This document shows positions 1 to 64,000 of a stretch of DNA of 64,000 nt, piece after piece. The first letter of the stretch is position 1; the number at the start of each line of letters is the position of its first letter. This stretch comes from Symbiobacterium thermophilum IAM 14863 (lineage in GTDB: Bacteria > Bacillota > Sulfobacillia > Symbiobacteriales > Symbiobacteriaceae), in assembly GCF_000009905.1 (NCBI RefSeq), contig NC_006177.1, positions 3,048,595 through 3,112,594 of the forward strand, in the 5' to 3' direction. A program made the position numbers and the translations under genes. The notes below the pieces were generated by a model that saw only the letters and a list, made by a program, of their open reading frames with translations, did no database searches and was not told the origin of the DNA.

Positions 1-3000
1 TCTCGCCCTCGTCCTCCAGGATCCGCTCGAAGTACAGCGCCAGGGCGGTACGGTCAAACCGATCCGGCGCCAGATCTGCGGCCAGCGCCGAGAGCTTCAG
101 GTCGCCGTCGCTGTACGGCAGGATCGCGATGGACCCTTCCGTGGTCTGATACCGCAGCGCATCCAACTCCGGCTCTGGCCAGGCGTCCTCCCAGCCGAAG
201 TGAGCCTGCAGCAGTTCCGCGGCCTCCGCCCGGGCCAGCCGCTTCTCAAACCGGCTGCCCGACAGCCACCGGGTGCGGTGCAGCACCTCCAGGTACCGGC
301 CCCGCTCCCAGTCGAGGAAAGTCACGTAGGTGAGCCCGTCCGTGGCGCCGGAAAACCGCGCCCCGGGCTGAACGACGGCGAAATCGACCCGGTTCTGCAC
401 CAGGTGGGTCCCGCGCACCGCAAAGGTGCGCTCCAGGGCGTCCGCCAGCCCGCCGGAGGCGGCCGTCACCCTGACCGTGTAGGTCCCCTCGGCGGCCAGC
501 GGCGCCAACGGGACCGAAACCATATCGAACGGGCGGCCGCTGAGCCGCAGCCGGTGCCGGTAGCCTCCCGGCCCATCCACCTCCACCGCAAACTGCACCC
601 CCGCGTCCGGCGCCAGCGCCTCGCCGTAGGCGCGCACCTGAAACACGGGCCGCTCGCCGACCAGGTAGACCTCGCCCATGACCAGGTCGGCGAAGAAGGG
701 CAGCCGGACCGGGATCCCGATGGCTCCGCTGACGGCCTCCATGGTCTCCGGCCGGACCGCCTGGTACGTCAGTCGCCAGCTCGTAAGGTTGTCGGGGACA
801 CGGAACGACACCACGGCCTCGCCGGAGGCGTCGGTCACGACGCGGGTGAAGAGCGCCGCGTCCCGGAAGTCGCGGCGGACCCCGCCGCCTTCGCCGCCCT
901 TCTCCGCACCTCCGCTCGTGGGTGGAGGCTCGTGGGAGCTGCGGGTCCGGAGCACGCCGGAACTGACCCAGCTTCCGTAGAGATCGCCGAGGATGTCCAC
1001 ATCCTGCTCCCGCACCGCGAACAGGGCCTCATCCACCAGGTTCAGGTTGACCACGGCCCCGGCGGCCGGCCGCCCGGTGCGGTCCCTGACGGTCACCTGC
1101 ACCCGCACCTCATCGCCCGGGCGGTAGGCCTCCCGGTCGGGGGTGACGGTCACGTCCAGCCGCATCTCCTCCGGGTCGACGGCGATGGAGTGCATGGCCG
1201 AGAGGTAGCGGCGGCCGTCGAAGGCGACGCCGTAGAGGGTCGTGTTGGGAAGGTCTTCGACCTGCAGCGCTGCGGTGAAGGCAGCCGAATCCTGCACGAC
1301 GTACTCCCGGATGCCCCGGCGGGCGGTGAAGAACAGGAAGCCGCCGGGCCGGTCATCCAACCGCCGCTGCCCCTTGCGGAGCACGTACGCCACCGGTTCG
1401 CCGACGGCGACCCGGTACCGCCCCTCATCCTCGGGGACCAGTTGCGGCCATCCCCAGTCCGGGTCGTAGCCGTACCACTGGCCCGAAACCCACGCGCTGC
1501 TCACAAGCCACAGGCCGCGGGAGTCCTGCACGCCGTACTGGATCTCGTACTGCTTCTCCGGGTCGAGGGTGAACCGGAAGATCGCCCGCCCGTCCCCGTC
1601 GGTCTCCGCGGTCTCCTTGATGATCTCACGGGTCTGCTGCTGGTACCGGTACCGCTTGCGCACGACCTTCTCGATGAAGTCGTAGTACTCCCCCTCCTCA
1701 ACGGGGATCCAGTTCCGCTCGAAGAGGGTGAACGTCACCGGTTGCCCCGCCACCGCAGGGCCCGTGGCGTCGGTTCCCGTGCCGGCCAGGAGTTGGTCCA
1801 GCACGACCCGGTTGATCTGGACCGTTACCGTGACCTGGTCGCCTACCACCATCGTCTCGGCCCGCTGCATCACATCCCGGGAGAAGAGCCGGACGGTCCG
1901 CTCCGCCGTCACCTCGCCGATCTCCGGTTCGCCTCCGCTGACGTAGAGGGTCAGCCAGCTTTCCCACCATCCCCAGCTTTCCGGCTGCTTGGGCGGGGTG
2001 TAGACGATCACCGCCTCGCCGTTGGCATCGGTGATCACGCTGCCTGTGTCGCCGCCGATCCGGTAGTTCAGCTGCATGTCGGGCACGGGCGTCCCCTCGA
2101 AGAAGGTGGCCCGTACCCGGAAGGTCACCGTCTCGCCGGCGAAGAGCGCCTCCCGGTCCGGCGTCACGTCGATTTGGTAGACCGGCTTGGCGTAGGTGGC
2201 CACCTCGAACCAGCGGCTGGCGAACAGCTCATCGCCGACCCAGAGGCCCATCTGATAGGTGCCCGGCGTGAGGTTCGGCAACGTCAGGCCGCCGATGAAG
2301 CTGGAGCGCTCCACCGGCAGGTCCGCGCTGGCCAGGACCACCCGCTCGCTTCCGGCTCCCCAGTACCACCCGCGGGTGACCTCCACCCGGACCCGGTCCA
2401 CGGGCCGGGCTTCCGGCTCGCGGGGATGGAGGATGCCCCAGAGGTGGACCGTGTCCGTCGGCTTGTAGATGGCGCGGTCCAGGTAAAGGTAACGCCAGTA
2501 CAACTCGGACCGGGACTCCGGGGCGCTCCAGTACCCATAGCTGCGCCCGGTGTGCAGGACGGCTTCCTTGGTCCCGCTCCGGGCGATCCAGAAGCCATGC
2601 GGGGGCTCGCCATCCCCGCTGGAGTCCGCTGACCCGCCGGCAACGGCGGCTTCCGGCTCCAGCAGCGCCACCCCGTTCTGGTCGGCCGTGGCCGCAGTCG
2701 AACCGTCGGGCCGGTGGAGCACCGCCCCTGCCGCCGGCCGTCCCGTCTCCAGGTCGTTCAGCCAGGCGAGCACCCCGGTGGTGCTCTCCGCCAGGTAATA
2801 GGAAAGGTCGGTCACCTGAAAATGAACCTGCCGGACCTGTCCGTCCCGCTGCACTTCGGCGAGGTAGTACCCGGCCGGCAAGGGCTCCGGAAGGACCAGG
2901 TAACGGTCATACTCCAGCTCCATGGGCTTGGCGGAGAAGGTCGCGACCGCCTCCAGGCCCTCGGTGGACTCGTGGTAGCGGTCGCGGGCCGCGCTGCTCC

Positions 3001-3886
3001 AGGCGGGCAGCCCTAGGATCTCCTGCAGCGCCGCGACGTAGGCGGCGGCGTCGGGGTACCGGTAGACCGCAATGGCGTACTCCCGGGCGCCGCCGGCGTC
3101 CCACATGCGGAAGTACGGGGCCGTGTCGGTGGGGAACTCCGCCGCCTCGTCGGCCAGGTGGAACCACCTGACCGGGCTGCCGGAACCCGCGGGCGCGGTT
3201 TCAAACGCAAAGGTATACTCACCCAGCTTCCCCTCGCCCCGGATGCGGCCCAGCCCTTCCTTCAGGGTGACCGTGTAGATGGTCCCCGGCTGCAGCGGAT
3301 CCCGGGGAACGAACACGGCCGTCTTCTTATGCCGCTCCCACCGTCCGTTTACCGGGGGGCTGATGCTGAAGTACGCGGACGGGTCCTCGTAGTCGTCATG
3401 GCTGAAGGTGAACTCGATGCCCGTCTCCACGGGAACGCCCGTCGACTGGTGCGCGGGGAGCGTGCCCAGCAGACGGAACTCGGCGCGGGTCTGGAAGGAC
3501 CACTGGTAATCCCGGTCCAGTCCGGCCTCCCGGGCGAGCCGGAACCGGTAGACCCGATTGGGCTCCAGCGCCGCCGCCGGCGCGATGGTGAAGCGGGTCC
3601 CCTCGCTGTCGGCCTGCTGGATCCGCACGCTCACGGCCGGCTCCACCGCCAGGGCGGCCTCCACCGCAGCCAGCGTGAGCGGCCTCCGGCTCGTGAGGAC
3701 CAGCTCGCCGGAGGGGTCCAGCCCGGCCGGGTCGAAGGCCGCCGGCTCCAGGGTGACCTCGGCCGCCTCCGCCTGCACCGGCAGGCGCGCCGAAGAAGGG
3801 GCCGGAGCGGGACCAAGCGCCGCAAGGACCGTAAGGATGAGGACAAGGGCAACGGACAGAGAGAACACGGTCTGTAGGATGCGCAT
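1..3886 (-). CDS. alpha-2-macroglobulin family protein, N-terminal 1295 residues (cut by window edge)
   Basis: Large secreted or membrane-anchored alpha-2-macroglobulin-like protein; bacterial members are thought to trap or inhibit proteases or protect the envelope. The frame is open from ATG 3886 to the window edge. Residues 1-35 look like a signal peptide or anchor (hydrophobic VALVLILTVLAALG) without a lipobox cysteine. Ig-like domains follow (EFTFSHDDYEDPSAYF, PGTIYTVTLKEGLG). An MG2-type start, YLDRAIYKPTDTVHLWG, lies near residue 465. Near residues 1000-1035 comes the family hallmark ALFTRVVTDASGEAVVSF followed by PDNLTSWR. A thioester CxEQ motif, if present, would be beyond the edge. 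ATG 3886 sits about 10 nt after GGGAGTGAT; an in-frame ATG at 3895 is too close to that SD. Confidence 0.85.
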   Translation of the reverse strand, partial: MRILQTVFSLSVALVLILTVLAALGPAPAPSSARLPVQAEAAEVTLEPAAFDPAGLDPSGELVLTSRRPLTLAAVEAALAVEPAVSVRIQQADSEGTRFTIAPAAALEPNRVYRFRLAREAGLDRDYQWSFQTRAEFRLLGTLPAHQSTGVPVETGIEFTFSHDDYEDPSAYFSISPPVNGRWERHKKTAVFVPRDPLQPGTIYTVTLKEGLGRIRGEGKLGEYTFAFETAPAGSGSPVRWFHLADEAAEFPTDTAPYFRMWDAGGAREYAIAVYRYPDAAAYVAALQEILGLPAWSSAARDRYHESTEGLEAVATFSAKPMELEYDRYLVLPEPLPAGYYLAEVQRDGQVRQVHFQVTDLSYYLAESTTGVLAWLNDLETGRPAAGAVLHRPDGSTAATADQNGVALLEPEAAVAGGSADSSGDGEPPHGFWIARSGTKEAVLHTGRSYGYWSAPESRSELYWRYLYLDRAIYKPTDTVHLWGILHPREPEARPVDRVRVEVTRGWYWGAGSERVVLASADLPVERSSFIGGLTLPNLTPGTYQMGLWVGDELFASRWFEVATYAKPVYQIDVTPDREALFAGETVTFRVRATFFEGTPVPDMQLNYRIGGDTGSVITDANGEAVIVYTPPKQPESWGWWESWLTLYVSGGEPEIGEVTAERTVRLFSRDVMQRAETMVVGDQVTVTVQINRVVLDQLLAGTGTDATGPAVAGQPVTFTLFERNWIPVEEGEYYDFIEKVVRKRYRYQQQTREIIKETAETDGDGRAIFRFTLDPEKQYEIQYGVQDSRGLWLVSSAWVSGQWYGYDPDWGWPQLVPEDEGRYRVAVGEPVAYVLRKGQRRLDDRPGGFLFFTARRGIREYVVQDSAAFTAALQVEDLPNTTLYGVAFDGRRYLSAMHSIAVDPEEMRLDVTVTPDREAYRPGDEVRVQVTVRDRTGRPAAGAVVNLNLVDEALFAVREQDVDILGDLYGSWVSSGVLRTRSSHEPPPTSGGAEKGGEGGGVRRDFRDAALFTRVVTDASGEAVVSFRVPDNLTSWRLTYQAVRPETMEAVSGAIGIPVRLPFFADLVMGEVYLVGERPVFQVRAYGEALAPDAGVQFAVEVDGPGGYRHRLRLSGRPFDMVSVPLAPLAAEGTYTVRVTAASGGLADALERTFAVRGTHLVQNRVDFAVVQPGARFSGATDGLTYVTFLDWERGRYLEVLHRTRWLSGSRFEKRLARAEAAELLQAHFGWEDAWPEPELDALRYQTTEGSIAILPYSDGDLKLSALAADLAPDRFDRTALALYFERILEDEGE

Positions 3887-4035
3887 GGGGGGCATCACTC
3901 CCGGCGCAGTGTTCTGCCAACTCGCACGTTGGACGAAAGCGCGGGACCAGAAGTTTCGCGCAGGTTGTACGCTGCAGGTTCCCTGCAGCGCCTATGCGCG
4001 ACCCCTTCCGGCCCCTCGGCGATCCCCCTGATGCG

Positions 4036-4067
4036 AAAGGGCGGGAGCGCCCTCCGGGGCCCCGCCC
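4036..4067 (-). terminator. his operon terminator hairpin
   Basis: Seven-base arms GGGCGGG (4039-4045) and CCCGCCC (4061-4067) pair just after hisC and are followed on the minus strand by a short T run (AAA on plus at 4036-4038). A second perfect 9-bp repeat, CGCTGCAGG/CCTGCAGCG at 3970-3990, lies further downstream in the gap before the macroglobulin gene. Confidence 0.55.
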
Positions 4068-4074
4068 GGTCCCA

Positions 4075-5160
4075 TCACCCTTCGCCCAGCGCCGCCTTCA
4101 GCGCCTCCACGAACCGTCGGTTCTGCTCCGGCGTCCCCACCGTCACCCGCAGGTGGTCCGGCAGGCCGAAGGAGCCGCACGGACGCACCAGCACCCCGCG
4201 CCGAAGCAGCGCGTCGAACACCTCTGCCGCAGGCCTGCCCGCGTCGAACAGGACGAAGTTGGCCTCGCTGGGCACGTACCCGAGCCCCAGCCGCTGGAAG
4301 GCGGCGTAGAGGTACGCCTTTCCCTCCCGGGTGAGCGCCCGGGTCCGCTCCACGTGTTCCACGTCGTCCAGGGCCGCCAGCCCGGCCGCCACCGCCAGGC
4401 CGTTCACGCTGAAGGGATCCCGGGCCGTGTACAGCGGCGCCAGCACCTCCGGCCGCATGACGCCGTAGCCCAGCCGGAAGCCCGCCATGCCGTAGATCTT
4501 GCTGAACGTCCGGGCGATGACCACGTTCGGGTAGTCCTGCACCAGGGCCCGGCTGTCGAACGGGGTCTCGTCGAACTCCCGGTAGGCCTCATCCACCACC
4601 ACCAGGGTCGACGGCGGCACCCGCTCCAGGGCCGCCCGCAGGTCGGCCTCGGCGAACACCGTGCCGGTGGGGTTGTTGGGCCGGCAGAGGAAGAGCAGCT
4701 TCGCACCCCGCGCCGCCGCCTCCGCCATCGCAGGCAGGTCCATGGTCCAGCCGGCCAGGGGCACCGCCACCACCTCGGCGCCCATCAGCTCCGCCACGAA
4801 CCGGTAGGCGGCGAACGACGGCTCAGGGACGACCACCCGGTCCCCCGGCTCCAGGTACACCTCCGCCAGCAGCCGGAAGACCTCGTCGGAGCCGTTGCCG
4901 ATCAGGAACCAGTCCGCAGGCAGGTTCCACATCTGCGCCAGCCGCTCCCGGAGCCGGCGGGCGGTTCCCTCGGGATAGGTGTGGACCTGGGCCATCGCCG
5001 CGCGCGCGGCCGCCACCGCCCGGGGCGAAGGGCCCAGGGGGTTCTCGTTCTGGTTGAGCTTGACGAGGTCGTGAAGCCCCAGCTCCCGCTGGACGTCCTC
5101 CACCGGCTTGCCCGGCACGTAGGGCTTCATCCGCCGGACCGCTGTGCGCACGCTGGACAT
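4075..5160 (-). CDS. hisC: histidinol-phosphate aminotransferase
   Basis: Class I/II PLP aminotransferase of 361 residues, the usual HisC length, converting imidazole-acetol phosphate and glutamate to histidinol phosphate. Visible motifs: N-terminal LNQNENPLGPSP, the NPTG-type substrate loop (CRPNNPTGTVF), VVDEAYREF with the cofactor-binding Asp, and the PLP lysine in ARTFSKIYGMAGFRLGY. It is the last gene of the his operon and follows hisIE with a 2-nt gap. Because it sits in the operon and has HisC-like spacing of motifs, histidine biosynthesis rather than general aromatic transamination is the likely role. Confidence 0.95.
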   Translation of the reverse strand: MSSVRTAVRRMKPYVPGKPVEDVQRELGLHDLVKLNQNENPLGPSPRAVAAARAAMAQVHTYPEGTARRLRERLAQMWNLPADWFLIGNGSDEVFRLLAEVYLEPGDRVVVPEPSFAAYRFVAELMGAEVVAVPLAGWTMDLPAMAEAAARGAKLLFLCRPNNPTGTVFAEADLRAALERVPPSTLVVVDEAYREFDETPFDSRALVQDYPNVVIARTFSKIYGMAGFRLGYGVMRPEVLAPLYTARDPFSVNGLAVAAGLAALDDVEHVERTRALTREGKAYLYAAFQRLGLGYVPSEANFVLFDAGRPAAEVFDALLRRGVLVRPCGSFGLPDHLRVTVGTPEQNRRFVEALKAALGEG

Positions 5161-5162
5161 GG

Positions 5163-5858
5163 CTACTCCTCCTTCTGCTGCTCCCGCCTCCTCCCCCGCC
5201 GGCTGGCCAGCTGGTCCGCCACGTCCGCGGGGCTCAGCCCCTGGTCCACCAGGGCCACCAGGCTGTGAAACCAGAGGTCAGCCACCTCGAAGGCCAGGTT
5301 CTCCCGGTCCCGGTTCTTGACGGCGAGCACCACCTCGGTGGCCTCCTCGCCGATCTTCTTGCAGTAAGCGTCGGGTCCCCTCCGGAAGAGCCTGCTCGTG
5401 TAGCTCTCCGGGTCGGGATGCGCCCGCCGCTCCGCCAGAACGGCGGTGAGCTCCCGGAGGATGGACCCGATGTCGTAGGGCACCGTGTCGTCCGGCTGGA
5501 TGGGCCAGAAGGCGGTGTCGATCAGGGCCTTGGGCGAACCGTCCACCCGGCGGGTGAAGCAGGAGTAGGTGCCCTCGTGGCAGGCCACCCCCTCCTGTTC
5601 CACCAGGAGCAGCAGCGAGTCCCCGTCGCAGTCGGTGCGGATCTCCCGGACCCGCTGCACGTGGCCCGAGGTCCCGCCCTTCTGCCACAGCTCCTGCCGG
5701 CTGCGGGACCAGTACCAGGCGTACCCGGTCTCCAGCGTGAGGCGGAGCGCCTCCTCGTTCATGTACGCCTGCATCAGCACCTGCCCGGTCCGCACGTCCT
5801 GCACGACGGCCGGAATCAGCCCGTCCGGGCCCCACTTCAGCGTCAAGGTCTCCGTCAT
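5163..5858 (-). CDS. hisIE: bifunctional phosphoribosyl-AMP cyclohydrolase / phosphoribosyl-ATP pyrophosphatase
   Basis: Fusion of 231 residues catalysing steps 2 and 3 of histidine synthesis. The HisI half (about 1-115) shows the metal-binding signature [15 protein letters not shown] and [10 protein letters not shown]; the HisE half (about 120-231) shows the MazG-like helices with [13 protein letters not shown] and EVADLWFH. The ATG overlaps the hisF stop (ATGA), so translation is coupled. The open frame extends far upstream inside hisF, but that part has no homology and the coupled ATG at 5858 gives the normal length. Confidence 0.95.
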
Positions 5859-6619
5859 GACCGTACCAGCACCCCCCTCTCCCGGAGGAAGGCCTTCACC
5901 TCCCCCACCGTGTGCCTGCCGCTGTGGAAGATCGAGGCGGCCAGGGCGGCATCCGCCCGGCCCACGGTCAGAACTTCGAGGATGTCCTCCGGGCTCCCTG
6001 CCCCGCCGGAGGCGATGACGGGCACCCCGACCGCGTCGGCCAGGGCCTGGTGGAGCGCGATGTCGTACCCCTGCCGGGTGCCGTCGGCGTCCATCGACGT
6101 GACCAGCAACTCGCCCGCCCCGCGCCGGGCCGCCTCCTCGGCCCAGGCGACGGCGTCGATGCCGGTGGGCGTGCGTCCGCCGTGCAGGTAGACCTCCCAG
6201 CCCCCCTCGGGCCGCCGCTTGCAGTCGATGGCCACCACCAGGGTGGAGGAGCCGAACAGGTCGGCGATCTCGTCGATGAGGTCGGGCCGCTGCACGGCCG
6301 CGGTGTTGACCGACACCTTGTCCGCCCCCGCCCGCAGGTACGCCTTCACGTGCTCGACGGCGCTCACCCCCCCGCCGATGGTCAGGGGCACGAAGACCTG
6401 CTCGGCGGCCCGGCTCAGGACGTCCAGCGTGGCCGACCGCCCCTCCCAGGAGGCGTTGATGTCCAGAAAGACGATCTCGTCCGCCCCCTGCCGGTCGTAC
6501 TCGGCGGCCAGGGCCACCGGGTCGCCGGCGTCCCAGGTGTTCAGGTGGAACTGGACGTTCTTCACCACCCGCCCGTCCCGGATATCCAGGCACGGGATGA
6601 TGCGCTTCGCGAGGGGCAT
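5855..6619 (-). CDS. hisF: imidazole glycerol phosphate synthase, cyclase subunit
   Basis: A (beta/alpha)8 barrel of 254 residues that with HisH turns PRFAR into imidazole glycerol phosphate and AICAR. The N-terminus [16 protein letters not shown] carries the catalytic Asp of the family (CLDI.DGRVVKG), and [10 protein letters not shown] and VIASGGAGS are the phosphate-binding strands. The AICAR by-product feeds the purH step encoded by the purine operon in this same window. It lies 18 nt after hisA and overlaps hisIE by 4 nt. Confidence 0.96.
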
Positions 6620-6637
6620 GGTGCCAGCGCCTCCTTA

Positions 6638-7387
6638 TCACGTGTCACGGGTCTCTCCGCAGAGCGACAGGGCCTCCGCCAGGTCCACCGCGCCGGTGTA
6701 GAGCGCCCTGCCGATGATGGCCCCGGCCACGCCGGGGATCTCCGTGAGCCGCCGGATGTCCTCCAGCGAGGAGATCCCCCCGCTGGCGATGACATCGAGG
6801 CCGGTCCGGCCCATCATCTCCAGTTCGGCAAAGTTGGGGCCGGTGAGCATGCCGTCGGTGGCGATATCGGTGTAGACGACCGTCCGCACCCCGACCTCCC
6901 GCATCCGCACGGCCAGGTCCACGGCCCGGACCCGGGTCACCTCCACCCAGCCGCGCGCGGCCACGAAGCCGCCGCGCGCGTCGATGGAGACGGCGACCCG
7001 GTCCGGGCCGAAACGCGCCACCGCACGGGCCGCCACGTCGCCTTCGAGGGCCGAGGTGCCGATGATCGCCCGGGAGACCCCCAGCGCCAGGGCGGCCTCC
7101 AGCGCCTCCAGGGTGCGCAGCCCGCCGCCCAGCTGCACCCGCACGCCGGGGTGCCTCTGGCGCAGCGCCTCCACGATGGCCCGCACCGCGGCGGCGTTCT
7201 GCGGCCGGCCCCGGAGCGCGCCGTCCAGGTCCACCACGTGGATCCAGCGGGCGCCGGCCTCCGCCCAGCGAGCCGCGATCCGGACCGGGTCCACCCCATA
7301 GACCGTGGCCTCGTCCATGCGCCCCTGCCGGAGCCGCACCACCTGGCCGTCCTTCAGGTCGATGGCCGGGTAGAGATCAAGTCGCAT
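6638..7387 (-). CDS. hisA: ProFAR isomerase (phosphoribosylformimino-AICAR-P isomerase)
   Basis: A 249-residue (beta/alpha)8 barrel performing the Amadori isomerisation of ProFAR. Key segments are [15 protein letters not shown] with the first catalytic Asp, [22 protein letters not shown] with the second catalytic Asp, and VIASGGISS. The chosen ATG 7387 overlaps the end of hisH by 34 nt; the same frame is open upstream but that part only shadows hisH. Confidence 0.95.
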
Positions 7388-7992
7388 ACCATTCTCCCCC
7401 AGTTGGCCAGCATCCGGAGTCCCGCCCGGGAGGACTTCTCGGGATGGAACTGGATACCCAGCAGGTTGCCGCGGCCCACCACCGAGGGGTAGGTGCGGCC
7501 GTAGTCGGTCAGGGCCAGCGCCGTGGACGGCGGTTCGCCCTCCACCGCGTAAGCGTGGTCGAAATAGGCCCAGAAGGGGGTCGGCAGCCCGGCGAAGAGC
7601 GGGTGGTCCCGCTGCGGCTCCACCAGGTTCCAGCCGATCTGGGGAAGGGGCAGCCCGTCGGGAAGGCGCGCAACCCGCCCCTCCAGGAGGCCCAGCCCCG
7701 GGCGCGGGCCGCCCTCGTCGCCCTCCGCGAGGAGGAGCTGCATCCCCAGGCAGATGCCCAGGACCGGCCGGCCGGCTGCGGCCGCCTGCCGCACGGCCTG
7801 ATCGAGGCCGCGGCGGGCCAGGTTCTGCATGCCGGTGCCGAACGCGCCCACGCCGGGCAGCACCAGGCCGTCCGCCCCCGCCACCGCCGCCGGGTCGTCG
7901 CTCACCGCCGCCTCGAAGCCCACCGCCCGCAGGGCGTTCCGGACGCTGGCGAGGTTGCCCATCCCGTAGTCCACGATGACGATCCGGGCCAT
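7354..7992 (-). CDS. hisH: imidazole glycerol phosphate synthase, glutamine amidotransferase subunit
   Basis: Class I glutaminase of 212 residues supplying ammonia to HisF. The oxyanion/nucleophile loop GICLGMQLL contains the catalytic Cys, and IQFHPEKS contains the catalytic His and Glu. The N-terminus IVIVDYGMGNLASV is typical. The start overlaps the hisB stop by one base (TGATG), and the 3' end overlaps hisA by 34 nt, so hisB-hisH-hisA are translationally coupled. Confidence 0.95.
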   Translation of the reverse strand: MARIVIVDYGMGNLASVRNALRAVGFEAAVSDDPAAVAGADGLVLPGVGAFGTGMQNLARRGLDQAVRQAAAAGRPVLGICLGMQLLLAEGDEGGPRPGLGLLEGRVARLPDGLPLPQIGWNLVEPQRDHPLFAGLPTPFWAYFDHAYAVEGEPPSTALALTDYGRTYPSVVGRGNLLGIQFHPEKSSRAGLRMLANWGRMVCDLISTRPST

Positions 7993-8618
7993 CAGAACAG
8001 GGCCCCCTTGGTGGAGGGGACCCCCAGGACCCGGGGATCCCGCGCCACGGCATCGCCGAGGGCCCGGGCGAAAGCCTTGAACAGACCCTCGATCATGTGG
8101 TGGGTGTTCCGGCCGTAGTGGACCTTCAGATGCAGGGTGATGCCGGCATTCATGGCCAGGGCGCGGAAGAACTCCTCGGCCAGTTCGGTGTCGAAGTTAC
8201 CTACCTTCTGCGCCGGCAGCGCGGCGTCAAAGACCAGGTAGGGACGGCCGCTGACGTCCACCGCGGCGAAGGCCAGCGTCTCGTCAAAGGGGACAAAGGC
8301 CGAGCCGTACCGGCGGATGGAGCGGCCGTCGCCCAGGGCGCGGCGCAGGGCCTGCCCCAGGGCGATGCCGGTGTCCTCCACCGTGTGGTGCGCGTCGATC
8401 TCCAGGTCGCCCACCGCCCGGGCCGTGAGATCGGTGAGGCTGTGGCGGGCGATCTGGTCCAGCATGTGGTCGAAGAACGGCACACCGGTGTCGACATCCG
8501 CCCGTCCCGCCCCGTCGAGACGCCACGTGACGGCGATGTCGGTCTCCCGGGTCTTCCGGGCCACCTGTCCGACCCGCTCCGCCAGTGCGCCCGTCTCATT
8601 CCGACTGCAGTCCGTCAT
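7992..8618 (-). CDS. hisB: imidazoleglycerol-phosphate dehydratase (monofunctional)
   Basis: IGP dehydratase of 208 residues. The two metal-binding repeats are visible as FFDHMLDQIARHS / DAHHTVEDTGIALGQA and, later, HYGRNTHHMIEGLFKA. It lacks the N-terminal histidinol-phosphatase domain found in enterobacterial HisB, and no histidinol-phosphate phosphatase is present in this operon, so that step must be encoded elsewhere. The ATG overlaps the hisD stop (ATGA). Confidence 0.94.
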   Translation of the reverse strand: MTDCSRNETGALAERVGQVARKTRETDIAVTWRLDGAGRADVDTGVPFFDHMLDQIARHSLTDLTARAVGDLEIDAHHTVEDTGIALGQALRRALGDGRSIRRYGSAFVPFDETLAFAAVDVSGRPYLVFDAALPAQKVGNFDTELAEEFFRALAMNAGITLHLKVHYGRNTHHMIEGLFKAFARALGDAVARDPRVLGVPSTKGALF

Positions 8619-9934
8619 CCGGCTTCCCTCCCCTCCGATGGGCTCTCCCCGTCCGGCTTCGCCAGCCGGATCTGCATCGACGCCGCGTGGGCCAGCAGGT
8701 CCTCGGTGAGCGCCAGCCGCACGGCGTGAGGCGCCTGGGCGCGGAAGGCGGCCTCGCTGTAACAGGTCACCGCCGAGCGCTTGATGAACGTCTCCACGCA
8801 TACCGGCGACGCATACCGGGCCGTGCCCTCGGTGGGGATCACGTTGGACGGCCCGGCGATGTAGTCGCCCATCGCCTCCGGCGTCCAGCGGCCCAGGAAG
8901 ATGGAGCCGGCGTGCCGCACCAGCGGCAGGAACGCCCAGGGGTCGGCCACGCCCACCTCCAGATGCTCGGGCCCGACAGCGTTGACCAGGTCCGCGGCCT
9001 CCTCCAGCGTGTCCACCGCCAGGGCCGCGCCCAACTCCGCCACCGACCGGCGGATGGTCTCCGCCCGGGGCAGGGCGGCGGTGTGCCGCGCCATCGCCGC
9101 GCCGACGGCCGCGATGCGCTCCGGCCCGGCCGTGGTCACCAGGATCACCATGCCGTTGGGGTGTTCGGCCTGGCTCAGCAGGTCGGCCGCCAGCCACTCC
9201 GCATCGACGCTGCCGTCGTCGACGGCCATCACCTCCGTCGGCCCGGCCAGCATGTCGATGCCGACGGGGCCGAAGACCAGCTTCTTGGCCAGGGTCACGT
9301 AGTAGTTGCCCGGGCCGGCGATCTTGTCGACCCGGGGCACCGTGGCCGTGCCATAGGCCATGGCCCCGATGGCCTGCGCGCCGCCCACCTTGTACACGTC
9401 CTTGACCCCCGCAGCCCTGGCGGCCACCAGCATGTGCGGGTCGATCCGGCCATTCCGGTCCGGCGGGGTGCAGACGATCACCTCCGGGACCCCGGCAACC
9501 ACCGCGGGGATGGCGGTCATCAGCAGGCAGGAGAAGAGCGGTGCCGACCCGCCGGGCACGTACACCCCCGCCCGGTCCACCGGGGTGACCCGCTGGCCCA
9601 CGATGGTGCCGTCCGGCCGGGTCGTGAACCAGGAGGTGGGCACCTGCGGCCGGTGGAAGGCGGCGATGTTCTCGACGGCCACCTGCAGGGCGGCGCGAAA
9701 CGCCGCGCTCACCGCGGCCTCGGCCTCCCGGTACTCGGCCTCGGTCACCCGCAGGCCCGTGGCCTCCAGGTCGGCGCCGTCGAACTGCCGGGTGAAGGCG
9801 TACAGCGCCCCGTCTCCCTCCCGGCGCACCCGCTCCAGGATGGCGCGCACCTGCGCCTCGATCTCCGGGTAGAACTCGGTGCGGCGCCGGTTCAGGAACT
9901 CCAGGAAAGCCTGCGGCTCCCATACCTTCAACAT
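8615..9934 (-). CDS. hisD: histidinol dehydrogenase
   Basis: Zn-dependent NAD enzyme of 439 residues performing the last two oxidations to histidine. Motifs: VDRAGVYVPGGSAPLFS, KVGGAQAIGAMAYGT, KIAGPGNYYVTLAKK, AGPTEVMAVDDGS and SQAEHPNG, matching substrate, NAD and metal sites. ATG 9934 is preceded by AGGAGG at about 9 nt. An extended open frame upstream runs antisense-like through hisG and is not supported by an SD. Confidence 0.96.
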   Translation of the reverse strand: MLKVWEPQAFLEFLNRRRTEFYPEIEAQVRAILERVRREGDGALYAFTRQFDGADLEATGLRVTEAEYREAEAAVSAAFRAALQVAVENIAAFHRPQVPTSWFTTRPDGTIVGQRVTPVDRAGVYVPGGSAPLFSCLLMTAIPAVVAGVPEVIVCTPPDRNGRIDPHMLVAARAAGVKDVYKVGGAQAIGAMAYGTATVPRVDKIAGPGNYYVTLAKKLVFGPVGIDMLAGPTEVMAVDDGSVDAEWLAADLLSQAEHPNGMVILVTTAGPERIAAVGAAMARHTAALPRAETIRRSVAELGAALAVDTLEEAADLVNAVGPEHLEVGVADPWAFLPLVRHAGSIFLGRWTPEAMGDYIAGPSNVIPTEGTARYASPVCVETFIKRSAVTCYSEAAFRAQAPHAVRLALTEDLLAHAASMQIRLAKPDGESPSEGREAG

Positions 9935-9966
9935 CTCGATCTCCTCCTTGACGATACGGCCGCAGG

Positions 9967-10632
9967 CTAGGCGTTTGCGGCCACCGCGCGCCGGCTCACC
10001 AGCTCGCGGAGCCGCTGGACCATCGGGCCGATCCGCTCGGCCCGGAGCCGGTACGCGGCGCGATTGGCGATCAGCCGCATGGACGAGGTCCACAGTTCCT
10101 CCACCACGACCAGGTTGTTCTCCCGCAGGGTGCGGCCGGTCTCCACGATGTCGACGATCAGGTCCGCCAGCCCCACCTTGGGGGCCACCTCGATGGAGCC
10201 GTGCAGGAAGATCGTCTCGACCTGCAGGCCCCGGCTGTTGAAGTACGCCTCCGTCATGCGCGGGTACTTGGTCGCCACCCGCTGCCGGGAGCGGCCGCTC
10301 AGGAGCTGCCGGGGGTCCACCCCCGCAGGCGCCGCCAGCACGAAGCGGCACTGGCTGTAGCCCAGGTCCAGCAGTTCGTAGACCTGGGGCTCCAGCTCCA
10401 TGAGCACGTTCTTGCCGACGATCCCCAGGTCCGCGGCCCCGTACTCCACATAGGTGGGAACGTCCGAGTCGCGGGCGATGATGAAGCGCGTGCCCTGCGC
10501 CGGGCACTCGACGTAAAGGCTCCGCCCCTCCTCGGGCTCCAGCTCCGGCCCGGCCAGACCCGCCTCCCGGAGAAAGCGGACCGTCGCGGCGTACGGGCGG
10601 CCTTTGGGCAGGGCGATCGTGATCGGCGACAT
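9967..10632 (-). CDS. hisG: ATP phosphoribosyltransferase, short form catalytic subunit
   Basis: First committed enzyme of histidine synthesis, 221 residues. Hallmarks are ITIALPKGRPY, ARDSDVPTYVEYGAADLGIVG and the PRPP loop region IVDIVETGRTLRENNL. It is the short form lacking the C-terminal histidine-binding domain, so activity and feedback control should require HisZ, encoded just upstream. Confidence 0.95.
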   Translation of the reverse strand: MSPITIALPKGRPYAATVRFLREAGLAGPELEPEEGRSLYVECPAQGTRFIIARDSDVPTYVEYGAADLGIVGKNVLMELEPQVYELLDLGYSQCRFVLAAPAGVDPRQLLSGRSRQRVATKYPRMTEAYFNSRGLQVETIFLHGSIEVAPKVGLADLIVDIVETGRTLRENNLVVVEELWTSSMRLIANRAAYRLRAERIGPMVQRLRELVSRRAVAANA

Positions 10633-10693
10633 GAATGCAGTTCCCTCCTGGAAGACTTCATGGGTGCCGGGGTGCCGGGGCCCCGGGGCCTGC

Positions 10694-10719
10694 GGCGCCG
10701 AGCCCCGCTGCCCGGCGCC
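10694..10719. repeat. GC-rich inverted repeat between hisZ and hisG
   Basis: GGCGCCG (10694-10700) can pair with CGGCGCC (10713-10719); a self-complementary 12-mer CCGGGGCCCCGG lies nearby at 10675-10686. This 95-nt spacer is the longest gap inside the his operon. It may set the HisZ:HisG ratio by attenuation or mRNA processing, but nothing here proves that. Confidence 0.35.
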
Positions 10720-10727
10720 TGCAACGG

Positions 10728-11933
10728 CTAGTGAATCGACGGCACCCCCGGGCGCAACACCCGTGCCGCGGCCCGGGCGCGAGCGTACGCGGCCAGCTCC
10801 TCCCCGGTCCGGTCCAGGAAATCCACCTCCACGGCCAGCCCCTGCGCCCGGAGCCGCGCCGCCCAGGCCATGGCCGCCGCCTCCTGCCCGGGCGGGCAGG
10901 CGATCACGGCGTCAAGGCCCGGCTCCGCGGCGAGAGCACCCTGCTGCTCCTGCGCCATCAGCAGCCGGTCCACCTCCAGGGCGAAGCCCGTCGCTGCCAG
11001 CGGCCGGCCGAACTCCGCGACCAGGTTGTCGTACCGGCCGCCGCCCAGGACCGGCGCCCCGATGCCCGGGAGATAGCCCTCGAAGACGACCCCGGTGTAG
11101 TAGCCCAGGGACCGCACCAGCCCCAGGTCGAGGTTGACCTGCTCGGCCACCCCCAGGGCCTCCAGCACCTCGAGCACCCGGCCCAGGTGCTGCAGCGCCT
11201 CCGCCACCCGGCCACCGACGCCGCCGAAGCGGGCCACGGCCTCCGCATAACTGCCGTGGAAGTGGACCAGCGCCAGCAGCCGTTCCGCCCGCTCGCCGGA
11301 GAGGCCCGCCCGGGCGACCCCCTGCTCGAAGGCCACAAGATCCCGGGCGACCATCGCCTCCTTCAGCACGGCCGCGGCCTGAGGATCGACGCCGGCGCTC
11401 TCAAACAGCCCCTCCACGACGCCGACGTGGCCCAGACCGATACGAAAACCGGTGAGGTCCGCCGCCCGGACCGCGGCGCACGCCAGGCTGATGACCTCCG
11501 CGTCGGCGGCCTCCCCCGGCGCCCCGACCAGCTCCACCCCGGCCTGCCAGATCTCACTGGTCGCGCCGGCCCTGAGTTCCCGGTGCCGGAAGACCGGCGC
11601 AAAATAAGAAAGCCGGAGCGGCAGGGGCTCGTCGGCCAGCCGGGTCGCCATCAGGCGGGCGATGGGGGTTGTCATGTCCGGGCGCAAGGCCAGGGTGCGC
11701 CCCTTTCGGTCGAAGAACTGGTACAGGTCCTCCCGGCGGCCCCAGTTGGCCGCGCCGGCGGCAACCGCCTCCAGGTACTCGATGACCGGAGTGGAGACCT
11801 CCCGGTAACCCCAGGCGCGGAAGACGTTGTCCAGCCTTGCGGAGAGGCGGCGCATTGCTGCCGCTTCCGACGGCAGCCGGTCGCGCACTCCGTCGGGCAC
11901 CTGCGTCCGGGTCACCGGTGTGCTCACGGCCAT
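10728..11933 (-). CDS. hisZ: ATP phosphoribosyltransferase regulatory subunit HisZ
   Basis: HisRS-like protein of 401 residues that forms the hetero-octamer with short HisG and binds histidine. It carries class II synthetase-like motif 2 (YFAPVFRHREL), PDMTTPIARL and GGGRYDNLVAEFG, but its C-terminus lacks the histidyl-tRNA synthetase anticodon domain. ATG 11933 follows AGGAGGGCG; an upstream in-frame start reading through the promoter was rejected. First gene of the operon. Confidence 0.92.
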   Translation of the reverse strand: MAVSTPVTRTQVPDGVRDRLPSEAAAMRRLSARLDNVFRAWGYREVSTPVIEYLEAVAAGAANWGRREDLYQFFDRKGRTLALRPDMTTPIARLMATRLADEPLPLRLSYFAPVFRHRELRAGATSEIWQAGVELVGAPGEAADAEVISLACAAVRAADLTGFRIGLGHVGVVEGLFESAGVDPQAAAVLKEAMVARDLVAFEQGVARAGLSGERAERLLALVHFHGSYAEAVARFGGVGGRVAEALQHLGRVLEVLEALGVAEQVNLDLGLVRSLGYYTGVVFEGYLPGIGAPVLGGGRYDNLVAEFGRPLAATGFALEVDRLLMAQEQQGALAAEPGLDAVIACPPGQEAAAMAWAARLRAQGLAVEVDFLDRTGEELAAYARARAAARVLRPGVPSIH

Positions 11934-11979
11934 CGCCCTCCTGTACTTTAGTAGGCTAATGTGATAAATGGCTAAAACG

Positions 11980-12008
11980 AGGCTACCATAATCGACCGCT
12001 TTGGTCAA
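11980..12008 (-). promoter_or_regulatory. promoter of the his operon
   Basis: On the minus strand TTGACC (12003-12008), a 17-nt spacer and TAGCCT (11980-11985) lie about 45 nt before the hisZ SD. The leader is too short for a T-box or leader-peptide attenuator. Confidence 0.5.
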
Positions 12009-12017
12009 GAGGGCGCG

Positions 12018-12043
12018 AAAAACCCGACCGGAGACCGGTCGGG
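12018..12043 (-). terminator. intrinsic terminator of the RRM protein gene
   Basis: Perfect 9-bp stem CCCGACCGG / CCGGTCGGG with a 3-nt loop, followed on the minus strand by five T. It sits 14 nt after the stop codon and isolates this gene from the his promoter. Confidence 0.88.
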
Positions 12044-12056
12044 TAGGCGGAAGGAG

Positions 12057-12317
12057 CTACATCCCGCCCTGTCGGGCCTGCGCCTCGTTGACGGTGAGGG
12101 GCCGGCCCCCGTATTCGTAATTGTGCAACTCGGCGATGGCCCTGCGCGCCGCCTCCTCGTCAGCCATGTCCACGAACCCGAAGCCGCGGGAGCGGCCGGT
12201 TTCACGGTCGGTGATGATGCGGGCGTTCTCCACCTCGCCGTAGGGCTCGAAGAGGGCACGCAGGTCCTCGGGGGTGGTGCTCCAGGGCAGGTTTCCCACG
12301 TAGATGCTGAATGGCAC
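12057..12317 (-). CDS. RRM-domain RNA-binding protein
   Basis: A single RNA recognition motif of 86 residues, almost the whole protein. RNP2 is SIYVGNLPW and RNP1 is GRSRGFGFVDM, both with the aromatic residues that stack on RNA bases. It resembles the small glycine-tail-less RRM proteins of cyanobacteria and other bacteria, often linked to cold or stress. The GTG start (12317) has AGGAGGAGG 9 nt upstream; a longer reading from ATG 12353 would place that SD inside the gene. Confidence 0.88.
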   Translation of the reverse strand: MPFSIYVGNLPWSTTPEDLRALFEPYGEVENARIITDRETGRSRGFGFVDMADEEAARRAIAELHNYEYGGRPLTVNEAQARQGGM

Positions 12318-12506
12318 GATCCGTTGCCTCCTCCTGTCGGGGCGCCGATCCAATCGGATGCTCTGGGCCCTGTTGCGGGTTTAGCCTCATTGTGCGCGGC
12401 CCGGACGGGTTCACGCGGGAGAAAATCTGGGCGGCTGCCGCCCGCAATCTGCCTGCGCCGCATACCAGAGGCCGCACATGCCCGGCTGCACACTGGCTGC
12501 GACGGA

Positions 12507-12537
12507 TTGAAGATGCGGCATGACGTCGTGTTATAAT
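12507..12537 (+). promoter_or_regulatory. extended -10 promoter for the antiporter gene
   Basis: TATAAT at 12532-12537 is preceded by TG one base upstream (TGTTATAAT), an extended -10. A TTGAAG at 12507-12512 gives a long 19-nt spacer, tolerable with an extended -10. Confidence 0.6.
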
Positions 12538-12577
12538 ACCAAGATGTTGTGTATTCCTGTACGAAAGGGTGGAAGGC

Positions 12578-14446
12578 ATGCCCCATCACGGCCCGACCCT
12601 GGGCAGCCTCGTCCTGGTCGCGATCCTGGCCTTCGTGGTCCCGCTCCTGCTGAACCGGCTAAAGCGCGTGCGCATCCCCATCGCCGCCGGCGAAATCCTG
12701 GCCGGGGTGCTGGTCGGCAAGAGCGGCCTCGGCCTGGTGCAGAGCGACGATCTGCTCTCGATCTTCAACTTTCTTGGTATCGGCGCGCTGATGTTCCTGG
12801 CCGGCATGGAGATCGACCTGGCCGCGCTGGTGGGCGGAGGAGCCCGTCCGAAGGGGCGGCCCGCCTGGCTCGCCCGCCTGCACCATCCGCTGGCCCTGGG
12901 TGTGGCCCTCTTCCTGCTCACCACCTACGGGGCCTGGTGGTTCGCCGGCCTGCTCCAGCGGCGGGGCCTGGTCGAGGAGCCGCTCTTCCTCACCCTGATC
13001 ATCGCCACGTGCGGCCTTTCGATCATCATGCCCGTCCTGAAGGACCGCCAGATGCTGACGGATCCCTTCGGCCAGGTGCTCTTCTCCACCGCGGTGATCG
13101 CCGACTTCCTGCCGATGCTCGGCCTTTCGGTCCTGGCCGCGGTCAAGGTCAACGGCTCCGCCCTGGAAGCGCTGTGGATCCTCGCCCTGATCGCCGCCGG
13201 CGCCGCGGTCTACCTGGCCGCCCGGTGGCTCAGCCGGTTCAACCTGTTGGAAGGGCTCACAGGCGGCACGGCGCAGATCGGCGTGCGGGCCGCCTGGGCG
13301 CTCATGCTCGTCTTCCTGGCCCTGGCGCAGACCGTGGGCGTCGAGGCCATCCTCGGCTCCTTCCTGGCCGGTCTCCTGCTCTCGATGCTCGCCGGTTCCC
13401 ACCGGGAGGAGATCACCCACAAACTGGATGCGCTGGGCTTCGGGTTCCTCATCCCCATTTTCTTCGTGATGGTGGGCGTCGAGTTCGATCTGCGCGCCCT
13501 GCTCGGCGACCCTGCGGCCCTGGCGCTGGTGCCTCTGCTCCTGGCCGGCACCCTGGTGGTCAAGGCCGTCCCCGGAGTCCTGCTGGCCATCTGGCATCCG
13601 CCCCGCAAGACCCTCGCGGGGATGGTCCTGCTCACGACCCAGATGTCGGTCACCATCGCCGCCTCGGCGGTGGCCTACACGGTGGGGGCCTACGGCGCCT
13701 CCACCCACGCGGCGGTGGTGCTCGTGGCCATCACGACGGCCATCCTCGGCCCGGTCCTGTTCAACCGCATTCTGGGTGAACCTGCGGACGCCCCGGTGCG
13801 GCGCGCGGTGGTATTGGCCGGCATGAACCGGCTGTCGCTGCACCTGGGCCGGCGGCTGGTGGCGCAGGGGGTTCCGGTGCGCGCGGTGGACGAACACCCC
13901 GAACGTGCAGCGGAGTTCACGGCGGCCGGCATTCAGGCGGTGGTGGCGGATCCGGCCTCGGCGGAGGGGTTGCGCCAGGCGGGCGCAGAGGACGCCCGCG
14001 CGCTGGTGGCGCTGACCAGCGACGAACGCTCCAACCTCGCCGCGGCTCGCCTGGGCCGCGGGGAGTTCGGCATCCCGCGCGCCATCCTCTTCGCAACCAG
14101 CCCGGACGGGCTGGCGGAAGCCCGGCAGGAAGGACTGGAGGCGGTGAATCCGGACCTGGCGCCGGCCCTGCTGGTGGAGAGCCTGCTCTCCAGCCCGGCC
14201 GCGACCGAGCTCTTCACGGGCGGGGACCAGGACGTGCAGATCCAGGACTTCCTGCTGGCCGGCGGACCCCTGGCGGGCACCGCCCTGCGGGATGCGCCGC
14301 TGCCCGCCGGGGTGCTGGTGGTGTCGGTGAAGCGGGGCGCCGAGAAGATCGTACCCCACGGTCACACCGTGCTGCAGCGGGGCGACCTGCTCACCGTGGT
14401 CGGCCCGCCCGAGGCGTGGGAGGAGATGCGCCGCCTCACCGGCTGA
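12578..14446 (+). CDS. CPA2-type cation:proton antiporter with C-terminal RCK domain
   Basis: Integral membrane Na+/H+ or K+/H+ exchanger of 622 residues. Residues 1-400 contain about twelve hydrophobic helices with family motifs (AAGEILAGVLVGKSGLG, ALMFLAGMEIDL, GSFLAGLLLSML, PIFFVMVGVEFDL). Residues 405-520 form a Rossmann-like TrkA-N domain, but its glycine motif is altered (AGMNRLSLHLGRRL instead of GxGxxG), so nucleotide binding is uncertain. The last 70 residues look like TrkA-C (LRDAPLPAGVLVVSVKR). ATG 12578 has AGGGTGG 5 nt before it; GTG 12569 in frame is possible. Confidence 0.88.
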   Translation: MPHHGPTLGSLVLVAILAFVVPLLLNRLKRVRIPIAAGEILAGVLVGKSGLGLVQSDDLLSIFNFLGIGALMFLAGMEIDLAALVGGGARPKGRPAWLARLHHPLALGVALFLLTTYGAWWFAGLLQRRGLVEEPLFLTLIIATCGLSIIMPVLKDRQMLTDPFGQVLFSTAVIADFLPMLGLSVLAAVKVNGSALEALWILALIAAGAAVYLAARWLSRFNLLEGLTGGTAQIGVRAAWALMLVFLALAQTVGVEAILGSFLAGLLLSMLAGSHREEITHKLDALGFGFLIPIFFVMVGVEFDLRALLGDPAALALVPLLLAGTLVVKAVPGVLLAIWHPPRKTLAGMVLLTTQMSVTIAASAVAYTVGAYGASTHAAVVLVAITTAILGPVLFNRILGEPADAPVRRAVVLAGMNRLSLHLGRRLVAQGVPVRAVDEHPERAAEFTAAGIQAVVADPASAEGLRQAGAEDARALVALTSDERSNLAAARLGRGEFGIPRAILFATSPDGLAEARQEGLEAVNPDLAPALLVESLLSSPAATELFTGGDQDVQIQDFLLAGGPLAGTALRDAPLPAGVLVVSVKRGAEKIVPHGHTVLQRGDLLTVVGPPEAWEEMRRLTG

Positions 14447-15961
<1,515 letters not shown>

Positions 15962-15996
15962 CAGATCCGCAACCCCGCCCGGAGACGGCGTGAGCA

Positions 15997-16029
15997 CCGG
16001 GGCCCGGCAGTCGACCTGCCGGGCCCCGG
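15997..16029 (+). terminator. strong hairpin after tpl
   Basis: Perfect 14-bp stem CCGGGGCCCGGCAG / CTGCCGGGCCCCGG with a 5-nt loop, 35 nt after the stop. There is no T run, so termination rests on stem strength. The rest of the gap to 16141 shows nothing clear. Confidence 0.6.
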
Positions 16030-16141
16030 CGCGTCGAACGATGCCCGGCCATCGGCGGCGTCGCCCCGGGCCCCGTCACCAAACCGGCGGCGTGCACATA
16101 CGCTGGACCTGAACTCGTATGCGCGAAAGGAGAGGAGAAGG

Positions 16142-16747
16142 ATGCAGCAGCCCGGCATGGTGACCTACAGCCCGCAGGCGCCGGTTCAGACCCAGCCGCA
16201 GGCAGCCCTGGCTGCGCCGGTCCCCTTCGCCGCCGGACCATTCGGCAGCGCGCCGCCCTTCGCCCAGACCGGCCTGCCCGTGCAGGGGCAGCAGCCCAAC
16301 CCCGCCCAGGTGCTGACCCAGCAGCTGGTGCAGACGGCCCGGTCCCTGGAGCAGCTCTTCCCCGGTTACCAGGCTCTGCTCTCGCTCCTGCTGGAGGCCA
16401 GCAGTAACGCCCCCTCGCCCGCCCTGAACGAGGCGGTGCGCAGCGTCGAGGAGGGGCTCTACTACCACGGGGCCGCGCTGGGAGCGATCCGGAGGATCCT
16501 CTGCGGCGAGGCCACCCCAAACGTACTTATGAATCTGGCCGCGGGCTTCCACGGGCTCATGCGCACGCAGCCCAGGGTGCGCGCGGCGGCGGAACAGGTG
16601 CTCTCGCTGATGCCCTCGGCCCGGCAAAGCCTGACCGGAACCCTGGTACAGTCGATCGGCGCGGCAGACGGCGTGCTGGCCGCGGCGGCAACCGCCATCC
16701 AGACCCTCGTGGGACCCCAGGCGTGGGAGGCCGCCAGGACCACCTGA
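16142..16747 (+). CDS. hypothetical protein with Pro/Gln/Ala-rich N-terminus
   Basis: Not recognised. The 201 residues divide into a low-complexity, Q/P/A-rich N-terminal 55 residues (QAPVQTQPQAALAAPVPF) and a helical alanine/leucine-rich C-terminal 145 residues (VLTQQLVQTARSLEQLFPGY, SVEEGLYYHGAALGAIRRIL). No transmembrane segment, signal peptide or catalytic motif is apparent. The composition recalls spore-coat-like or surface-associated proteins of Firmicutes, but this is only a resemblance. A strong purine SD (AGGAGAGGAGAAGG) supports the ATG, and a classical terminator follows. Confidence 0.75.
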   Translation: MQQPGMVTYSPQAPVQTQPQAALAAPVPFAAGPFGSAPPFAQTGLPVQGQQPNPAQVLTQQLVQTARSLEQLFPGYQALLSLLLEASSNAPSPALNEAVRSVEEGLYYHGAALGAIRRILCGEATPNVLMNLAAGFHGLMRTQPRVRAAAEQVLSLMPSARQSLTGTLVQSIGAADGVLAAAATAIQTLVGPQAWEAARTT

Positions 16748-16764
16748 GTTCCCTATGACGCAAG

Positions 16765-16797
16765 CAGCACAGGGGGTCTGTCCCCCTGTGCTGTTTT
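16765..16797 (+). terminator. intrinsic terminator
   Basis: Stem CAGCACAGGGGG / CCCCCTGTGCTG with a 5-nt loop, followed by TTTT. It lies between the convergent hypothetical gene and the YerC-like gene. Confidence 0.88.
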
Positions 16798-16806
16798 CGC
16801 TGCGCC

Positions 16807-17118
16807 TCAGCCCTGTTTCTTGTACTCGTTCCTGGTCCGTTCCAGCACGATGCGGTATCCGTCAGCCCCGTAGTTGAGGCACTTCTTCACGCGACTGATG
16901 GTGGCCGTGCTGGCGCCCGTTGCCGCAACGATATCTTCATAGGTCATGCCCGCGTCCAGCATCTTGGCCACCTCGAGCCGTTGTGCCAGAGCCTTGATCT
17001 CGCCGATCGTTGCAATATCCTCGAAGAAGCGATAGAACTCCTCCACCGTCTTCAGGGTCAGCATCGCCTCAAACAGCTTGTCAGTCAATTCGTCGCGCAG
17101 TTTCTCGTTGACCGGCAT
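16807..17118 (-). CDS. YerC/YecD-type TrpR-like DNA-binding protein
   Basis: Small helical repressor-like protein of 103 residues in the TrpR superfamily (YerC/YecD family). LAQRLEVAKMLDAGMTYEDI and TGASTATISRVKKCLNYG form the helix-turn-helix. These Firmicute proteins are usually orphan regulators whose ligand is unknown; proximity to an aromatic amino-acid lyase (tpl) is suggestive but two transcription units separate them. ATG 17118 lies 9 nt after GGGAGGG; a GTG at 17139 would overlap that SD. Confidence 0.85.
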   Translation of the reverse strand: MPVNEKLRDELTDKLFEAMLTLKTVEEFYRFFEDIATIGEIKALAQRLEVAKMLDAGMTYEDIVAATGASTATISRVKKCLNYGADGYRIVLERTRNEYKKQG

Positions 17119-17232
17119 GCACGGGTTCCCTCCCAGCACAGCGCATCTGCCATGACGTATTCGCTTTCGCAGGCGAAAACCCCTTTTCCCCGGCGGTGGG
17201 CTGTCGCGGTGAACCCCTGCGGCCCGCGCGGC

Positions 17233-17418
17233 TCAGGTCCCCAGGGCGAGCAGCCCGGCCACGAAGATGAGGGCCATGCCGATCGCTGCGCAGACCCCGA
17301 ACGCGAGCAGGAACGCCTCGGACAGGTACCGGTTGCGGCGCAGCACCACCGAAAGCGGCGCCATCACCAGGATGCCCAGCGCCAGGTCGATCACGCCCAG
17401 TCCCAGAACGGAGCCCAT
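17233..17418 (-). CDS. small two-helix membrane protein
   Basis: Not recognised. The 61 residues form two hydrophobic segments (LGVIDLALGILVMAPLSVVL and FLLAFGVCAAIGMALIFVAG) joined by a basic loop RRNRYLSE. A purine-rich GGTGGAGG directly abuts the ATG, with GGGGGCGG further upstream as the more likely SD. It stands alone between YerC and the SIMPL gene. Confidence 0.6.
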   Translation of the reverse strand: MGSVLGLGVIDLALGILVMAPLSVVLRRNRYLSEAFLLAFGVCAAIGMALIFVAGLLALGT

Positions 17419-17535
17419 CCTCCACCGCCCCCATTTATCCGACTTTTCGATCTCGTTTGTTATTTATATGTCCGGAGGCGGTTCCCCTGCTGATTATGCC
17501 CAAACGGGCTCCCTTCGTGTGCGCCGGCCGGACAG

Positions 17536-17572
17536 AACAAGGGGTCCCCTCCTCCCACGAGGAGGGGACCCC
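17536..17572 (-). terminator. terminator of the SIMPL gene
   Basis: Perfect 14-bp stem GGGGTCCCCTCCTC / GAGGAGGGGACCCC with a 4-nt loop; the minus-strand exit reads TTGTT. Confidence 0.75.
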
Positions 17573-17617
17573 GCTCCGCGCGCCCGCTGCGGTGGAGCCG
17601 CTGTGTACGGGGCCGCG

Positions 17618-18361
17618 CTACTGCAGCTCGAACGTCACCGAAACCGTCGCCGAGAACGTGGATGTGCCGGCGTACACGGGCACCGGCGCGATTTCCGCGG
17701 CCACCCCGTCCATGTTGAACCCGGCCCGGGCCTTGACCAGCGACGCGCCCTGGTCCTGGACGCTGACCGAGTGGACCCGGACCACCTTGGCGCCGAGCTC
17801 GCCGGCGACCAGCTCCGCCTTGGCCTTGGCATCGGCTACCGCCAGCTTCAGCGCGTCATCCAGCAGCTTGTCGGCGTTCTTCACCTGGAAGGTGACGCCC
17901 CGGAGATCGTTGGCCCCGGCCTGAACCGCCGCCTGGATCAGCTCGGCGACCTTGTCCAGGTCCTGCGTGGTGATGGACAGGGTGTTGGTCGCCCGGTAGC
18001 CGACCAGCTCCTGGCCCCGCTCCTGCGTCCAGTTGTACTCGGCGGCGAGCTGGAACATGCTGGTCTGGAGCTCCTCCTCCTTCACGCCCTTGGCCTTCAG
18101 GGCTTCGGCCACCTTGTTGATGCTGTCGCTCAGGGCGTTGTACGCCTCGATCGGCGTCGGCTTGACCTCGCTGACGCCCACTGTGATGACCGCGGTGTCT
18201 GGCTTTACCTCGAGCTCACCCCGTCCCACTACCGACAGGGTCCGCACGGGGGTATCGTCCTCAGCCGCGTGGACCGGCGCGGCCTGCGGCAGGAAGGCTG
18301 CGATGCCGAGAATCAGGAGGCCGGCGAGGATAACCGTGAGAAGACCGTTCCGCAACCTCAT
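17618..18361 (-). CDS. SIMPL (DUF541) domain secreted protein
   Basis: Exported protein of 247 residues. A signal peptide is clear (MRLRNGLLTVILAGLLILG, cleavage near VHAAEDD). The rest is a SIMPL/DUF541 domain: RTLSVVGRGELEVKPD is the typical first strand, followed by alternating strand-helix repeats and ending VSVTFEL. Family members include oxidative-stress-linked BP26/OMP28 and YggE, mostly of unknown molecular function. ATG 18361 lies 7 nt after AGGAGG. Confidence 0.88.
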   Translation of the reverse strand: MRLRNGLLTVILAGLLILGIAAFLPQAAPVHAAEDDTPVRTLSVVGRGELEVKPDTAVITVGVSEVKPTPIEAYNALSDSINKVAEALKAKGVKEEELQTSMFQLAAEYNWTQERGQELVGYRATNTLSITTQDLDKVAELIQAAVQAGANDLRGVTFQVKNADKLLDDALKLAVADAKAKAELVAGELGAKVVRVHSVSVQDQGASLVKARAGFNMDGVAAEIAPVPVYAGTSTFSATVSVTFELQ

Positions 18362-18384
18362 TCGGATCCCTCCTCTGCGTGGTG

Positions 18385-18405
18385 TCCTCCCGTTAGACGG
18401 GAGGA
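18385..18405. repeat. hairpin in the SIMPL leader
   Basis: Perfect 9-bp inverted repeat TCCTCCCGT / ACGGGAGGA with a 3-nt loop, 11 nt upstream of the SIMPL SD. The arm CCTCCCG could also pair with an SD-like purine run, so it might influence initiation. Confidence 0.35.
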
Positions 18406-18513
18406 GTCGGTACGCCGGGTTCATCTTCTTGCCACCGGTAAAAGGAATCCCGGGTCGGACAGGAGGGAGATTTAACACATCGATTATTCCGGATAAAAGG
18501 GGGGCTGATCTGT

Positions 18514-19572
18514 ATGTGTTCGGCCGTTCAGCAGCGCACCGTGATGACGTCCCGCCTGAGGATCCACGTTCGCGAAGCCGGATCCGGTCCGGTCCCTGTA
18601 GTGCTCCTGCACGGCAACTGCAGCTCCTCCGCCTTCTTCGACGAGCTGATGCTCTCCCTGGGCCCGCGCTACCGCGCGATCGCGCCCGACCTGCGGGGCT
18701 ACGGCCAGACCGAGCCCCTGCCGGTGGACGCGACCCGGGGCTGCGGCGACTGGGCTGATGACCTGGCCGCCCTGGTGGACGCCCTGGGGCTCGGGCGCTT
18801 CCACCTGGCGGGCTGGTCCATGGGCGGAGGCATCGCGATGCGTTACGCCCCGGACCACGCGGACCGGCTGCTCTCCCTCACCCTCATCGCGCCCCTGAGC
18901 CCGTTCGGCTTCGGCGGCACCCGGGACGCCGAGGGGACGCCCACCGCCCCCGACTTCGCGGGCTCCGGCGGCGGCACGGTGAACCGGGACTTCGTGGGAC
19001 GGATCGCGGAGGGAGACCGCGGCGCTGATCACCCCTCCTCGCCGCGCAACATCCTGAACAGCTTCTACTTCAAGCCGCCGTTCCGGGGCACGGAAGAACA
19101 GGAGGAGCGCTGGGTGGATGCGCTCCTCAGCACCCGCATCGGCGACGACCATTACCCCGGCGACGCCGTGCCCTCCGGCAACTGGCCCGACATGGCGCCC
19201 GGCACGCGCGGCATCAACAACGCCATGTCGCCCAAGTACCACAACGTATCCCACTTCGCCCACATCGACCCGAAGCCGCCGGTGCTCTGGATTCGGGGCG
19301 ACAGCGACCAGATCGTCAGCGACACCTCGCTCTTCGACCTGGCCTATCTGGGCCAGATCGGGGCAGTGCCCGGATGGCCCGGCCCCGAGGCCTGCCCGCC
19401 CCAGCCGATGGTCGCCCAGACCCGCTTCGTCCTCGAGCGCTACCGGGCCGGCGGGGGCGAGTATGAGGAGGTCGTCATCGCAGACGCCGGCCACTCGCCC
19501 TTCATTGAGCAGCCCCAGGCTTTCCTGAGCCACTTCCTGCGCCACCTGGAGCGGTCGTCCGCCCAGAGCTGA
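18514..19572 (+). CDS. alpha/beta hydrolase
   Basis: Soluble alpha/beta-hydrolase of 352 residues. The oxyanion segment is VVLLHGNCSSS, the nucleophile elbow is GWSMGGG with the Ser, the acid is probably in WIRGDSDQIV and the catalytic His is in ADAGHSPF. A roughly 130-residue cap domain rich in Gly/Pro/Asp separates strands 6 and 7, so it may act on a bulky ester or C-C bond; the substrate cannot be told. The last 71 nt overlap, in antisense, the end of the GGDEF-EAL gene. Confidence 0.85.
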   Translation: MCSAVQQRTVMTSRLRIHVREAGSGPVPVVLLHGNCSSSAFFDELMLSLGPRYRAIAPDLRGYGQTEPLPVDATRGCGDWADDLAALVDALGLGRFHLAGWSMGGGIAMRYAPDHADRLLSLTLIAPLSPFGFGGTRDAEGTPTAPDFAGSGGGTVNRDFVGRIAEGDRGADHPSSPRNILNSFYFKPPFRGTEEQEERWVDALLSTRIGDDHYPGDAVPSGNWPDMAPGTRGINNAMSPKYHNVSHFAHIDPKPPVLWIRGDSDQIVSDTSLFDLAYLGQIGAVPGWPGPEACPPQPMVAQTRFVLERYRAGGGEYEEVVIADAGHSPFIEQPQAFLSHFLRHLERSSAQS

Positions 19573-21640
19573 CCGCCCCCGGGCGGAGCCATTCGACGCC
19601 CGGCCGACCGACAAGGTAGCCCTGCGCGTAATCCACGCCGAACTCCCGCACCAGCCGGAGCGTCTCGGCGCGGTCCACGAACTCTGCGATCGTCTGCTGT
19701 CCCTGGGTCCGGGCCATGGCCACCATGGCCCGGACCAGGTGTTTGTCCGCGTCCTCCGTGGGCAGGTTGCGGATGAACGCCCCGTCGATCTTCAGGTAGT
19801 CGACGGGCAGCTGCTTCAGCAGGCGCAGGCTGGAGAAGCCGGACCCCACGTCGTCCAGGGCGAAGCGGCATCCCAGCCTGCGCATCGCCGTGATGAACCG
19901 CCGGGCTTGCTCCAGGTCGCCGATCGCCGCCGTCTCGGTAATCTCCAGCACCAGCTTGGAAGGGTCCGCTCCGCTGGCTTCCAGTTCCTCCTGGATCATG
20001 CGGGCCAGGCCGGGATCGGAGATGGTCTTGCCGGAGAGGTTGACCTCGAACGCCTCGATCTCGCTGTCCGGCTCCTGCTGCGCGATGAGCCGGATCGCCT
20101 CCCTCAGCACCCAGCGGTCGATTTCCTGAATCAACCCGAAGCGCTCCGCCCCGGCCAGGAAGGCGCCCGGGGCGATCACATTGCCGCCCTCGTCCACCAA
20201 CCGGAGCAGGAGCTCGACCCGGGTGATCCGGCCCAGCCTCAGGTCGAGGATGGGCTGCGCGTACAGTACGAACCGGTCTTCCCGCAGCGCCTCGCGCAGC
20301 CGTCGGTCCCAGGAGAGCTTGGCGACCATCTCGATCCGCTGCTCGTCGGTCCCGTCGAAGACGGCCACGGCGTTGCGGCCCGACTCCTTCGCCCGGTACA
20401 TGGCCATGTCGGCCTGGGCGACCAGCGCCTCGGCGGTGAGGCCGTGGTCGGGGAAGAACGTGACGCCGATGGACGCGGTCATGGTGACGCTGCGCCCCTT
20501 CACGCGAAACTCTTCCTGCTGCACCGCCCTCAGCAGCGATTCCGCGACGGAGACCGCCTCGCGCCCGGTGTACGGCATGAGGATGGCGAACTCGTCGCCG
20601 CCGTGGCGGGCCGCGATGTCGATGGGCCGCAGGTGGGCCTGGATGATCTCGGCAACGCGCACCAGCACCTGGTCGCCGGCCTGGTGCCCGAGCGTGTCGT
20701 TGACGTACTTCAGCAGGTCGAGGTCCATGAAAAGCAGCGCCCCGCGCACCCGGTGGTGGCGCGCGAGCTCGAGGTAGCGCTCCAGCTCCGCCTGGAACGC
20801 CCGGCGGTTGTACAACCCCGTCAGCGCGTCCTGGCTGGCAAGCCGCTTCAGCGCCGCCTGGACCCGCCTGCGACCGGAGATGTTGCGCACCTCCAACACG
20901 CGCAGTTCGTCGGCCCCGGCCCGGGTGACGGCGACGGAGACCTCGACGGGGAACGAACTGCCATCCTTGTGGTGTGCGACCAGCTCGTGCCCCTGGGTGG
21001 CCGGATGCCCGCCGGAGCGAAGCCCGTTCGCCCCAGGCCCGGCGCCGTTCAGGCCCTTGCCCTCGCCAGGGGCGGGTCCCGGAAGCTCGGGCAGCAGCGC
21101 GCGGATCGGCTTGCCCAGCACCTCCTGCTTCGTGTACCCGAAGATCTCCTCCGACCGGCGGTTGAACAGCACGATGCGCTGCTCCCGGTCGGTCGCGATC
21201 AGGGCGCTGGGGGCCATGGCCACGACGGCCTGAAGCCACTGCGCCGAGGGCTGCTTCGCCGGCTGGAGGATCCCCCGCGCCGCGAGCAGGGAGAGGTTGA
21301 TCCCTCCGAAAAAGAGCGCTCCCAGCCACCACCGCACCCACACCGCCATCGCGGTGCACAGCGCAGCGGGCAGGGAGGCGACAGCCACGAGAATCCTTCG
21401 CTGGAAAACCGAGAGCGTGGGGCGCTCCAGCCACAGGAGGAGGGCGCTGCTCAGGAAGAAAGACAGGCCGACAACCACGCGCAACGGCTCAGCAAACCCC
21501 TGCAGGAGCGCCGCGGCGTACGCGGGAGCGAACAGAATGAGCGCCCCCTGAAGAAGTTGAGCCCCAGCGGCCGCGCGGGTCAGCCGCCTGGCCTCGGCGC
21601 ACGGGACCTGACGTTCTTCACGAGCCCCGACCAGAGACAC
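19502..21640 (-). CDS. membrane-bound PAS-GGDEF-EAL cyclic-di-GMP enzyme
   Basis: Signalling protein of 712 residues. Residues 25-130 hold about four membrane helices. A PAS domain follows (APSALIATDREQRIVLFNRR, 145-260), then a GGDEF domain with intact RHGGDEFAIL and a DLDLLKYVNDTLGH metal site, and an EAL domain from about 430. The EAL signature reads VELLLRL, so Ala is replaced by Leu, but metal and base residues are retained (EVNLSGK, EITETA, LDDVGSGFSSL, KIDGAFI). Both cyclase and phosphodiesterase activity are plausible. The GTG start has only a weak SD. It may be cotranscribed with purD or have its own promoter in the 90-nt gap. Confidence 0.88.
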   Translation of the reverse strand: MSLVGAREERQVPCAEARRLTRAAAGAQLLQGALILFAPAYAAALLQGFAEPLRVVVGLSFFLSSALLLWLERPTLSVFQRRILVAVASLPAALCTAMAVWVRWWLGALFFGGINLSLLAARGILQPAKQPSAQWLQAVVAMAPSALIATDREQRIVLFNRRSEEIFGYTKQEVLGKPIRALLPELPGPAPGEGKGLNGAGPGANGLRSGGHPATQGHELVAHHKDGSSFPVEVSVAVTRAGADELRVLEVRNISGRRRVQAALKRLASQDALTGLYNRRAFQAELERYLELARHHRVRGALLFMDLDLLKYVNDTLGHQAGDQVLVRVAEIIQAHLRPIDIAARHGGDEFAILMPYTGREAVSVAESLLRAVQQEEFRVKGRSVTMTASIGVTFFPDHGLTAEALVAQADMAMYRAKESGRNAVAVFDGTDEQRIEMVAKLSWDRRLREALREDRFVLYAQPILDLRLGRITRVELLLRLVDEGGNVIAPGAFLAGAERFGLIQEIDRWVLREAIRLIAQQEPDSEIEAFEVNLSGKTISDPGLARMIQEELEASGADPSKLVLEITETAAIGDLEQARRFITAMRRLGCRFALDDVGSGFSSLRLLKQLPVDYLKIDGAFIRNLPTEDADKHLVRAMVAMARTQGQQTIAEFVDRAETLRLVREFGVDYAQGYLVGRPGVEWLRPGAVSSGRTTAPGGAGSGSGKPGAAQ

Positions 21641-21730
21641 GCATCATCGACCTTTCATCCGTCACTTAACGCCGGCAGGGCTCGGAGCCAGCTTCCCCGT
21701 AGCCCATAGGATGACCGTTGGGACGGCCGC

Positions 21731-22999
21731 TCAGAGCGCACGCCAGCCAATATCGCGTCGATAGGTCTTGCCTTCGAACTGAATCTGATCCACCCCGGCG
21801 TACGCCATTGCCAGCGCATCCCGCAGAGTGGGGCCCGTCGCCATCACCCCGAGCACCCGGCCACCTGCGGTGACCACCTGACCGTCCTCGTTGAAGGCCG
21901 TGCCCGCGTGGAACACGGTGACGCCGACCTGGTCGGCCTCCACCAGCCCGCTGATGGGCAGGCCCTTGACGTACTTCCCGGGATAGCCGGCGGAGGCGAG
22001 CACCACGTTGACGGCGGCGCCGGGGCGGAAGCGGAGATCCACCTCGTGCAGCCGCGCCTCCAGGCAGGCCTGGATCACCTCGAGCAGGTCGTTCTCCAGA
22101 AGCGGGAGCACGGCCTGGGTTTCCGGGTCGCCGAAGCGTGCGTTGAACTCGATCACCTTCGGACCGTCGGCGGTCAGCATGAGGCCGGCGAAGAGGCAGC
22201 CCACGAACGGCGTGCCCCGCCGGGCAAGCTCGGCGATGGTCGGTTCCAGGATGCGCCGCTGCACCGCCTCGGCCATGTCTGCGGTGTAGGCCGGCACCGG
22301 TGCGTAGGCGCCCATCCCGCCCGTGTTGGGGCCGGTGTCACCCTCGCCCGCCCGCTTGTGGTCCTGGGCGGCGACCATCTGCTTCACCGTGCGCCCGTCG
22401 CTGAAGGCCAGGACGGAGACCTCCTGTCCCTCCAGGACCTCCTCGATGACGACCCGGCTTCCGGCCTGGTCGAAGGCGCCCTCCACCATCGCCGCCCGCA
22501 GCGCAGCACGTGCCTCGTCCAGGTCAGCACAGACCTGCACACCCTTGCCCGCCGCGAGCCCGTCCGCCTTGATGACGACGGGACCCGGGCGGGCCTCGAT
22601 GTACGCCAGTGCCTGCTGGTAATCCGTGAAGTCGGCGTATGCCGCGGTCGGCACGCCGGCGGCGGTCATGACCTCCTTGGCGTAGGCTTTGGAGGCCTCG
22701 ATGCGAGCCGCCGCGGCCGTGGGGCCGAAAGCCGGGATGCCTGCGGCGGTCAGCGCATCCACCAGCCCCGCCGCCAGCGGAGCCTCGGGGCCCACGATGA
22801 CCAGGTCGATCCCCAGCCGGCGGGCCAGGTCCACCTGCCCGGCGACATCGGTGGCCTCCACGTCGGGATGGCACCACGCGAACCGGCCGATGCCGGGGTT
22901 CCCCGGCGCCGCGTGCAGCTCGTCGATGTGCCTGCTCTGGATCGCCTTCCAGGCGAGGGCGTGCTCGCGTCCTCCGCCGCCGACGATCAGGACCTTCAT
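21731..22999 (-). CDS. purD: phosphoribosylamine--glycine ligase
   Basis: GAR synthetase of 422 residues, an ATP-grasp enzyme for step 2 of purine synthesis. Motifs: MKVLIVGGGGREHALAWK at the N-terminus, KADGLAAGKGV for ATP binding, GPNTGGMGAYAP, and IEFNARFGDPETQ for metal binding. ATG 22999 lies 8 nt after AAGGAG. It is the last gene of the pur cluster; a 194-nt gap separates it from purH, longer than other gaps here. Confidence 0.95.
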   Translation of the reverse strand: MKVLIVGGGGREHALAWKAIQSRHIDELHAAPGNPGIGRFAWCHPDVEATDVAGQVDLARRLGIDLVIVGPEAPLAAGLVDALTAAGIPAFGPTAAAARIEASKAYAKEVMTAAGVPTAAYADFTDYQQALAYIEARPGPVVIKADGLAAGKGVQVCADLDEARAALRAAMVEGAFDQAGSRVVIEEVLEGQEVSVLAFSDGRTVKQMVAAQDHKRAGEGDTGPNTGGMGAYAPVPAYTADMAEAVQRRILEPTIAELARRGTPFVGCLFAGLMLTADGPKVIEFNARFGDPETQAVLPLLENDLLEVIQACLEARLHEVDLRFRPGAAVNVVLASAGYPGKYVKGLPISGLVEADQVGVTVFHAGTAFNEDGQVVTAGGRVLGVMATGPTLRDALAMAYAGVDQIQFEGKTYRRDIGWRAL

Positions 23000-23193
23000 T
23001 TTCTCACACTCCTTACTTATTCCCTGCCGACCTCGCCGTTCCTGGCATACCCAGCATTTTTCCATTATTTCTACCCCAAAAGGCTGACCACCGCGCCCGG
23101 CGCCAGACCCCCTGCCGGCGCCCTGACATCTGATCGCTGGACGTGCACGAGAGCCCCCGGCCAGCGGGCAGGGGCGGCTCAGGTTACCGCCGC

Positions 23194-24822
23194 TCAGTGC
23201 CGGAAGTGCCGCACGCCCGTAAACACCATCGCCAGACCCAGCTCGTCCGCCCTGGCGATCGACTCCTCGTCCCGGATCGACCCGCCCGGCTGCACGATGG
23301 CCGCGATACCCGCCTCGCCGGCCGCCTCCACCACGTCCGGGAAGGGGAAAAAGGCGTCCGAGGCCAGCACCGCCCCGCGGGCCTTCTCCCCGGCCTGCCG
23401 GAGGGCGAACCGCGCCGCGTCAATGCGGTTCATCTGCCCCGCGCCCACGCCCAGGGTCTGGCCGTCCCTGGCCACCACGATGGCGTTGGACTTGACGTGC
23501 TTGCACACCTTCATGGCAAAGGCCAGGTCGCGCAGCTGTTCCGGCGTGGGTGCGGCCTTGGTCACCGGCTTCCAGGCCACCGGGTCCTCGGCGATCGCGT
23601 CCCAGCTCTGGACCAGCAGGCCACCGCCGACCCGCTTCATGTCGAACCCGGACGGCGGATTGCGGTCGATCGGCCCCACCGCCAGGAGCCGCAGGTTCTT
23701 CTTCCTGGTGAGCACCTCCAGGGCTTCCGGCGCAAACGCCGGGGCGATCACGATCTCCAGGAAGATCTTGCTCAGCGCCTCGGCGGTCTCCCGGTCGCAG
23801 GGCCGGTTCAGCGCGACGATGCCCCCGAAGATCGACACGGTGTCGGCCTCGTAGGCCTTGCGGAACGCCTCGGCGATGGTCGGGGCCACGGCCACGCCGC
23901 AGGGGTTGGCATGCTTGATCGCCACCGCGGCCGGCTCCTCGAACTCCTTCACCAGCTCCAGGGCCGCGTGGGCGTCGTTGATGTTGTTGAACGAGAGCTC
24001 CTTGCCGTGCAGCTGCTTCGCCCGGGCGATCACCGTGCCCCCGTCGGATCCGTCGCTGTAGAACGCCGCCGCCTGGTGCGGGTTCTCGCCGTAGCGCAGC
24101 TCCTGCACCTTGGTGAACGTGAGGCTCAGGACATCCGGGAAGGGAGAGGGCGCGGCCGGCTTCTGCGGGCCCGGGTCCGCTCCGATGGGTCGTTCGGGGG
24201 CCGTCTCCCCCAAGGCCCGGGTGGCGACGATCTCCCTGCCCCGCGTGGCCATCCAGCCGGCGATGGCGCCGTCGTACGCGGCCGTGTGCTGGAAGGCTTC
24301 CAGCATCAGGCTGAACCGGGTCGGCAGCGACAGGTCGCCCGTCTCCCGCAGCTCGGCCAGCACGGCGGGGTAGCGCGCCGGGTTTACGACGACCCCCACG
24401 TCCTGGTAATTCTTCGCCGCCGCCCGCACCATCGCGGGCCCGCCGATGTCGATCTTCTCGATGGCCTCCTCCAGGGTCACCGCGGGGTTGGCCACCGTCT
24501 CCCGGAAGGGATACAGGTTGACCACCACCAGGTCGATGAGGCCGATTCCGTGCTCGGCCAGCTGCGCCATGTGGGTGGGGTTGGCGCGCATCGCCAGGAT
24601 CCCCGCGTGGATCTGCGGCTGCAGGCTCTTCACCCGCCCGTCCAGGATCTCCGGGAAACCGGCCACCTCGGCCACCTCCCGCACGGGAATGCCCGCTCCC
24701 TGCAGCGTGCGGTACGTACCGCCCGTGGAGATGATCTCCACCCCCAGGTCGGCCAGCCCCCGTGCGAACTCCACGATCCCCTGCTTGTCGTAGACGCTGA
24801 TCAGGGCGCGCTTCACTGCCAT
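23194..24822 (-). CDS. purH: bifunctional AICAR transformylase / IMP cyclohydrolase
   Basis: Final two steps of IMP synthesis, 542 residues. The N-terminal IMPCH (MGS-like) domain carries [25 protein letters not shown] and [12 protein letters not shown]; the C-terminal AICARFT domain carries [21 protein letters not shown] and the C-terminal SDAFFPFPD and RHFRH. Residues 185-215 contain an extra Pro/Arg-rich linker before [16 protein letters not shown] 24822 has GGAAGGAGG upstream and overlaps the nudix gene by 10 nt. Confidence 0.96.
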
Positions 24823-25307
24823 CCGTTTTCCTCCTTCCCCTTCCGGTCCGGCCCCTTCCCCAGCTCCGGGCGGTACCCGTCCCGGTCCAACCAATAGCGC
24901 CGCTCGTGGCCGGCGAGATAGGCCAGCAGCGGGTCCCGGTAGGTGGGCCAGGTGATGTAGCGGGCGACCTCGTCGCGCTTGACCCACCGGACGTCCACCA
25001 CGTACTCGTCATGCTCCGGCACCCGCAGCGTCCCGGCCACCAGCCGGCAGGAGAACACGTGCACCAGGAAGTGCTGATCATGGACCAGGTTGTGCGTGTC
25101 CTGCACGTACGCCAGTTCCACGGGGGCGACCAGCAGGCCGGTCTCCTCCTGCACCTCCCGCACCACGCAGTCGGTGAGCGACTCGCCCACCTCCAGCCGG
25201 CCGCCGGGCAGCGACCAGACCTCGCCGACGGCCCAACGGTTCCGCACGATCACCAGCCGGTCCTCGTCCTCCACGAGGCCGAGGCCCAGAATGAACTGCT
25301 CTGCCAA
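24813..25307 (-). CDS. Nudix hydrolase within the purine operon
   Basis: Nudix protein of 164 residues hydrolysing some nucleoside diphosphate derivative. The box is complete: [18 protein letters not shown] then QEETGLLV, giving Gx5Ex7REVxEExGL. Its place between purN and purH, overlapping purH by 10 nt, suggests a purine-related or house-cleaning substrate, but specificity cannot be read. The TTG at 25307 is chosen because AGGGAGGAAT lies 8 nt upstream; an upstream open frame has no SD. The 150 nt before it holds only GC-rich imperfect repeats. Confidence 0.85.
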
Positions 25308-25457
25308 CGCCGATTCCTCCCTCCGATACGGGCCCTCCTCCCGCACGGCGCGTCCTCCGATGCGGGAGCGAGCCCCCGCCGGAGAGTGTACCCGCACGGG
25401 CCCGGGTTCTCCTGCCGCACCAGGCGCCCGGGGGGCCTGCCCAAACGGAGACCCGGG

Positions 25458-26084
25458 TTACCCGCGGGGAGCCTCCGCCCGGTCGAGGATCCGCACCCGG
25501 CGCCCCTCGATCACCAGCCGCCCCTCCGCGAACAGCCGGATCGCCTCGGGGTAGATGCGGTGCTCCTCGGCCAGGATGCGCCGGCGCAGGTCCTCCACCG
25601 TGTCCCCCTCCAGCACCGGCACGGCGGCCTGCAGGATGATGGGCCCCTCGTCCACGCCCGCCGTGACGAAGTGGACCGTGCAACCCGCCACCTTCACCCC
25701 GTGCTCCAGGGCCTGCCGCTGGGCCTCCAGCCCCGGGAAGGCCGGCAGCAGCGACGGGTGGATGTTGAGGATGCGGTTCGGGAACGCCGTGAGCATCGGC
25801 CCGCGGACCAGCCGCATGTACCCCGCGAGGCAGACCAGATCGACCCCGTAGGCCTGCAGCCGCTCCGCCAGCGCCGCGTCAAAGGCTGTCCGGCTCGGGT
25901 ACGCGGCCGGGTCCATGTGCAGGGCATCGACCCCGGCCCGGCGGGCCCGCTCCAGCCCGTAGGCATCGGCCCGGTCGGAGATGACCACCGCCACCCGGCC
26001 GGGGATGCGCCCCTCCCGGCAGCCGTCCAGGATCGCCTGCAGGTTGGTGCCCGAGCCGGAGATCAACACGCCGATGCGGATCAT
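25458..26084 (-). CDS. purN: phosphoribosylglycinamide formyltransferase (folate-dependent)
   Basis: GAR transformylase of 208 residues using 10-formyl-THF. IGVLISGSGTNLQAIL is the phosphate loop, LAGYMRLV and ILNIHPSLLPAFPG carry the catalytic Asn and His, and TVHFVTAGVDEGPII carries the catalytic Asp. It overlaps the purM stop by 4 nt (ATGA), so the two are coupled. Confidence 0.95.
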   Translation of the reverse strand: MIRIGVLISGSGTNLQAILDGCREGRIPGRVAVVISDRADAYGLERARRAGVDALHMDPAAYPSRTAFDAALAERLQAYGVDLVCLAGYMRLVRGPMLTAFPNRILNIHPSLLPAFPGLEAQRQALEHGVKVAGCTVHFVTAGVDEGPIILQAAVPVLEGDTVEDLRRRILAEEHRIYPEAIRLFAEGRLVIEGRRVRILDRAEAPRG

Positions 26085-27134
26085 CGCCGCACCACCACCC
26101 TCGGACCGCCGGGCTCGGCGGCCGCGACCTCACCCACAACCCACGCCTCCTCGCCCAACTCCCGCGCGGCGGCCGCAACCGCCTCGGCCTGGTCCGCCGG
26201 CACCGCCAGCACCATCCCGAGGCCGAGGTTGAAGGTGGCCTCCATCTCCGCCTGCGCCACGGGCCCCAGCCGCCGGATGAGGTCGAAAACCGGCGGCTCC
26301 TTCCAGGCGCCCCGCCGCAGCACGGCGGCCGTGCCCTCGGGCAGCATGCGCGGGATGTTCTCGTGCAGCCCGCCCCCGGTGATGTTGGCGATGCCGTGCA
26401 CGTCGAACCGCGCCAGCAGCCGGAGCACCGTGCGGACGTAGATGCGGGTCGGGGTCAGCATGACCTCCAGCACCGTCCGGCCGCCCAGCTCGGGCGGCCG
26501 GTCATCCAGGTCGAAGGCGCCGCCGTCCACCTTCAGCAGCACCCGCCGGGCCAGCGAGTACCCGTTGGCGTGCAGCCCGCTGGAGGCGAGGCCCACCAGC
26601 GCGTCCCCCGGCGCGACCTTCTCGCCGGTGAGGAGCCGGTCCCGGTTGACGATGCCCACGGCGAACCCCGCCAGGTCGTACTCGCCGGGCGGGTACATGC
26701 CGGGCAGCTCGGCGGTCTCGCCGCCGATCAGGGCACAGCCGGCCTGCAGGCAGCCGTCGGCGATGCCCTTCACCACCTGCTCCAGCACGGCCAGGTCCTT
26801 CTGCCCGATGCCGATGTAGTCCAGGAAGAAGAGCGGTTCCGCTCCCTGGCAGAGGATGTCGTTCACCGACATGGCCACCAGGTCGATGCCCACCGTGTCG
26901 TGCCGGCCGCTCAGGAACGCCAGCCGCAGCTTGGTGCCCACCCCGTCGGTGCCGCTGACCAGCACCGGCTCGGGGTACCTGGCCGGGTCCAGCTGGAACA
27001 GGCCGCCGAAGGCCCCGATGTTGCCCAGGGTACCGGGCCGCCGGAGGGTGCGGGCCGTGTGGGCGGCGATCCGCCGCACCAGTTCGTAGTGCCGCTCCCG
27101 GTTGACGCCGGCGTCGGCGTAGGTGAGCCCCTTC

Positions 27135-27142
<8 letters not shown>
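26081..27142 (-). CDS. purM: phosphoribosylformylglycinamidine cyclo-ligase
   Basis: AIR synthetase of 353 residues. Family signatures: VSGTDGVGTKLRLAF, MSVNDILCQGAEPLFFLDY, LIGGETAELPGMY and ASSGLHANGYSLAR. GTG start overlapping the purF stop by 8 nt. It acts directly after the PurL/PurQ step. Confidence 0.95.
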
Positions 27143-28618
<1,476 letters not shown>

Positions 28619-28634
<16 letters not shown>

Positions 28635-30955
28635 CTGGGGATCGCCTCCTTGTGCGCACGCACCAGGTCCGCGACCGGCAGGTCGATCAGCTCCTGACGC
28701 CGGTAGACGTGGGCCGACCCGCTGCCCGGAGCCAGCGCGGCCAGCCGGAACCGGCCGTCGGCGGTCACGTCGCCCAGCACCCGGAAGGGGATCTGCTCCA
28801 CCATCAGGAGGGCCTGCAGCCGCCCCACCTGCTCCCGGGTGGCCGTGACCAGGATGCGGGACTGGGACTCGCCGAAGAGCTGGCCGTCTACCCGGCCCTC
28901 GCCGAGGAAGATGCTCACCTGGCAGCCCAGGGACGGCTCCGCGGCGGCGATGGCCATCTCCGCCAGGGCGACCGCGAGGCCGCCCTCCGCCACGTCGTGG
29001 GCGGCGGTCACCAGCCCCTCGTGGATCGCCCGCAGCACCACGTCCTGCAGCCGCTTCTCGAAGGCGAGGTCCAGGGCCGGGGCGTCGCCGGCCAGCACGC
29101 CGTGGATCAGCCTGGCGTACTCGGAGCCGCCCAGCTCGTCCCGGGTCTCGCCCAGCAGGAGGATCACGTCACCCACCTGCTTGAAGCCCGGGGTGGTCAG
29201 CCGGTCCAGGTTCTCGTGCACCGCGATCATGCCGATGGTCGGGGTCGGGTGAATGGCCTCCCCGCTGGTCTCGTTGTAGAAGGAGACGTTGCCGCCGGTC
29301 ACGGGTGTGCCCAGCGCCTCGCAGGCCTCGGCCATGCCGGTGATGGCCTCGTCGAAGGTCCAGAAGATCTCCGGCTTCTCGGGGTTGCCGAAGTTGCAGT
29401 TGTTGGTGATGGCCACGGGCCGGGCGCCGGTGACCACGCAGTTGCGGGCCGCCTCCGCCACGGCGATGGCGGTGCCCCGCCGGGGGTTCAGGTAGACGTA
29501 GCGGCCGTTGCAGTCCACTGAGGCGGCGATGCCCTTCGGGGGCCCCGCCTGGCCGGACCGGCCGGGCAGGCCCTCCCCCGGCGGCTGCCGGGTGAGGCCG
29601 TGCGCCCCCGGCGCGACGGCCGCGCCGAGCCGGATGACCCCGGCGTCTCCGCCGGGCCCCAGGACGGTACCCGCCTGCACCATGTGGTCGAACTGCTCGT
29701 AGATCCAGGCCCGCGCGCCGATGTTGGGCGAGCCCAGCAGCCGGAGCAGCGTCTCATTCCAATCCTCCGGCTCGGGCAGCCGGGACCAGTCGAAGGCCCG
29801 CAGCTCCGCCAGGTAGGCGGGCTCGGCCTTGGCCGGGTGGTAGACCGGCGCTTCGGCAAGCGCCCTGGCCGGCACCTCGGCCACGACTCGCCCGTCGTCC
29901 AGCACCCGCACCATGCCGTCGTCGGTCACCCGGCCGATCACGGCGCAGCCCACGCCCCACTTCCGGCAGATCGCCTCGACCTCGGCCTCCCGCCCCTTCT
30001 TCACGCAGACGAGCATCCGCTCCTGTGACTCGGAGAGGAGGAACTCCCAGGGCTCCATGCCCTCCTCCCGGGCCGGCACCTTGCGCACGTCCAGCTCCAC
30101 GCCCACGCCGCCCCGGGCTGCCATCTCCGAGGACGAGGAGATGAGGCCGGCGGCGCCCATGTCCTGGATACCCACCACCGCGTCGGTCTCGAACAGTTCC
30201 AGGCAGGCCTCCATCAGCATCTTCTCGGCGAAGGGGTCGCCCACGGGCACCGTGGGCAGCGCCGCCTCCGCCTCGCTGCCGCTGAACTCGGCCGAGGCCA
30301 GCAGCGACGCGGCGTGGATGCCGTCCCGACCGGTCGGGTTGCCCACCACCATGATGGCGTTGCCCGGGCCGGCGGCGATGCCCCGGTGGATGCGGTCCGG
30401 CCGGAGGATGCCGATGCACATGGCGTTGACCAGGCAGTTGCCCCGGTAGGACTCGTCGAAGTAGACCTCCCCGCCGATGCAGGGCACGCCCACCGTGTTG
30501 CCGTAATGGCCGATGCCGGCCACCACACCCCTGAGCAGTTCCCGCTGCTTGGGCTCGTCCAGCGGGCCGAAGCGCAGGGAGTTCAGGGTCGCCACCGGGC
30601 GGGCGCCCATGGTGAAGACGTCCCGCAGGATGCCCCCCACGCCCGTGGCCGCGCCATTGAAGGGGTCCACGAAGGAGGGGTGGTTGTGGGACTCGAGCTT
30701 GAAGGCCACGGCCAGGTCGTCGTCGATCCGGACGACGCCGGCGTTCTCGCCCGGCCCCTGCAATACGTGCTCGCCGCGGGTGGGAAGCCGCCGCAGCGCG
30801 GCCTTCGAGTGCTTGTACGCGCAGTGTTCGGACCACATCACGCCGAACATGTGCAGTTCGGTGGGGTTCGGCTCCCGCCCCAGGATCTCCACCACCCGGC
30901 GGTACTCCGCCTCCGTGAGACCCACCAGACTCCAGGGCTGCTGCATCTCAGACAC
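28619..30955 (-). CDS. purL: FGAM synthase subunit PurL (small type)
   Basis: ATP-dependent FGAR amidotransferase synthetase subunit of 778 residues. Signatures: [43 protein letters not shown] and [15 protein letters not shown]. It is the small form that normally works with PurQ and PurS; no PurS-like domain is fused at the N-terminus. Between about residues 455 and 485 there is a Gly/Pro/Arg-rich insertion ([19 protein letters not shown]) just before the conserved [15 protein letters not shown] start overlaps purQ by 8 nt. Confidence 0.95.
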
Positions 30956-31655
30956 GGATGACCCTCCCCGTCAGGTGTTGCACCATGGACGCAAACAGAA
31001 GGCGCCCGTCGGCAGAACCCAGAACCTGCTCCGTCGCCCGCTCGGGGTGGGGCATCACGCCGGCGACGTTGCCGGTCCGGTTCACGATCCCGGCAATGTT
31101 CTCCGCCGATCCGTTGGGGTTGGCCCCGGGGGTAACCGCCCCCTCCGGCGTGCAGTAGCGGAACAGGACCTGCTGGTTCTCGCTCAGGGCACGCAGCGTG
31201 TCAGGATCGGCCTGGTAGTTGCCCATCCCGTGGCTCACGGGGATCTTCAGCACCTGGCCCGGCCTGCACGCCAGGGTGAACGGGGTGGCCGCGTTCTCCA
31301 CCCGCACGCGGCTCCATCCGCACCGGTAACGCCCGTGGGCGTTGGGCCGGAAACCGCCGGGCAGGAGGCCCGCCTCGGTGAGGATCTGGAAGCCGTTGCA
31401 GATGCCCAGCACCAGCCCGCCCCGAGCCGCAAACTCGGCCACCGCCTCCATCACCGGGGCGCGGCAGGCGAGGGCTCCGCTGCGCACCCGGTCGCCATAG
31501 GTGAAGCCGCCGGGAATGACCACGGCGTCGTAGGGTGTGAGATCCCTTGCCTCGTGCCAGACGTAGTCGGCCTGCACCCCGACGACCTCCCGCAGGACGT
31601 AGAAGGTCTCCATCTCACAGTTGGTGCCCGGAAAGACGAGAATCCCGAACCGCAT
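30948..31655 (-). CDS. purQ: FGAM synthase glutaminase subunit PurQ
   Basis: Class I amidotransferase of 235 residues feeding ammonia to PurL. The nucleophile loop is [11 protein letters not shown], and [10 protein letters not shown] contains the catalytic His/Glu. [12 protein letters not shown] is the typical start. It directly follows purC after a 45-nt gap, where purS is found in B. subtilis and relatives; there is no room for it here. Confidence 0.95.
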
Positions 31656-31700
31656 GGCCCCCGCCTCCTCTGCGCCAGCCCGCGCTTCCGTCAGCTCCGT

Positions 31701-32618
31701 CTATCGCCGGCCCCCGCCCGCGCCGGCAGCGGTCTCCGCCAGCACCTTGCGCAGCCGGTCGAGCACATCCGCATACCGGCGGGCGGTCTCCTCGATCAGT
31801 TCCCCGGGCAGCTCCGGAGCCGGCGGCTGCTTGTTCCAGCCCGTCCGTTCCGCCCAGTCCCGCACCGGCTGCTTGTCCAGGCTGTCCACCGGCTCCCCCT
31901 CCCGGTACCGGTCGGCCGGCCAGTACCGGCTGGAGTCCGGGGTAAAGGCCTCGTCGATCAGCACGATCTCGTCGCCGACGAAGCCGAACTCGAACTTGGT
32001 GTCCGCCAGGATCATCCCCGCCTTCTCCGCCACGCCCGCAGCGTAACGGTAGAGGGCCAGCGACTTCTCCTTGATGAAGTCGGTCACCGCGTCGCCCAGC
32101 CGCCTGCGCACCTCCGCCTCCGGCACGTTCTCGTCATGGCCCCGGTCGTTCTTCAGGGCCGGCGTGAAGATGGGCTCCGGCAGCCGGCTGGAGAGCCTGA
32201 GCCCCGCCGGGAGGGGTATCCCGCAAACCGTGCCGGAGGCCTGGTACTCCTTCCAGCCCGATCCGGCCAGGTACCCCCGCACCACGCACTCGACGTCGAT
32301 GCGGCGGGCCCGGCGCACCACCAGCGACCGGCCCTCCAGGAGACGCCGGACGTCCCCGGGCAGGCCCAGGCCGCCGAGGTCGTCGCTGACAAGGTGGTTG
32401 GCGACGATATGCCGGGTCGCCCCGAACCAGAGCGCGCTGAGCTGGGTCAGCACCCGGCCCTTGCCGGGGATGCCCTGCGGAAAGACGACGTCGAAGGCGG
32501 AGAGCCGGTCGGTGGCCACCATGAGGAGCCGGTCCGCGTCCAGCTCGAACATCTCCCGCACCTTCCCCCGGTGCAGCCGCCGGAGGCCCGGGTCCGGCAC
32601 CGTCAGCAAGACGTCCAT
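31701..32618 (-). CDS. purC: SAICAR synthetase (long, Ade1-type)
   Basis: Ligates aspartate to CAIR; 305 residues, the longer form typical of fungi and many proteobacteria rather than the about 240-residue Bacillus form. Motifs: LHRGKVREMFEL, ATDRLSAFDVVFP, VRGYLAGSGWKEY, LPEPIFTPALKND, MILADTKFEFGF and LIDEAFTPDSSRYW, all with catalytic residues intact. ATG 32618 starts 1 nt after the stop of the degenerate PurC-like gene and lies about 8 nt after GGGGGG; GTG 32627 is an alternative. Confidence 0.93.
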   Translation of the reverse strand: MDVLLTVPDPGLRRLHRGKVREMFELDADRLLMVATDRLSAFDVVFPQGIPGKGRVLTQLSALWFGATRHIVANHLVSDDLGGLGLPGDVRRLLEGRSLVVRRARRIDVECVVRGYLAGSGWKEYQASGTVCGIPLPAGLRLSSRLPEPIFTPALKNDRGHDENVPEAEVRRRLGDAVTDFIKEKSLALYRYAAGVAEKAGMILADTKFEFGFVGDEIVLIDEAFTPDSSRYWPADRYREGEPVDSLDKQPVRDWAERTGWNKQPPAPELPGELIEETARRYADVLDRLRKVLAETAAGAGGGRR

Positions 32619-32619
32619 G

Positions 32620-33159
32620 TTACGCACCCCCCAGGAGCGCTAAGACCTCCTTCATGTCCTCCGATCCCAGTCGGCACTCCAGCGGGTTCATCACCTGCAT
32701 CAGGCAGGCGCCCTCCTCCGTCAGGCCGAAGCGCATGCGCAGCTGCAGCCGCTCCACGCCGCGCAGGCTGAGATGCGCCCGGAGCGTTCTGGCGGCGTGC
32801 AGCGCGGCGTCCTCGATCCGCTCCAGCCGCTCCGGCGTGAGCGCGGCCTCGGCCTCCTCACGGCTCAGCTCCCGATCCCCATCCCGGAAGGCGAGCCGGA
32901 CCTCACCCGGTCCGGCCTCGGCCGCCACCTCCACCGGCAGCGGCTGCACCTTGCGGATCAGGAAGGAACGGCTCGTGAAACGCGCCGCGAAGCTGGTCGC
33001 CAGGCCGTGGCCGACCAGGATCTCCTGGATGCGGAGAGCCGCCGCGCAGACGGTCTCGTCCTCGAACTCCAGGATCAGCCGGTCGGCCCGGTCGGTGGCG
33101 TGGACGGCCAGCCCGTCGCCCGCCCAGAGCCGCTCCCGCTTCAACACCGGTTCCTCCAT
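32620..33159 (-). CDS. degenerate short-type PurC (SAICAR synthetase-like) paralogue
   Basis: Protein of 179 residues that aligns by eye with Bacillus-type PurC along its length but is about 60 residues shorter. ERLWAGDGLAVHATDRAD corresponds to the LYEGKAKKIY start, SFLIRKVQPLPVEV to LIKKV..VPLEVVVRN, and LQLRMRFGLTEEG to LIDFKLEFG. The following DEISPD motif is replaced by VMNPLECRL, and the DFKLEFG acidic residues are lost. The middle segment with the Kxx..GDP motif is missing. SAICAR synthesis is therefore unlikely. It is an intact frame with an SD, one nt before the functional purC. A structural or regulatory role, or a decaying relic, are the options. Confidence 0.7.
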   Translation of the reverse strand: MEEPVLKRERLWAGDGLAVHATDRADRLILEFEDETVCAAALRIQEILVGHGLATSFAARFTSRSFLIRKVQPLPVEVAAEAGPGEVRLAFRDGDRELSREEAEAALTPERLERIEDAALHAARTLRAHLSLRGVERLQLRMRFGLTEEGACLMQVMNPLECRLGSEDMKEVLALLGGA

Positions 33160-33253
33160 CGTCCCGAACCCTCGCTTCACACTTGATCAGAACCTGTCCC
33201 TCCGCGCCCCGGGTTTCCACCTCGGACCCGGACGGGCGTTCCTCAGGCCTCCG

Positions 33254-33421
33254 CTAGATCCGGACCTGGGTCATGACCACGAAGGCGAAGGCGACGCCCA
33301 GCACGGCGGCCAGCAGCGCGCCCAGATGCCGGTTCCGGCTCCGGGGCCAGAAGTACATGACCACGACGGTGACGATCAGGCCCCCCAGGGCCCCGACGAT
33401 GATGCTGCCCAAGCTCGTCAT
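33254..33421 (-). CDS. 55-residue two-helix membrane protein in the pur operon
   Basis: Short gene starting on the purB stop (ATGA overlap). The reading is MTSLGSIIVGALGGLIVTVV, a loop with WPRSRNRHLG, then LLAAVLGVAFAFVVM and a stop at 33254. Two hydrophobic helices flank a basic turn. Codon use (C/G in third position) matches neighbours and the 4-nt overlap implies coupled translation. Function unknown; the place between purB and the PurC-like gene might point to the purine pathway at the membrane, or be a passenger. Confidence 0.7.
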   Translation of the reverse strand: MTSLGSIIVGALGGLIVTVVVMYFWPRSRNRHLGALLAAVLGVAFAFVVMTQVRI

Positions 33422-34731
33422 TCGATCAACCCCAGTCGCTTCATGATGGTATCCACATGACGCAGGTGGTGCTTCAGGTCGAAGGCGGCGTCCAACTCCG
33501 CAGGCGTGAGCAGCGCCTGCACCGTCGGATCCTCCTCCAGCAGCCGGCGCAGGTGGATCCCCTCCGCCCAGGCCCGCATGGCCTTCTCCTGCACGACGGC
33601 GTAGGCCTGCTCACGCGACAGCCCTTTCTCCACCAGGGACAGCAGCACGGAGCCCGAGGAGGTGAGGCCGTAGGAGGCCTGCATGGACCGCCGCATGTTC
33701 TCGGGGTAGACGTGCAGGTTCTCGATGATCCACGTCATCTTGTCCAGCAGGTAGTCGGCCAGGATGGTGGAGTCGGGCAGGATGACCCGCTCCACCGACG
33801 AGTGGGAGATATCCCGCTCGTGCCAGAGCGGCACGTTCTCCAAGGCCGCGATGGCGTTGGCGCGCAGGATGCGGCTGAGGCCGGAGATCTGCTCCAGGGT
33901 GACGGGGTTGCGCTTGTGGGGCATGGCGCTGGAGCCTTTCTGGCCCTTGGAGAAGGGCTCCTCCACCTCGCGGGTCTCGGTCTTCTGCAGCAGCCGGAGC
34001 TCGGTGGCCAGGCTGTCCAGCGAGGAGCCGAGGATCGCGAGGGTGGTGAGCAGGTGCGCGTGCCGGTCCCGCTGGAGCACCTGCGTGGAGATGTCGGCGA
34101 CCCCGAGCCCCAGCCTCTCGCAGACGTACTGCTCCACGAACGGATCGATGTTACCATAGTTGCCCACAGCCCCGGAGAGCTTACCGACGGCGATGGACCG
34201 GCGCGCCTGCTCCAGCCGGTCGGCGTCCCGCCGGAACTGGGCGTAGAAGACGGCCAGCTTCAGCCCGAAGGATGTCGGCTCGGCATGCACGCCGTGGGTC
34301 CGCCCCATGATGGGGGTATCCTTGTACCGCACCGCCTGGCGGCCCAGCGCGGCGATCAGCCCGTCCAGCCCCTTCTGGATCTCTCGGACGGCCTCGTTGA
34401 GCACGGCCGACAGGGCCGTGTCCACCACGTCGGTGGAGGTGAGGCCGTAGTGGATGTACCGGGCCGCCGGGTGGTCGATGCGCTCGGCCACCGCGGTGGT
34501 GAAGGCGATCACGTCGTGCCGGGTGGTCTGCTCGATCTCCGCCACCCGGCGGACAAAGGCCTCGTCCACGGTGAACGCCCGGGCCCGGAGCTCGGCCACC
34601 GCCTCGGCCGGGATGACCCCCAGCTTCGCCCAGGCCTCGCAGGCGAGGAGCTCCACCTCCAGCCACTTCTGAAAGCGATTCGCCGCCGACCACAGCTCGG
34701 CCATGCGCGGCCGGGTGTAGCGTTCAATCAT
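33418..34731 (-). CDS. purB: adenylosuccinate lyase
   Basis: Fumarase-superfamily lyase of 437 residues acting twice in purine synthesis (SAICAR and adenylosuccinate). Motifs: HYGLTSTDVVDTA, MGRTHGVHAEPTSFGLK, and the signature loop GSSAMPHKRNPVTLEQISG with the catalytic Ser. ATG 34731 follows GGAGGGAGAGG. It appears to be the first gene of the pur operon. Confidence 0.96.
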   Translation of the reverse strand: MIERYTRPRMAELWSAANRFQKWLEVELLACEAWAKLGVIPAEAVAELRARAFTVDEAFVRRVAEIEQTTRHDVIAFTTAVAERIDHPAARYIHYGLTSTDVVDTALSAVLNEAVREIQKGLDGLIAALGRQAVRYKDTPIMGRTHGVHAEPTSFGLKLAVFYAQFRRDADRLEQARRSIAVGKLSGAVGNYGNIDPFVEQYVCERLGLGVADISTQVLQRDRHAHLLTTLAILGSSLDSLATELRLLQKTETREVEEPFSKGQKGSSAMPHKRNPVTLEQISGLSRILRANAIAALENVPLWHERDISHSSVERVILPDSTILADYLLDKMTWIIENLHVYPENMRRSMQASYGLTSSGSVLLSLVEKGLSREQAYAVVQEKAMRAWAEGIHLRRLLEEDPTVQALLTPAELDAAFDLKHHLRHVDTIMKRLGLIE

Positions 34732-34770
34732 GGGTATCCTCTCCCTCCGGCGACAGATCTTCCCGCACTC

Positions 34771-34799
34771 AGCGTATCTTTCCTGCGGTCTCGCCGCAA
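34771..34799 (-). promoter_or_regulatory. probable pur operon promoter
   Basis: Minus strand TTGCGG (34794-34799), 17-nt spacer, TACGCT (34771-34776), about 40 nt before purB. No PurBox (CGAA pairs) or purine riboswitch was seen here. Confidence 0.45.
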
Positions 34800-34808
34800 G
34801 GGAAGTCG

Positions 34809-34840
34809 AGCGGGGCCCGGGGTCTTGCCCGAGCCCCGCT
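34809..34840 (-). terminator. hairpin after the purine permease
   Basis: AGCGGGGC (34809-34816) pairs with GCCCCGCT (34833-34840), extended inward by four more pairs past one mismatch. It lies between the permease stop and the purB promoter. No strong T run, so read-through into purB is possible. Confidence 0.55.
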
Positions 34841-34875
34841 GCGTGTCGGCGAGGTTGTGTTGTGCCCGGTATGGC

Positions 34876-36213
34876 CTAGAGGACGAAGTGCAGGATGAAG
34901 AAGCCGGCGAGCACCCACATCATCCAGTGGACTTCCTTGGCCCGGCCGGTGAGCAGGTAGATCACGGCGTAGGCGATGAAGCCCAGCGCGAGGCCCTCGG
35001 CGATGGAGTACGCAAACGGCATCATGAGGGCCGTGATGATCGCCGGCAGGGCGATGGCGAAGTCGTCCAGGTCGATCTGGGTGATGGAGGAGGCCATCAT
35101 GATACCCACGATGATGAGGGCGGGAGCCGTCGCGGCGCCGGGGATGGCCAGGAAGATGTCGGAGAAGAAAGAGGACAGGAGGAACAGGACCGCCACCGTG
35201 ACGGCGGTGAGCCCCGTGCGGCCGCCGGCCGAGACGCCCGCCGCGGACTCGACGTAGGTGGTGGTGTTGGAGGTGCCCAGCAGCGAGCCGATGATGGTGC
35301 CCAGCGAGTCCATGACCAGGGCCCGGTTGCCGCCCTTCATGTTGCCCTTCTCATCCATCAGGCCGGCCTTGGAGGAGACGCCCACAAAGGTGCCGATCGT
35401 GTCGAAGAGGTCGGTGAAGAACATCGCGAAGATCACGGCGAACATCGCGGGGTTCCCCAGGACGTCGAAGTCGAGCTGCAGGAAGGTGGGTGCCAGCGAA
35501 GGCGGAGCCGAGACCAGGGAGGAGGGCAGCTGGGTCACGCCCATCGGGATGCCGATGAGGGTGGTGATGAGAATGCCCAGCAAGATGCCGCCGGTGACCC
35601 TGCGGGCGACCAGGACGCCGGTGATGATGAGGCCGATCAGCGCCAGCATGGTGCCCGGCCGGCTGAAATCGCCCAGGGCGATGGTGGTCGCCTCGCTGGC
35701 CTCGACGATCCCGGCGTTGATCAGGCCGATCAGCATGATGAAGAAGCCGATGCCGGCCGACACCGCGTGCCGCAGCGAGAGGGGGATCGCCTTGATCATC
35801 AGCTCCCGCAGCCCGGTCAGGGTGACGATCAGGGCCAGCACGCCCGAGCAGAAGACCGCCGCCAGGGCCTGCTGCCACGGCAGGCCGAGGGAGCCGCACA
35901 GGGTGAAGGCGAAGAACGCGTTGAGACCCATGCCCGGCGCCAGCGCCACCGGCCAGTTGGCCACGAGGCCCATCGCCAGCGTCGAGAGCGCCGCCGCCAG
36001 GATCGTGGCCATGAAGATCGCCGACTTCTCCATGCCGGTGCCGATGGACAGGATGTCGGGGTTGACGGCGATGATGTACGACATGGTCACGAACGTGGTC
36101 AGTCCGGCCAGGATCTCCCGCTTGACGTCGGTGCCGTTCTCCGTGAGCTTGAAGACCCGATCGAGCAGCCCCTCGGACGTCTGGGACGGACGGATCGCCT
36201 CACGAGCAGCCAC
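34876..36213 (-). CDS. AzgA/PbuG-type purine (guanine/hypoxanthine) permease
   Basis: NCS2-superfamily proton-coupled nucleobase transporter of 445 residues in the COG2252 (AzgA/PbuG) branch, with about 12-14 membrane segments. Diagnostic stretches: EILAGLTTFVTMSYIIAVNP, ALAPGMGLNAFFAFTLCG, AVSAGIGFFIMLIGLINAGI and FFTDLFDTIGTFVGV. The GTG at 36213 lies 9 nt after GGGAGGCG; a longer frame upstream runs through the riboswitch. It is preceded by a ykkC-family riboswitch and followed by purB, consistent with balancing salvage and de novo purines. Confidence 0.9.
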   Translation of the reverse strand: MAAREAIRPSQTSEGLLDRVFKLTENGTDVKREILAGLTTFVTMSYIIAVNPDILSIGTGMEKSAIFMATILAAALSTLAMGLVANWPVALAPGMGLNAFFAFTLCGSLGLPWQQALAAVFCSGVLALIVTLTGLRELMIKAIPLSLRHAVSAGIGFFIMLIGLINAGIVEASEATTIALGDFSRPGTMLALIGLIITGVLVARRVTGGILLGILITTLIGIPMGVTQLPSSLVSAPPSLAPTFLQLDFDVLGNPAMFAVIFAMFFTDLFDTIGTFVGVSSKAGLMDEKGNMKGGNRALVMDSLGTIIGSLLGTSNTTTYVESAAGVSAGGRTGLTAVTVAVLFLLSSFFSDIFLAIPGAATAPALIIVGIMMASSITQIDLDDFAIALPAIITALMMPFAYSIAEGLALGFIAYAVIYLLTGRAKEVHWMMWVLAGFFILHFVL

Positions 36214-36277
36214 AGACAAACGCCTCCCAAACCAGATGATGGAATGATGATGCACGAACCCCCGGAACCCGAACGAT

Positions 36278-36321
36278 AGGCGGGCAGGTCTCCTCCCGCC
36301 TGGAGGGAAACCTGCCCGCCT
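36278..36321 (-). terminator. riboswitch-controlled terminator hairpin
   Basis: A perfect 12-bp stem, AGGCGGGCAGGT with ACCTGCCCGCCT, encloses a second stem CCCTCC/GGGAGG with loop AGGC. Its 5' arm is the 3' end of the ykkC-type aptamer, so the two folds compete. There is only a weak T content after it, so Rho-independent termination is likely but not certain; it could also hold a Rho or pausing site. Confidence 0.7.
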
Positions 36322-36425
36322 GGGATTTTCGCCCACCGGTGTAGCCGGACCCCGTCCGGCCTGTGCCGCTCGGTCGCAGACCGGCGCCGTACGGGCGCCG
36401 CGGAACCCTAGGCACACTTTCCTCC
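36302..36425 (-). promoter_or_regulatory. ykkC-family riboswitch aptamer, subtype 2 (PRPP or ppGpp)
   Basis: The minus-strand RNA contains the ykkC hallmark CCTAGGGTTCCGCGG, a P1 helix TGTGCC/GGCACA, a P2 hairpin GGCGCC/GGCGCC, GACCGAGCGG, a P3 hairpin GCCGGAC/GTCCGGC, then CTACACCGGTGGGCG and AAAATCCCAGGCGGGCAGG. The 3' extension CCCAGGCGGGCAGGTTTC matches, from memory, that of PRPP/ppGpp riboswitches (the T. mathranii structure), which guanidine-I aptamers lack. A P0-like pairing GGAGGAAA with TTTCCCTCC closes it. With a purine permease and pur operon downstream, PRPP is the most likely ligand, ppGpp the alternative. Ligand binding should block the following terminator (an ON switch). Confidence 0.82.
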
Positions 36426-36458
36426 GTCGCCGGCTGGGTGTTGCCGGCCTCTACTCTC

Positions 36459-36487
36459 ACTCTACGAATCGGACGAGCCGGTGTCAA
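36459..36487 (-). promoter_or_regulatory. permease/riboswitch promoter
   Basis: Consensus TTGACA (36482-36487), 17-nt spacer, TAGAGT (36459-36464). The predicted start near 36452 leaves about 27 nt before the aptamer. Confidence 0.8.
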
Positions 36488-36653
36488 CCTCATATCCGAA
36501 CTTTTTTCTGTTCAGAGCGTAAAACGTTCGGATGCAGGGCCGCGAGCCGGTTCCTGCGCACTTCCTCCAGTCCCGCCTGTCCTTCCACACCATGTCGTCC
36601 GGTGCACGCGACCGAGCTCCTGCCGCCCGCCGATCGCCAACCATCCCCTGTAC

Positions 36654-36704
36654 GATTGGACCCATCCAATCAACTTCACGAGTGGCTGTTGACGCATTGG
36701 ATGG
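36654..36704. repeat. three-arm inverted repeat upstream of pdxK
   Basis: GATTGGA (36654-36660) pairs with TCCAATC (36665-36671), while the overlapping CCATCCAAT (36662-36670) pairs with ATTGGATGG (36696-36704). The central arm can pair with only one partner. TTGACG at 36689-36694 lies between arms, but no good -10 follows it. The rest of the 36488-36752 gap also has CCGAAC/GTTCGG arms around 36497-36532. Confidence 0.5.
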
Positions 36705-36752
36705 TTCAAGGCACCATAGCTCCCAGAAGAGAACCGGTGGGAGGGAACGGGA

Positions 36753-37562
36753 TTGCGCAAGGCACTCACGATCGCCGGGTCCGACACCAGCGGCGGCGCC
36801 GGCATTCAGGCCGACCTCAAGACCTTCCAGGAGCTGGGCGTCTACGGCATGTCGGCCCTCAACGTCATCGTCACCATGGATCCCAACGGCTGGAGCCATC
36901 AGGTCTTCCCGCTGGATCTGGAGCTGCTCGAGCGGCAGCTGATCACCGCCTTTGAAGGCGTCGGCGTCGACGCCGTGAAGACCGGCATGCTGGCCTCCGC
37001 CGCCGTCGTCGAGCTGGTGGCGCGCAAGCTGGACCAGTACGGCGCCGAGCGGGTGGTCATCGATCCGGTCATGGTCTGCAAGGGCACGGACGAGGTGCTC
37101 ATGCCGGATCACGCCGCCGCCATCCGGGAGCTGCTGATCCCCCGGGCCCTGGTCATCACGCCGAACCTGTTTGAGGCGGCACAGCTGGCGCAGCGGCCGC
37201 CCATCCGCACCCTGGACGACATGAAGGAGGCGGCGGCCCGCATCGCCGAGGCAGGGGCGAAGAACGTGCTGATCAAGGGCGGCAGCAAGCTGGAGGGCGT
37301 CGGGAAGGCCGTGGACCTCTTCTACGACGGCAAGACGTTCACGCTGCTGGAGTCGGAGAAGGTCACCCACGGGTACACCCACGGCGCCGGCTGCACCACC
37401 GCGGCGGCGATTACCGCCGAGCTGGCCAAGGGCGCGTCGGTGGCCGACGCGGTCCGCACCGCCAAGCGCTTCGTCAGCGCGGCCATCCGCCACGGCTTCC
37501 GCCTCAACCAGTACGTGGGCCCGGTCATGCACGGGGCGCTGCGGCTTCACGGAGACGAGTAG
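36753..37562 (+). CDS. pdxK: PdxK/ThiD-family kinase, probable pyridoxine/pyridoxal (HMP) kinase
   Basis: Ribokinase-fold kinase of 269 residues. KALTIAGSDTSGGAGIQADL is the family start, VVIDPVMVCKGT and VLIKGGSKLEG are the phosphate/anion segments, and HGAGCTTAAAI is the C-terminal anion hole with the catalytic Cys/Asp region. The stretch VYGMSALNVIVTMDPNGWSH resembles the Bacillus/Staphylococcus PdxK subgroup more than ThiD proper, so vitamin B6 salvage is preferred; HMP phosphorylation remains possible. TTG start 8 nt after GGGAGGGA. PLP enzymes abound nearby (tpl, hisC, argD). Confidence 0.8.
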   Translation: MRKALTIAGSDTSGGAGIQADLKTFQELGVYGMSALNVIVTMDPNGWSHQVFPLDLELLERQLITAFEGVGVDAVKTGMLASAAVVELVARKLDQYGAERVVIDPVMVCKGTDEVLMPDHAAAIRELLIPRALVITPNLFEAAQLAQRPPIRTLDDMKEAAARIAEAGAKNVLIKGGSKLEGVGKAVDLFYDGKTFTLLESEKVTHGYTHGAGCTTAAAITAELAKGASVADAVRTAKRFVSAAIRHGFRLNQYVGPVMHGALRLHGDE

Positions 37563-37651
37563 CGGATCCATCGGCGCCATCGGGCCGCCGTCCCGCTCGG
37601 TCCCGCGCAGGAGGGTGACCTGCACGAAGTGCTCAAAAACGTCTGCTGTGG

Positions 37652-37680
37652 TTGATCCGGTCCGGTCCCGCGGCTACGAT
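37652..37680 (+). promoter_or_regulatory. promoter of the radical SAM gene
   Basis: TTGATC (37652-37657), 17-nt spacer, TACGAT (37675-37680), followed 58 nt later by the GTG start. Confidence 0.6.
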
Positions 37681-37737
37681 GGAGAGACAGCAGGACCGGC
37701 AGCGACCGGTCATTCGGCCACACGGGAGGTAGGGCCG

Positions 37738-39063
37738 GTGATTCAGGACCTCACCCGCGGCAACCTGGAGCGCGTGCGCAACCCGAGCCTGCGCGCGTAC
37801 GCCGAACGGTACCTGGAGATCTACGAAGCATTCGAAGAGGCGGTGCAGCAAGCCGGGCTGCCCCTGGAGCCGCCCGGCCGGAACGGCGAGGCGCAGGACC
37901 TGCGGGCCGAACTGCGGGCCCGGGGGGCCTCGTTCCGCAACGCCGATCACAGCATCCACCTGGGACCGCTCTCGCCCGCCTGCGAGGCCTGCCGGATGGG
38001 CGTGGGCACCGCGACCTTCTTCGCCTCCCTGAAGTGCCACCGCCGCTGTTTCTACTGCTTCAACCCCAACCAGGAAGGGTACGACTTTTTCCAGGAGCAC
38101 CGGCGGGACCTGGGGGCCGAACTGGCGGAGCTGGCCGAGGGTGGGTTTCAGGTCAGCCACGTGGCGCTGACCGGCGGGGAGCCGCTGCTGCACCCCGAAG
38201 AGGCGGTGACCTTCTTCCGGACCGCCAAGCAGCTTTTCCCCGGCGTCCACACCCGGCTCTACACCAGCGGCGACCACCTGGGCGAGGCGCTGGTCCGTCA
38301 GCTCGCCGAGGCCGGCCTGGACGAGGTGCGCGTGAGCGTCCGGGTGGACGACGGCCCCGCCGGGCGCCGCCACACCTACAGCCGGCTTGCCCTGGCCCGG
38401 GAGCATATCCCCGCCGTGATGGTGGAGACCCCGGTGCTCCCCGGCACGCTGGACGCCATGACGGAGATGCTGCTGGAGCTGGACCGCATCGGGATCTTCG
38501 GCGTGAACCTGCTGGAGTTCTGCTTCCCCTTCCACAACGCCGAGGCGTTCCGGGAGCGGGGTTACCAGGTCAAGAACCCGCCCTACGAGGTGCCCTACGA
38601 CTACTGGTACGCCGGCGGGCTGCCCGTGGCCGGGAGCGAAGTGGACGCGCTGCGGCTCGTGAAGTTCGCCCTCGACCAGGGGCTCTCTCTGGGCGTGCAC
38701 TACTGCTCGCTGGAAAACAAGCACTCGGGCCAGATCTTCCGGCAGAACAGCACCGCCAGCCTGCCGGCCACGGCCTGCTTCTCCGCCCGCGATTTCTTCA
38801 TCCGCTCGGCCAAGGTGTTCGGGCGCGACGCCCTGCGCTCCCGCCGGCGTTTCGACGCCCTGGGCTACCGGGGCTATGCGGTCGACCCGGCCCGCGACTT
38901 CCTCGAGTTTCACCCGGCCTGGATCCCCCAGCTGCGGGGGGTCGCGGACGAGGTGGCGCTCTGCACCTACGTGGCCGAGGAGCGGCCGGAGGGACCGGTG
39001 CTGCGGGAGCTCAAGATCTCGGTCACGACCCCCGGGACCTTCGATCCGGAAACCGACATCTGA
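37738..39063 (+). CDS. radical SAM protein of unknown function
   Basis: Radical SAM enzyme of 441 residues. The 4Fe-4S site is CHRRCFYCFNPN (CxxxCxxC, about residue 100), preceded by a Cys pair CEACRMG; the SAM glycine motif is ALTGGEPLLHPE and the core domain continues to about residue 300. The C-terminal third has a further HYCSLENKHSGQIFRQN motif with Cys and His. No SPASM or TRAM domain is evident. N-terminal 60 residues are helical and charged. GTG 37738 lies 8 nt after GGGAGG. It is a single-gene unit with promoter and terminator, so context gives no pathway. Confidence 0.85.
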   Translation: MIQDLTRGNLERVRNPSLRAYAERYLEIYEAFEEAVQQAGLPLEPPGRNGEAQDLRAELRARGASFRNADHSIHLGPLSPACEACRMGVGTATFFASLKCHRRCFYCFNPNQEGYDFFQEHRRDLGAELAELAEGGFQVSHVALTGGEPLLHPEEAVTFFRTAKQLFPGVHTRLYTSGDHLGEALVRQLAEAGLDEVRVSVRVDDGPAGRRHTYSRLALAREHIPAVMVETPVLPGTLDAMTEMLLELDRIGIFGVNLLEFCFPFHNAEAFRERGYQVKNPPYEVPYDYWYAGGLPVAGSEVDALRLVKFALDQGLSLGVHYCSLENKHSGQIFRQNSTASLPATACFSARDFFIRSAKVFGRDALRSRRRFDALGYRGYAVDPARDFLEFHPAWIPQLRGVADEVALCTYVAEERPEGPVLRELKISVTTPGTFDPETDI

Positions 39064-39078
39064 GCCCGGCATGCAGAG

Positions 39079-39110
39079 GACCGGAGGGGACCGACGGCCC
39101 CTCCGGTCTT
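39079..39110 (+). terminator. terminator of the radical SAM gene
   Basis: Perfect 11-bp stem GACCGGAGGGG / CCCCTCCGGTC with an 8-nt loop, then TT, 16 nt after the stop. Confidence 0.7.
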
Positions 39111-39203
39111 GCGCGCTTTCTGACCGCTAGTGGGTGCCGATCTGCACGCGGGTGGCGGAGAACAGGCGCCTTTCCGGCGGTCAGCCGCCGCCCCGTTTCG
39201 ACC

Positions 39204-39243
39204 GGAGGCCCCGCCCTGCCTGGCCAGGCAGGGCGGGGCCTCC
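39204..39243. repeat. 40-bp perfect palindrome
   Basis: Two 20-nt arms with no spacer, the left one starting GGAGGCCCCGCCCTGCC and centred on TGGCCA. It lies between convergent transcription units, 15 nt after the DMT transporter stop on the minus strand. The likely role is a bidirectional terminator. Confidence 0.8.
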
Positions 39244-39258
39244 CGCATGATCCCCCGC

Positions 39259-39711
39259 TCACCGCGTGAGCACCAGCTTCATCCCGCCGATGATGAGCAG
39301 CACACCGAGCACCTGGGGCCACCGGATCGGAATCGGACCGGCCGTTCCGAAGCCGATGGCGTCGATCACCAGGGCGGCAATGAGCTGCACGCCGGTCAGC
39401 AGGCTGAGCGTGGCGTTTGCGCCGATGGCGCCGGTTCCCACGATCACGGAGCTGACCACCATCGCGCCGCACAGGCCGCCCAGGAAGCTCCACGGCGGTG
39501 CGGTCGAAAGCCCCTGGCCCAGGCCGGACAGCCCCTGTCCCCGCAGGGTGAACAGGGTGAGTGCCAGCAGCGCGGTCCCACCGACGATGAACGAGACCAG
39601 CGATGCCGGAATGGGTCGGATGTGCTGGGCCAGCGTGGCGTTCACCGGCGCTTGCACCGCGCCGGCAACGCCACCGAGGATGATGATCAGCCAGAACAGC
39701 CAGGATGCCAT
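39259..39711 (-). CDS. DMT-superfamily membrane protein (YdcZ/DUF606)
   Basis: Five-helix membrane protein of 150 residues, the normal DUF606 size. LFWLIIILGGVAGAVQAPVN and NATLAQHIRPIPASLVSFIVG at the start, and LLTGVQLIAALVIDAIG with PIRWPQVLGVLLIIGGMKL at the end, are family-typical. ATG 39711 has AGGAGG 8 nt upstream. It is the last gene after grdCD (about 90 nt apart) and may export or import a small metabolite for the glycine reductase operon, but the ligand is unknown. Confidence 0.82.
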   Translation of the reverse strand: MASWLFWLIIILGGVAGAVQAPVNATLAQHIRPIPASLVSFIVGGTALLALTLFTLRGQGLSGLGQGLSTAPPWSFLGGLCGAMVVSSVIVGTGAIGANATLSLLTGVQLIAALVIDAIGFGTAGPIPIRWPQVLGVLLIIGGMKLVLTR

Positions 39712-39800
39712 CCCGCCGCCTCCTTCACATTTCGGGTCCCGCGAACCCGCACAACCCTTCATCTGTTCGGCGGCGGCGGGAAAACTCCTCCGTCGCGACT

Positions 39801-42473
39801 TTACCCGAGGAAGCCGGCCTCCTTCAGCGCGGTCCGGGCGGCTTCCAGGTCCTCATCGGCCACCAGGACCACCGGGCCGGTGCAGCCCATGCCGGACTTG
39901 GCGTAGATGCCCCGCCGCCACAGGCAGGCCACCGCCTCCTCCAGGTCGAGGATGTCAACGCCGGGGATCTCCGCCGTCGCCACCTTCTCGGGCGGCGCCG
40001 CTGCCGGGCCGTCCGGGGCGGCGACCGTGCCGCCAGCCTCTGCGCCGGCCTGCGGCCCCGCCACGGCATCCGGGCCTGCCTGCGGACGGATCTGGCCTCC
40101 GCCGGCCCCGCGCCGCTCCGCCAGCAGCCGGTCCAGCCCGGCCTCCCGGGCACGGGCGTATTCCTGCGCCACCACCTGCGGCAGGTTGCCCCGGGCCATG
40201 TCCGCGGCGTACCGGATCGCCCCGGCGATGACCGGCGCGCCGGACGCCCGGCTGATGATGTGGACGATCTGCCGCTGCTCGGGGCCGACCCCGGGGCCGT
40301 AGCCGTAGCCGGTCGCCTCGTAGCTGCCGCCGGTGGACTGGGCCGAGATCAGCTTCATCAGCAGGTTGCCCGTCAGGCTGTCGGTCACCAGCACGTCGGG
40401 CTCGCCGGTCAGCACGTCGTTGCCCCGCATCAGGGCGCCGCCGTCGGCCCGGCCGGACGCCGCCCACCGGAAGGGATAGCCGCCCGTGCGCAGCGCCTCC
40501 AGGACCCGCTCGGCCTGGCGGGCGCCGTCCACGTTCAGGATGCCCACCGTCGGGTCGGTCAGTCCCAGCGCCCGGGCGACGGCGATGCCGCCGATCGCGG
40601 CGCGCACCATCGCCTCGACCCGGTCAGCCGCGGCCGTGCCGGTGGTGGTCGCGATCAGCATCTCGCGGCCGCGGGCGGGGGTGATGACCCGGCCCACCGT
40701 GGCCACGCCGATCGGGAACGCGTAGTGCAGCGTCACCGCTGCCGCCAGCTCGCCCGCGGCCAGCATCCGCTCCATGGTCCGGTGCTCGTCGGCGAGGCAC
40801 CCGTCGCCGGCCTCCACCCAGCGAACCGGCGTCTCCCGGGGCGGCCTGCCGATGAGCACCACCTCGATGTCCGGCCACTGCCGCCGGGCCTGCTCAGCCG
40901 CCCGCAGGACCTCCTCCTCGCCCAGCTCGCTGCCGTGCAGCGTGATGCCCACCGCCGGGCGGACCGGCTTCGGGGCAGGCGCGCCGGCCTCTGCGGGCGC
41001 GCCGCCGGGTGCGTCAGCCGCTTCCCCGGGCTGGGGGCCCGGGTTCCGCTCCAGCAGCACCGACACGCCGTCGAACAGGTTGGTCATGCGGCCCAGGAAG
41101 AGCGACCCCTTGCCGATGACCATCGCCCGCCGGATCTCACCGGCCATGATCGCGTCCCGCACGTGGCCGATCACCGGCACGCCGGAGGGGATGTGCCCCT
41201 GGGTCGGCGCGAAGCCGGGCATGCCGTGGGCGGCGACGAAGGCAGGCAGCTCCGCCCGGCCGATCTCGCCCCGCTTCACCGCCAGCGCGGCGATCATCTT
41301 GTAGTTGGCCTGGGGCACGTCGCCGGCCCCCGCGGGCTCGGTGAGCTCAGGGTTCTGCATCTCGACGCCGTACCGATCCACGTCGGAGAGCTTCAGCCCC
41401 GCGCGCTCCAGCGGCTCGGTCACCAGGGCCTCCATCACCGCCTGGGGCGAGGAGCCCGAGCCGATCTTGTGCCGGCCCACCACGTCGAGCCGCACCCGGG
41501 GGCTCGTGTGGTCGTCGGCCGAGAGGTGGACCGCGAAGGCGCCGATGACGTCCTCCAGCACCGGCAGCCCCTTGGCCACGTGGTCGCGGGAGTTCAGCCC
41601 GAGCTTGGCCGGGGTGCCGCCCGCCAGCACCACCACGTGCCGGAACACGCCGGCCCTGATCAGGGCGGCCGCCTCGATGAGGGCGTGGGTGGGACCTGCG
41701 CAGAAGGAGCGGGTGTCGGAGCCGGTGGCGTTCACACAGCCGGCCATCTCGCCGATGGCCTTGGCGAAGTTGCCACCGCCCCGCTGGTTCATGTCGCCGC
41801 ACGCCTCTTCCGAGCACTCAATAATGTACTCGACCTCCTCCGGCTTTACGCCGGTCCTGGCAAAGAGGTGCCGGAGCCCCAGCACCGCGGAGGCTTTGGT
41901 CACCAGGTTCTCCAGCATCACGTGGCTGGAGAGCGTCTCGTCGTGCTCGTGGGCCCGGCGGACGACCCCCACCAGCCGGTCGCCCAGGTACAGGGGAGCC
42001 GCCTTCTCCTCCAGCAGCCGCTGCAGTTCGGCCTGCTCGACGCCCGTCCCCAGCCGGGCGGCGTCCGCCGCCCAGAGCGGGTGCGCGGCCAGCCGCTCGG
42101 CCATCTCTGCGGCGAAACCGGCCTCCAGCCGGACCAGATCGAACGCGTCGACCAGTTTCAGGAGGGCCAGGAACTCATCCTCCGGCATCATCTCGCCGTA
42201 CCGGGCTTCCCGCTCCGCCCCCTCCACCGGGTGCTCGTACCAGGGGCGGGGGATCCGGGCCAGCTCGTCGGGCCGGAGACGGCCCAGGTAGGTCTGGTTG
42301 GGCGGGTAGGCCAGGGCCTCCTCGAAGCTGCGCAGGTGCCGGGGCAGCCTGGCCAGGTACGGGCTTTCCGGGTTCAGCCGACGCTCCATCGCCGGCGTGG
42401 TGCCGTAGTGTACCAGCAGGTTCGGGGCGTGGATCAGGCAGTAGGCCGCCCCGCGGATGACAGGCTCGGTCAT
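39801..42473 (-). CDS. grdCD: GrdC-GrdD fusion: glycine reductase protein C, both subunits
   Basis: Single 890-residue chain covering both subunits of protein C, which releases acetyl phosphate from the carboxymethyl-selenoether on GrdA. Residues 1-510 are the FabH-like GrdC part (ECSEEACGDMNQRGGGNFAK, SDTRSFCAGPTHALIEAA). A Pro/Ala linker follows (GAPAEAGAPAPKPVRP). Residues 545-890 are the PlsX/phosphate-acetyltransferase-like GrdD part (LVTDSLTGNLLMKLISAQST, then a second P/A-rich spacer, and AKSGMGCTGPVVLVADED with the catalytic Cys). In clostridia these are two genes. ATG 42473 is 10 nt after GGAG. Confidence 0.92.
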   Translation of the reverse strand: MTEPVIRGAAYCLIHAPNLLVHYGTTPAMERRLNPESPYLARLPRHLRSFEEALAYPPNQTYLGRLRPDELARIPRPWYEHPVEGAEREARYGEMMPEDEFLALLKLVDAFDLVRLEAGFAAEMAERLAAHPLWAADAARLGTGVEQAELQRLLEEKAAPLYLGDRLVGVVRRAHEHDETLSSHVMLENLVTKASAVLGLRHLFARTGVKPEEVEYIIECSEEACGDMNQRGGGNFAKAIGEMAGCVNATGSDTRSFCAGPTHALIEAAALIRAGVFRHVVVLAGGTPAKLGLNSRDHVAKGLPVLEDVIGAFAVHLSADDHTSPRVRLDVVGRHKIGSGSSPQAVMEALVTEPLERAGLKLSDVDRYGVEMQNPELTEPAGAGDVPQANYKMIAALAVKRGEIGRAELPAFVAAHGMPGFAPTQGHIPSGVPVIGHVRDAIMAGEIRRAMVIGKGSLFLGRMTNLFDGVSVLLERNPGPQPGEAADAPGGAPAEAGAPAPKPVRPAVGITLHGSELGEEEVLRAAEQARRQWPDIEVVLIGRPPRETPVRWVEAGDGCLADEHRTMERMLAAGELAAAVTLHYAFPIGVATVGRVITPARGREMLIATTTGTAAADRVEAMVRAAIGGIAVARALGLTDPTVGILNVDGARQAERVLEALRTGGYPFRWAASGRADGGALMRGNDVLTGEPDVLVTDSLTGNLLMKLISAQSTGGSYEATGYGYGPGVGPEQRQIVHIISRASGAPVIAGAIRYAADMARGNLPQVVAQEYARAREAGLDRLLAERRGAGGGQIRPQAGPDAVAGPQAGAEAGGTVAAPDGPAAAPPEKVATAEIPGVDILDLEEAVACLWRRGIYAKSGMGCTGPVVLVADEDLEAARTALKEAGFLG

Positions 42474-42602
42474 GGGCATCACTCTCCTTCGTCGCGCGCC
42501 GGGGCAGTCGCCGGGTGCAGGGTACCCCGCCGGTGGACCGGTCCATCGCCGCGCACGCCGCTACGAACCGGGCACCCCGGAACGCCGCCCCGCGGCACGT
42601 AA

Positions 42603-42626
42603 GGGGCGCCGCAATCACGGCGCCCC
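42603..42626 (-). terminator. hairpin between grdB and grdC
   Basis: Perfect 9-bp stem GGGGCGCCG / CGGCGCCCC with a 6-nt loop, 10 nt after the grdB stop. Inside an operon it more likely stabilises or attenuates mRNA than terminates fully. Confidence 0.5.
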
Positions 42627-42635
42627 CTCCGGGTC

Positions 42636-43925
42636 TTACTCGAACACCGTCTGCCCGTCCACCGGGGTGGTCAGCGCCTGCAGCGCCTTCATCACCAGCC
42701 GGCGGCGCAGGGTCCGCTCCTCGTCGGGCGGCAGCGCCGGGTTGCCCAGCGGATGGGGGATGGCCACCGCCGGCACGATCCGGTTGGCGCCCACGGTCAG
42801 CGAGATCGGCACCACGGTGCAGACGTGGACCACGGGGATGCCAGCCCGCTCGATCTCCTTCACCATCGTTGCTCCGCAACGAGTGCAGGTCCCTCAGGTG
42901 GAGGTGAGGATGACGGCATCCACCTCGTACTTCTTCAGGTCCTCGGCGATCTCCCGGGCGTAGGCTCGGGCGTTGGCCACCGAGGTGCCGTTGCCCACGG
43001 TCGCGTACCAGTAGTCGTGCAGCTTGCCGATGACGCCTTCCCGCTCCAGCTCCCGCATGACGTCCACGGGGAGCACCCGGTCGGCGTCGGCGTTGGCGTA
43101 GGTCGGGTCGTAGCCGCCGTGGGCGGTCTGGTGCGTCTCGGCGGTCAGGTCGTCGAGGTCACCCAGGTAGTACTTGCCGTACTTGGATGCTGAGGAGGAT
43201 TCGATGTGGTCCGGGTTGCCCTTGGGCACGATGCCGCCGGAGGTGACCAGGGCGATCTTCGCCTTGCTCAGGTCCTTCACCGGCGGGTTGGGCGGCACCC
43301 GGTCGAAGGAGGGCATGGGGTACTCGGTGGTGTAGGGCTCGCCTTTCAGCTTGCGCACCAGCATCTCCACCGCCCGGGCGGAGCCCCGCTCCGCCGCGAA
43401 GGTGTTGACCCGCAGGCCCCGTTCCAGATAGGTGCCCGGTTCGGGCTCCTGCCCCGCCGCCAGCCGCCGGATCAGGGCCGCCATGGCCGGGATGGCCGTC
43501 CGCATGGAGGCGGCGGAGTTGCCGGTCTCCACCACCCATGCGTACCGGCGGTAGACCTCCACGCCGGGATTCTCCAGGAACATGCCGGTCACGACGGGGA
43601 TCCCGAGCTCCTTGCTGACCACCTCGGCCACCGCCCCGCACGCCATGCCGTAGCGGCCGGCGTTGAAGGCCGGGCCGGCGACGACCAGGTCGGGGTTCTG
43701 CTGCCGGATCAGCGCGAGCACGGTGGCCTTGGCTTCCTCCAGGTTCTCGTTGAACCAGGAGTCGCCGCAGATCACGGTGGCCACGATCTCCCCGGCGTCG
43801 CCCAGGGCCGCCTTCAAGGCCATCCCGGGCCCCACCGGGCCGGGGCGTACCTCGGGCCGCACGCCGGCGTGCTCCTCACCTCCGATTCCACCGAAGAACT
43901 GGTTCAGGTAATGCACAATCCGCAC
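42636..43925 (-). CDS. grdB: glycine reductase protein B subunit, selenocysteine-containing
   Basis: Substrate-activating subunit of 429 residues. The UGA at 42896-42894 (residue 344) is read as Sec: the context VILTST-Sec-GTCTRCGATMVKEI is the conserved GrdB active site, and the frame continues without break to VDGQTVFE. The N-terminal IVHYLNQFFGGIGGEEHAG is family-typical. Ordinary gene finding would split it into a truncated gene plus a 76-residue ORF from 42866. GTG start with GGGGGG upstream. With GrdE it binds glycine as a Schiff base and passes the carboxymethyl group to Sec of GrdA. Confidence 0.95.
42867..42896 (-). other. grdB Sec codon and SECIS-like hairpin
   Basis: UGA (42896-42894) is followed 12 nt later by the stem CGTTGC / GCAACG with the loop GGA. 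A short stem with a G at the loop start and about 18 nt from UGA fits the bacterial SECIS bound by SelB. Confidence 0.75.
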
Positions 43926-43938
43926 GTGTGACCCCCCT

Positions 43939-44406
43939 TTACCAGGCGGCGTACTTCTCGCGGATCGAGCGGACCTCCTGGACGATCGCCTCCACGTCCA
44001 GCACCATCTCCATCAGGGAGACCTGCTCCTCGTAGACGTTGGGATCGATCTGCTCCTTGATCTCGGGCTCGAAGATGTGGTACGCCTTGAGTCCCAACTG
44101 GACTCCGGCCAGTGGACCGGCCCAGGCGGGGTCGCCGTTGCTGACCGTCTCCGCCGCCAGCCCCGAGGCCTCGGCCTCGGCGCCGCCCAGGATGACCACG
44201 AGGTCCTCCTTGGGATACTTCTCAGCCAGCTCCTTGACCCTGCGCTGGTTCTCCATGTCCATGGCCCCTGCGCTCGTTCAGACGAAGCACTCCGTGGAGG
44301 CGAAGACCACCTCGGCGCCGGCGCTGCGGACGCAGGCCTCCAGGGCCGGACCCGGGATGCCGTCCCGGTCGCCGAGGATGATCGCCTTCTTCCCCTTCAG
44401 TTCCAT
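43939..44406 (-). CDS. grdA: glycine reductase selenoprotein A
   Basis: Central selenoether carrier of 155 residues, re-reduced by thioredoxin. UGA at 44280-44278 (residue 43) is Sec in the invariant context ECFV[14 protein letters not shown]; upstream the frame starts [20 protein letters not shown] and downstream continues to REKYAAW. A conventional call from ATG 44262 would lose the first 48 residues and the active site. It lies between grdE and grdB with short gaps. Confidence 0.96.
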
Positions 44407-44438
44407 GCTCTCACTTCCTTTACAGACAGTAGAAAGCC

Positions 44439-45725
44439 TCAAATGGTCCTGGCCGACAGGCGGGAGAAGCCCAGCTCGTTGGTCGCGCCGGTGATCACCT
44501 GGATCTCGGCCTCGATGGAGCCGTCGGGCCTGAGGGATCCTTCCCAGCCGCCGGCGATGACGTTCACCTGCTCGGGGTAGCCGATGACCTTCTCCATGGG
44601 CGGCAGCACGACCACGGCGTTGGCGTTGCCGGCGGTCACCACGGCGTCGGCGTGCGGCGTGGCGTCGGCCAGCGACTGGGATCCGCCGTCGCGCCCGGCG
44701 TACTCGTCGGTGATCAGCACCGTCTTGATGCCCTTCTCCTCCAGCTTCCGGCAGTTCATCATCAGGTCGGTGTCGGGGTTGCCGAACCCCTCCTCGGTGA
44801 CGATGGCGCCGTCGGCCCCCAGCATCCGGACCAGCTTGGCCGCGTAGCTGGAGGAGCGCTCCTTGTCCGCCAGGGTCACGTTCTCGTTGGTGATGACCAC
44901 CCCGAGGAAGTTGATGTCCTTGCCGTGGCGGGCGTACAGGTCCTCGATCACCGGCGAGTTCTGGTGGTGGTAGGTGGTGTTCTTGTCGCAGGCGGAGACG
45001 CAGTTGCCGCTGACGATCGCGCCGTCGAAGACCTCGGTCGGGGAGATCAGGGTCGGCAGGATCCGCTTGGCGTCCACGCCGTAGACGTAGGTGTCGTGCA
45101 GCAGCCCCTGGGACTGAAGCATGTACACGTAGACCACCTTCGGCAGGTCCGGGTACCGGGCGATGGCCTCGGGCAGGGGCAGGTGCTCGTAGGTGACCAC
45201 CTCGTCCGGCTCGGCGTGGCGGCCCGCCTCGCCCAGATAGGCGGCGGCCTTCAGCCCCGCCAGCCGCAGGGCGGCCTCGTGCTCGTGCTGGGTCAGCCCC
45301 TCGCGCGGGGTGCAGTGCACCGTCACGTTGATGAGCTTGGAGAACGGGGTGTACTCGGCGCCCGGGCCGGACATGTCGATCAGCCCCTCCTGGAAGCCGA
45401 CGATCCGGCCGGTCGTGACGACGGCGCAGCCCTTCAGCACGTGGGTGCGACCCTCGCCCACCGTCTCCACCTTCCCGATGAACCCGGGGAAGACACCACC
45501 GGGGCCCGAGACCTTGACCAGGGGCTCGATGACGTCCTTGACCGGGATGATCCGCACCGACTCGCCGGGGCGGGCGATGTCCAGCTCCACGGCGGTCAGC
45601 CGCTCGTCCTGCAGGAGCAGGTTTGCGAGCTCCTCCCGGTTCACGGTGAGGACGCCGCCCTCCACCCGGGTGGTCTCGCCGAAGCGCACGTCGCGGATGT
45701 AGATGCGGCCCAGTTCCAGCTTCAT
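44439..45725 (-). CDS. grdE: glycine reductase protein B, GrdE proprotein
   Basis: Proprotein of 428 residues that self-cleaves before a Cys to form a pyruvoyl group; here the cleavage site is [17 protein letters not shown]. The two products with GrdB form the glycine-specific protein B. Other conserved parts: [32 protein letters not shown] and [19 protein letters not shown] 45725 has GGAGGCG 8 nt upstream. Glycine specificity (rather than sarcosine or betaine) is inferred from the glycine riboswitch and operon order. Confidence 0.93.
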
Positions 45726-45739
45726 GGCCCTTCGCCTCC

Positions 45740-46060
45740 TCACACCAGCCGCTGCAGCTCGGCCTCGATGGCCTCCGCCGTGCACGCCTCGGGCCCGGCC
45801 AGCTCGGCCACCTTCTCCCCGTCCCGGAAGAAGAGGAACGTCGGCAGCCCGAGCACCCGCTGGCTGATCGCCAGCCGCCGGTTCTCCAGCACGTTGACCT
45901 TGCAGAACTTCACCCGGTCGCCATACGTTTCGGCCAGCCGCTCCACCTCAGGCAGCAGCTCCATGCACGGGTCGCACTTGGGGCTCCACCAGTCGACCAC
46001 CACCGGGCCGGACGCCTGCAACACCTCCTGTTCGAAGTTCTCCTTGTTGACCTCCAGCAT
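45740..46060 (-). CDS. trxA: thioredoxin, atypical active site
   Basis: Thioredoxin of 106 residues supplying electrons to glycine reductase. The active site is [15 protein letters not shown]: CxxC is kept but reads CDPC, and the Trp pair is four residues before instead of the usual WCGPC. cis-Pro is in GLPTFLFF. Such variants are characteristic of Grd-linked thioredoxins. ATG 46060 lies 7 nt after GGAGGTGA, between trxB and grdE. Confidence 0.92.
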
Positions 46061-46075
46061 CCATGGGTCACCTCC

Positions 46076-47308
46076 TCAGATCCTGGCCGGCAAGTGTCCA
46101 ACCACCCACTCCTCCAGGTGGTTGAAGTCCTCGGTGAGGGTGGCCAGGGGAATGCCCTTGTGGAAAATGCGCACCGCCGGCACGTCGAACACGCCGAGGC
46201 GGGCCGCCGTCCGGGCGGACTTGTAGCAGTCGATGCGGGCCAGGCGCATCTGGCCGCCCATCCCGGCCACAATGCGCTCCGCCTGCTGCAGCACGTGCAC
46301 CGACAGCGAGTCGGCCGGGCTCCAGAACACCGCCAGGACCGGCTCCTCGGGGGATAGGATTTCCCGGTCCACCTGCTCCTCCTCCGCCAGGAACTTCTCA
46401 GCCGCGCACGCGGCGATGGCGCCGTCGGCGGCGGCCGTCACGATCTGCCGCAGCCACTTGCGGCGGGCGTCGCCGGCGGCGAAGACGCCGGGGATGTTCG
46501 TCTCCATCGTGTCGGGGTCGGCGATGATGTACCCCTTGCGGTCCAGCTCGATCCCGGTGCCCCGGAGGAACTCGGTGCGGGGGGTCGTGCCCACGAAGAC
46601 GAAGACGCCGTCGCAGGGAAGCTCCGTCCGCTCGCCGGTGCCCAGGTGACGGAGCGCCACCTTCTCCACGTGGTCCTCGCCCAGGATCTCCTCGACCATG
46701 GTCTGCCAGATCACCTTGATCTTGGGCGTGGCGAACAGCCGCTCCTGGGCGGCCTTGTTGGCGTCCATGATGCCCTCAGGGTGGATGCAGATGAGGGTCA
46801 CACTGCTGGCGAACCGGGTGAGGTAGATGGCTTCCTCCACGGCGGCGTCGCCGTTGCCCACCACCACCACGTCCAGATCGGTGAAGAAGTCGGCGTCGCA
46901 GGTGGCGCAGTACGACACGCCCTTGCCGCGGAGCCGGCCCTCGCCCTTGACTCCGAGCATGCGGGGCTCGGCGCCGGGGCAGAGGATGACCGCGCGGGCC
47001 TCGTAGACCTCGCCCTTCTTGGTGCGGATCGTCTTGACCGGCCCCTGCAGCTCCACCGCGCCGACCTCGCCGCGGACGATCGTCGCCCCCAGGGCCTCGG
47101 CGTGCTCCCGGAACTGTTTCATCAACTCCGGTCCGGTGGTGCGGCCGAGACCCGGGTAGTTCTCCACCTCCTCGGTGGTCGCCGCCTGGCCGCCCGGCCG
47201 TCCCTTTTCAATCAAGAGCGTCGACATCCGTGCCCGGGCCCCGTAGACGGCGGCGGAAAGACCGGCGGGACCGCCGCCGATGATCACGAGATCCCAGCGC
47301 TCAGCCAT
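46076..47308 (-). CDS. trxB: thioredoxin reductase with C-terminal degenerate thioredoxin domain
   Basis: NADPH:thioredoxin reductase of 410 residues. FAD motif LVIIGGGPAGLSAAVYGARA, redox pair SYCATCDADFF, NADPH motif VVVVGNGDAAVEEAIYL and TNIPGVFAAGDARR give a standard 315-residue enzyme. An extra about 90 residues form a thioredoxin fold (EEPVLAVFWSPADSLSVHVL, DVPAVRIFHKGIPLATL) whose CxxC is replaced by SPADS. The tail may dock the neighbouring TrxA or GrdA rather than do redox chemistry. ATG 47308 lies 6 nt after GGGAGGGG, behind the glycine riboswitch. Confidence 0.93.
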   Translation of the reverse strand: MAERWDLVIIGGGPAGLSAAVYGARARMSTLLIEKGRPGGQAATTEEVENYPGLGRTTGPELMKQFREHAEALGATIVRGEVGAVELQGPVKTIRTKKGEVYEARAVILCPGAEPRMLGVKGEGRLRGKGVSYCATCDADFFTDLDVVVVGNGDAAVEEAIYLTRFASSVTLICIHPEGIMDANKAAQERLFATPKIKVIWQTMVEEILGEDHVEKVALRHLGTGERTELPCDGVFVFVGTTPRTEFLRGTGIELDRKGYIIADPDTMETNIPGVFAAGDARRKWLRQIVTAAADGAIAACAAEKFLAEEEQVDREILSPEEPVLAVFWSPADSLSVHVLQQAERIVAGMGGQMRLARIDCYKSARTAARLGVFDVPAVRIFHKGIPLATLTEDFNHLEEWVVGHLPARI

Positions 47309-47346
47309 GCAAAACCCCTCCCGAAAGCGTGTTGCTTTCCCATGTG

Positions 47347-47380
47347 AAAAAAAGGAACGAGCCAGCAAGCTGGTCGTTCC
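47347..47380 (-). terminator. terminator of the glycine riboswitch
   Basis: GGAACGA (plus 47354-47360) pairs with TCGTTCC (47374-47380), plus an inner CCAGC/GCTGG stem, followed on the minus strand by seven T. Its 5' arm overlaps the 3' strand of aptamer P1. Confidence 0.9.
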
Positions 47381-47583
47381 TCTGTCTCCTCCACCTGAGA
47401 GTTTGGCCGTGCGGGAGGCCTTGCTCCTTCGGTGCCGCGCAGGGCGGCTCTCCAGAGGGCGGGGGGGGGGCGCGCTGTGCACGCCCAGGCGACGGTCCTG
47501 GTGCCTGAGAGATTCACGGAGAGTCCGACCCCCTCCCCGCTTGCTCCTTCGGCGCTTCCCCTGAAGGAAGACTCTCCCGCCGC
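47381..47583 (-). promoter_or_regulatory. tandem glycine riboswitch
   Basis: Two gcvT-type aptamers. Aptamer 1 (about 47583-47489) has GGGAGAGTC, GCGCCGAAGGAGCAAGC and ATCTCTCAGGCACCAGGAC. Aptamer 2 (about 47458-47381) has CTCTGGAGAGCCGC, GCACCGAAGGAGCAAGGC and AACTCTCAGGTGGAGGAG, closed by P1 CCTCTG/CAGAGG. The linker holds a run of ten C (G10 on plus). Glycine binding stabilises P1 and should prevent the terminator, turning on trxBA-grd transcription. Confidence 0.95.
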
Positions 47584-47618
47584 CGGCCCCTCTATGCGCT
47601 ATGTGGTTTTCTACATTC

Positions 47619-47647
47619 ATGTTATCTGTTTGAAAATTGTCTGTCAA
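47619..47647 (-). promoter_or_regulatory. promoter of the glycine reductase operon
   Basis: TTGACA (47642-47647), 17-nt spacer, TAACAT (47619-47624), about 35 nt before the first aptamer. The surrounding 90 nt are unusually AT-rich for this genome. Confidence 0.85.
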
Positions 47648-47718
47648 TTGAGCACTAGGCCCTATTCCCGTAGACCGTTGGGCCTCCTCCCATGGTCGGC
47701 GGGCCTGACCCGGAGAGG

Positions 47719-48291
47719 CTAGGCCGACCGTGCCCGGCCCTTTGGGCGGAAGTCGAACCCCAGCCCGTCCAGCACCAGGAACATCACCCCGGTGAACAGG
47801 AAGAGCCAGCGGAACTGCTTGGGCAGATGCAGCCAGCGGGGGATCAGGCTGAGGAAGCCCAGCGGCACGGAGAAACGGAAGAGCGCGGCGGCCAGCGACG
47901 GCAGCAGCGGCCGGCCGGCGATGCGAAGAGCGACCGCCGCCGCCGGCACGACCAGGGGCGACAGACCGCCCAGGATCCAGATGGGGTCGAAGGTGTCCAG
48001 CAGCCGGCCGGCCCGCACCACCTGGGGGATGATGGTGAGGCAGGCCACCACGGAGATGTGCGCCCAGGAGACCACCGCGAAGCCGGCGCCCACGATGAAC
48101 TGGACGCCCGGCTTCACCTCAGGCTCCAGCAGGACGGCCATCTGCAGGAAGCCCCAGGCCAGAAGCGCCGCCACCAACCCGCCGCCGAAGTAGGGCAGAT
48201 GGTAGGGGTACCGCAAGGTGTACACCGGGGTGACGTAGGCCGCCAGGGCGCAGAGCGCGGTCAGGACCAGCCGGTAGTATACCCTGGCCAA
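47719..48291 (-). CDS. integral membrane protein of unknown function
   Basis: Not recognised. The 190 residues contain about six hydrophobic helices (LVLTALCALAAYVTPVYTL, GGGLVAALLAWGFLQMAVLL, VVSWAHISVVACLTII, LSPLVVPAAAVALRIAG, WLFLFTGVMFLVLDGLGF). No catalytic motif is evident. TTG start, 10 nt after GGAGGGGG. It sits between argG and the glycine reductase promoter, with an independent orientation-matched unit. Confidence 0.7.
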   Translation of the reverse strand: MARVYYRLVLTALCALAAYVTPVYTLRYPYHLPYFGGGLVAALLAWGFLQMAVLLEPEVKPGVQFIVGAGFAVVSWAHISVVACLTIIPQVVRAGRLLDTFDPIWILGGLSPLVVPAAAVALRIAGRPLLPSLAAALFRFSVPLGFLSLIPRWLHLPKQFRWLFLFTGVMFLVLDGLGFDFRPKGRARSA

Positions 48292-48388
48292 GGCGCCACC
48301 CCCTCCCGCCGGAAGTTCACGCTGTCATGTTCGCCCCTGGAAGCGGCTTTCCTGCCCCCGGCAGGCATGCGGGTCCTCCGCAGACAAC

Positions 48389-48419
48389 CGACCGCCCGGG
48401 TCCGATGTCCGGGCGGTCG
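48389..48419 (-). terminator. argG terminator hairpin
   Basis: Perfect 11-bp stem CGACCGCCCGG / CCGGGCGGTCG with a 9-nt loop, 20 nt after argG, exit sequence containing TTGT. Confidence 0.65.
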
Positions 48420-48438
48420 CCAGTCATCCGTATGCGTC

Positions 48439-49644
48439 TCAGGCCTTGCTCTTCTGCACGGCGGCGTAGACCTTGGTGGGCAGGCCGAAGATGTCGATGA
48501 ACCCCTTGGCCGCCTTGTGGTCGAACTTGTCCGCCTTGTCGTAGGTGGCCAGGTCGTAGGAGTAGAGCGTGTAGGGCGAAGTCCGGCCCACGCAGAAGGC
48601 CGAGCCCTTGAAGAGTCTCACCCGCACCGTGCCGGTCACCGTCTCCTGGGACTTCTTGATGAAAGCGTCCAGGGCCTCCTTCAGCGGGTGGAACCAGAGG
48701 CCGTTGTAGACCAGTTCGGCGTACTTCTGCTCCAGGCCCAGCTTGAAGTGGTGCAGCTCCCGGGGCAGGGTGATGGTCTCCAGCTCCTTGTGCGCCAGGG
48801 TGAGCACCGCCGCCGCCGGCATCTCGTACACCTCCCGGGACTTGATGCCGACCAGTCGGTTCTCCACGTGGTCGATGCGGCCCACCCCGTGGCGGCCGGC
48901 GATGGCGTGCAGCCGCTCGATCAGGGTCACCAGGTCCAGCGCCTCGCCGTTCAACGAGACCGGCACGCCCTGCTCGAAGCCGATCTCCACGTACTCGGGC
49001 TCGTCGGGGGCATCCTTCGGATTCACGGTCCACTCGAAGGCCTCCTCCGGCGCCTCCGCCCACGGGTCCTCCAGGACGCCGGCCTCGCAGGAGCGGCCCC
49101 ACAGGTTCACGTCGATGGAGAACGGGTTCTCCTTGCCCACCGGGACCGGGATGCCATGTTTCTGGGCGTAGTCGATCTCCTCCTCCCGGCTCCATCCCCA
49201 CTCCCGCACCGGGGCGAGCACCTGCAGGTTGGGGTTGAGGGCGGCCACGGAGACCTCGAACCGCACCTGGTCATTGCCCTTGCCCGTGCAGCCGTGGGCG
49301 ACGAAGTCGGCCCCTTCCTCCTCGGCGATCTGGACCAGCAGCTTCGCGATCAGCGGCCGGGAAAGCGCCGCCGAGAGGTAGTACTTGGACTCGTAACAGG
49401 CGTTGGCCTGGAGCGTCGGCAGGATGAAGTCGTAGGCGAACTCTTTCCTGGCATCGTAGACGTAGCTCTTCACGGCGCCGATGGAAAGCGCCTTCTGCCG
49501 GATGAACTCCAGGTCCTTGTCGTTGGCGCCCACGTCCACCGCCAGCGCGACCACATCGGCGTCGTAGTTCTCCTTGATCCAGTGGATCGCCACCGAGGTA
49601 TCCAGCCCGCCTGAGTAGGCCAGCACGCACTTCTTCTTCGCCAT
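48439..49644 (-). CDS. argG: argininosuccinate synthase
   Basis: ATP-pyrophosphatase fold ligase of 401 residues joining citrulline and aspartate. [16 protein letters not shown] is the PP-loop, [20 protein letters not shown] and [14 protein letters not shown] are the citrulline/aspartate sites. ATG 49644 follows GAGGAGG by 9 nt. No argH follows. Its promoter is overlapped by ARG-box-like sites, so ArgR/AhrC repression is expected. Confidence 0.96.
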
Positions 49645-49689
49645 CGATCGGAGCCTCCTCGTCCTCGCCCGGCGCCCCGGGCCTCTTGG

Positions 49690-49724
49690 TGCATGATTAT
49701 ACTCCTAGGTGAATAAGTATGCAA
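49690..49724 (-). promoter_or_regulatory. argG promoter overlapped by two ARG-box-like sites
   Basis: Minus strand TTGCAT (49719-49724), 17-nt spacer, TATAAT (49696-49701). On plus, TGAATAAGTATGCAAT covers the -35 and TGCATGATTATACTC covers the -10; both resemble the TGAATwwwwATTCA box of ArgR/AhrC. Confidence 0.75.
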
Positions 49725-49744
49725 TAGGGGTGAATAGATTTAGA

Positions 49745-49767
49745 GAGGCGCCCGAACCGGGCGCCTC
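49745..49767 (-). terminator. terminator hairpin after the P1B-ATPase
   Basis: Perfect 10-bp stem GAGGCGCCCG / CGGGCGCCTC with a 3-nt loop, about 80 nt after the ATPase stop; weak T content follows on the minus strand. Confidence 0.6.
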
Positions 49768-49846
49768 CCGTTCACTTCATGCCTCTGCCATGCCGAGTGT
49801 GGCCACACCCCCGGCGTCGGCCTGCAGGTCCGGCGGGACGGGCAGG

Positions 49847-51817
<1,971 letters not shown>

Positions 51818-51833
51818 CGAGCCACCCCCTAAT

Positions 51834-51886
51834 TTAGAACGGTTCTAAGCTATAACCATTCTAACTCTCTCCAGGGCGGTTGGCAA
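51834..51886 (-). promoter_or_regulatory. pfeT promoter with two 7-1-7 PerR/Fur-type boxes
   Basis: Minus strand TTGCCA (51881-51886), 17-nt spacer, TAGAAT (51858-51863). Box 1, TTAGAAC-G-GTTCTAA (51834-51848), is a perfect 7-1-7 palindrome downstream of the -10; box 2, CTATAAC-C-ATTCTAA (51850-51864), overlaps the -10. Binding would block initiation. Confidence 0.8.
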
Positions 51887-51906
51887 GAGGATGATGGGCC
51901 CGAACA

Positions 51907-51938
51907 CAAAAATATACGCCACGGCCCGAGCCGTGGCG
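51907..51938 (-). terminator. perR terminator
   Basis: Stem CGCCACGGC / GCCGTGGCG with a 4-nt loop, followed on the minus strand by TATATTTTTG. Confidence 0.85.
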
Positions 51939-51963
51939 AAAGGGATCGGCAGACGGAGGGGAA

Positions 51964-52434
51964 TCAGTCGGCGGCACCGTCGCGGGCGCAGGCCGGGCAG
52001 ATGCCGTAGTAGAGCATCTGGGCGCCCACCAGCCGGTATCCGGTCTCGGCCTGCACCATTTCCTCCAGTCCGGTGGAGATGTGGTGCAGGTCGATCACCT
52101 GCTTGCAGCGGATGCAGATGACGTTGACGTGCGTGTCGACGTCCAGCTCGTAGTGGACGGCGCCCGCCGCGTCCGGCCCCAGCTCATAGACCAGGCCCCG
52201 CTCCTTCAGGACGGTCAGGGTATTGTACACCGTGGCAAGGCTGACGCCGGGGTGGTGCTTCCGGGCGGCTTCGAAGATCTCCTGCACGGTGGGGTGCTGC
52301 TTCCCCGCCATGTCCGCGAGGGCCGCGCAGATGGCGGCGCGCTGGGCCGTGAGCTTCAGCCCGGCGGCGCGCAGGCCCGCGGTGAACGGATCCTCCCGGT
52401 GCTGTTCCGCGACCTGGTGCCCGCTCTCGGTCAT
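51964..52434 (-). CDS. perR: PerR-type Fur-family regulator
   Basis: Metal-dependent repressor of 156 residues. DNA-binding helix SLATVYNTLTVLKERGL; regulatory site HYELDVDTHVNV with a later VIDLHH, whose Asp at the Asp104-equivalent position favours PerR over Fur (Glu). Structural zinc is held by CIRCK and CPAC. PerR senses peroxide by metal-catalysed His oxidation. ATG 52434 is chosen because GGGGGGTG lies 8 nt upstream; GTG 52443 overlaps that SD. Its own leader holds a related palindrome, suggesting autoregulation. Confidence 0.88.
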   Translation of the reverse strand: MTESGHQVAEQHREDPFTAGLRAAGLKLTAQRAAICAALADMAGKQHPTVQEIFEAARKHHPGVSLATVYNTLTVLKERGLVYELGPDAAGAVHYELDVDTHVNVICIRCKQVIDLHHISTGLEEMVQAETGYRLVGAQMLYYGICPACARDGAAD

Positions 52435-52452
52435 GGCGTTCACCCCCCACAG

Positions 52453-52481
52453 CGAGAATCATTCCAGTTAACAGTATATCA
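52453..52481 (-). promoter_or_regulatory. perR extended -10 promoter with a box-like palindrome
   Basis: Minus strand TGATATACT (52481-52473) is an extended -10; a clear -35 is lacking. CTGGAAT-G-ATTCTCG (52467-52453) just downstream resembles the 7-1-7 boxes before pfeT. Confidence 0.55.
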
Positions 52482-52604
52482 GATCCCGCGTGACTGCAAT
52501 AGTCTTTTGCCCGGAACCTCCCATCACCAGTTTTCCGCAAAGCGAGCCGCACTATGGCAGGACTTGACCGCAAGCGGGAGAAGCGAACAAACGAGGTGAT
52601 GTCC

Positions 52605-53453
52605 TTGAGCGAACCCAACGCCCGACCTCCCCAGGCGCTGCTGTACGTGCAGGACCTCCCGCGCGCCGCCGCCTACTACGCCGGGCTCCCCGGATTCCGC
52701 GCCGTCCCCGCGGGATCGGCGGACGTGCTGGTGACCGCGCCCGAAGGGGAGACGCTGGTGCTGCTGCGGGCCGGGACCGAGCCGCCCCCCGCGCTGGCGG
52801 CGCCGCCGGCCGGCCCCGGCGCGTGGGTCTACCTGCACCGCCGGGACCTTCCTGACCTGGCCGCGCGCCTGCGGCAGGCCGGCCTCATGCCCGACGGCCC
52901 GACGGTCACATACCCTGGGTACCGCCAGATGCTGCTGCCCGATCCCGAGGGCTACGTGCTGGCATTCTGGGAGGAGCTGCCCGTCACCGACGACCAGATC
53001 CTGGAGCTGTACCGAACCGGCCCGGCCCGGCTGGCCGACGCCGTAGGACGCCTGGGCGACGCCGGGCTGGACGTCCCCCGCGCCCCGGGCAAGTGGACCG
53101 CCCGGCAGATCGTCCACCACATCGTCGACTCGGACGCCGAGACCTTCCACGTCCTGCGGATCGCGCTGGCCCTGCCGGGCAGGCGCATCGCGACCACCGT
53201 CTGGGAGAACGACGAATGGATGCGCGGCCTGGCCTGCGACCGGCGGGCGGTGGAGCCGGCCATCGCCCTGTTCGCCGCCGCGCGCGCCTGGATCCTGGAG
53301 GCGCTGTCTCACCTGCCGGACGCGCTGGAGCGGACGGTCACCTGGCCCAGCGGCTACACGGCCAGCGTGCGTGATCTGCTCCGGCAGCAGGGGGGCCACG
53401 CGGTCCACCACATCCTGCAGCTTGAGGAGATGCAGCGCCGCCTGAAGAAATAA
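52605..53453 (+). CDS. VOC (glyoxalase-like) domain fused to a DinB/YfiT-like domain
   Basis: Two-domain protein of 282 residues. Residues 1-120 are a VOC/glyoxalase-bleomycin resistance fold (ALLYVQDLPRAAAYYAGLPG, ending LLPDPEGYVLAFWEE). Residues 130-282 are a DinB-like four-helix bundle with its three metal histidines suggested by RQIVHHIVDSDAE and QQGGHAVHHILQLEEM; such domains often act as thiol-dependent transferases (bacillithiol/mycothiol S-transferases). A thiol-transfer or detoxification role is inferred. TTG 52605 is 8 nt after GAGGTGAT; ATG 52599 is too close. Confidence 0.75.
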   Translation: MSEPNARPPQALLYVQDLPRAAAYYAGLPGFRAVPAGSADVLVTAPEGETLVLLRAGTEPPPALAAPPAGPGAWVYLHRRDLPDLAARLRQAGLMPDGPTVTYPGYRQMLLPDPEGYVLAFWEELPVTDDQILELYRTGPARLADAVGRLGDAGLDVPRAPGKWTARQIVHHIVDSDAETFHVLRIALALPGRRIATTVWENDEWMRGLACDRRAVEPAIALFAAARAWILEALSHLPDALERTVTWPSGYTASVRDLLRQQGGHAVHHILQLEEMQRRLKK

Positions 53454-53547
53454 TGCCACGAAAGTCCCGGGATTCAGAACCAAAGGCGACCCGCACGGTG
53501 TCTTATAGGCGGAACCCGCATCCGGGCCCTGGAGGAGGTGTGCCCCC

Positions 53548-54201
53548 ATGACCTCGTTATTCCTTTATTCTTTTTATGTCGGCTTCGGCCTGACGCTGGT
53601 CTCGGTCATCCTCGGGTTCCTCAACCTGGGCGGCGACGCCGGCGACCTGTCCCACGGCGGCCACCTGGGCCCCGGGGGAGACCTCAGCCTCGACGCAGGC
53701 GGGGACCTGAGCGTTGATCTCGCCACGGACGTGCCCATGGCCCACGACGGCTCGGTGGGCAAGGCGACCGGGAAGGCGGCGGCCCTCTCGCCCGTTAACT
53801 TTCAGACGCTGGTGGCCGCGCTGATGGGCTTCGGCGGCGCCGGCTACCTGACGTCCCACTACGGTGCCCCGGTGGCCCTGGCCGGGGCAGCGGCAGGCGG
53901 CTTCGCCACCGGCTGGCTCGTCTACCGGTTCCAGCGCTTCCTGCTCCGGGGCGAGCGGCCGCTTCCGCCCACCCGGTACACGGGCATCGTCGGCCGGCTC
54001 ACCGTTCCGATCCGGGAAGGGGGCACCGGCGAGGTGGTCTACACGCTGAACCAGACCCGCACGGTGTCGGCGGCCCGCTCCGTGGACGGGCACCCGATCC
54101 CGAAGGGCGAGGAGGTCGTCATCCTTCGCTACGAGCGGGGCATCGCCTACGTCCAGCCGTGGCGTGAGTTCATGAAGGAAGAAAACCTTAAGGAGGTTTG
54201 A
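53548..54201 (+). CDS. NfeD-like membrane protein (flotillin partner, YuaF-like)
   Basis: Membrane protein of 217 residues. Helices are at 5-27 (LYSFYVGFGLTLVSVILGFL) and two around 85-125; between them an Asp/Gly-rich exposed loop (GGDLSVDLATDVPMAHD). The C-terminal OB-fold, YTGIVGRLTVPIREGGTGEV to VVILRYERGIAYVQPW, is the NfeD/YuaF domain. It lies 7 nt before floT, the conserved yuaF-yuaG arrangement. ATG 53548 follows GGAGGAGGTG. Confidence 0.87.
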   Translation: MTSLFLYSFYVGFGLTLVSVILGFLNLGGDAGDLSHGGHLGPGGDLSLDAGGDLSVDLATDVPMAHDGSVGKATGKAAALSPVNFQTLVAALMGFGGAGYLTSHYGAPVALAGAAAGGFATGWLVYRFQRFLLRGERPLPPTRYTGIVGRLTVPIREGGTGEVVYTLNQTRTVSAARSVDGHPIPKGEEVVILRYERGIAYVQPWREFMKEENLKEV

Positions 54202-54208
54202 GACGGGA

Positions 54209-55756
54209 ATGGGACCGCTGATCATCGCCGGCCTCACGATTCTGGGCATCCTGCTCCTGTTGGGCCTTCTGGCCTCCATGTACCGCAAGGTGCCACCCAA
54301 CCGCGCACTCATCGTCTACGGCTTCGGGGGCCCGCGCGTCACCAAGGGCGGCGGCCTGGTGGTCTGGCCGCTGATCCAGTCGGCGCAGGAGCTCTCGCTG
54401 GAGCTCATGTCCTTTGACGTCGTCCCGCAGCAGGACTTCTACACGGTGCAGGGCGTCGCGGTGACCGTGGAGGCGGTGGCCCAGATCAAGGTCAAGTCGG
54501 ACACCGAGTCGATCCTGACCGCGGCCGAGCAGTTCCTCTCCAAGACCACCAAGGAGCAGAACGAGATCCTGAAGCTGGTCATGGAGGGCCACCTGCGGGG
54601 CATCATCGGCCAGCTCACCGTGGAGCAGATCGTGAAGGAGCCGGAGATGGTGGCCGACCGCATGCGGGCCAACGTCGCCGACGACATGAGCAAGATGGGG
54701 CTGGAGGTCATCTCCTTCACGATCAAGGAGATCAAGGACAAGAACGACTACATCAACAACATGGGCCGGCCCGACACCGAGCGCATCAAGCGGGCGGCCG
54801 AGATCGCGGCGGCCGAGGCGCTGCGCGACACCGAGATCAAGCGGGCGGAGGCGATGCGCGAGGCGGCCATCGCCAAGGCGAGGGCCGAGCAGGAGACGGT
54901 GCTCGCCCAGTCCGAGTCGCTGGCCAAGCAGGCCGAGGCGCAGCGTGACCTGAACCTGAAGAAGGCCGCGTTCGAGGCCGAGGTCAAGCGGGCCCAGGCC
55001 CAGGCAGACAAGGCCTACGACATCGAGGCCAATATCATCCAGCAGAAGGTCGTCGCCGAGCAGGTCCGCGTGCAGCAGGTGGAGCGCCAGGAGCAGGTCA
55101 AGGTCCAGGAGGCCGAGATCCTGCGGCGCGAGAAGGAACTGATCGCGACCGTGCTGAAGGCCGCGGAGATCGAGCGGCAGAAGCAGGAGGCGCTGGCGGC
55201 GGCCCAGGCCCGCAAGCTGGAGATCGAGGCCGAGGGCCAGGCGCGGGCGATCCGGCTCTCCGGCGAGGCCGAGGCCGACGTGGTCCGGCAGAAGGGTCTG
55301 GCGGAGGCGGAGGTCATCCTCGCCAAGGGCCGGGCGGAGGCCGAGGCCATGCGCATCAAGGCCGAGGCGTACAAGGAGTACGGCCAGGCCGCCATCCTCG
55401 ACAAGCTCATGCCGGTCCTGCCCGAGCTCATGCGGGCGGCCGCGGAGCCGCTGTCCCGCATCGACAAGGTCACGATCCTCTCCCAGGGCCAGGGGGCCGA
55501 GGTGGGCGTCAACAAGTTCATGGCCGACGTCGCCAAGCTGGTCGCCACCGCCCCCACGGTCCTGGAAGGGCTGACCGGGATCTCGATCCAGGAGATGATG
55601 AAGCAGCTGCCTGGCCTGGAGTCCAAGGTCCGGGAGATCGAGGCCGAGGTCAGGGAAGCGGAACCGGTTCCCCAGACAGAGACGGCGCCCGTCGCCGCTG
55701 CCATGGAGCCGGAGGCGGAAGCCGAGGCCGAAGGGAAGACCAAAGCAGAGGCGTAG
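54209..55756 (+). CDS. floT: flotillin-like membrane scaffold protein
   Basis: SPFH/flotillin protein of 515 residues organising ordered membrane domains. An N-terminal helix (LIIAGLTILGILLLLGLLAS) anchors it, then the SPFH domain (YGFGGPRVTKGGGLVVWPLI, MGLEVISFTIKEIKD), then a long coiled coil of Glu-Ala repeats (residues 190-400) and an oligomerising C-terminus. The last 30 residues are Glu/Ala-rich low complexity. Directly downstream of its NfeD partner, followed by a strong terminator. Confidence 0.92.
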   Translation: MGPLIIAGLTILGILLLLGLLASMYRKVPPNRALIVYGFGGPRVTKGGGLVVWPLIQSAQELSLELMSFDVVPQQDFYTVQGVAVTVEAVAQIKVKSDTESILTAAEQFLSKTTKEQNEILKLVMEGHLRGIIGQLTVEQIVKEPEMVADRMRANVADDMSKMGLEVISFTIKEIKDKNDYINNMGRPDTERIKRAAEIAAAEALRDTEIKRAEAMREAAIAKARAEQETVLAQSESLAKQAEAQRDLNLKKAAFEAEVKRAQAQADKAYDIEANIIQQKVVAEQVRVQQVERQEQVKVQEAEILRREKELIATVLKAAEIERQKQEALAAAQARKLEIEAEGQARAIRLSGEAEADVVRQKGLAEAEVILAKGRAEAEAMRIKAEAYKEYGQAAILDKLMPVLPELMRAAAEPLSRIDKVTILSQGQGAEVGVNKFMADVAKLVATAPTVLEGLTGISIQEMMKQLPGLESKVREIEAEVREAEPVPQTETAPVAAAMEPEAEAEAEGKTKAEA

Positions 55757-55800
55757 GCGATCCGTCGTCCCTTGTGTACAAGCCTCAGACAGAATCGGAA

Positions 55801-55836
55801 GGGGACCTGCGGGACATACCCGCAGGTCCCCCCTTA
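55801..55836 (+). terminator. terminator of the nfeD-floT operon
   Basis: Perfect 13-bp stem GGGGACCTGCGGG / CCCGCAGGTCCCC with loop ACATA, then CCTTAT. Confidence 0.82.
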
Positions 55837-55892
55837 TACGCCCGATGGCGGCAGCCGGCCCAGTGTGCGCCCCGCCCTGGCCTGCGCCGCCG

Positions 55893-56726
55893 CTATTCAC
55901 CACCCCAGTGCCGCTCCAGGAAGCCCAGTATGGTCGCCGCGTAGTCGTGAGCGCGCTCAGGATGTTCGTAGTCGTCGATGTCGATGATGAGGTGACGGTC
56001 GCCCTCGACAACCCAGGTCTCCACATGCCCGGGGGCGCGGGCGACCAGCCGCTCGAAGCTGGCGAAGGGCACCTGTGAGTCGCCGCGGGAGTGGATGAGG
56101 AGGGCCGGGCGGTCGCCCAGCCTGGCGATCTGCCGGGCAGGCGTGATGCCCGCGTTCGTCGGGCCGAACCGGAGCGCCATGTAGGCGGCGACGAAGGGCT
56201 TCTCCGCCGCGGCCAGCCAGGCGGGGGCCCCCTGTAGGGCCATGTTGTCGGCGAACACGTCCGGCCAGGAGGAGAAGGCCGACATGCTGATGACCCCGGC
56301 GATCTCGGGGATCTGGCCCGCGGCGTTGATGGCGGTGGCGCCGCCCATGGAGAGGCCGTAGACGACAATGGGCACGCCGTCATAGGCGCTGCTGGCGCGC
56401 AGGTAGTCCACGGCCGCCCGGACGTCGAGGTGCTCCCGGTAACCGAGGCAGATCAGGTCGCCCTCGCTCTCTCCGTGCGCCCGCATCTCGAGCAGCAGGG
56501 AGGCGTAGCCGTGCCCGGCCAGCCACCGGGCGTGGCCGAAGAAGGCGGTCACCGAAGGATTCTGGATGCCGGAGAGGAAGATGATCACGGCCTTGGGGTT
56601 CGGCCGACGCACCTCGTAGGCGACCAGGCGGAGGCCGTCCTGCGTGGTGAGGTCGACTCGCTCGGCGGTGAGTCCGAAGTCATCTGCTGCATACATCCGC
56701 TGGAAGTCGACGTGCAGGTCGATCAT
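55893..56726 (-). CDS. alpha/beta hydrolase, catalytic part (separated from its anchor)
   Basis: Serine hydrolase domain of 277 residues. VIIFLSGIQNPSVTAFFG is the oxyanion strand, VYGLSMGGATAINAAG the nucleophile elbow, SRGDSQVPFASF holds the Asp and VVEGDRHLIIDIDDYEHPER the His. Its ATG 56726 has no SD and overlaps the stop of a 46-codon upstream ORF that has an ideal SD and encodes the membrane helix such proteins normally carry at their N-terminus. Expression therefore relies on coupling, or the two are one gene broken by a one-base frameshift. Confidence 0.85.
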   Translation of the reverse strand: MIDLHVDFQRMYAADDFGLTAERVDLTTQDGLRLVAYEVRRPNPKAVIIFLSGIQNPSVTAFFGHARWLAGHGYASLLLEMRAHGESEGDLICLGYREHLDVRAAVDYLRASSAYDGVPIVVYGLSMGGATAINAAGQIPEIAGVISMSAFSSWPDVFADNMALQGAPAWLAAAEKPFVAAYMALRFGPTNAGITPARQIARLGDRPALLIHSRGDSQVPFASFERLVARAPGHVETWVVEGDRHLIIDIDDYEHPERAHDYAATILGFLERHWGGE

Positions 56727-56863
56727 CGGGCTATCGGGCTGGTGATGAGCGGGGGCAGGATTGAGAGTCCCGCAAGGGCCAGCAGAACCAGCGCGACCAC
56801 CGCGATCAATACGGCCCGTTTCGCCCTGCTTTTCTTCGGGCGTATCCGTGGCTGAACCTGCAC
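56723..56863 (-). CDS. 46-residue single-helix ORF, anchor of the downstream hydrolase
   Basis: GTG 56863 lies 7 nt after AAGGAGG. The product has a basic start (QVQPRIRPKKSRAKR), a hydrophobic helix AVLIAVVALVLLALAG and then LSILPPLITSPIAR before TGA. Joined to the next ORF it would give a typical type II-anchored alpha/beta hydrolase of about 323 residues. The stop overlaps the hydrolase ATG (ATGA). Confidence 0.7.
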   Translation of the reverse strand: MQVQPRIRPKKSRAKRAVLIAVVALVLLALAGLSILPPLITSPIAR

Positions 56864-56974
56864 CTTTGCGCCTCCTTGTTGCTGCGTATTCCGCTATTTC
56901 GCACGCCTTTTGTCTTCTCTGAAGCGGCGGTGACTCCTGCAGGGGAACGACACAGGCCCGCATTTCTGCCGGCA

Positions 56975-57018
56975 CGCACAGAGGGATCTGCGTGCATGAC
57001 CGCAGATCCCTCTGTGCG
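56975..57018. repeat. 18-bp perfect hairpin downstream of argD
   Basis: Arms starting CGCACAGAGGGATCTGCG (56975-56992) and its exact complement (57001-57018) around an 8-nt loop. It is 58 nt after the argD stop and serves best as the argBD terminator, without a T run. Nothing else is evident in the gap 56864-57076. Confidence 0.65.
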
Positions 57019-57076
57019 ATGTAACGCCCAGCGTGCGCCCCCAGGGCCTTCGCCGGTCTGCCCAGCAGGGCGGGCA

Positions 57077-58300
57077 CTATCCTGCAGATCCCACCGCCGC
57101 CAGCGCCTGATCGAGAATCTCCAGCGCCCGGTCGCAGTCCGCCGCGGTGATGATGTAGGGCGGCAGCAGCCGCACCACGGTGTCGGCGGTCACGTTGACC
57201 AGCAGCCCGAGCTCGTGGCACTTCTCCAGCACCGGCCTGGCCGGGCGGGTGAGCTCGATCCCCAGCATCAGCCCCATGCCCCGGACCTCCTTCACCAGGC
57301 CCGGATGCTTCGCCTGCAGCCGCCGCAGCCCCGCCAGCAGGTACTCGCCCATGGCTGCGGCCCGGGCGGGCAGGTCCTCGCTGAGCAGCGTCTTGACCGT
57401 CGCCAGGGCCGCGGCGCACGCCAGCGGGCTGCCGCCGAAGGTGGTGCCGTGGTCGCCGGGCGCGAATCCCCGGGCCGCCTCCTCCGTCGCGCACACGGCC
57501 CCGATGGGCACGCCCCCGCCCAGCCCCTTCGCCAGGGTGAGGATGTCCGGCTTCACCCCGAAGGCCTGGTAGGCGAAGAGGTGGCCCACGCGGCCCATGC
57601 CGCACTGGATCTCGTCGAAGATCAGCAGGGCGCCCCGCTCGTCGCAAATCGCCCGGGCCGCCTCCAGGAACTCCCGGGCCAGCGGCCGCACGCCGCCCTC
57701 GCCCTGCACCGGCTCCACGATCACCGCGGCGGTCCGGTCCGTGACCGCGGCCCTGAGCGCCGCCACATCGCCGGCCTCCACGTAGTCGAATCCCTCCGGC
57801 AGCGGCCCGAAGCCCTCCTGGATCGCCGGCTTGGCCGTGGCCGTCACCGTGGCCAGGGTGCGGCCGTGGAAGGAGTGGGTCAGCGACACGATCCGGTTCT
57901 TCGCTTTGAGCCCCTTCCGCCACTGGTACTTCCGGGCCAGCTTGATCGCGCCCTCATTGGCCTCGGCGCCCGAGTTGCAGAAGAAGACCCGGTCCAGCCC
58001 GCCGTGCTGGGTGAGCAGCTCGGCCAGCTCGGCCATGGGCTCGCTGTAGTACAGGTTGGAGCAGTGGATCAGCCGGGCCGCCTGGTCGGCGATCGCCGAA
58101 ACCAGGGCCGGGTGGGCATGGCCGAGCACGTTGACGGCAATGCCGCCGAGGAAGTCCAGGTACTCCTTGCCGTCCGCATCCCAGCAGCGCACCCCCTCCC
58201 CCCGGACCAGGGCGATCGGGTAACGCCCGTAGGTCTTCATCGTGTGCGCGTCCGCCCGGGCCATCAGGGCTGCGCTCCTCGATCCGCTCACGTCCGCCAT
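57077..58300 (-). CDS. argD: acetylornithine aminotransferase
   Basis: Class III PLP aminotransferase of 407 residues. [54 protein letters not shown] and the PLP lysine in [16 protein letters not shown] are clear; [13 protein letters not shown] follows. Gene context directly after argB supports acetylornithine rather than GABA or ornithine specificity. ATG 58300 chosen (about 6 nt after GGAGGGG); ATG 58306 is adjacent to the SD. Confidence 0.94.
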
Positions 58301-58314
58301 CGCCATCCCCTCCG

Positions 58315-59196
58315 CTACTTGACCACCATGGTGCCGACGCCCTCGTCCGTGAAGATCTCCAACAGCAGGCTGTGGGGCACCCGGCCGTCGATGATGTGGA
58401 CCCGGTTGACGCCGCCCTCCAGGGCCGTCAGGCAGCACTGGAGTTTCGGGATCATCCCGCCCTGCAGTCTGCCCCGGGCGATCCAGGACTTGACCTCCTG
58501 CGCCGTCACCCGGCTCAGCAGGCTGGAGGGGTCATCCTTGTCGGCCCGGACCCCCTCCACGTCGGTGAGCAGCACCAGCTTCTCCGCCTTCATGGCCGCG
58601 GCGATGGCGCCGGCCACCGTGTCTGCGTTGATGTTATAGGGTTGCCCGCCGGGCCCCACCCCGATGGGGGCGATCACCGGCACGTAGCCGGCGGTGGTGA
58701 GCGTCGTCAGCACCTCGGTGTCCACCGCGGCCACGTCTCCCACAAAGCCCAGGTCCACCATCTCCCCGGTCTCCCGGGAGCGGTGCAGGTGCCTTGCGGC
58801 CCGGATGAGGCCGGCGTCCTGCCCCGAGAGGCCCACCGCCTTCACGCCCTGGGCGCACAGGTGGGTGACGATCTCCCGGTTCGTCTTGCCCACCAGCACC
58901 ATCTGAGCGATCTCCATGGTGGCCGCGTCGGTCACCCGCAGCCCGTCCACGAACTGGGGCTCGATGCCCATCCGCCGGGCCAACTCCGACACCTCCGGCC
59001 CGCCGCCGTGCACCACGATCGGGTGCATGCCCACGTACTTCATCAGGGCGATGTCCTGCATGACCGCGGCCTTCAGATCGGCGGCGGCCATCGCCGCCCC
59101 GCCGTACTTGATGACCACCGTCTTGCCCGAGAACTCGCGGATGTACGGCAGCGCCTCCGCCAGCACCGCCGCCTTGTCCAGCGCCTGCTGATCCAC
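58315..59196 (-). CDS. argB: acetylglutamate kinase
   Basis: Amino-acid kinase of 293 residues for the second step of arginine synthesis. TVVIKYGGAAM holds the catalytic Lys, VVHGGGPEVSEL the substrate glycine loop, NINADTVAGAIAAAM and LLTDVEGVRADK the nucleotide site. An N-terminal helix (about 20 residues) of the type seen in arginine-inhibited NAGKs precedes the core, so feedback inhibition is plausible. GTG start 6 nt after AGGAGGCG. Confidence 0.95.
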   Translation of the reverse strand: MDQQALDKAAVLAEALPYIREFSGKTVVIKYGGAAMAAADLKAAVMQDIALMKYVGMHPIVVHGGGPEVSELARRMGIEPQFVDGLRVTDAATMEIAQMVLVGKTNREIVTHLCAQGVKAVGLSGQDAGLIRAARHLHRSRETGEMVDLGFVGDVAAVDTEVLTTLTTAGYVPVIAPIGVGPGGQPYNINADTVAGAIAAAMKAEKLVLLTDVEGVRADKDDPSSLLSRVTAQEVKSWIARGRLQGGMIPKLQCCLTALEGGVNRVHIIDGRVPHSLLLEIFTDEGVGTMVVK

Positions 59197-59220
59197 GGAA
59201 CCCGCCTCCTGGGGTGTGAT

Positions 59221-59255
59221 TGCATAATTATACTTCAGTGTGCATGCATATTCAA
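59221..59255 (-). promoter_or_regulatory. argB promoter with two ARG-box-like sites
   Basis: Minus strand TTGAAT (59250-59255), 17-nt spacer, TATAAT (59227-59232). TGCATAATTATACTTCA and TGCATGCATATTCAA on plus resemble ArgR/AhrC boxes and cover both elements. Same layout as before argG. Confidence 0.78.
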
Positions 59256-60283
59256 GGGGAGCCGGCCGCCCTCACATGGGCAGCGGCTCCCTTCCCTGCA
59301 GGCCGTGGCCGGCCTCCTGCGCCTCGTACCGGGCCCGGTGCTGGCAGCGCTCGCAGATGTGAATGGTCCCCGCCCCCGGCGGGGCTCACCGCCTCGCCCG
59401 CCGTCGGATCGTCCCCGGCCCGGGCCGCAGCCGCCTGGGAAACGCCCTCGCCCGCGGGCGTGAACAACGGCTGGCCGGCCATCGCCTTCTCAATCTGTGC
59501 CAGGACGTCCACCCCCTCGTGGTACCGGAACAGCTTCAGCGCCGGATGCCTGGGGTCATCCAGCCGGAGCAGGACCCGGTTGCGTTTCACGCCCTCCACG
59601 GACCGAACCCGTTCCAGCGGAATCTGATCGACCGGCCCCTGGGCGCCGAGCAGCCAGAGGATCCGGTCGCTCAGCACGACGGTCGTGCCGGCGAAAATGC
59701 GGTCCTGGAACCAGACGAGCACCGGCAGTCCGAACAGGGGCCACGGGTGGTTGAGCCACAGGCTGAGCAGCGGCAGGACAGTGAGCAGGGCGAGGTAAGC
59801 CGCCCCACGGCCCCGGACCGCCGACCGCTCCGCGAGCGGCACGGCCAGCAGCGCCTCCCGCACGGTGCGGGGGGCTTCCCCGGGCGGAGCGGCCCTGGCT
59901 TGCTCGGCCGCCCGCAGAACGGCCTCCCGAAACTCCGGCGGGGTGACCAGCGACAGCCGCCGCACCTCCCGGCCGTCGTTCCAGCGGACCTGCCATCCGG
60001 TCCGGAGCGGCTTCACCTCGGCGGCGGCCAGGGGAATCGCTTCCCAGCCAAACGCACGGGCCACGCGGAGAACCGAGCCGGTCAGCATGGTGGGCCGGTT
60101 GCGCCTGTCCCCCACCCAGGTGACGATCACCATGGACGACACGACCTGGAAGTAGTTCATGACCTGATGGAGCTCGATCTCTCCCCCGCCCGCCAACCAC
60201 TGCAAAGCGTACACCAGGACCAGCAGCAGGGCCGCTCCGGCCACGGTCCACCTCTGCCATGATCCGGCACGGACGACCTGCAT
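59252..60283 (-). CDS. membrane protein with PH-like segment, possible 3' frameshift
   Basis: Unassigned 343-residue protein. Hydrophobic helices at 13-32 (TVAGAALLLVLVYALQWLAG), 45-60 and 165-195 (LALLTVLPLLSLWLNHPW). The region TVVLSDRILWLLGAQG and LERVRSVEGVKRNRVLLRL resembles a bacterial PH-like fold. The annotated C-terminus after GEAVSPAGGG is Arg/Pro-rich junk-like sequence and runs into the argB promoter. Deleting one G from the G5 run at 59373-59377 would instead give SPAGAGTIHICERCQHRARY, a CxxC knuckle, and a stop at 59272. ATG 60283 follows GGGAGGGG. Confidence 0.65.
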   Translation of the reverse strand: MQVVRAGSWQRWTVAGAALLLVLVYALQWLAGGGEIELHQVMNYFQVVSSMVIVTWVGDRRNRPTMLTGSVLRVARAFGWEAIPLAAAEVKPLRTGWQVRWNDGREVRRLSLVTPPEFREAVLRAAEQARAAPPGEAPRTVREALLAVPLAERSAVRGRGAAYLALLTVLPLLSLWLNHPWPLFGLPVLVWFQDRIFAGTTVVLSDRILWLLGAQGPVDQIPLERVRSVEGVKRNRVLLRLDDPRHPALKLFRYHEGVDVLAQIEKAMAGQPLFTPAGEGVSQAAAARAGDDPTAGEAVSPAGGGDHSHLRALPAPGPVRGAGGRPRPAGKGAAAHVRAAGSP

Positions 60284-60306
60284 CGGCAACCCCTCCCGTG
60301 CCGCCT

Positions 60307-60768
60307 CTACTGCTGCACCGCCCGCCGCGGGATGGGCGGCGGGAGCCGGCGCCGGCGGCGCGGCTGGAACCCAAGCACACGGGCCACCTGGGGCAGGTTC
60401 CGGCGGCCCCAGCCGCCGCAGCGGCCGGGATCCGTCAGGTCCACCCACTCCAAGGCGCCGATGGAGTCGTTGGTCGCAGGATCGGTTCCCACCTGCGGGC
60501 GTCCCTTCGTAATCCAGCACCGGAAGAAGTAGCGCACGTAATCCCGGCCGGGAGGAGCCTCCTTCAGGACCATGGGCCCCACCTCGACCTCCACGGAGCA
60601 CTCCTCCATGAGTTCCCGCTTCAGCGCCTCTTCCAGCGTCTCACCCGGCTCCAGCGTGCCGCCGGGAAAGTTCCAGTACCAGGCGTTCTCCTCAGGGTAG
60701 TAATACCGGACCAGCAGCAGGCGGCCGTTTTCCACGATGAGGGCGTACGCTTTCTGACGCTTCCTCAC
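60307..60768 (-). CDS. Nudix hydrolase
   Basis: Nudix protein of 153 residues. The box GGTLEPGETLEEALKREL then MEECSVEV keeps all catalytic Glu residues, with Ser in place of the usual Gly after EE. KAYALIVENGRLLLVRYYY is the first strand. The C-terminus is basic and Pro-rich (FQPRRRRRLPPPIPRR), possibly disordered. GTG 60768 is preceded by GGGGGGAGA. It ends 24 nt before the PH-like membrane protein gene and may be cotranscribed with it. Confidence 0.82.
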   Translation of the reverse strand: MRKRQKAYALIVENGRLLLVRYYYPEENAWYWNFPGGTLEPGETLEEALKRELMEECSVEVEVGPMVLKEAPPGRDYVRYFFRCWITKGRPQVGTDPATNDSIGALEWVDLTDPGRCGGWGRRNLPQVARVLGFQPRRRRRLPPPIPRRAVQQ

Positions 60769-61059
60769 GCTCTCTCCCCCCCGCTTCGCCGATTCTGTAT
60801 TATTTCGGCCAAGGGGTATCTCTTCCTTCCCGCCCATGGTCGCTTATAGGTAGAAAGTATACACTGAAACAGGTCGGACCATTTTCGGGCCGTAGACCAA
60901 GGGGGACTGTGGCGGCGCGGCGAAATACTTCTGTGACAATAAACTGATACCACCATACGGCAGTTCGCTCCCGGTACGGTGGGCTCCGGGATCGCTTCGC
61001 CTGCCCGGGTGCCCCATCGGATGGGTCCGTGAGTGCACCGCTTGGAAGGGGGTGGGCGG

Positions 61060-62019
61060 ATGCGCTCGACGATCCCGCAAGCCAAGCCGTCGTCCCACCA
61101 GGGTCAGGATCCGTTTGCGCAGCTCGTGGGGCGTGACCCCGCCTGGCTCAGCGCTCTCGAGCGCGCGCGTCGGGCTGCCCGGACTTCGGCGACGGTGCTC
61201 ATTACCGGCGAGACCGGCACAGGCAAGGAGCTGGTCGCCCGCGCTCTCCACGCGGCCAGCGACCGGGCAAGAGGACCGTTCATCGCCATCAACGCCGGCA
61301 CGCTGCTGCCGGATCTGCTGGCCAGCGAGCTCTTTGGCTACGAGCCGGGCATGTTCACGGGCGGCAATCCCAGAGGGCACACCGGGCTGATCCAGTCGGC
61401 CGACGGCGGCACACTGTTCCTGGACGAGGTGAGCGAACTGCCCTACGAGGCCCAGGTGGCCCTGCTCCGCACGCTGCAGGAGGGAGAGGTGGTGCGCGTG
61501 GGCGGCCACCGGCCGATCCCGGTGGACGTGCGGATCGTGGCCGCCACCAACCGCGATCTCCGCGAGATGGTCCGGCAGGGCAGGTTCCGGCAGGACCTGT
61601 TCTACCGGCTGAGCGTGATTCCGGTCCATCTGCCGCCGCTGCGGGAGCGGCCCCGGGACATCATCCCCCTGATCGTCCACGGGTACCATCGCCTGAACCG
61701 GGGGGTACCCCGCCTGCCCCTCAGCTCCTGGAGGCGGCTGCTCAGGTACGACTGGCCGGGGAACGTGCGGGAGTTGCTCAACCTGGTGCAGCTGGCCGTC
61801 ACCCTTGACGAGGACCCGGCGGCGCTGCTGCCGCTCCCGCCGCTGCCGCTTTCACAGGCCGAGCCCGGCCCCGCGGGTGAGGAGGCGGCCATCCGGGCGG
61901 CGCTGGACGCCTGCGGCGGCAATGCCTCGGCCGCTGCCCGCAGGCTCGGGATGAGCCGCTCGACCCTCTACCGGAAGCTGGAGCTGTACGGCATCCGGCT
62001 GAAGCGACAAGTGGAATGA
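61060..62019 (+). CDS. sigma-54 enhancer-binding activator without sensor domain
   Basis: AAA+ activator of 319 residues. Walker A is GETGTGKELVARAL, Walker B GGTLFLDEVSEL, sensor regions AATNRDLREM and FYRLSVIPVHLPPLRERPRD. The sigma-54 contact loop, normally GAFTGA, reads GMFTGG. There is only about a 25-residue N-terminus, so no receiver, PAS or GAF sensor, as in PspF. A Fis-type HTH ends the protein (ASAAARRLGMSRSTLYRKL). It sits 142 nt upstream of aor, with UAS and sigma-54 promoter between. ATG 61060 follows GGAAGGGGGTG. Confidence 0.93.
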   Translation: MRSTIPQAKPSSHQGQDPFAQLVGRDPAWLSALERARRAARTSATVLITGETGTGKELVARALHAASDRARGPFIAINAGTLLPDLLASELFGYEPGMFTGGNPRGHTGLIQSADGGTLFLDEVSELPYEAQVALLRTLQEGEVVRVGGHRPIPVDVRIVAATNRDLREMVRQGRFRQDLFYRLSVIPVHLPPLRERPRDIIPLIVHGYHRLNRGVPRLPLSSWRRLLRYDWPGNVRELLNLVQLAVTLDEDPAALLPLPPLPLSQAEPGPAGEEAAIRAALDACGGNASAAARRLGMSRSTLYRKLELYGIRLKRQVE

Positions 62020-62059
62020 GACAGGTGTCCCGGACAGGTGTCCCGCGCGGGACACCTGT
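62020..62059. repeat. direct and inverted repeats forming a UAS / terminator
   Basis: GACAGGTGTCCCG occurs twice in tandem (62020-62032, 62033-62045) and once inverted (to 62059). The second copy and the inverted one make a 26-bp palindrome containing TGT-N10-ACA (62039-62054), centred near -76 from the sigma-54 start. It also starts right after the activator stop and could terminate it. Confidence 0.75.
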
Positions 62060-62095
62060 TTGCTGTATTCGACCGCCCCGGACCCGGTCTTTCCG

Positions 62096-62112
62096 TTGGC
62101 ACGAAATTTGCA
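62096..62112 (+). promoter_or_regulatory. sigma-54 promoter of aor
   Basis: TTGGCACG-AAAT-TTGCA matches the -24/-12 consensus (TGGCACG-N4-TTGCA) exactly, with GG and GC separated by 10 nt. Transcription should start near 62122, 40 nt before the aor ATG. Confidence 0.92.
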
Positions 62113-62161
62113 AGAAGTTATTGCCGGCATCTCGAAATTCCATGGGGTGGAGGGACTGCCG

Positions 62162-63973
62162 ATGACATTAGGTGGCTACGCGAACCGCATCGCACGCATC
62201 AACCTGACCAGCCTCACGGTCGAGTACGACCAGGTCCCGAAGGAGCTGCTCCGCAAGTACATCGGCGCGCGCGGGCTGGGCGTGAAGTTCGTGTTCGATA
62301 ACGGGCCCAAGGTCGACCCGCTCTCGCCGGACAACCTGATGGCTGTGATGATCGGGCCCTGCACCGGTTCCGCGGTTCCCATGTCGGGCCGCCTGGCCAT
62401 CGTGACCAAGTCCCCGCTGACGGGCACCATCACCGACTCGCACATGGGCGGCTTCACCGCGGCCCGGCTGCGCTGGGCGGGCTTCGACGGGCTGCTGATC
62501 AAGGGCCGGGCGTGGCGGCCGGTCTACCTGGTGGTGGAAAACGGCACGGTCCGGATCGAGGACGCCTCCCACCTCTGGGGCCTGGGCGTCCGGGCCACGG
62601 TGCGGGCCCTGCAGGAGAAGTACGGCAGGGAGAACACCTCCGTCATGGCCATCGGCCCCGCGGGCGAGCGGCTGGTGCGCTTCGCCGGCTGGCTGAACGA
62701 GCATGACCGGGCCTCCGGCCGGGGCGGCACCGGTGCCGTCGGCGGCTCCAAGAACCTGAAGGCCATCGTGATCATCGGCGACCGCTCCGGCCAGCCCCAG
62801 CCGCTGCCCGAGCGGAAGGAGGCCTTCCAGGAGGCCGTGCGCATGGGCCAGAAGGCGATCATGGCCGCCGCGCTCACGGCGCCCAACAAGGGCGGTCTGT
62901 CGCTGTACGGCACCAACGTGTTGATGAACATCCTCAACGAGGCCGGCTCCCTGCCCACTCGCAACGCGAAGGAGAGCCACTTCGAGCACGGGGAGGCCAT
63001 CAGCGGCGAGGCCTTCCGGGAGTTCAACCTCGCCTCCGAGCCGGTCTGCCACGCCTGCCCGGTGCACTGCAAGAAGGAGGTCGAGGTCAAGGAGGGCCGC
63101 TGGAAGGCGAAGACCGAGTCCATGGAGTACGAGACCGCCTGGGCCCTGGGCGCGCTGTGCGGGCTGGGCGATCGCGAGCCGCTCGTCTACATGCTCGATC
63201 AGTGCAACGACTACGGCCTCGACACCATCGAGATGGGCGTGACCCTCGCCATGGCCATGGAGGCTTCCGAGAAGGGGCTGACGCCGGAAGTCATCAACTG
63301 GGGCGACGCGGAGAAGATGTCGGAGCTGATCCGCAAGACCGCCTACCGCGAGGGCTTCGGCGACATCCTGGCCAACGGCGCGTACGGCGCCGCCTGCCTG
63401 CTGGGCGACCCCGACATCGCGCTGTCCGTCAAGGGCCAGGCCATTCCGGCCTACGACCCGCGCGGCGTGCAGGGCATCGGCCTGGGCTACGCGACCTCCA
63501 ACCGGGGCGCCTGCCACCTGCGGGGTTACACCATCGCCTCGGAGATCGCGGGCATCCCGTTCCCCACCGACCGCACGGTCACCGAGGGCAAGGCCGAGCT
63601 GCTGAAGACCTTCCAGGACCTGTTCGGCTTCCTGGATTCCATGGACGTGTGCAAGTTCGCCAGCTTCGCGCAGGGCGCCGAGGAGTTCTCGGCCCAGGTG
63701 CGGGCCCTGACGGGCTTCGACGACATCACGCCCGAGGAGGCCATGCGCATCGGCGAGCGGGTCTACAACCTCGAGCGCCACTACAACAACCTGAACGGTT
63801 TCACCGGCAAGGACGACACGCTGCCCAAGCGGTTCTTCACCGAGCCCGCCACCCACAACTCGGCCGGCATGCTGTCCCAGCTGCCCGTGATGCTGGAGGA
63901 GTACTACCGGCTGCGGGGCTGGAAGGATGGCGTGGTGCCGGAAGAGAAGCTGAAGGAACTGGAGATCATCTAG
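62162..63973 (+). CDS. aor: aldehyde:ferredoxin oxidoreductase (tungsten enzyme)
   Basis: AOR-family tungstopterin enzyme of 603 residues oxidising aldehydes to acids with ferredoxin, or the reverse. Start YANRIARINLTSLTVEYDQV is typical, as are YIGARGLGVKFV, GRLAIVTKSPLTGTITDSHM and ENTSVMAIGPAGE. The 4Fe-4S ligands are in CHACPVHCKKEVE (CxxCxxxC) plus a later Cys (probably DVCKF). ATG 62162 lies 7 nt after GGAGGG. Aldehydes from amino-acid fermentation are the likely substrates, in keeping with tpl and grd nearby. Confidence 0.94.
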   Translation: MTLGGYANRIARINLTSLTVEYDQVPKELLRKYIGARGLGVKFVFDNGPKVDPLSPDNLMAVMIGPCTGSAVPMSGRLAIVTKSPLTGTITDSHMGGFTAARLRWAGFDGLLIKGRAWRPVYLVVENGTVRIEDASHLWGLGVRATVRALQEKYGRENTSVMAIGPAGERLVRFAGWLNEHDRASGRGGTGAVGGSKNLKAIVIIGDRSGQPQPLPERKEAFQEAVRMGQKAIMAAALTAPNKGGLSLYGTNVLMNILNEAGSLPTRNAKESHFEHGEAISGEAFREFNLASEPVCHACPVHCKKEVEVKEGRWKAKTESMEYETAWALGALCGLGDREPLVYMLDQCNDYGLDTIEMGVTLAMAMEASEKGLTPEVINWGDAEKMSELIRKTAYREGFGDILANGAYGAACLLGDPDIALSVKGQAIPAYDPRGVQGIGLGYATSNRGACHLRGYTIASEIAGIPFPTDRTVTEGKAELLKTFQDLFGFLDSMDVCKFASFAQGAEEFSAQVRALTGFDDITPEEAMRIGERVYNLERHYNNLNGFTGKDDTLPKRFFTEPATHNSAGMLSQLPVMLEEYYRLRGWKDGVVPEEKLKELEII

Positions 63974-64000
63974 GTGGTTGTGAAGCTGTTCGGCAACCTC
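63974..64000 (+). CDS. MoaD/ThiS-like protein, start only
   Basis: GTG directly after the aor stop, with GGAG 9 nt before it. The nine visible codons VVKLFGNL are typical of MoaD-like sulfur carriers (VKLFGxLR). AOR genes are often followed by a moaD. Only the start lies in the window. Confidence 0.5.

Follow-up and report, generated by a model that had tools for sequence, protein, structure and literature searches.

Transcription of a purine permease gene in Symbiobacterium thermophilum IAM 14863, and probably of the purine synthesis genes behind it, appears to pass through a two-stage gate set by PRPP; we put the probability of this reading at about 0.82. The repressor PurR and a PRPP riboswitch, two sensors of one metabolite, would probably act in series. 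In the first stage, at initiation, apo-PurR sitting on a PurBox pair beside the -35 box would block the promoter and PRPP would release it, as in B. subtilis, where PRPP releases PurR and ppGpp opposes PRPP (PMC8789054). In the second stage, at elongation, the nascent-leader segment AGGCGGGCAGGUUUCCCUCC would pair with GGAGGAGACCUGCCCGCCU when PRPP is absent and transcription would stop before the permease; with PRPP bound, the same segment would be held in P3/P0 and the polymerase would pass. High PRPP, a sign that purines are scarce in relation to ribose phosphate, would switch on expression of the permease and, probably, of the pur genes as well. The effect of the alarmone ppGpp would fall mainly on PurR, because a PRPP aptamer binds it weakly, with a Kd of 91 uM (PMC6031431). 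Published constants suggest that the two thresholds differ: the Kd of PurR is about 5 uM (PMC8789054) and the T50 of a PRPP riboswitch is 40-90 uM in vitro (PMC5912903).

Layout of the locus

The window, the whole stretch of 64,000 nucleotides analysed here, comes from a closed genome of 3,566,135 bases. All its features at this locus lie on the minus strand:

36496-36531, minus strand: predicted PurR operator, two PurBoxes in inverted orientation, CCGAAC-N24-GTTCGG, 8 bp 5′ of the -35 box
36459-36487, minus strand: promoter TTGACA-17-TAGAGT (0.3 expected in shuffles; geometry alike in relatives)
36429-36448, minus strand: short 5′ hairpin GCCGGC-N8-GCCGGC ahead of the aptamer, found in the genus only (spacer shorter in the sister genera G003 and G004)
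36302-36425, minus strand: predicted PRPP aptamer including P0, P1, P2 and P3
36425-36418 and 36310-36302, minus strand: P0 strands GGAGGAAA and TTTCCCTCC
36411-36401, minus strand: signature CTAGGGTTCCG
36325-36310, minus strand: 3′ tail TCCCAGGCGGGCAGGT
36368, 36341, 36320 and 36312/36311, minus strand: aptamer residues C49, C75, G96 and G104/G105, numbered as in PMC6031431 by alignment
36278-36321, minus strand: terminator-type hairpin with a 12-bp outer stem (arms AGGCGGGCAGGT, 36321-36310, and ACCTGCCCGCCT, 36289-36278) and a poor U-tract
36221-36228, minus strand: Shine-Dalgarno sequence GGGAGGCG
34876-36213, minus strand: AzgA-type (NCS2) adenine/guanine permease by homology, GTG start at 36213
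34812-34840, minus strand: conserved 13-bp hairpin in the permease-purB gap, a candidate terminator or attenuator
33418-34731, minus strand: purB (adenylosuccinate lyase)

The first-pass annotation had placed the signature, helices, 3′ tail, P0 strands and 12-bp arm of a riboswitch here, and each was found at its assigned place on the minus strand. Its interval, 36278-36487, runs from promoter through terminator and leaves out the ribosome-binding site (36228-36221), the GTG start (36213) and the PurR operator (36531-36496), which had been overlooked altogether. Elsewhere the window holds tandem glycine riboswitch aptamers (47372-47589, minus strand) and a bacterial SECIS element (42856-42893, minus strand).

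The proposed elongation stage

Residues G96-G105 of the ligand pocket and the 3′ strand of P0 both fall within the 5′ arm of the terminator-type hairpin (36321-36310, with an extension over 36310-36302). Terminator and bound aptamer would therefore be mutually exclusive, which bears out the exclusive folds and the ON switch proposed earlier at the level of sequence. The same overlap between aptamer and terminator is the published ON-switch layout of H. modesticaldum purB (PMC5912903). Minimum-energy folding yields the terminator form only, as expected, because the ligand is absent from the folding. Intrinsic termination at the hairpin is likely and could be weak, a clear U-run being absent after it both in S. 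thermophilum (UAUCGUUCGG) and in its close relative G002. These tails are also what would favour a platform that works mainly through Rho or translation behind a real aptamer. Such a platform is unlikely, given that all five Symbiobacteriaceae members (5/5) retain the 5′ arm overlap together with a long outer stem, that the sister genera G003 and G004 have U-rich tails after the hairpin, and that strong pairing with the ribosome-binding site was not seen. Sequestration of that site by the freed 3′ arm was rejected, the pairing amounting to only about 5 bp as judged by eye.

The proposed initiation stage

A B. subtilis PurR operator is an inverted pair of 14-bp boxes, each built around CGAA and separated from the other by 16-17 bp, that sits just upstream of the -35 box (PMC8789054). 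The pair CCGAAC-N24-GTTCGG follows this Bacillus-type rule in the inversion of its CGAA boxes, in their spacing and in its position 5′ of the -35 box. No other match lies in the window, where shuffled sequence would be expected to give 0.01, and the shorter form CGAAC-N24-GTTCG occurs in the genome at this locus and at one GC-rich site. A PurR orthologue is encoded in the genome, scoring 290.5 bits against a curated cut-off of 258.7, and would be the protein that binds here.

The PRPP loop of this protein reads DDFMKAGAT. In B. subtilis the corresponding PRPP loop reads GGT. The change from GGT to GAT, in a PurR that is a predicted orthologue, is what can be said for regarding the PurBox pair as a relic and the riboswitch as the sole regulator. 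That view is improbable, since the operator core is conserved in 5/5 Symbiobacteriaceae genomes while the 24-bp spacer between the boxes diverges, and since the presence of the operator tracks that of PurR across distant groups.

The latter was seen in a fixed-pattern scan of species genomes and relatives, which gave at least 130 subtype-2 matches among the matches listed (at least 108 with G96 and at least 22 with A96), counts that are not frequencies. Among the matches listed, 12 of 123 riboswitches have a strict PurBox pair within 400 nt upstream, where 0.28 would be expected from same-locus density, and all 12 are PRPP-type. A two-box matrix was then built from 10 loci and used to score each upstream region, with its threshold at the 99.9% level of shuffled sequence. 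Among the matches listed, PRPP-type loci exceeded this threshold in 16 of 18 cases in genomes with PurR and in none of 62 in genomes lacking it. For loci outside the matrix the counts among the matches listed were 6/8 and 0/62 (P 2e-7, or 2e-5 with near-duplicates merged; both values are optimistic, as the loci share ancestry). The loci bearing a PurBox span Symbiobacteriaceae, Tumebacillus, Negativicutes and further Bacillota, and the gap from box to -35, counted from TTCG, is 8-9 nt in 14 of 17 among the matches listed. It is fairly likely that in Firmicutes with PurR the PRPP riboswitches as a rule sit behind PurR-repressed promoters, so that PRPP would be read twice in series at different thresholds and ppGpp only at the protein stage.

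Some relatives with PurR, for example in Tumebacillus and Negativicutes, combine a PurBox-like operator with both a guanine aptamer and a PRPP aptamer. Leaders with all three elements were seen at L045, L080, L057, L037, L055, L140 and L112, and three-input control of purine genes is possible there. Unlike these leaders, that of Symbiobacterium has no guanine aptamer.

Class of the aptamer

On its sequence, the element at 36425-36302 (minus strand) is a singlet PRPP riboswitch of ykkC subtype 2b. It has the ykkC scaffold of P1/P1a/P1b, P2 and P3 with CTAGGGTTCCG and ACACC, as well as a P0 helix (GGAGGAAA/TTTCCCTCC) that joins the conserved 5′ and 3′ tails and covaries in relatives. Subtype 2 is marked by a pyrimidine at position 49, which is A in guanidine-I aptamers (PMC6031431), and the PRPP class (2b) is set apart from the ppGpp class (2a) by G96 (PMC6031431, PMC5912903). 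A G96A change alone shifts specificity 40,000-fold (PMC6031431). Both markers are present, C49 at 36368 (in CCGAGC) and G96 at 36320.

Two models were compared at the locus: R1, a PRPP-type model of 47 non-redundant G96 aptamers from outside Symbiobacteriaceae, and R2, a ppGpp-type model of 15 A96 aptamers. R1 scores the locus at 95.5 bits, R2 at 61.4 bits, and the Rfam guanidine-I model RF00442 at 58.6 bits, its cut-off being 63. The match is far beyond chance, with E values of 5e-27 over 109 kb for R1 and 7e-10 over 611 bases for RF00442. Across the 47 sequences the helices, P0 included, covary, with 247 double-change cells where shuffles give 77. A separate guanidine-I copy in the same genome served as a control and gave 45.3 bits with R1, 35.1 with R2 and 90.1 with RF00442; the ppGpp-type control L053, which is within the R2 training set, gave 93.2 with R1 and 136.2 with R2. 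R1 alone is insufficient to tell PRPP from ppGpp, because L053 also scores 93.2 bits with it, and the decision rests on the difference between R1 and R2 together with G96. The earlier call of subtype 2 from the 3′ tail, with guanidine-I set aside, agrees with these scores and with C49. The comparison of models that it had called for placed guanidine-I below R1 and found covarying helices. Its ligand, given as PRPP or ppGpp, can be narrowed to PRPP.

A ppGpp riboswitch of subtype 2a, by which the alarmone would switch uptake on in starvation, is very improbable. Aptamers of that class share the scaffold, the pyrimidine at position 49 and the P0 helix between the 5′ and 3′ ends, and R2 still gives the locus 61.4 bits. 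The class needs G96 replaced, though, and here G96 is kept; R1 exceeds R2 by 34 bits. All 22 A96-type loci among the matches listed read ACCCnAGCGG where this locus reads TCCCAGGCGGG, and none of the 22 precedes a permease of the AzgA-type family. A guanidine-I riboswitch, after the name of the sole Rfam family that matches the locus, can be dismissed, for that match lies below the gathering cut-off, a C stands where the defining A is expected (position 49; A46 in guanidine-I), the genome carries its own true copy at 90.1 bits, and the genes nearby concern purines, not guanidine. Model scores and diagnostic residues thus rule against both identities. A tandem guanine aptamer was also rejected, RF00167 having no match in the genome.

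In the sister genus G003 two more ykkC subtype-2 RNAs were found, at L158 (725-856, plus strand) and L159 (2351-2482, minus strand), and both score better with R2 than with R1.

The permease and the pur genes

The first gene is, by homology, an AzgA-type permease, in agreement with the purine permease of the first-pass annotation. It matches PF00860 (NCS2) with 171 bits, and the closest solved structure is that of the adenine/guanine permease AZG1 (E 4e-66). A permease target is a recurrent context of PRPP riboswitches: among the matches listed, 22 of 108 with G96, at 20 distinct loci, are directly followed by a gene for a relative of this protein, as against 0/22 with A96.

The pur operon adjoins the permease as first described, beginning with purB at 34731 (TIGR00928, 517 bits) and running on through ORF186, purC, purQ and purL. 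In G003 the same control region lies directly before purB-purC-purQ-purL and the permease is absent, an arrangement suggestive of a role for the region in expressing the pur genes. Read-through into purB, put forward as a possibility at first pass, may occur in S. thermophilum. A 13-bp hairpin lies between the permease and purB and may end part of the transcripts. It is near-identical in four Symbiobacteriaceae genomes (genus Symbiobacterium and G004) while its flanks diverge, and the G002 copy is followed by TTTTT. A dispersed repeat was considered and rejected, the hairpin being single-copy in the genome.

Several features of the operon itself were observed. The closed genome gave no match to purS (TIGR00302), a model that matched 12 of 14 control genomes. 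In the congener G001 and in G003 purS lies exactly between purC and purQ, a position that corresponds in S. thermophilum to the gap at 31655-31701 (minus strand) of the window, and G002 has a contiguous operon with neither purS nor purQ. The de novo route to purines may be decaying in this lineage; if true, that would add weight to the purine permease. ORF186 (32620-33180, minus strand; 186 aa) fills the gap between purB and purC and resembles SAICAR synthetase weakly and in part (28 bits with NCBIfam, 22.8 with Pfam). G003 has a gap of similar size, so that ORF186 may represent a PurC paralogue that is degenerate but conserved.

Relation to known systems

The riboswitch class is known and its assignment here is ordinary. 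The PRPP aptamers of H. modesticaldum purB and T. mathranii (PMC5912903, PMC6031431) are alike in scaffold, C49, G96 and P0, in a terminator 5′ arm shared with the pocket and in the ON logic predicted here. The S. thermophilum system differs from them in its downstream permease, its weak U-tract and the predicted PurR operator at its promoter. With the tandem guanine-PRPP riboswitch (PMC5912903) it has the PRPP aptamer and platform in common, and lacks the guanine aptamer. The PurR regulon of B. subtilis (pur operon, pbuG) is alike in the PurBox pair by the -35 box, in permease and pur targets and in PRPP as inducer (PMC8789054). Symbiobacterium pairs PurR with a PRPP riboswitch, and its genome is without a purine riboswitch (RF00167). 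B. subtilis, in contrast, pairs PurR with a guanine riboswitch. A direct precedent for protein and RNA sensors of one ligand is E. coli mntP, where MntR and a Mn riboswitch act on one gene, first at initiation and then later (PMC11647493). That system differs in its metal ligand and in joining an activator to a translational riboswitch (PMC11647493).

Within the literature searched, which comprised the main texts of open papers, double control by PRPP is undescribed, and no paper was found that pairs a PRPP riboswitch with PurR or with a permease. PurR goes unmentioned in PMC5912903, and the words "permease" and "uptake" are absent from the main text of the PRPP-riboswitch discovery paper. An earlier listing of the S. 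thermophilum aptamer may exist in sources beyond the open texts.

Implications

The permease target adds purine uptake to purine synthesis within the PRPP-riboswitch regulon. The arrangement seen across relatives, if it holds, would amount to serial gating as a general architecture, one that is absent from the literature searched. It raises the testable question of why PRPP should be sensed twice on one promoter: the pair of sensors could sharpen the response, or it could separate starvation from purine demand.
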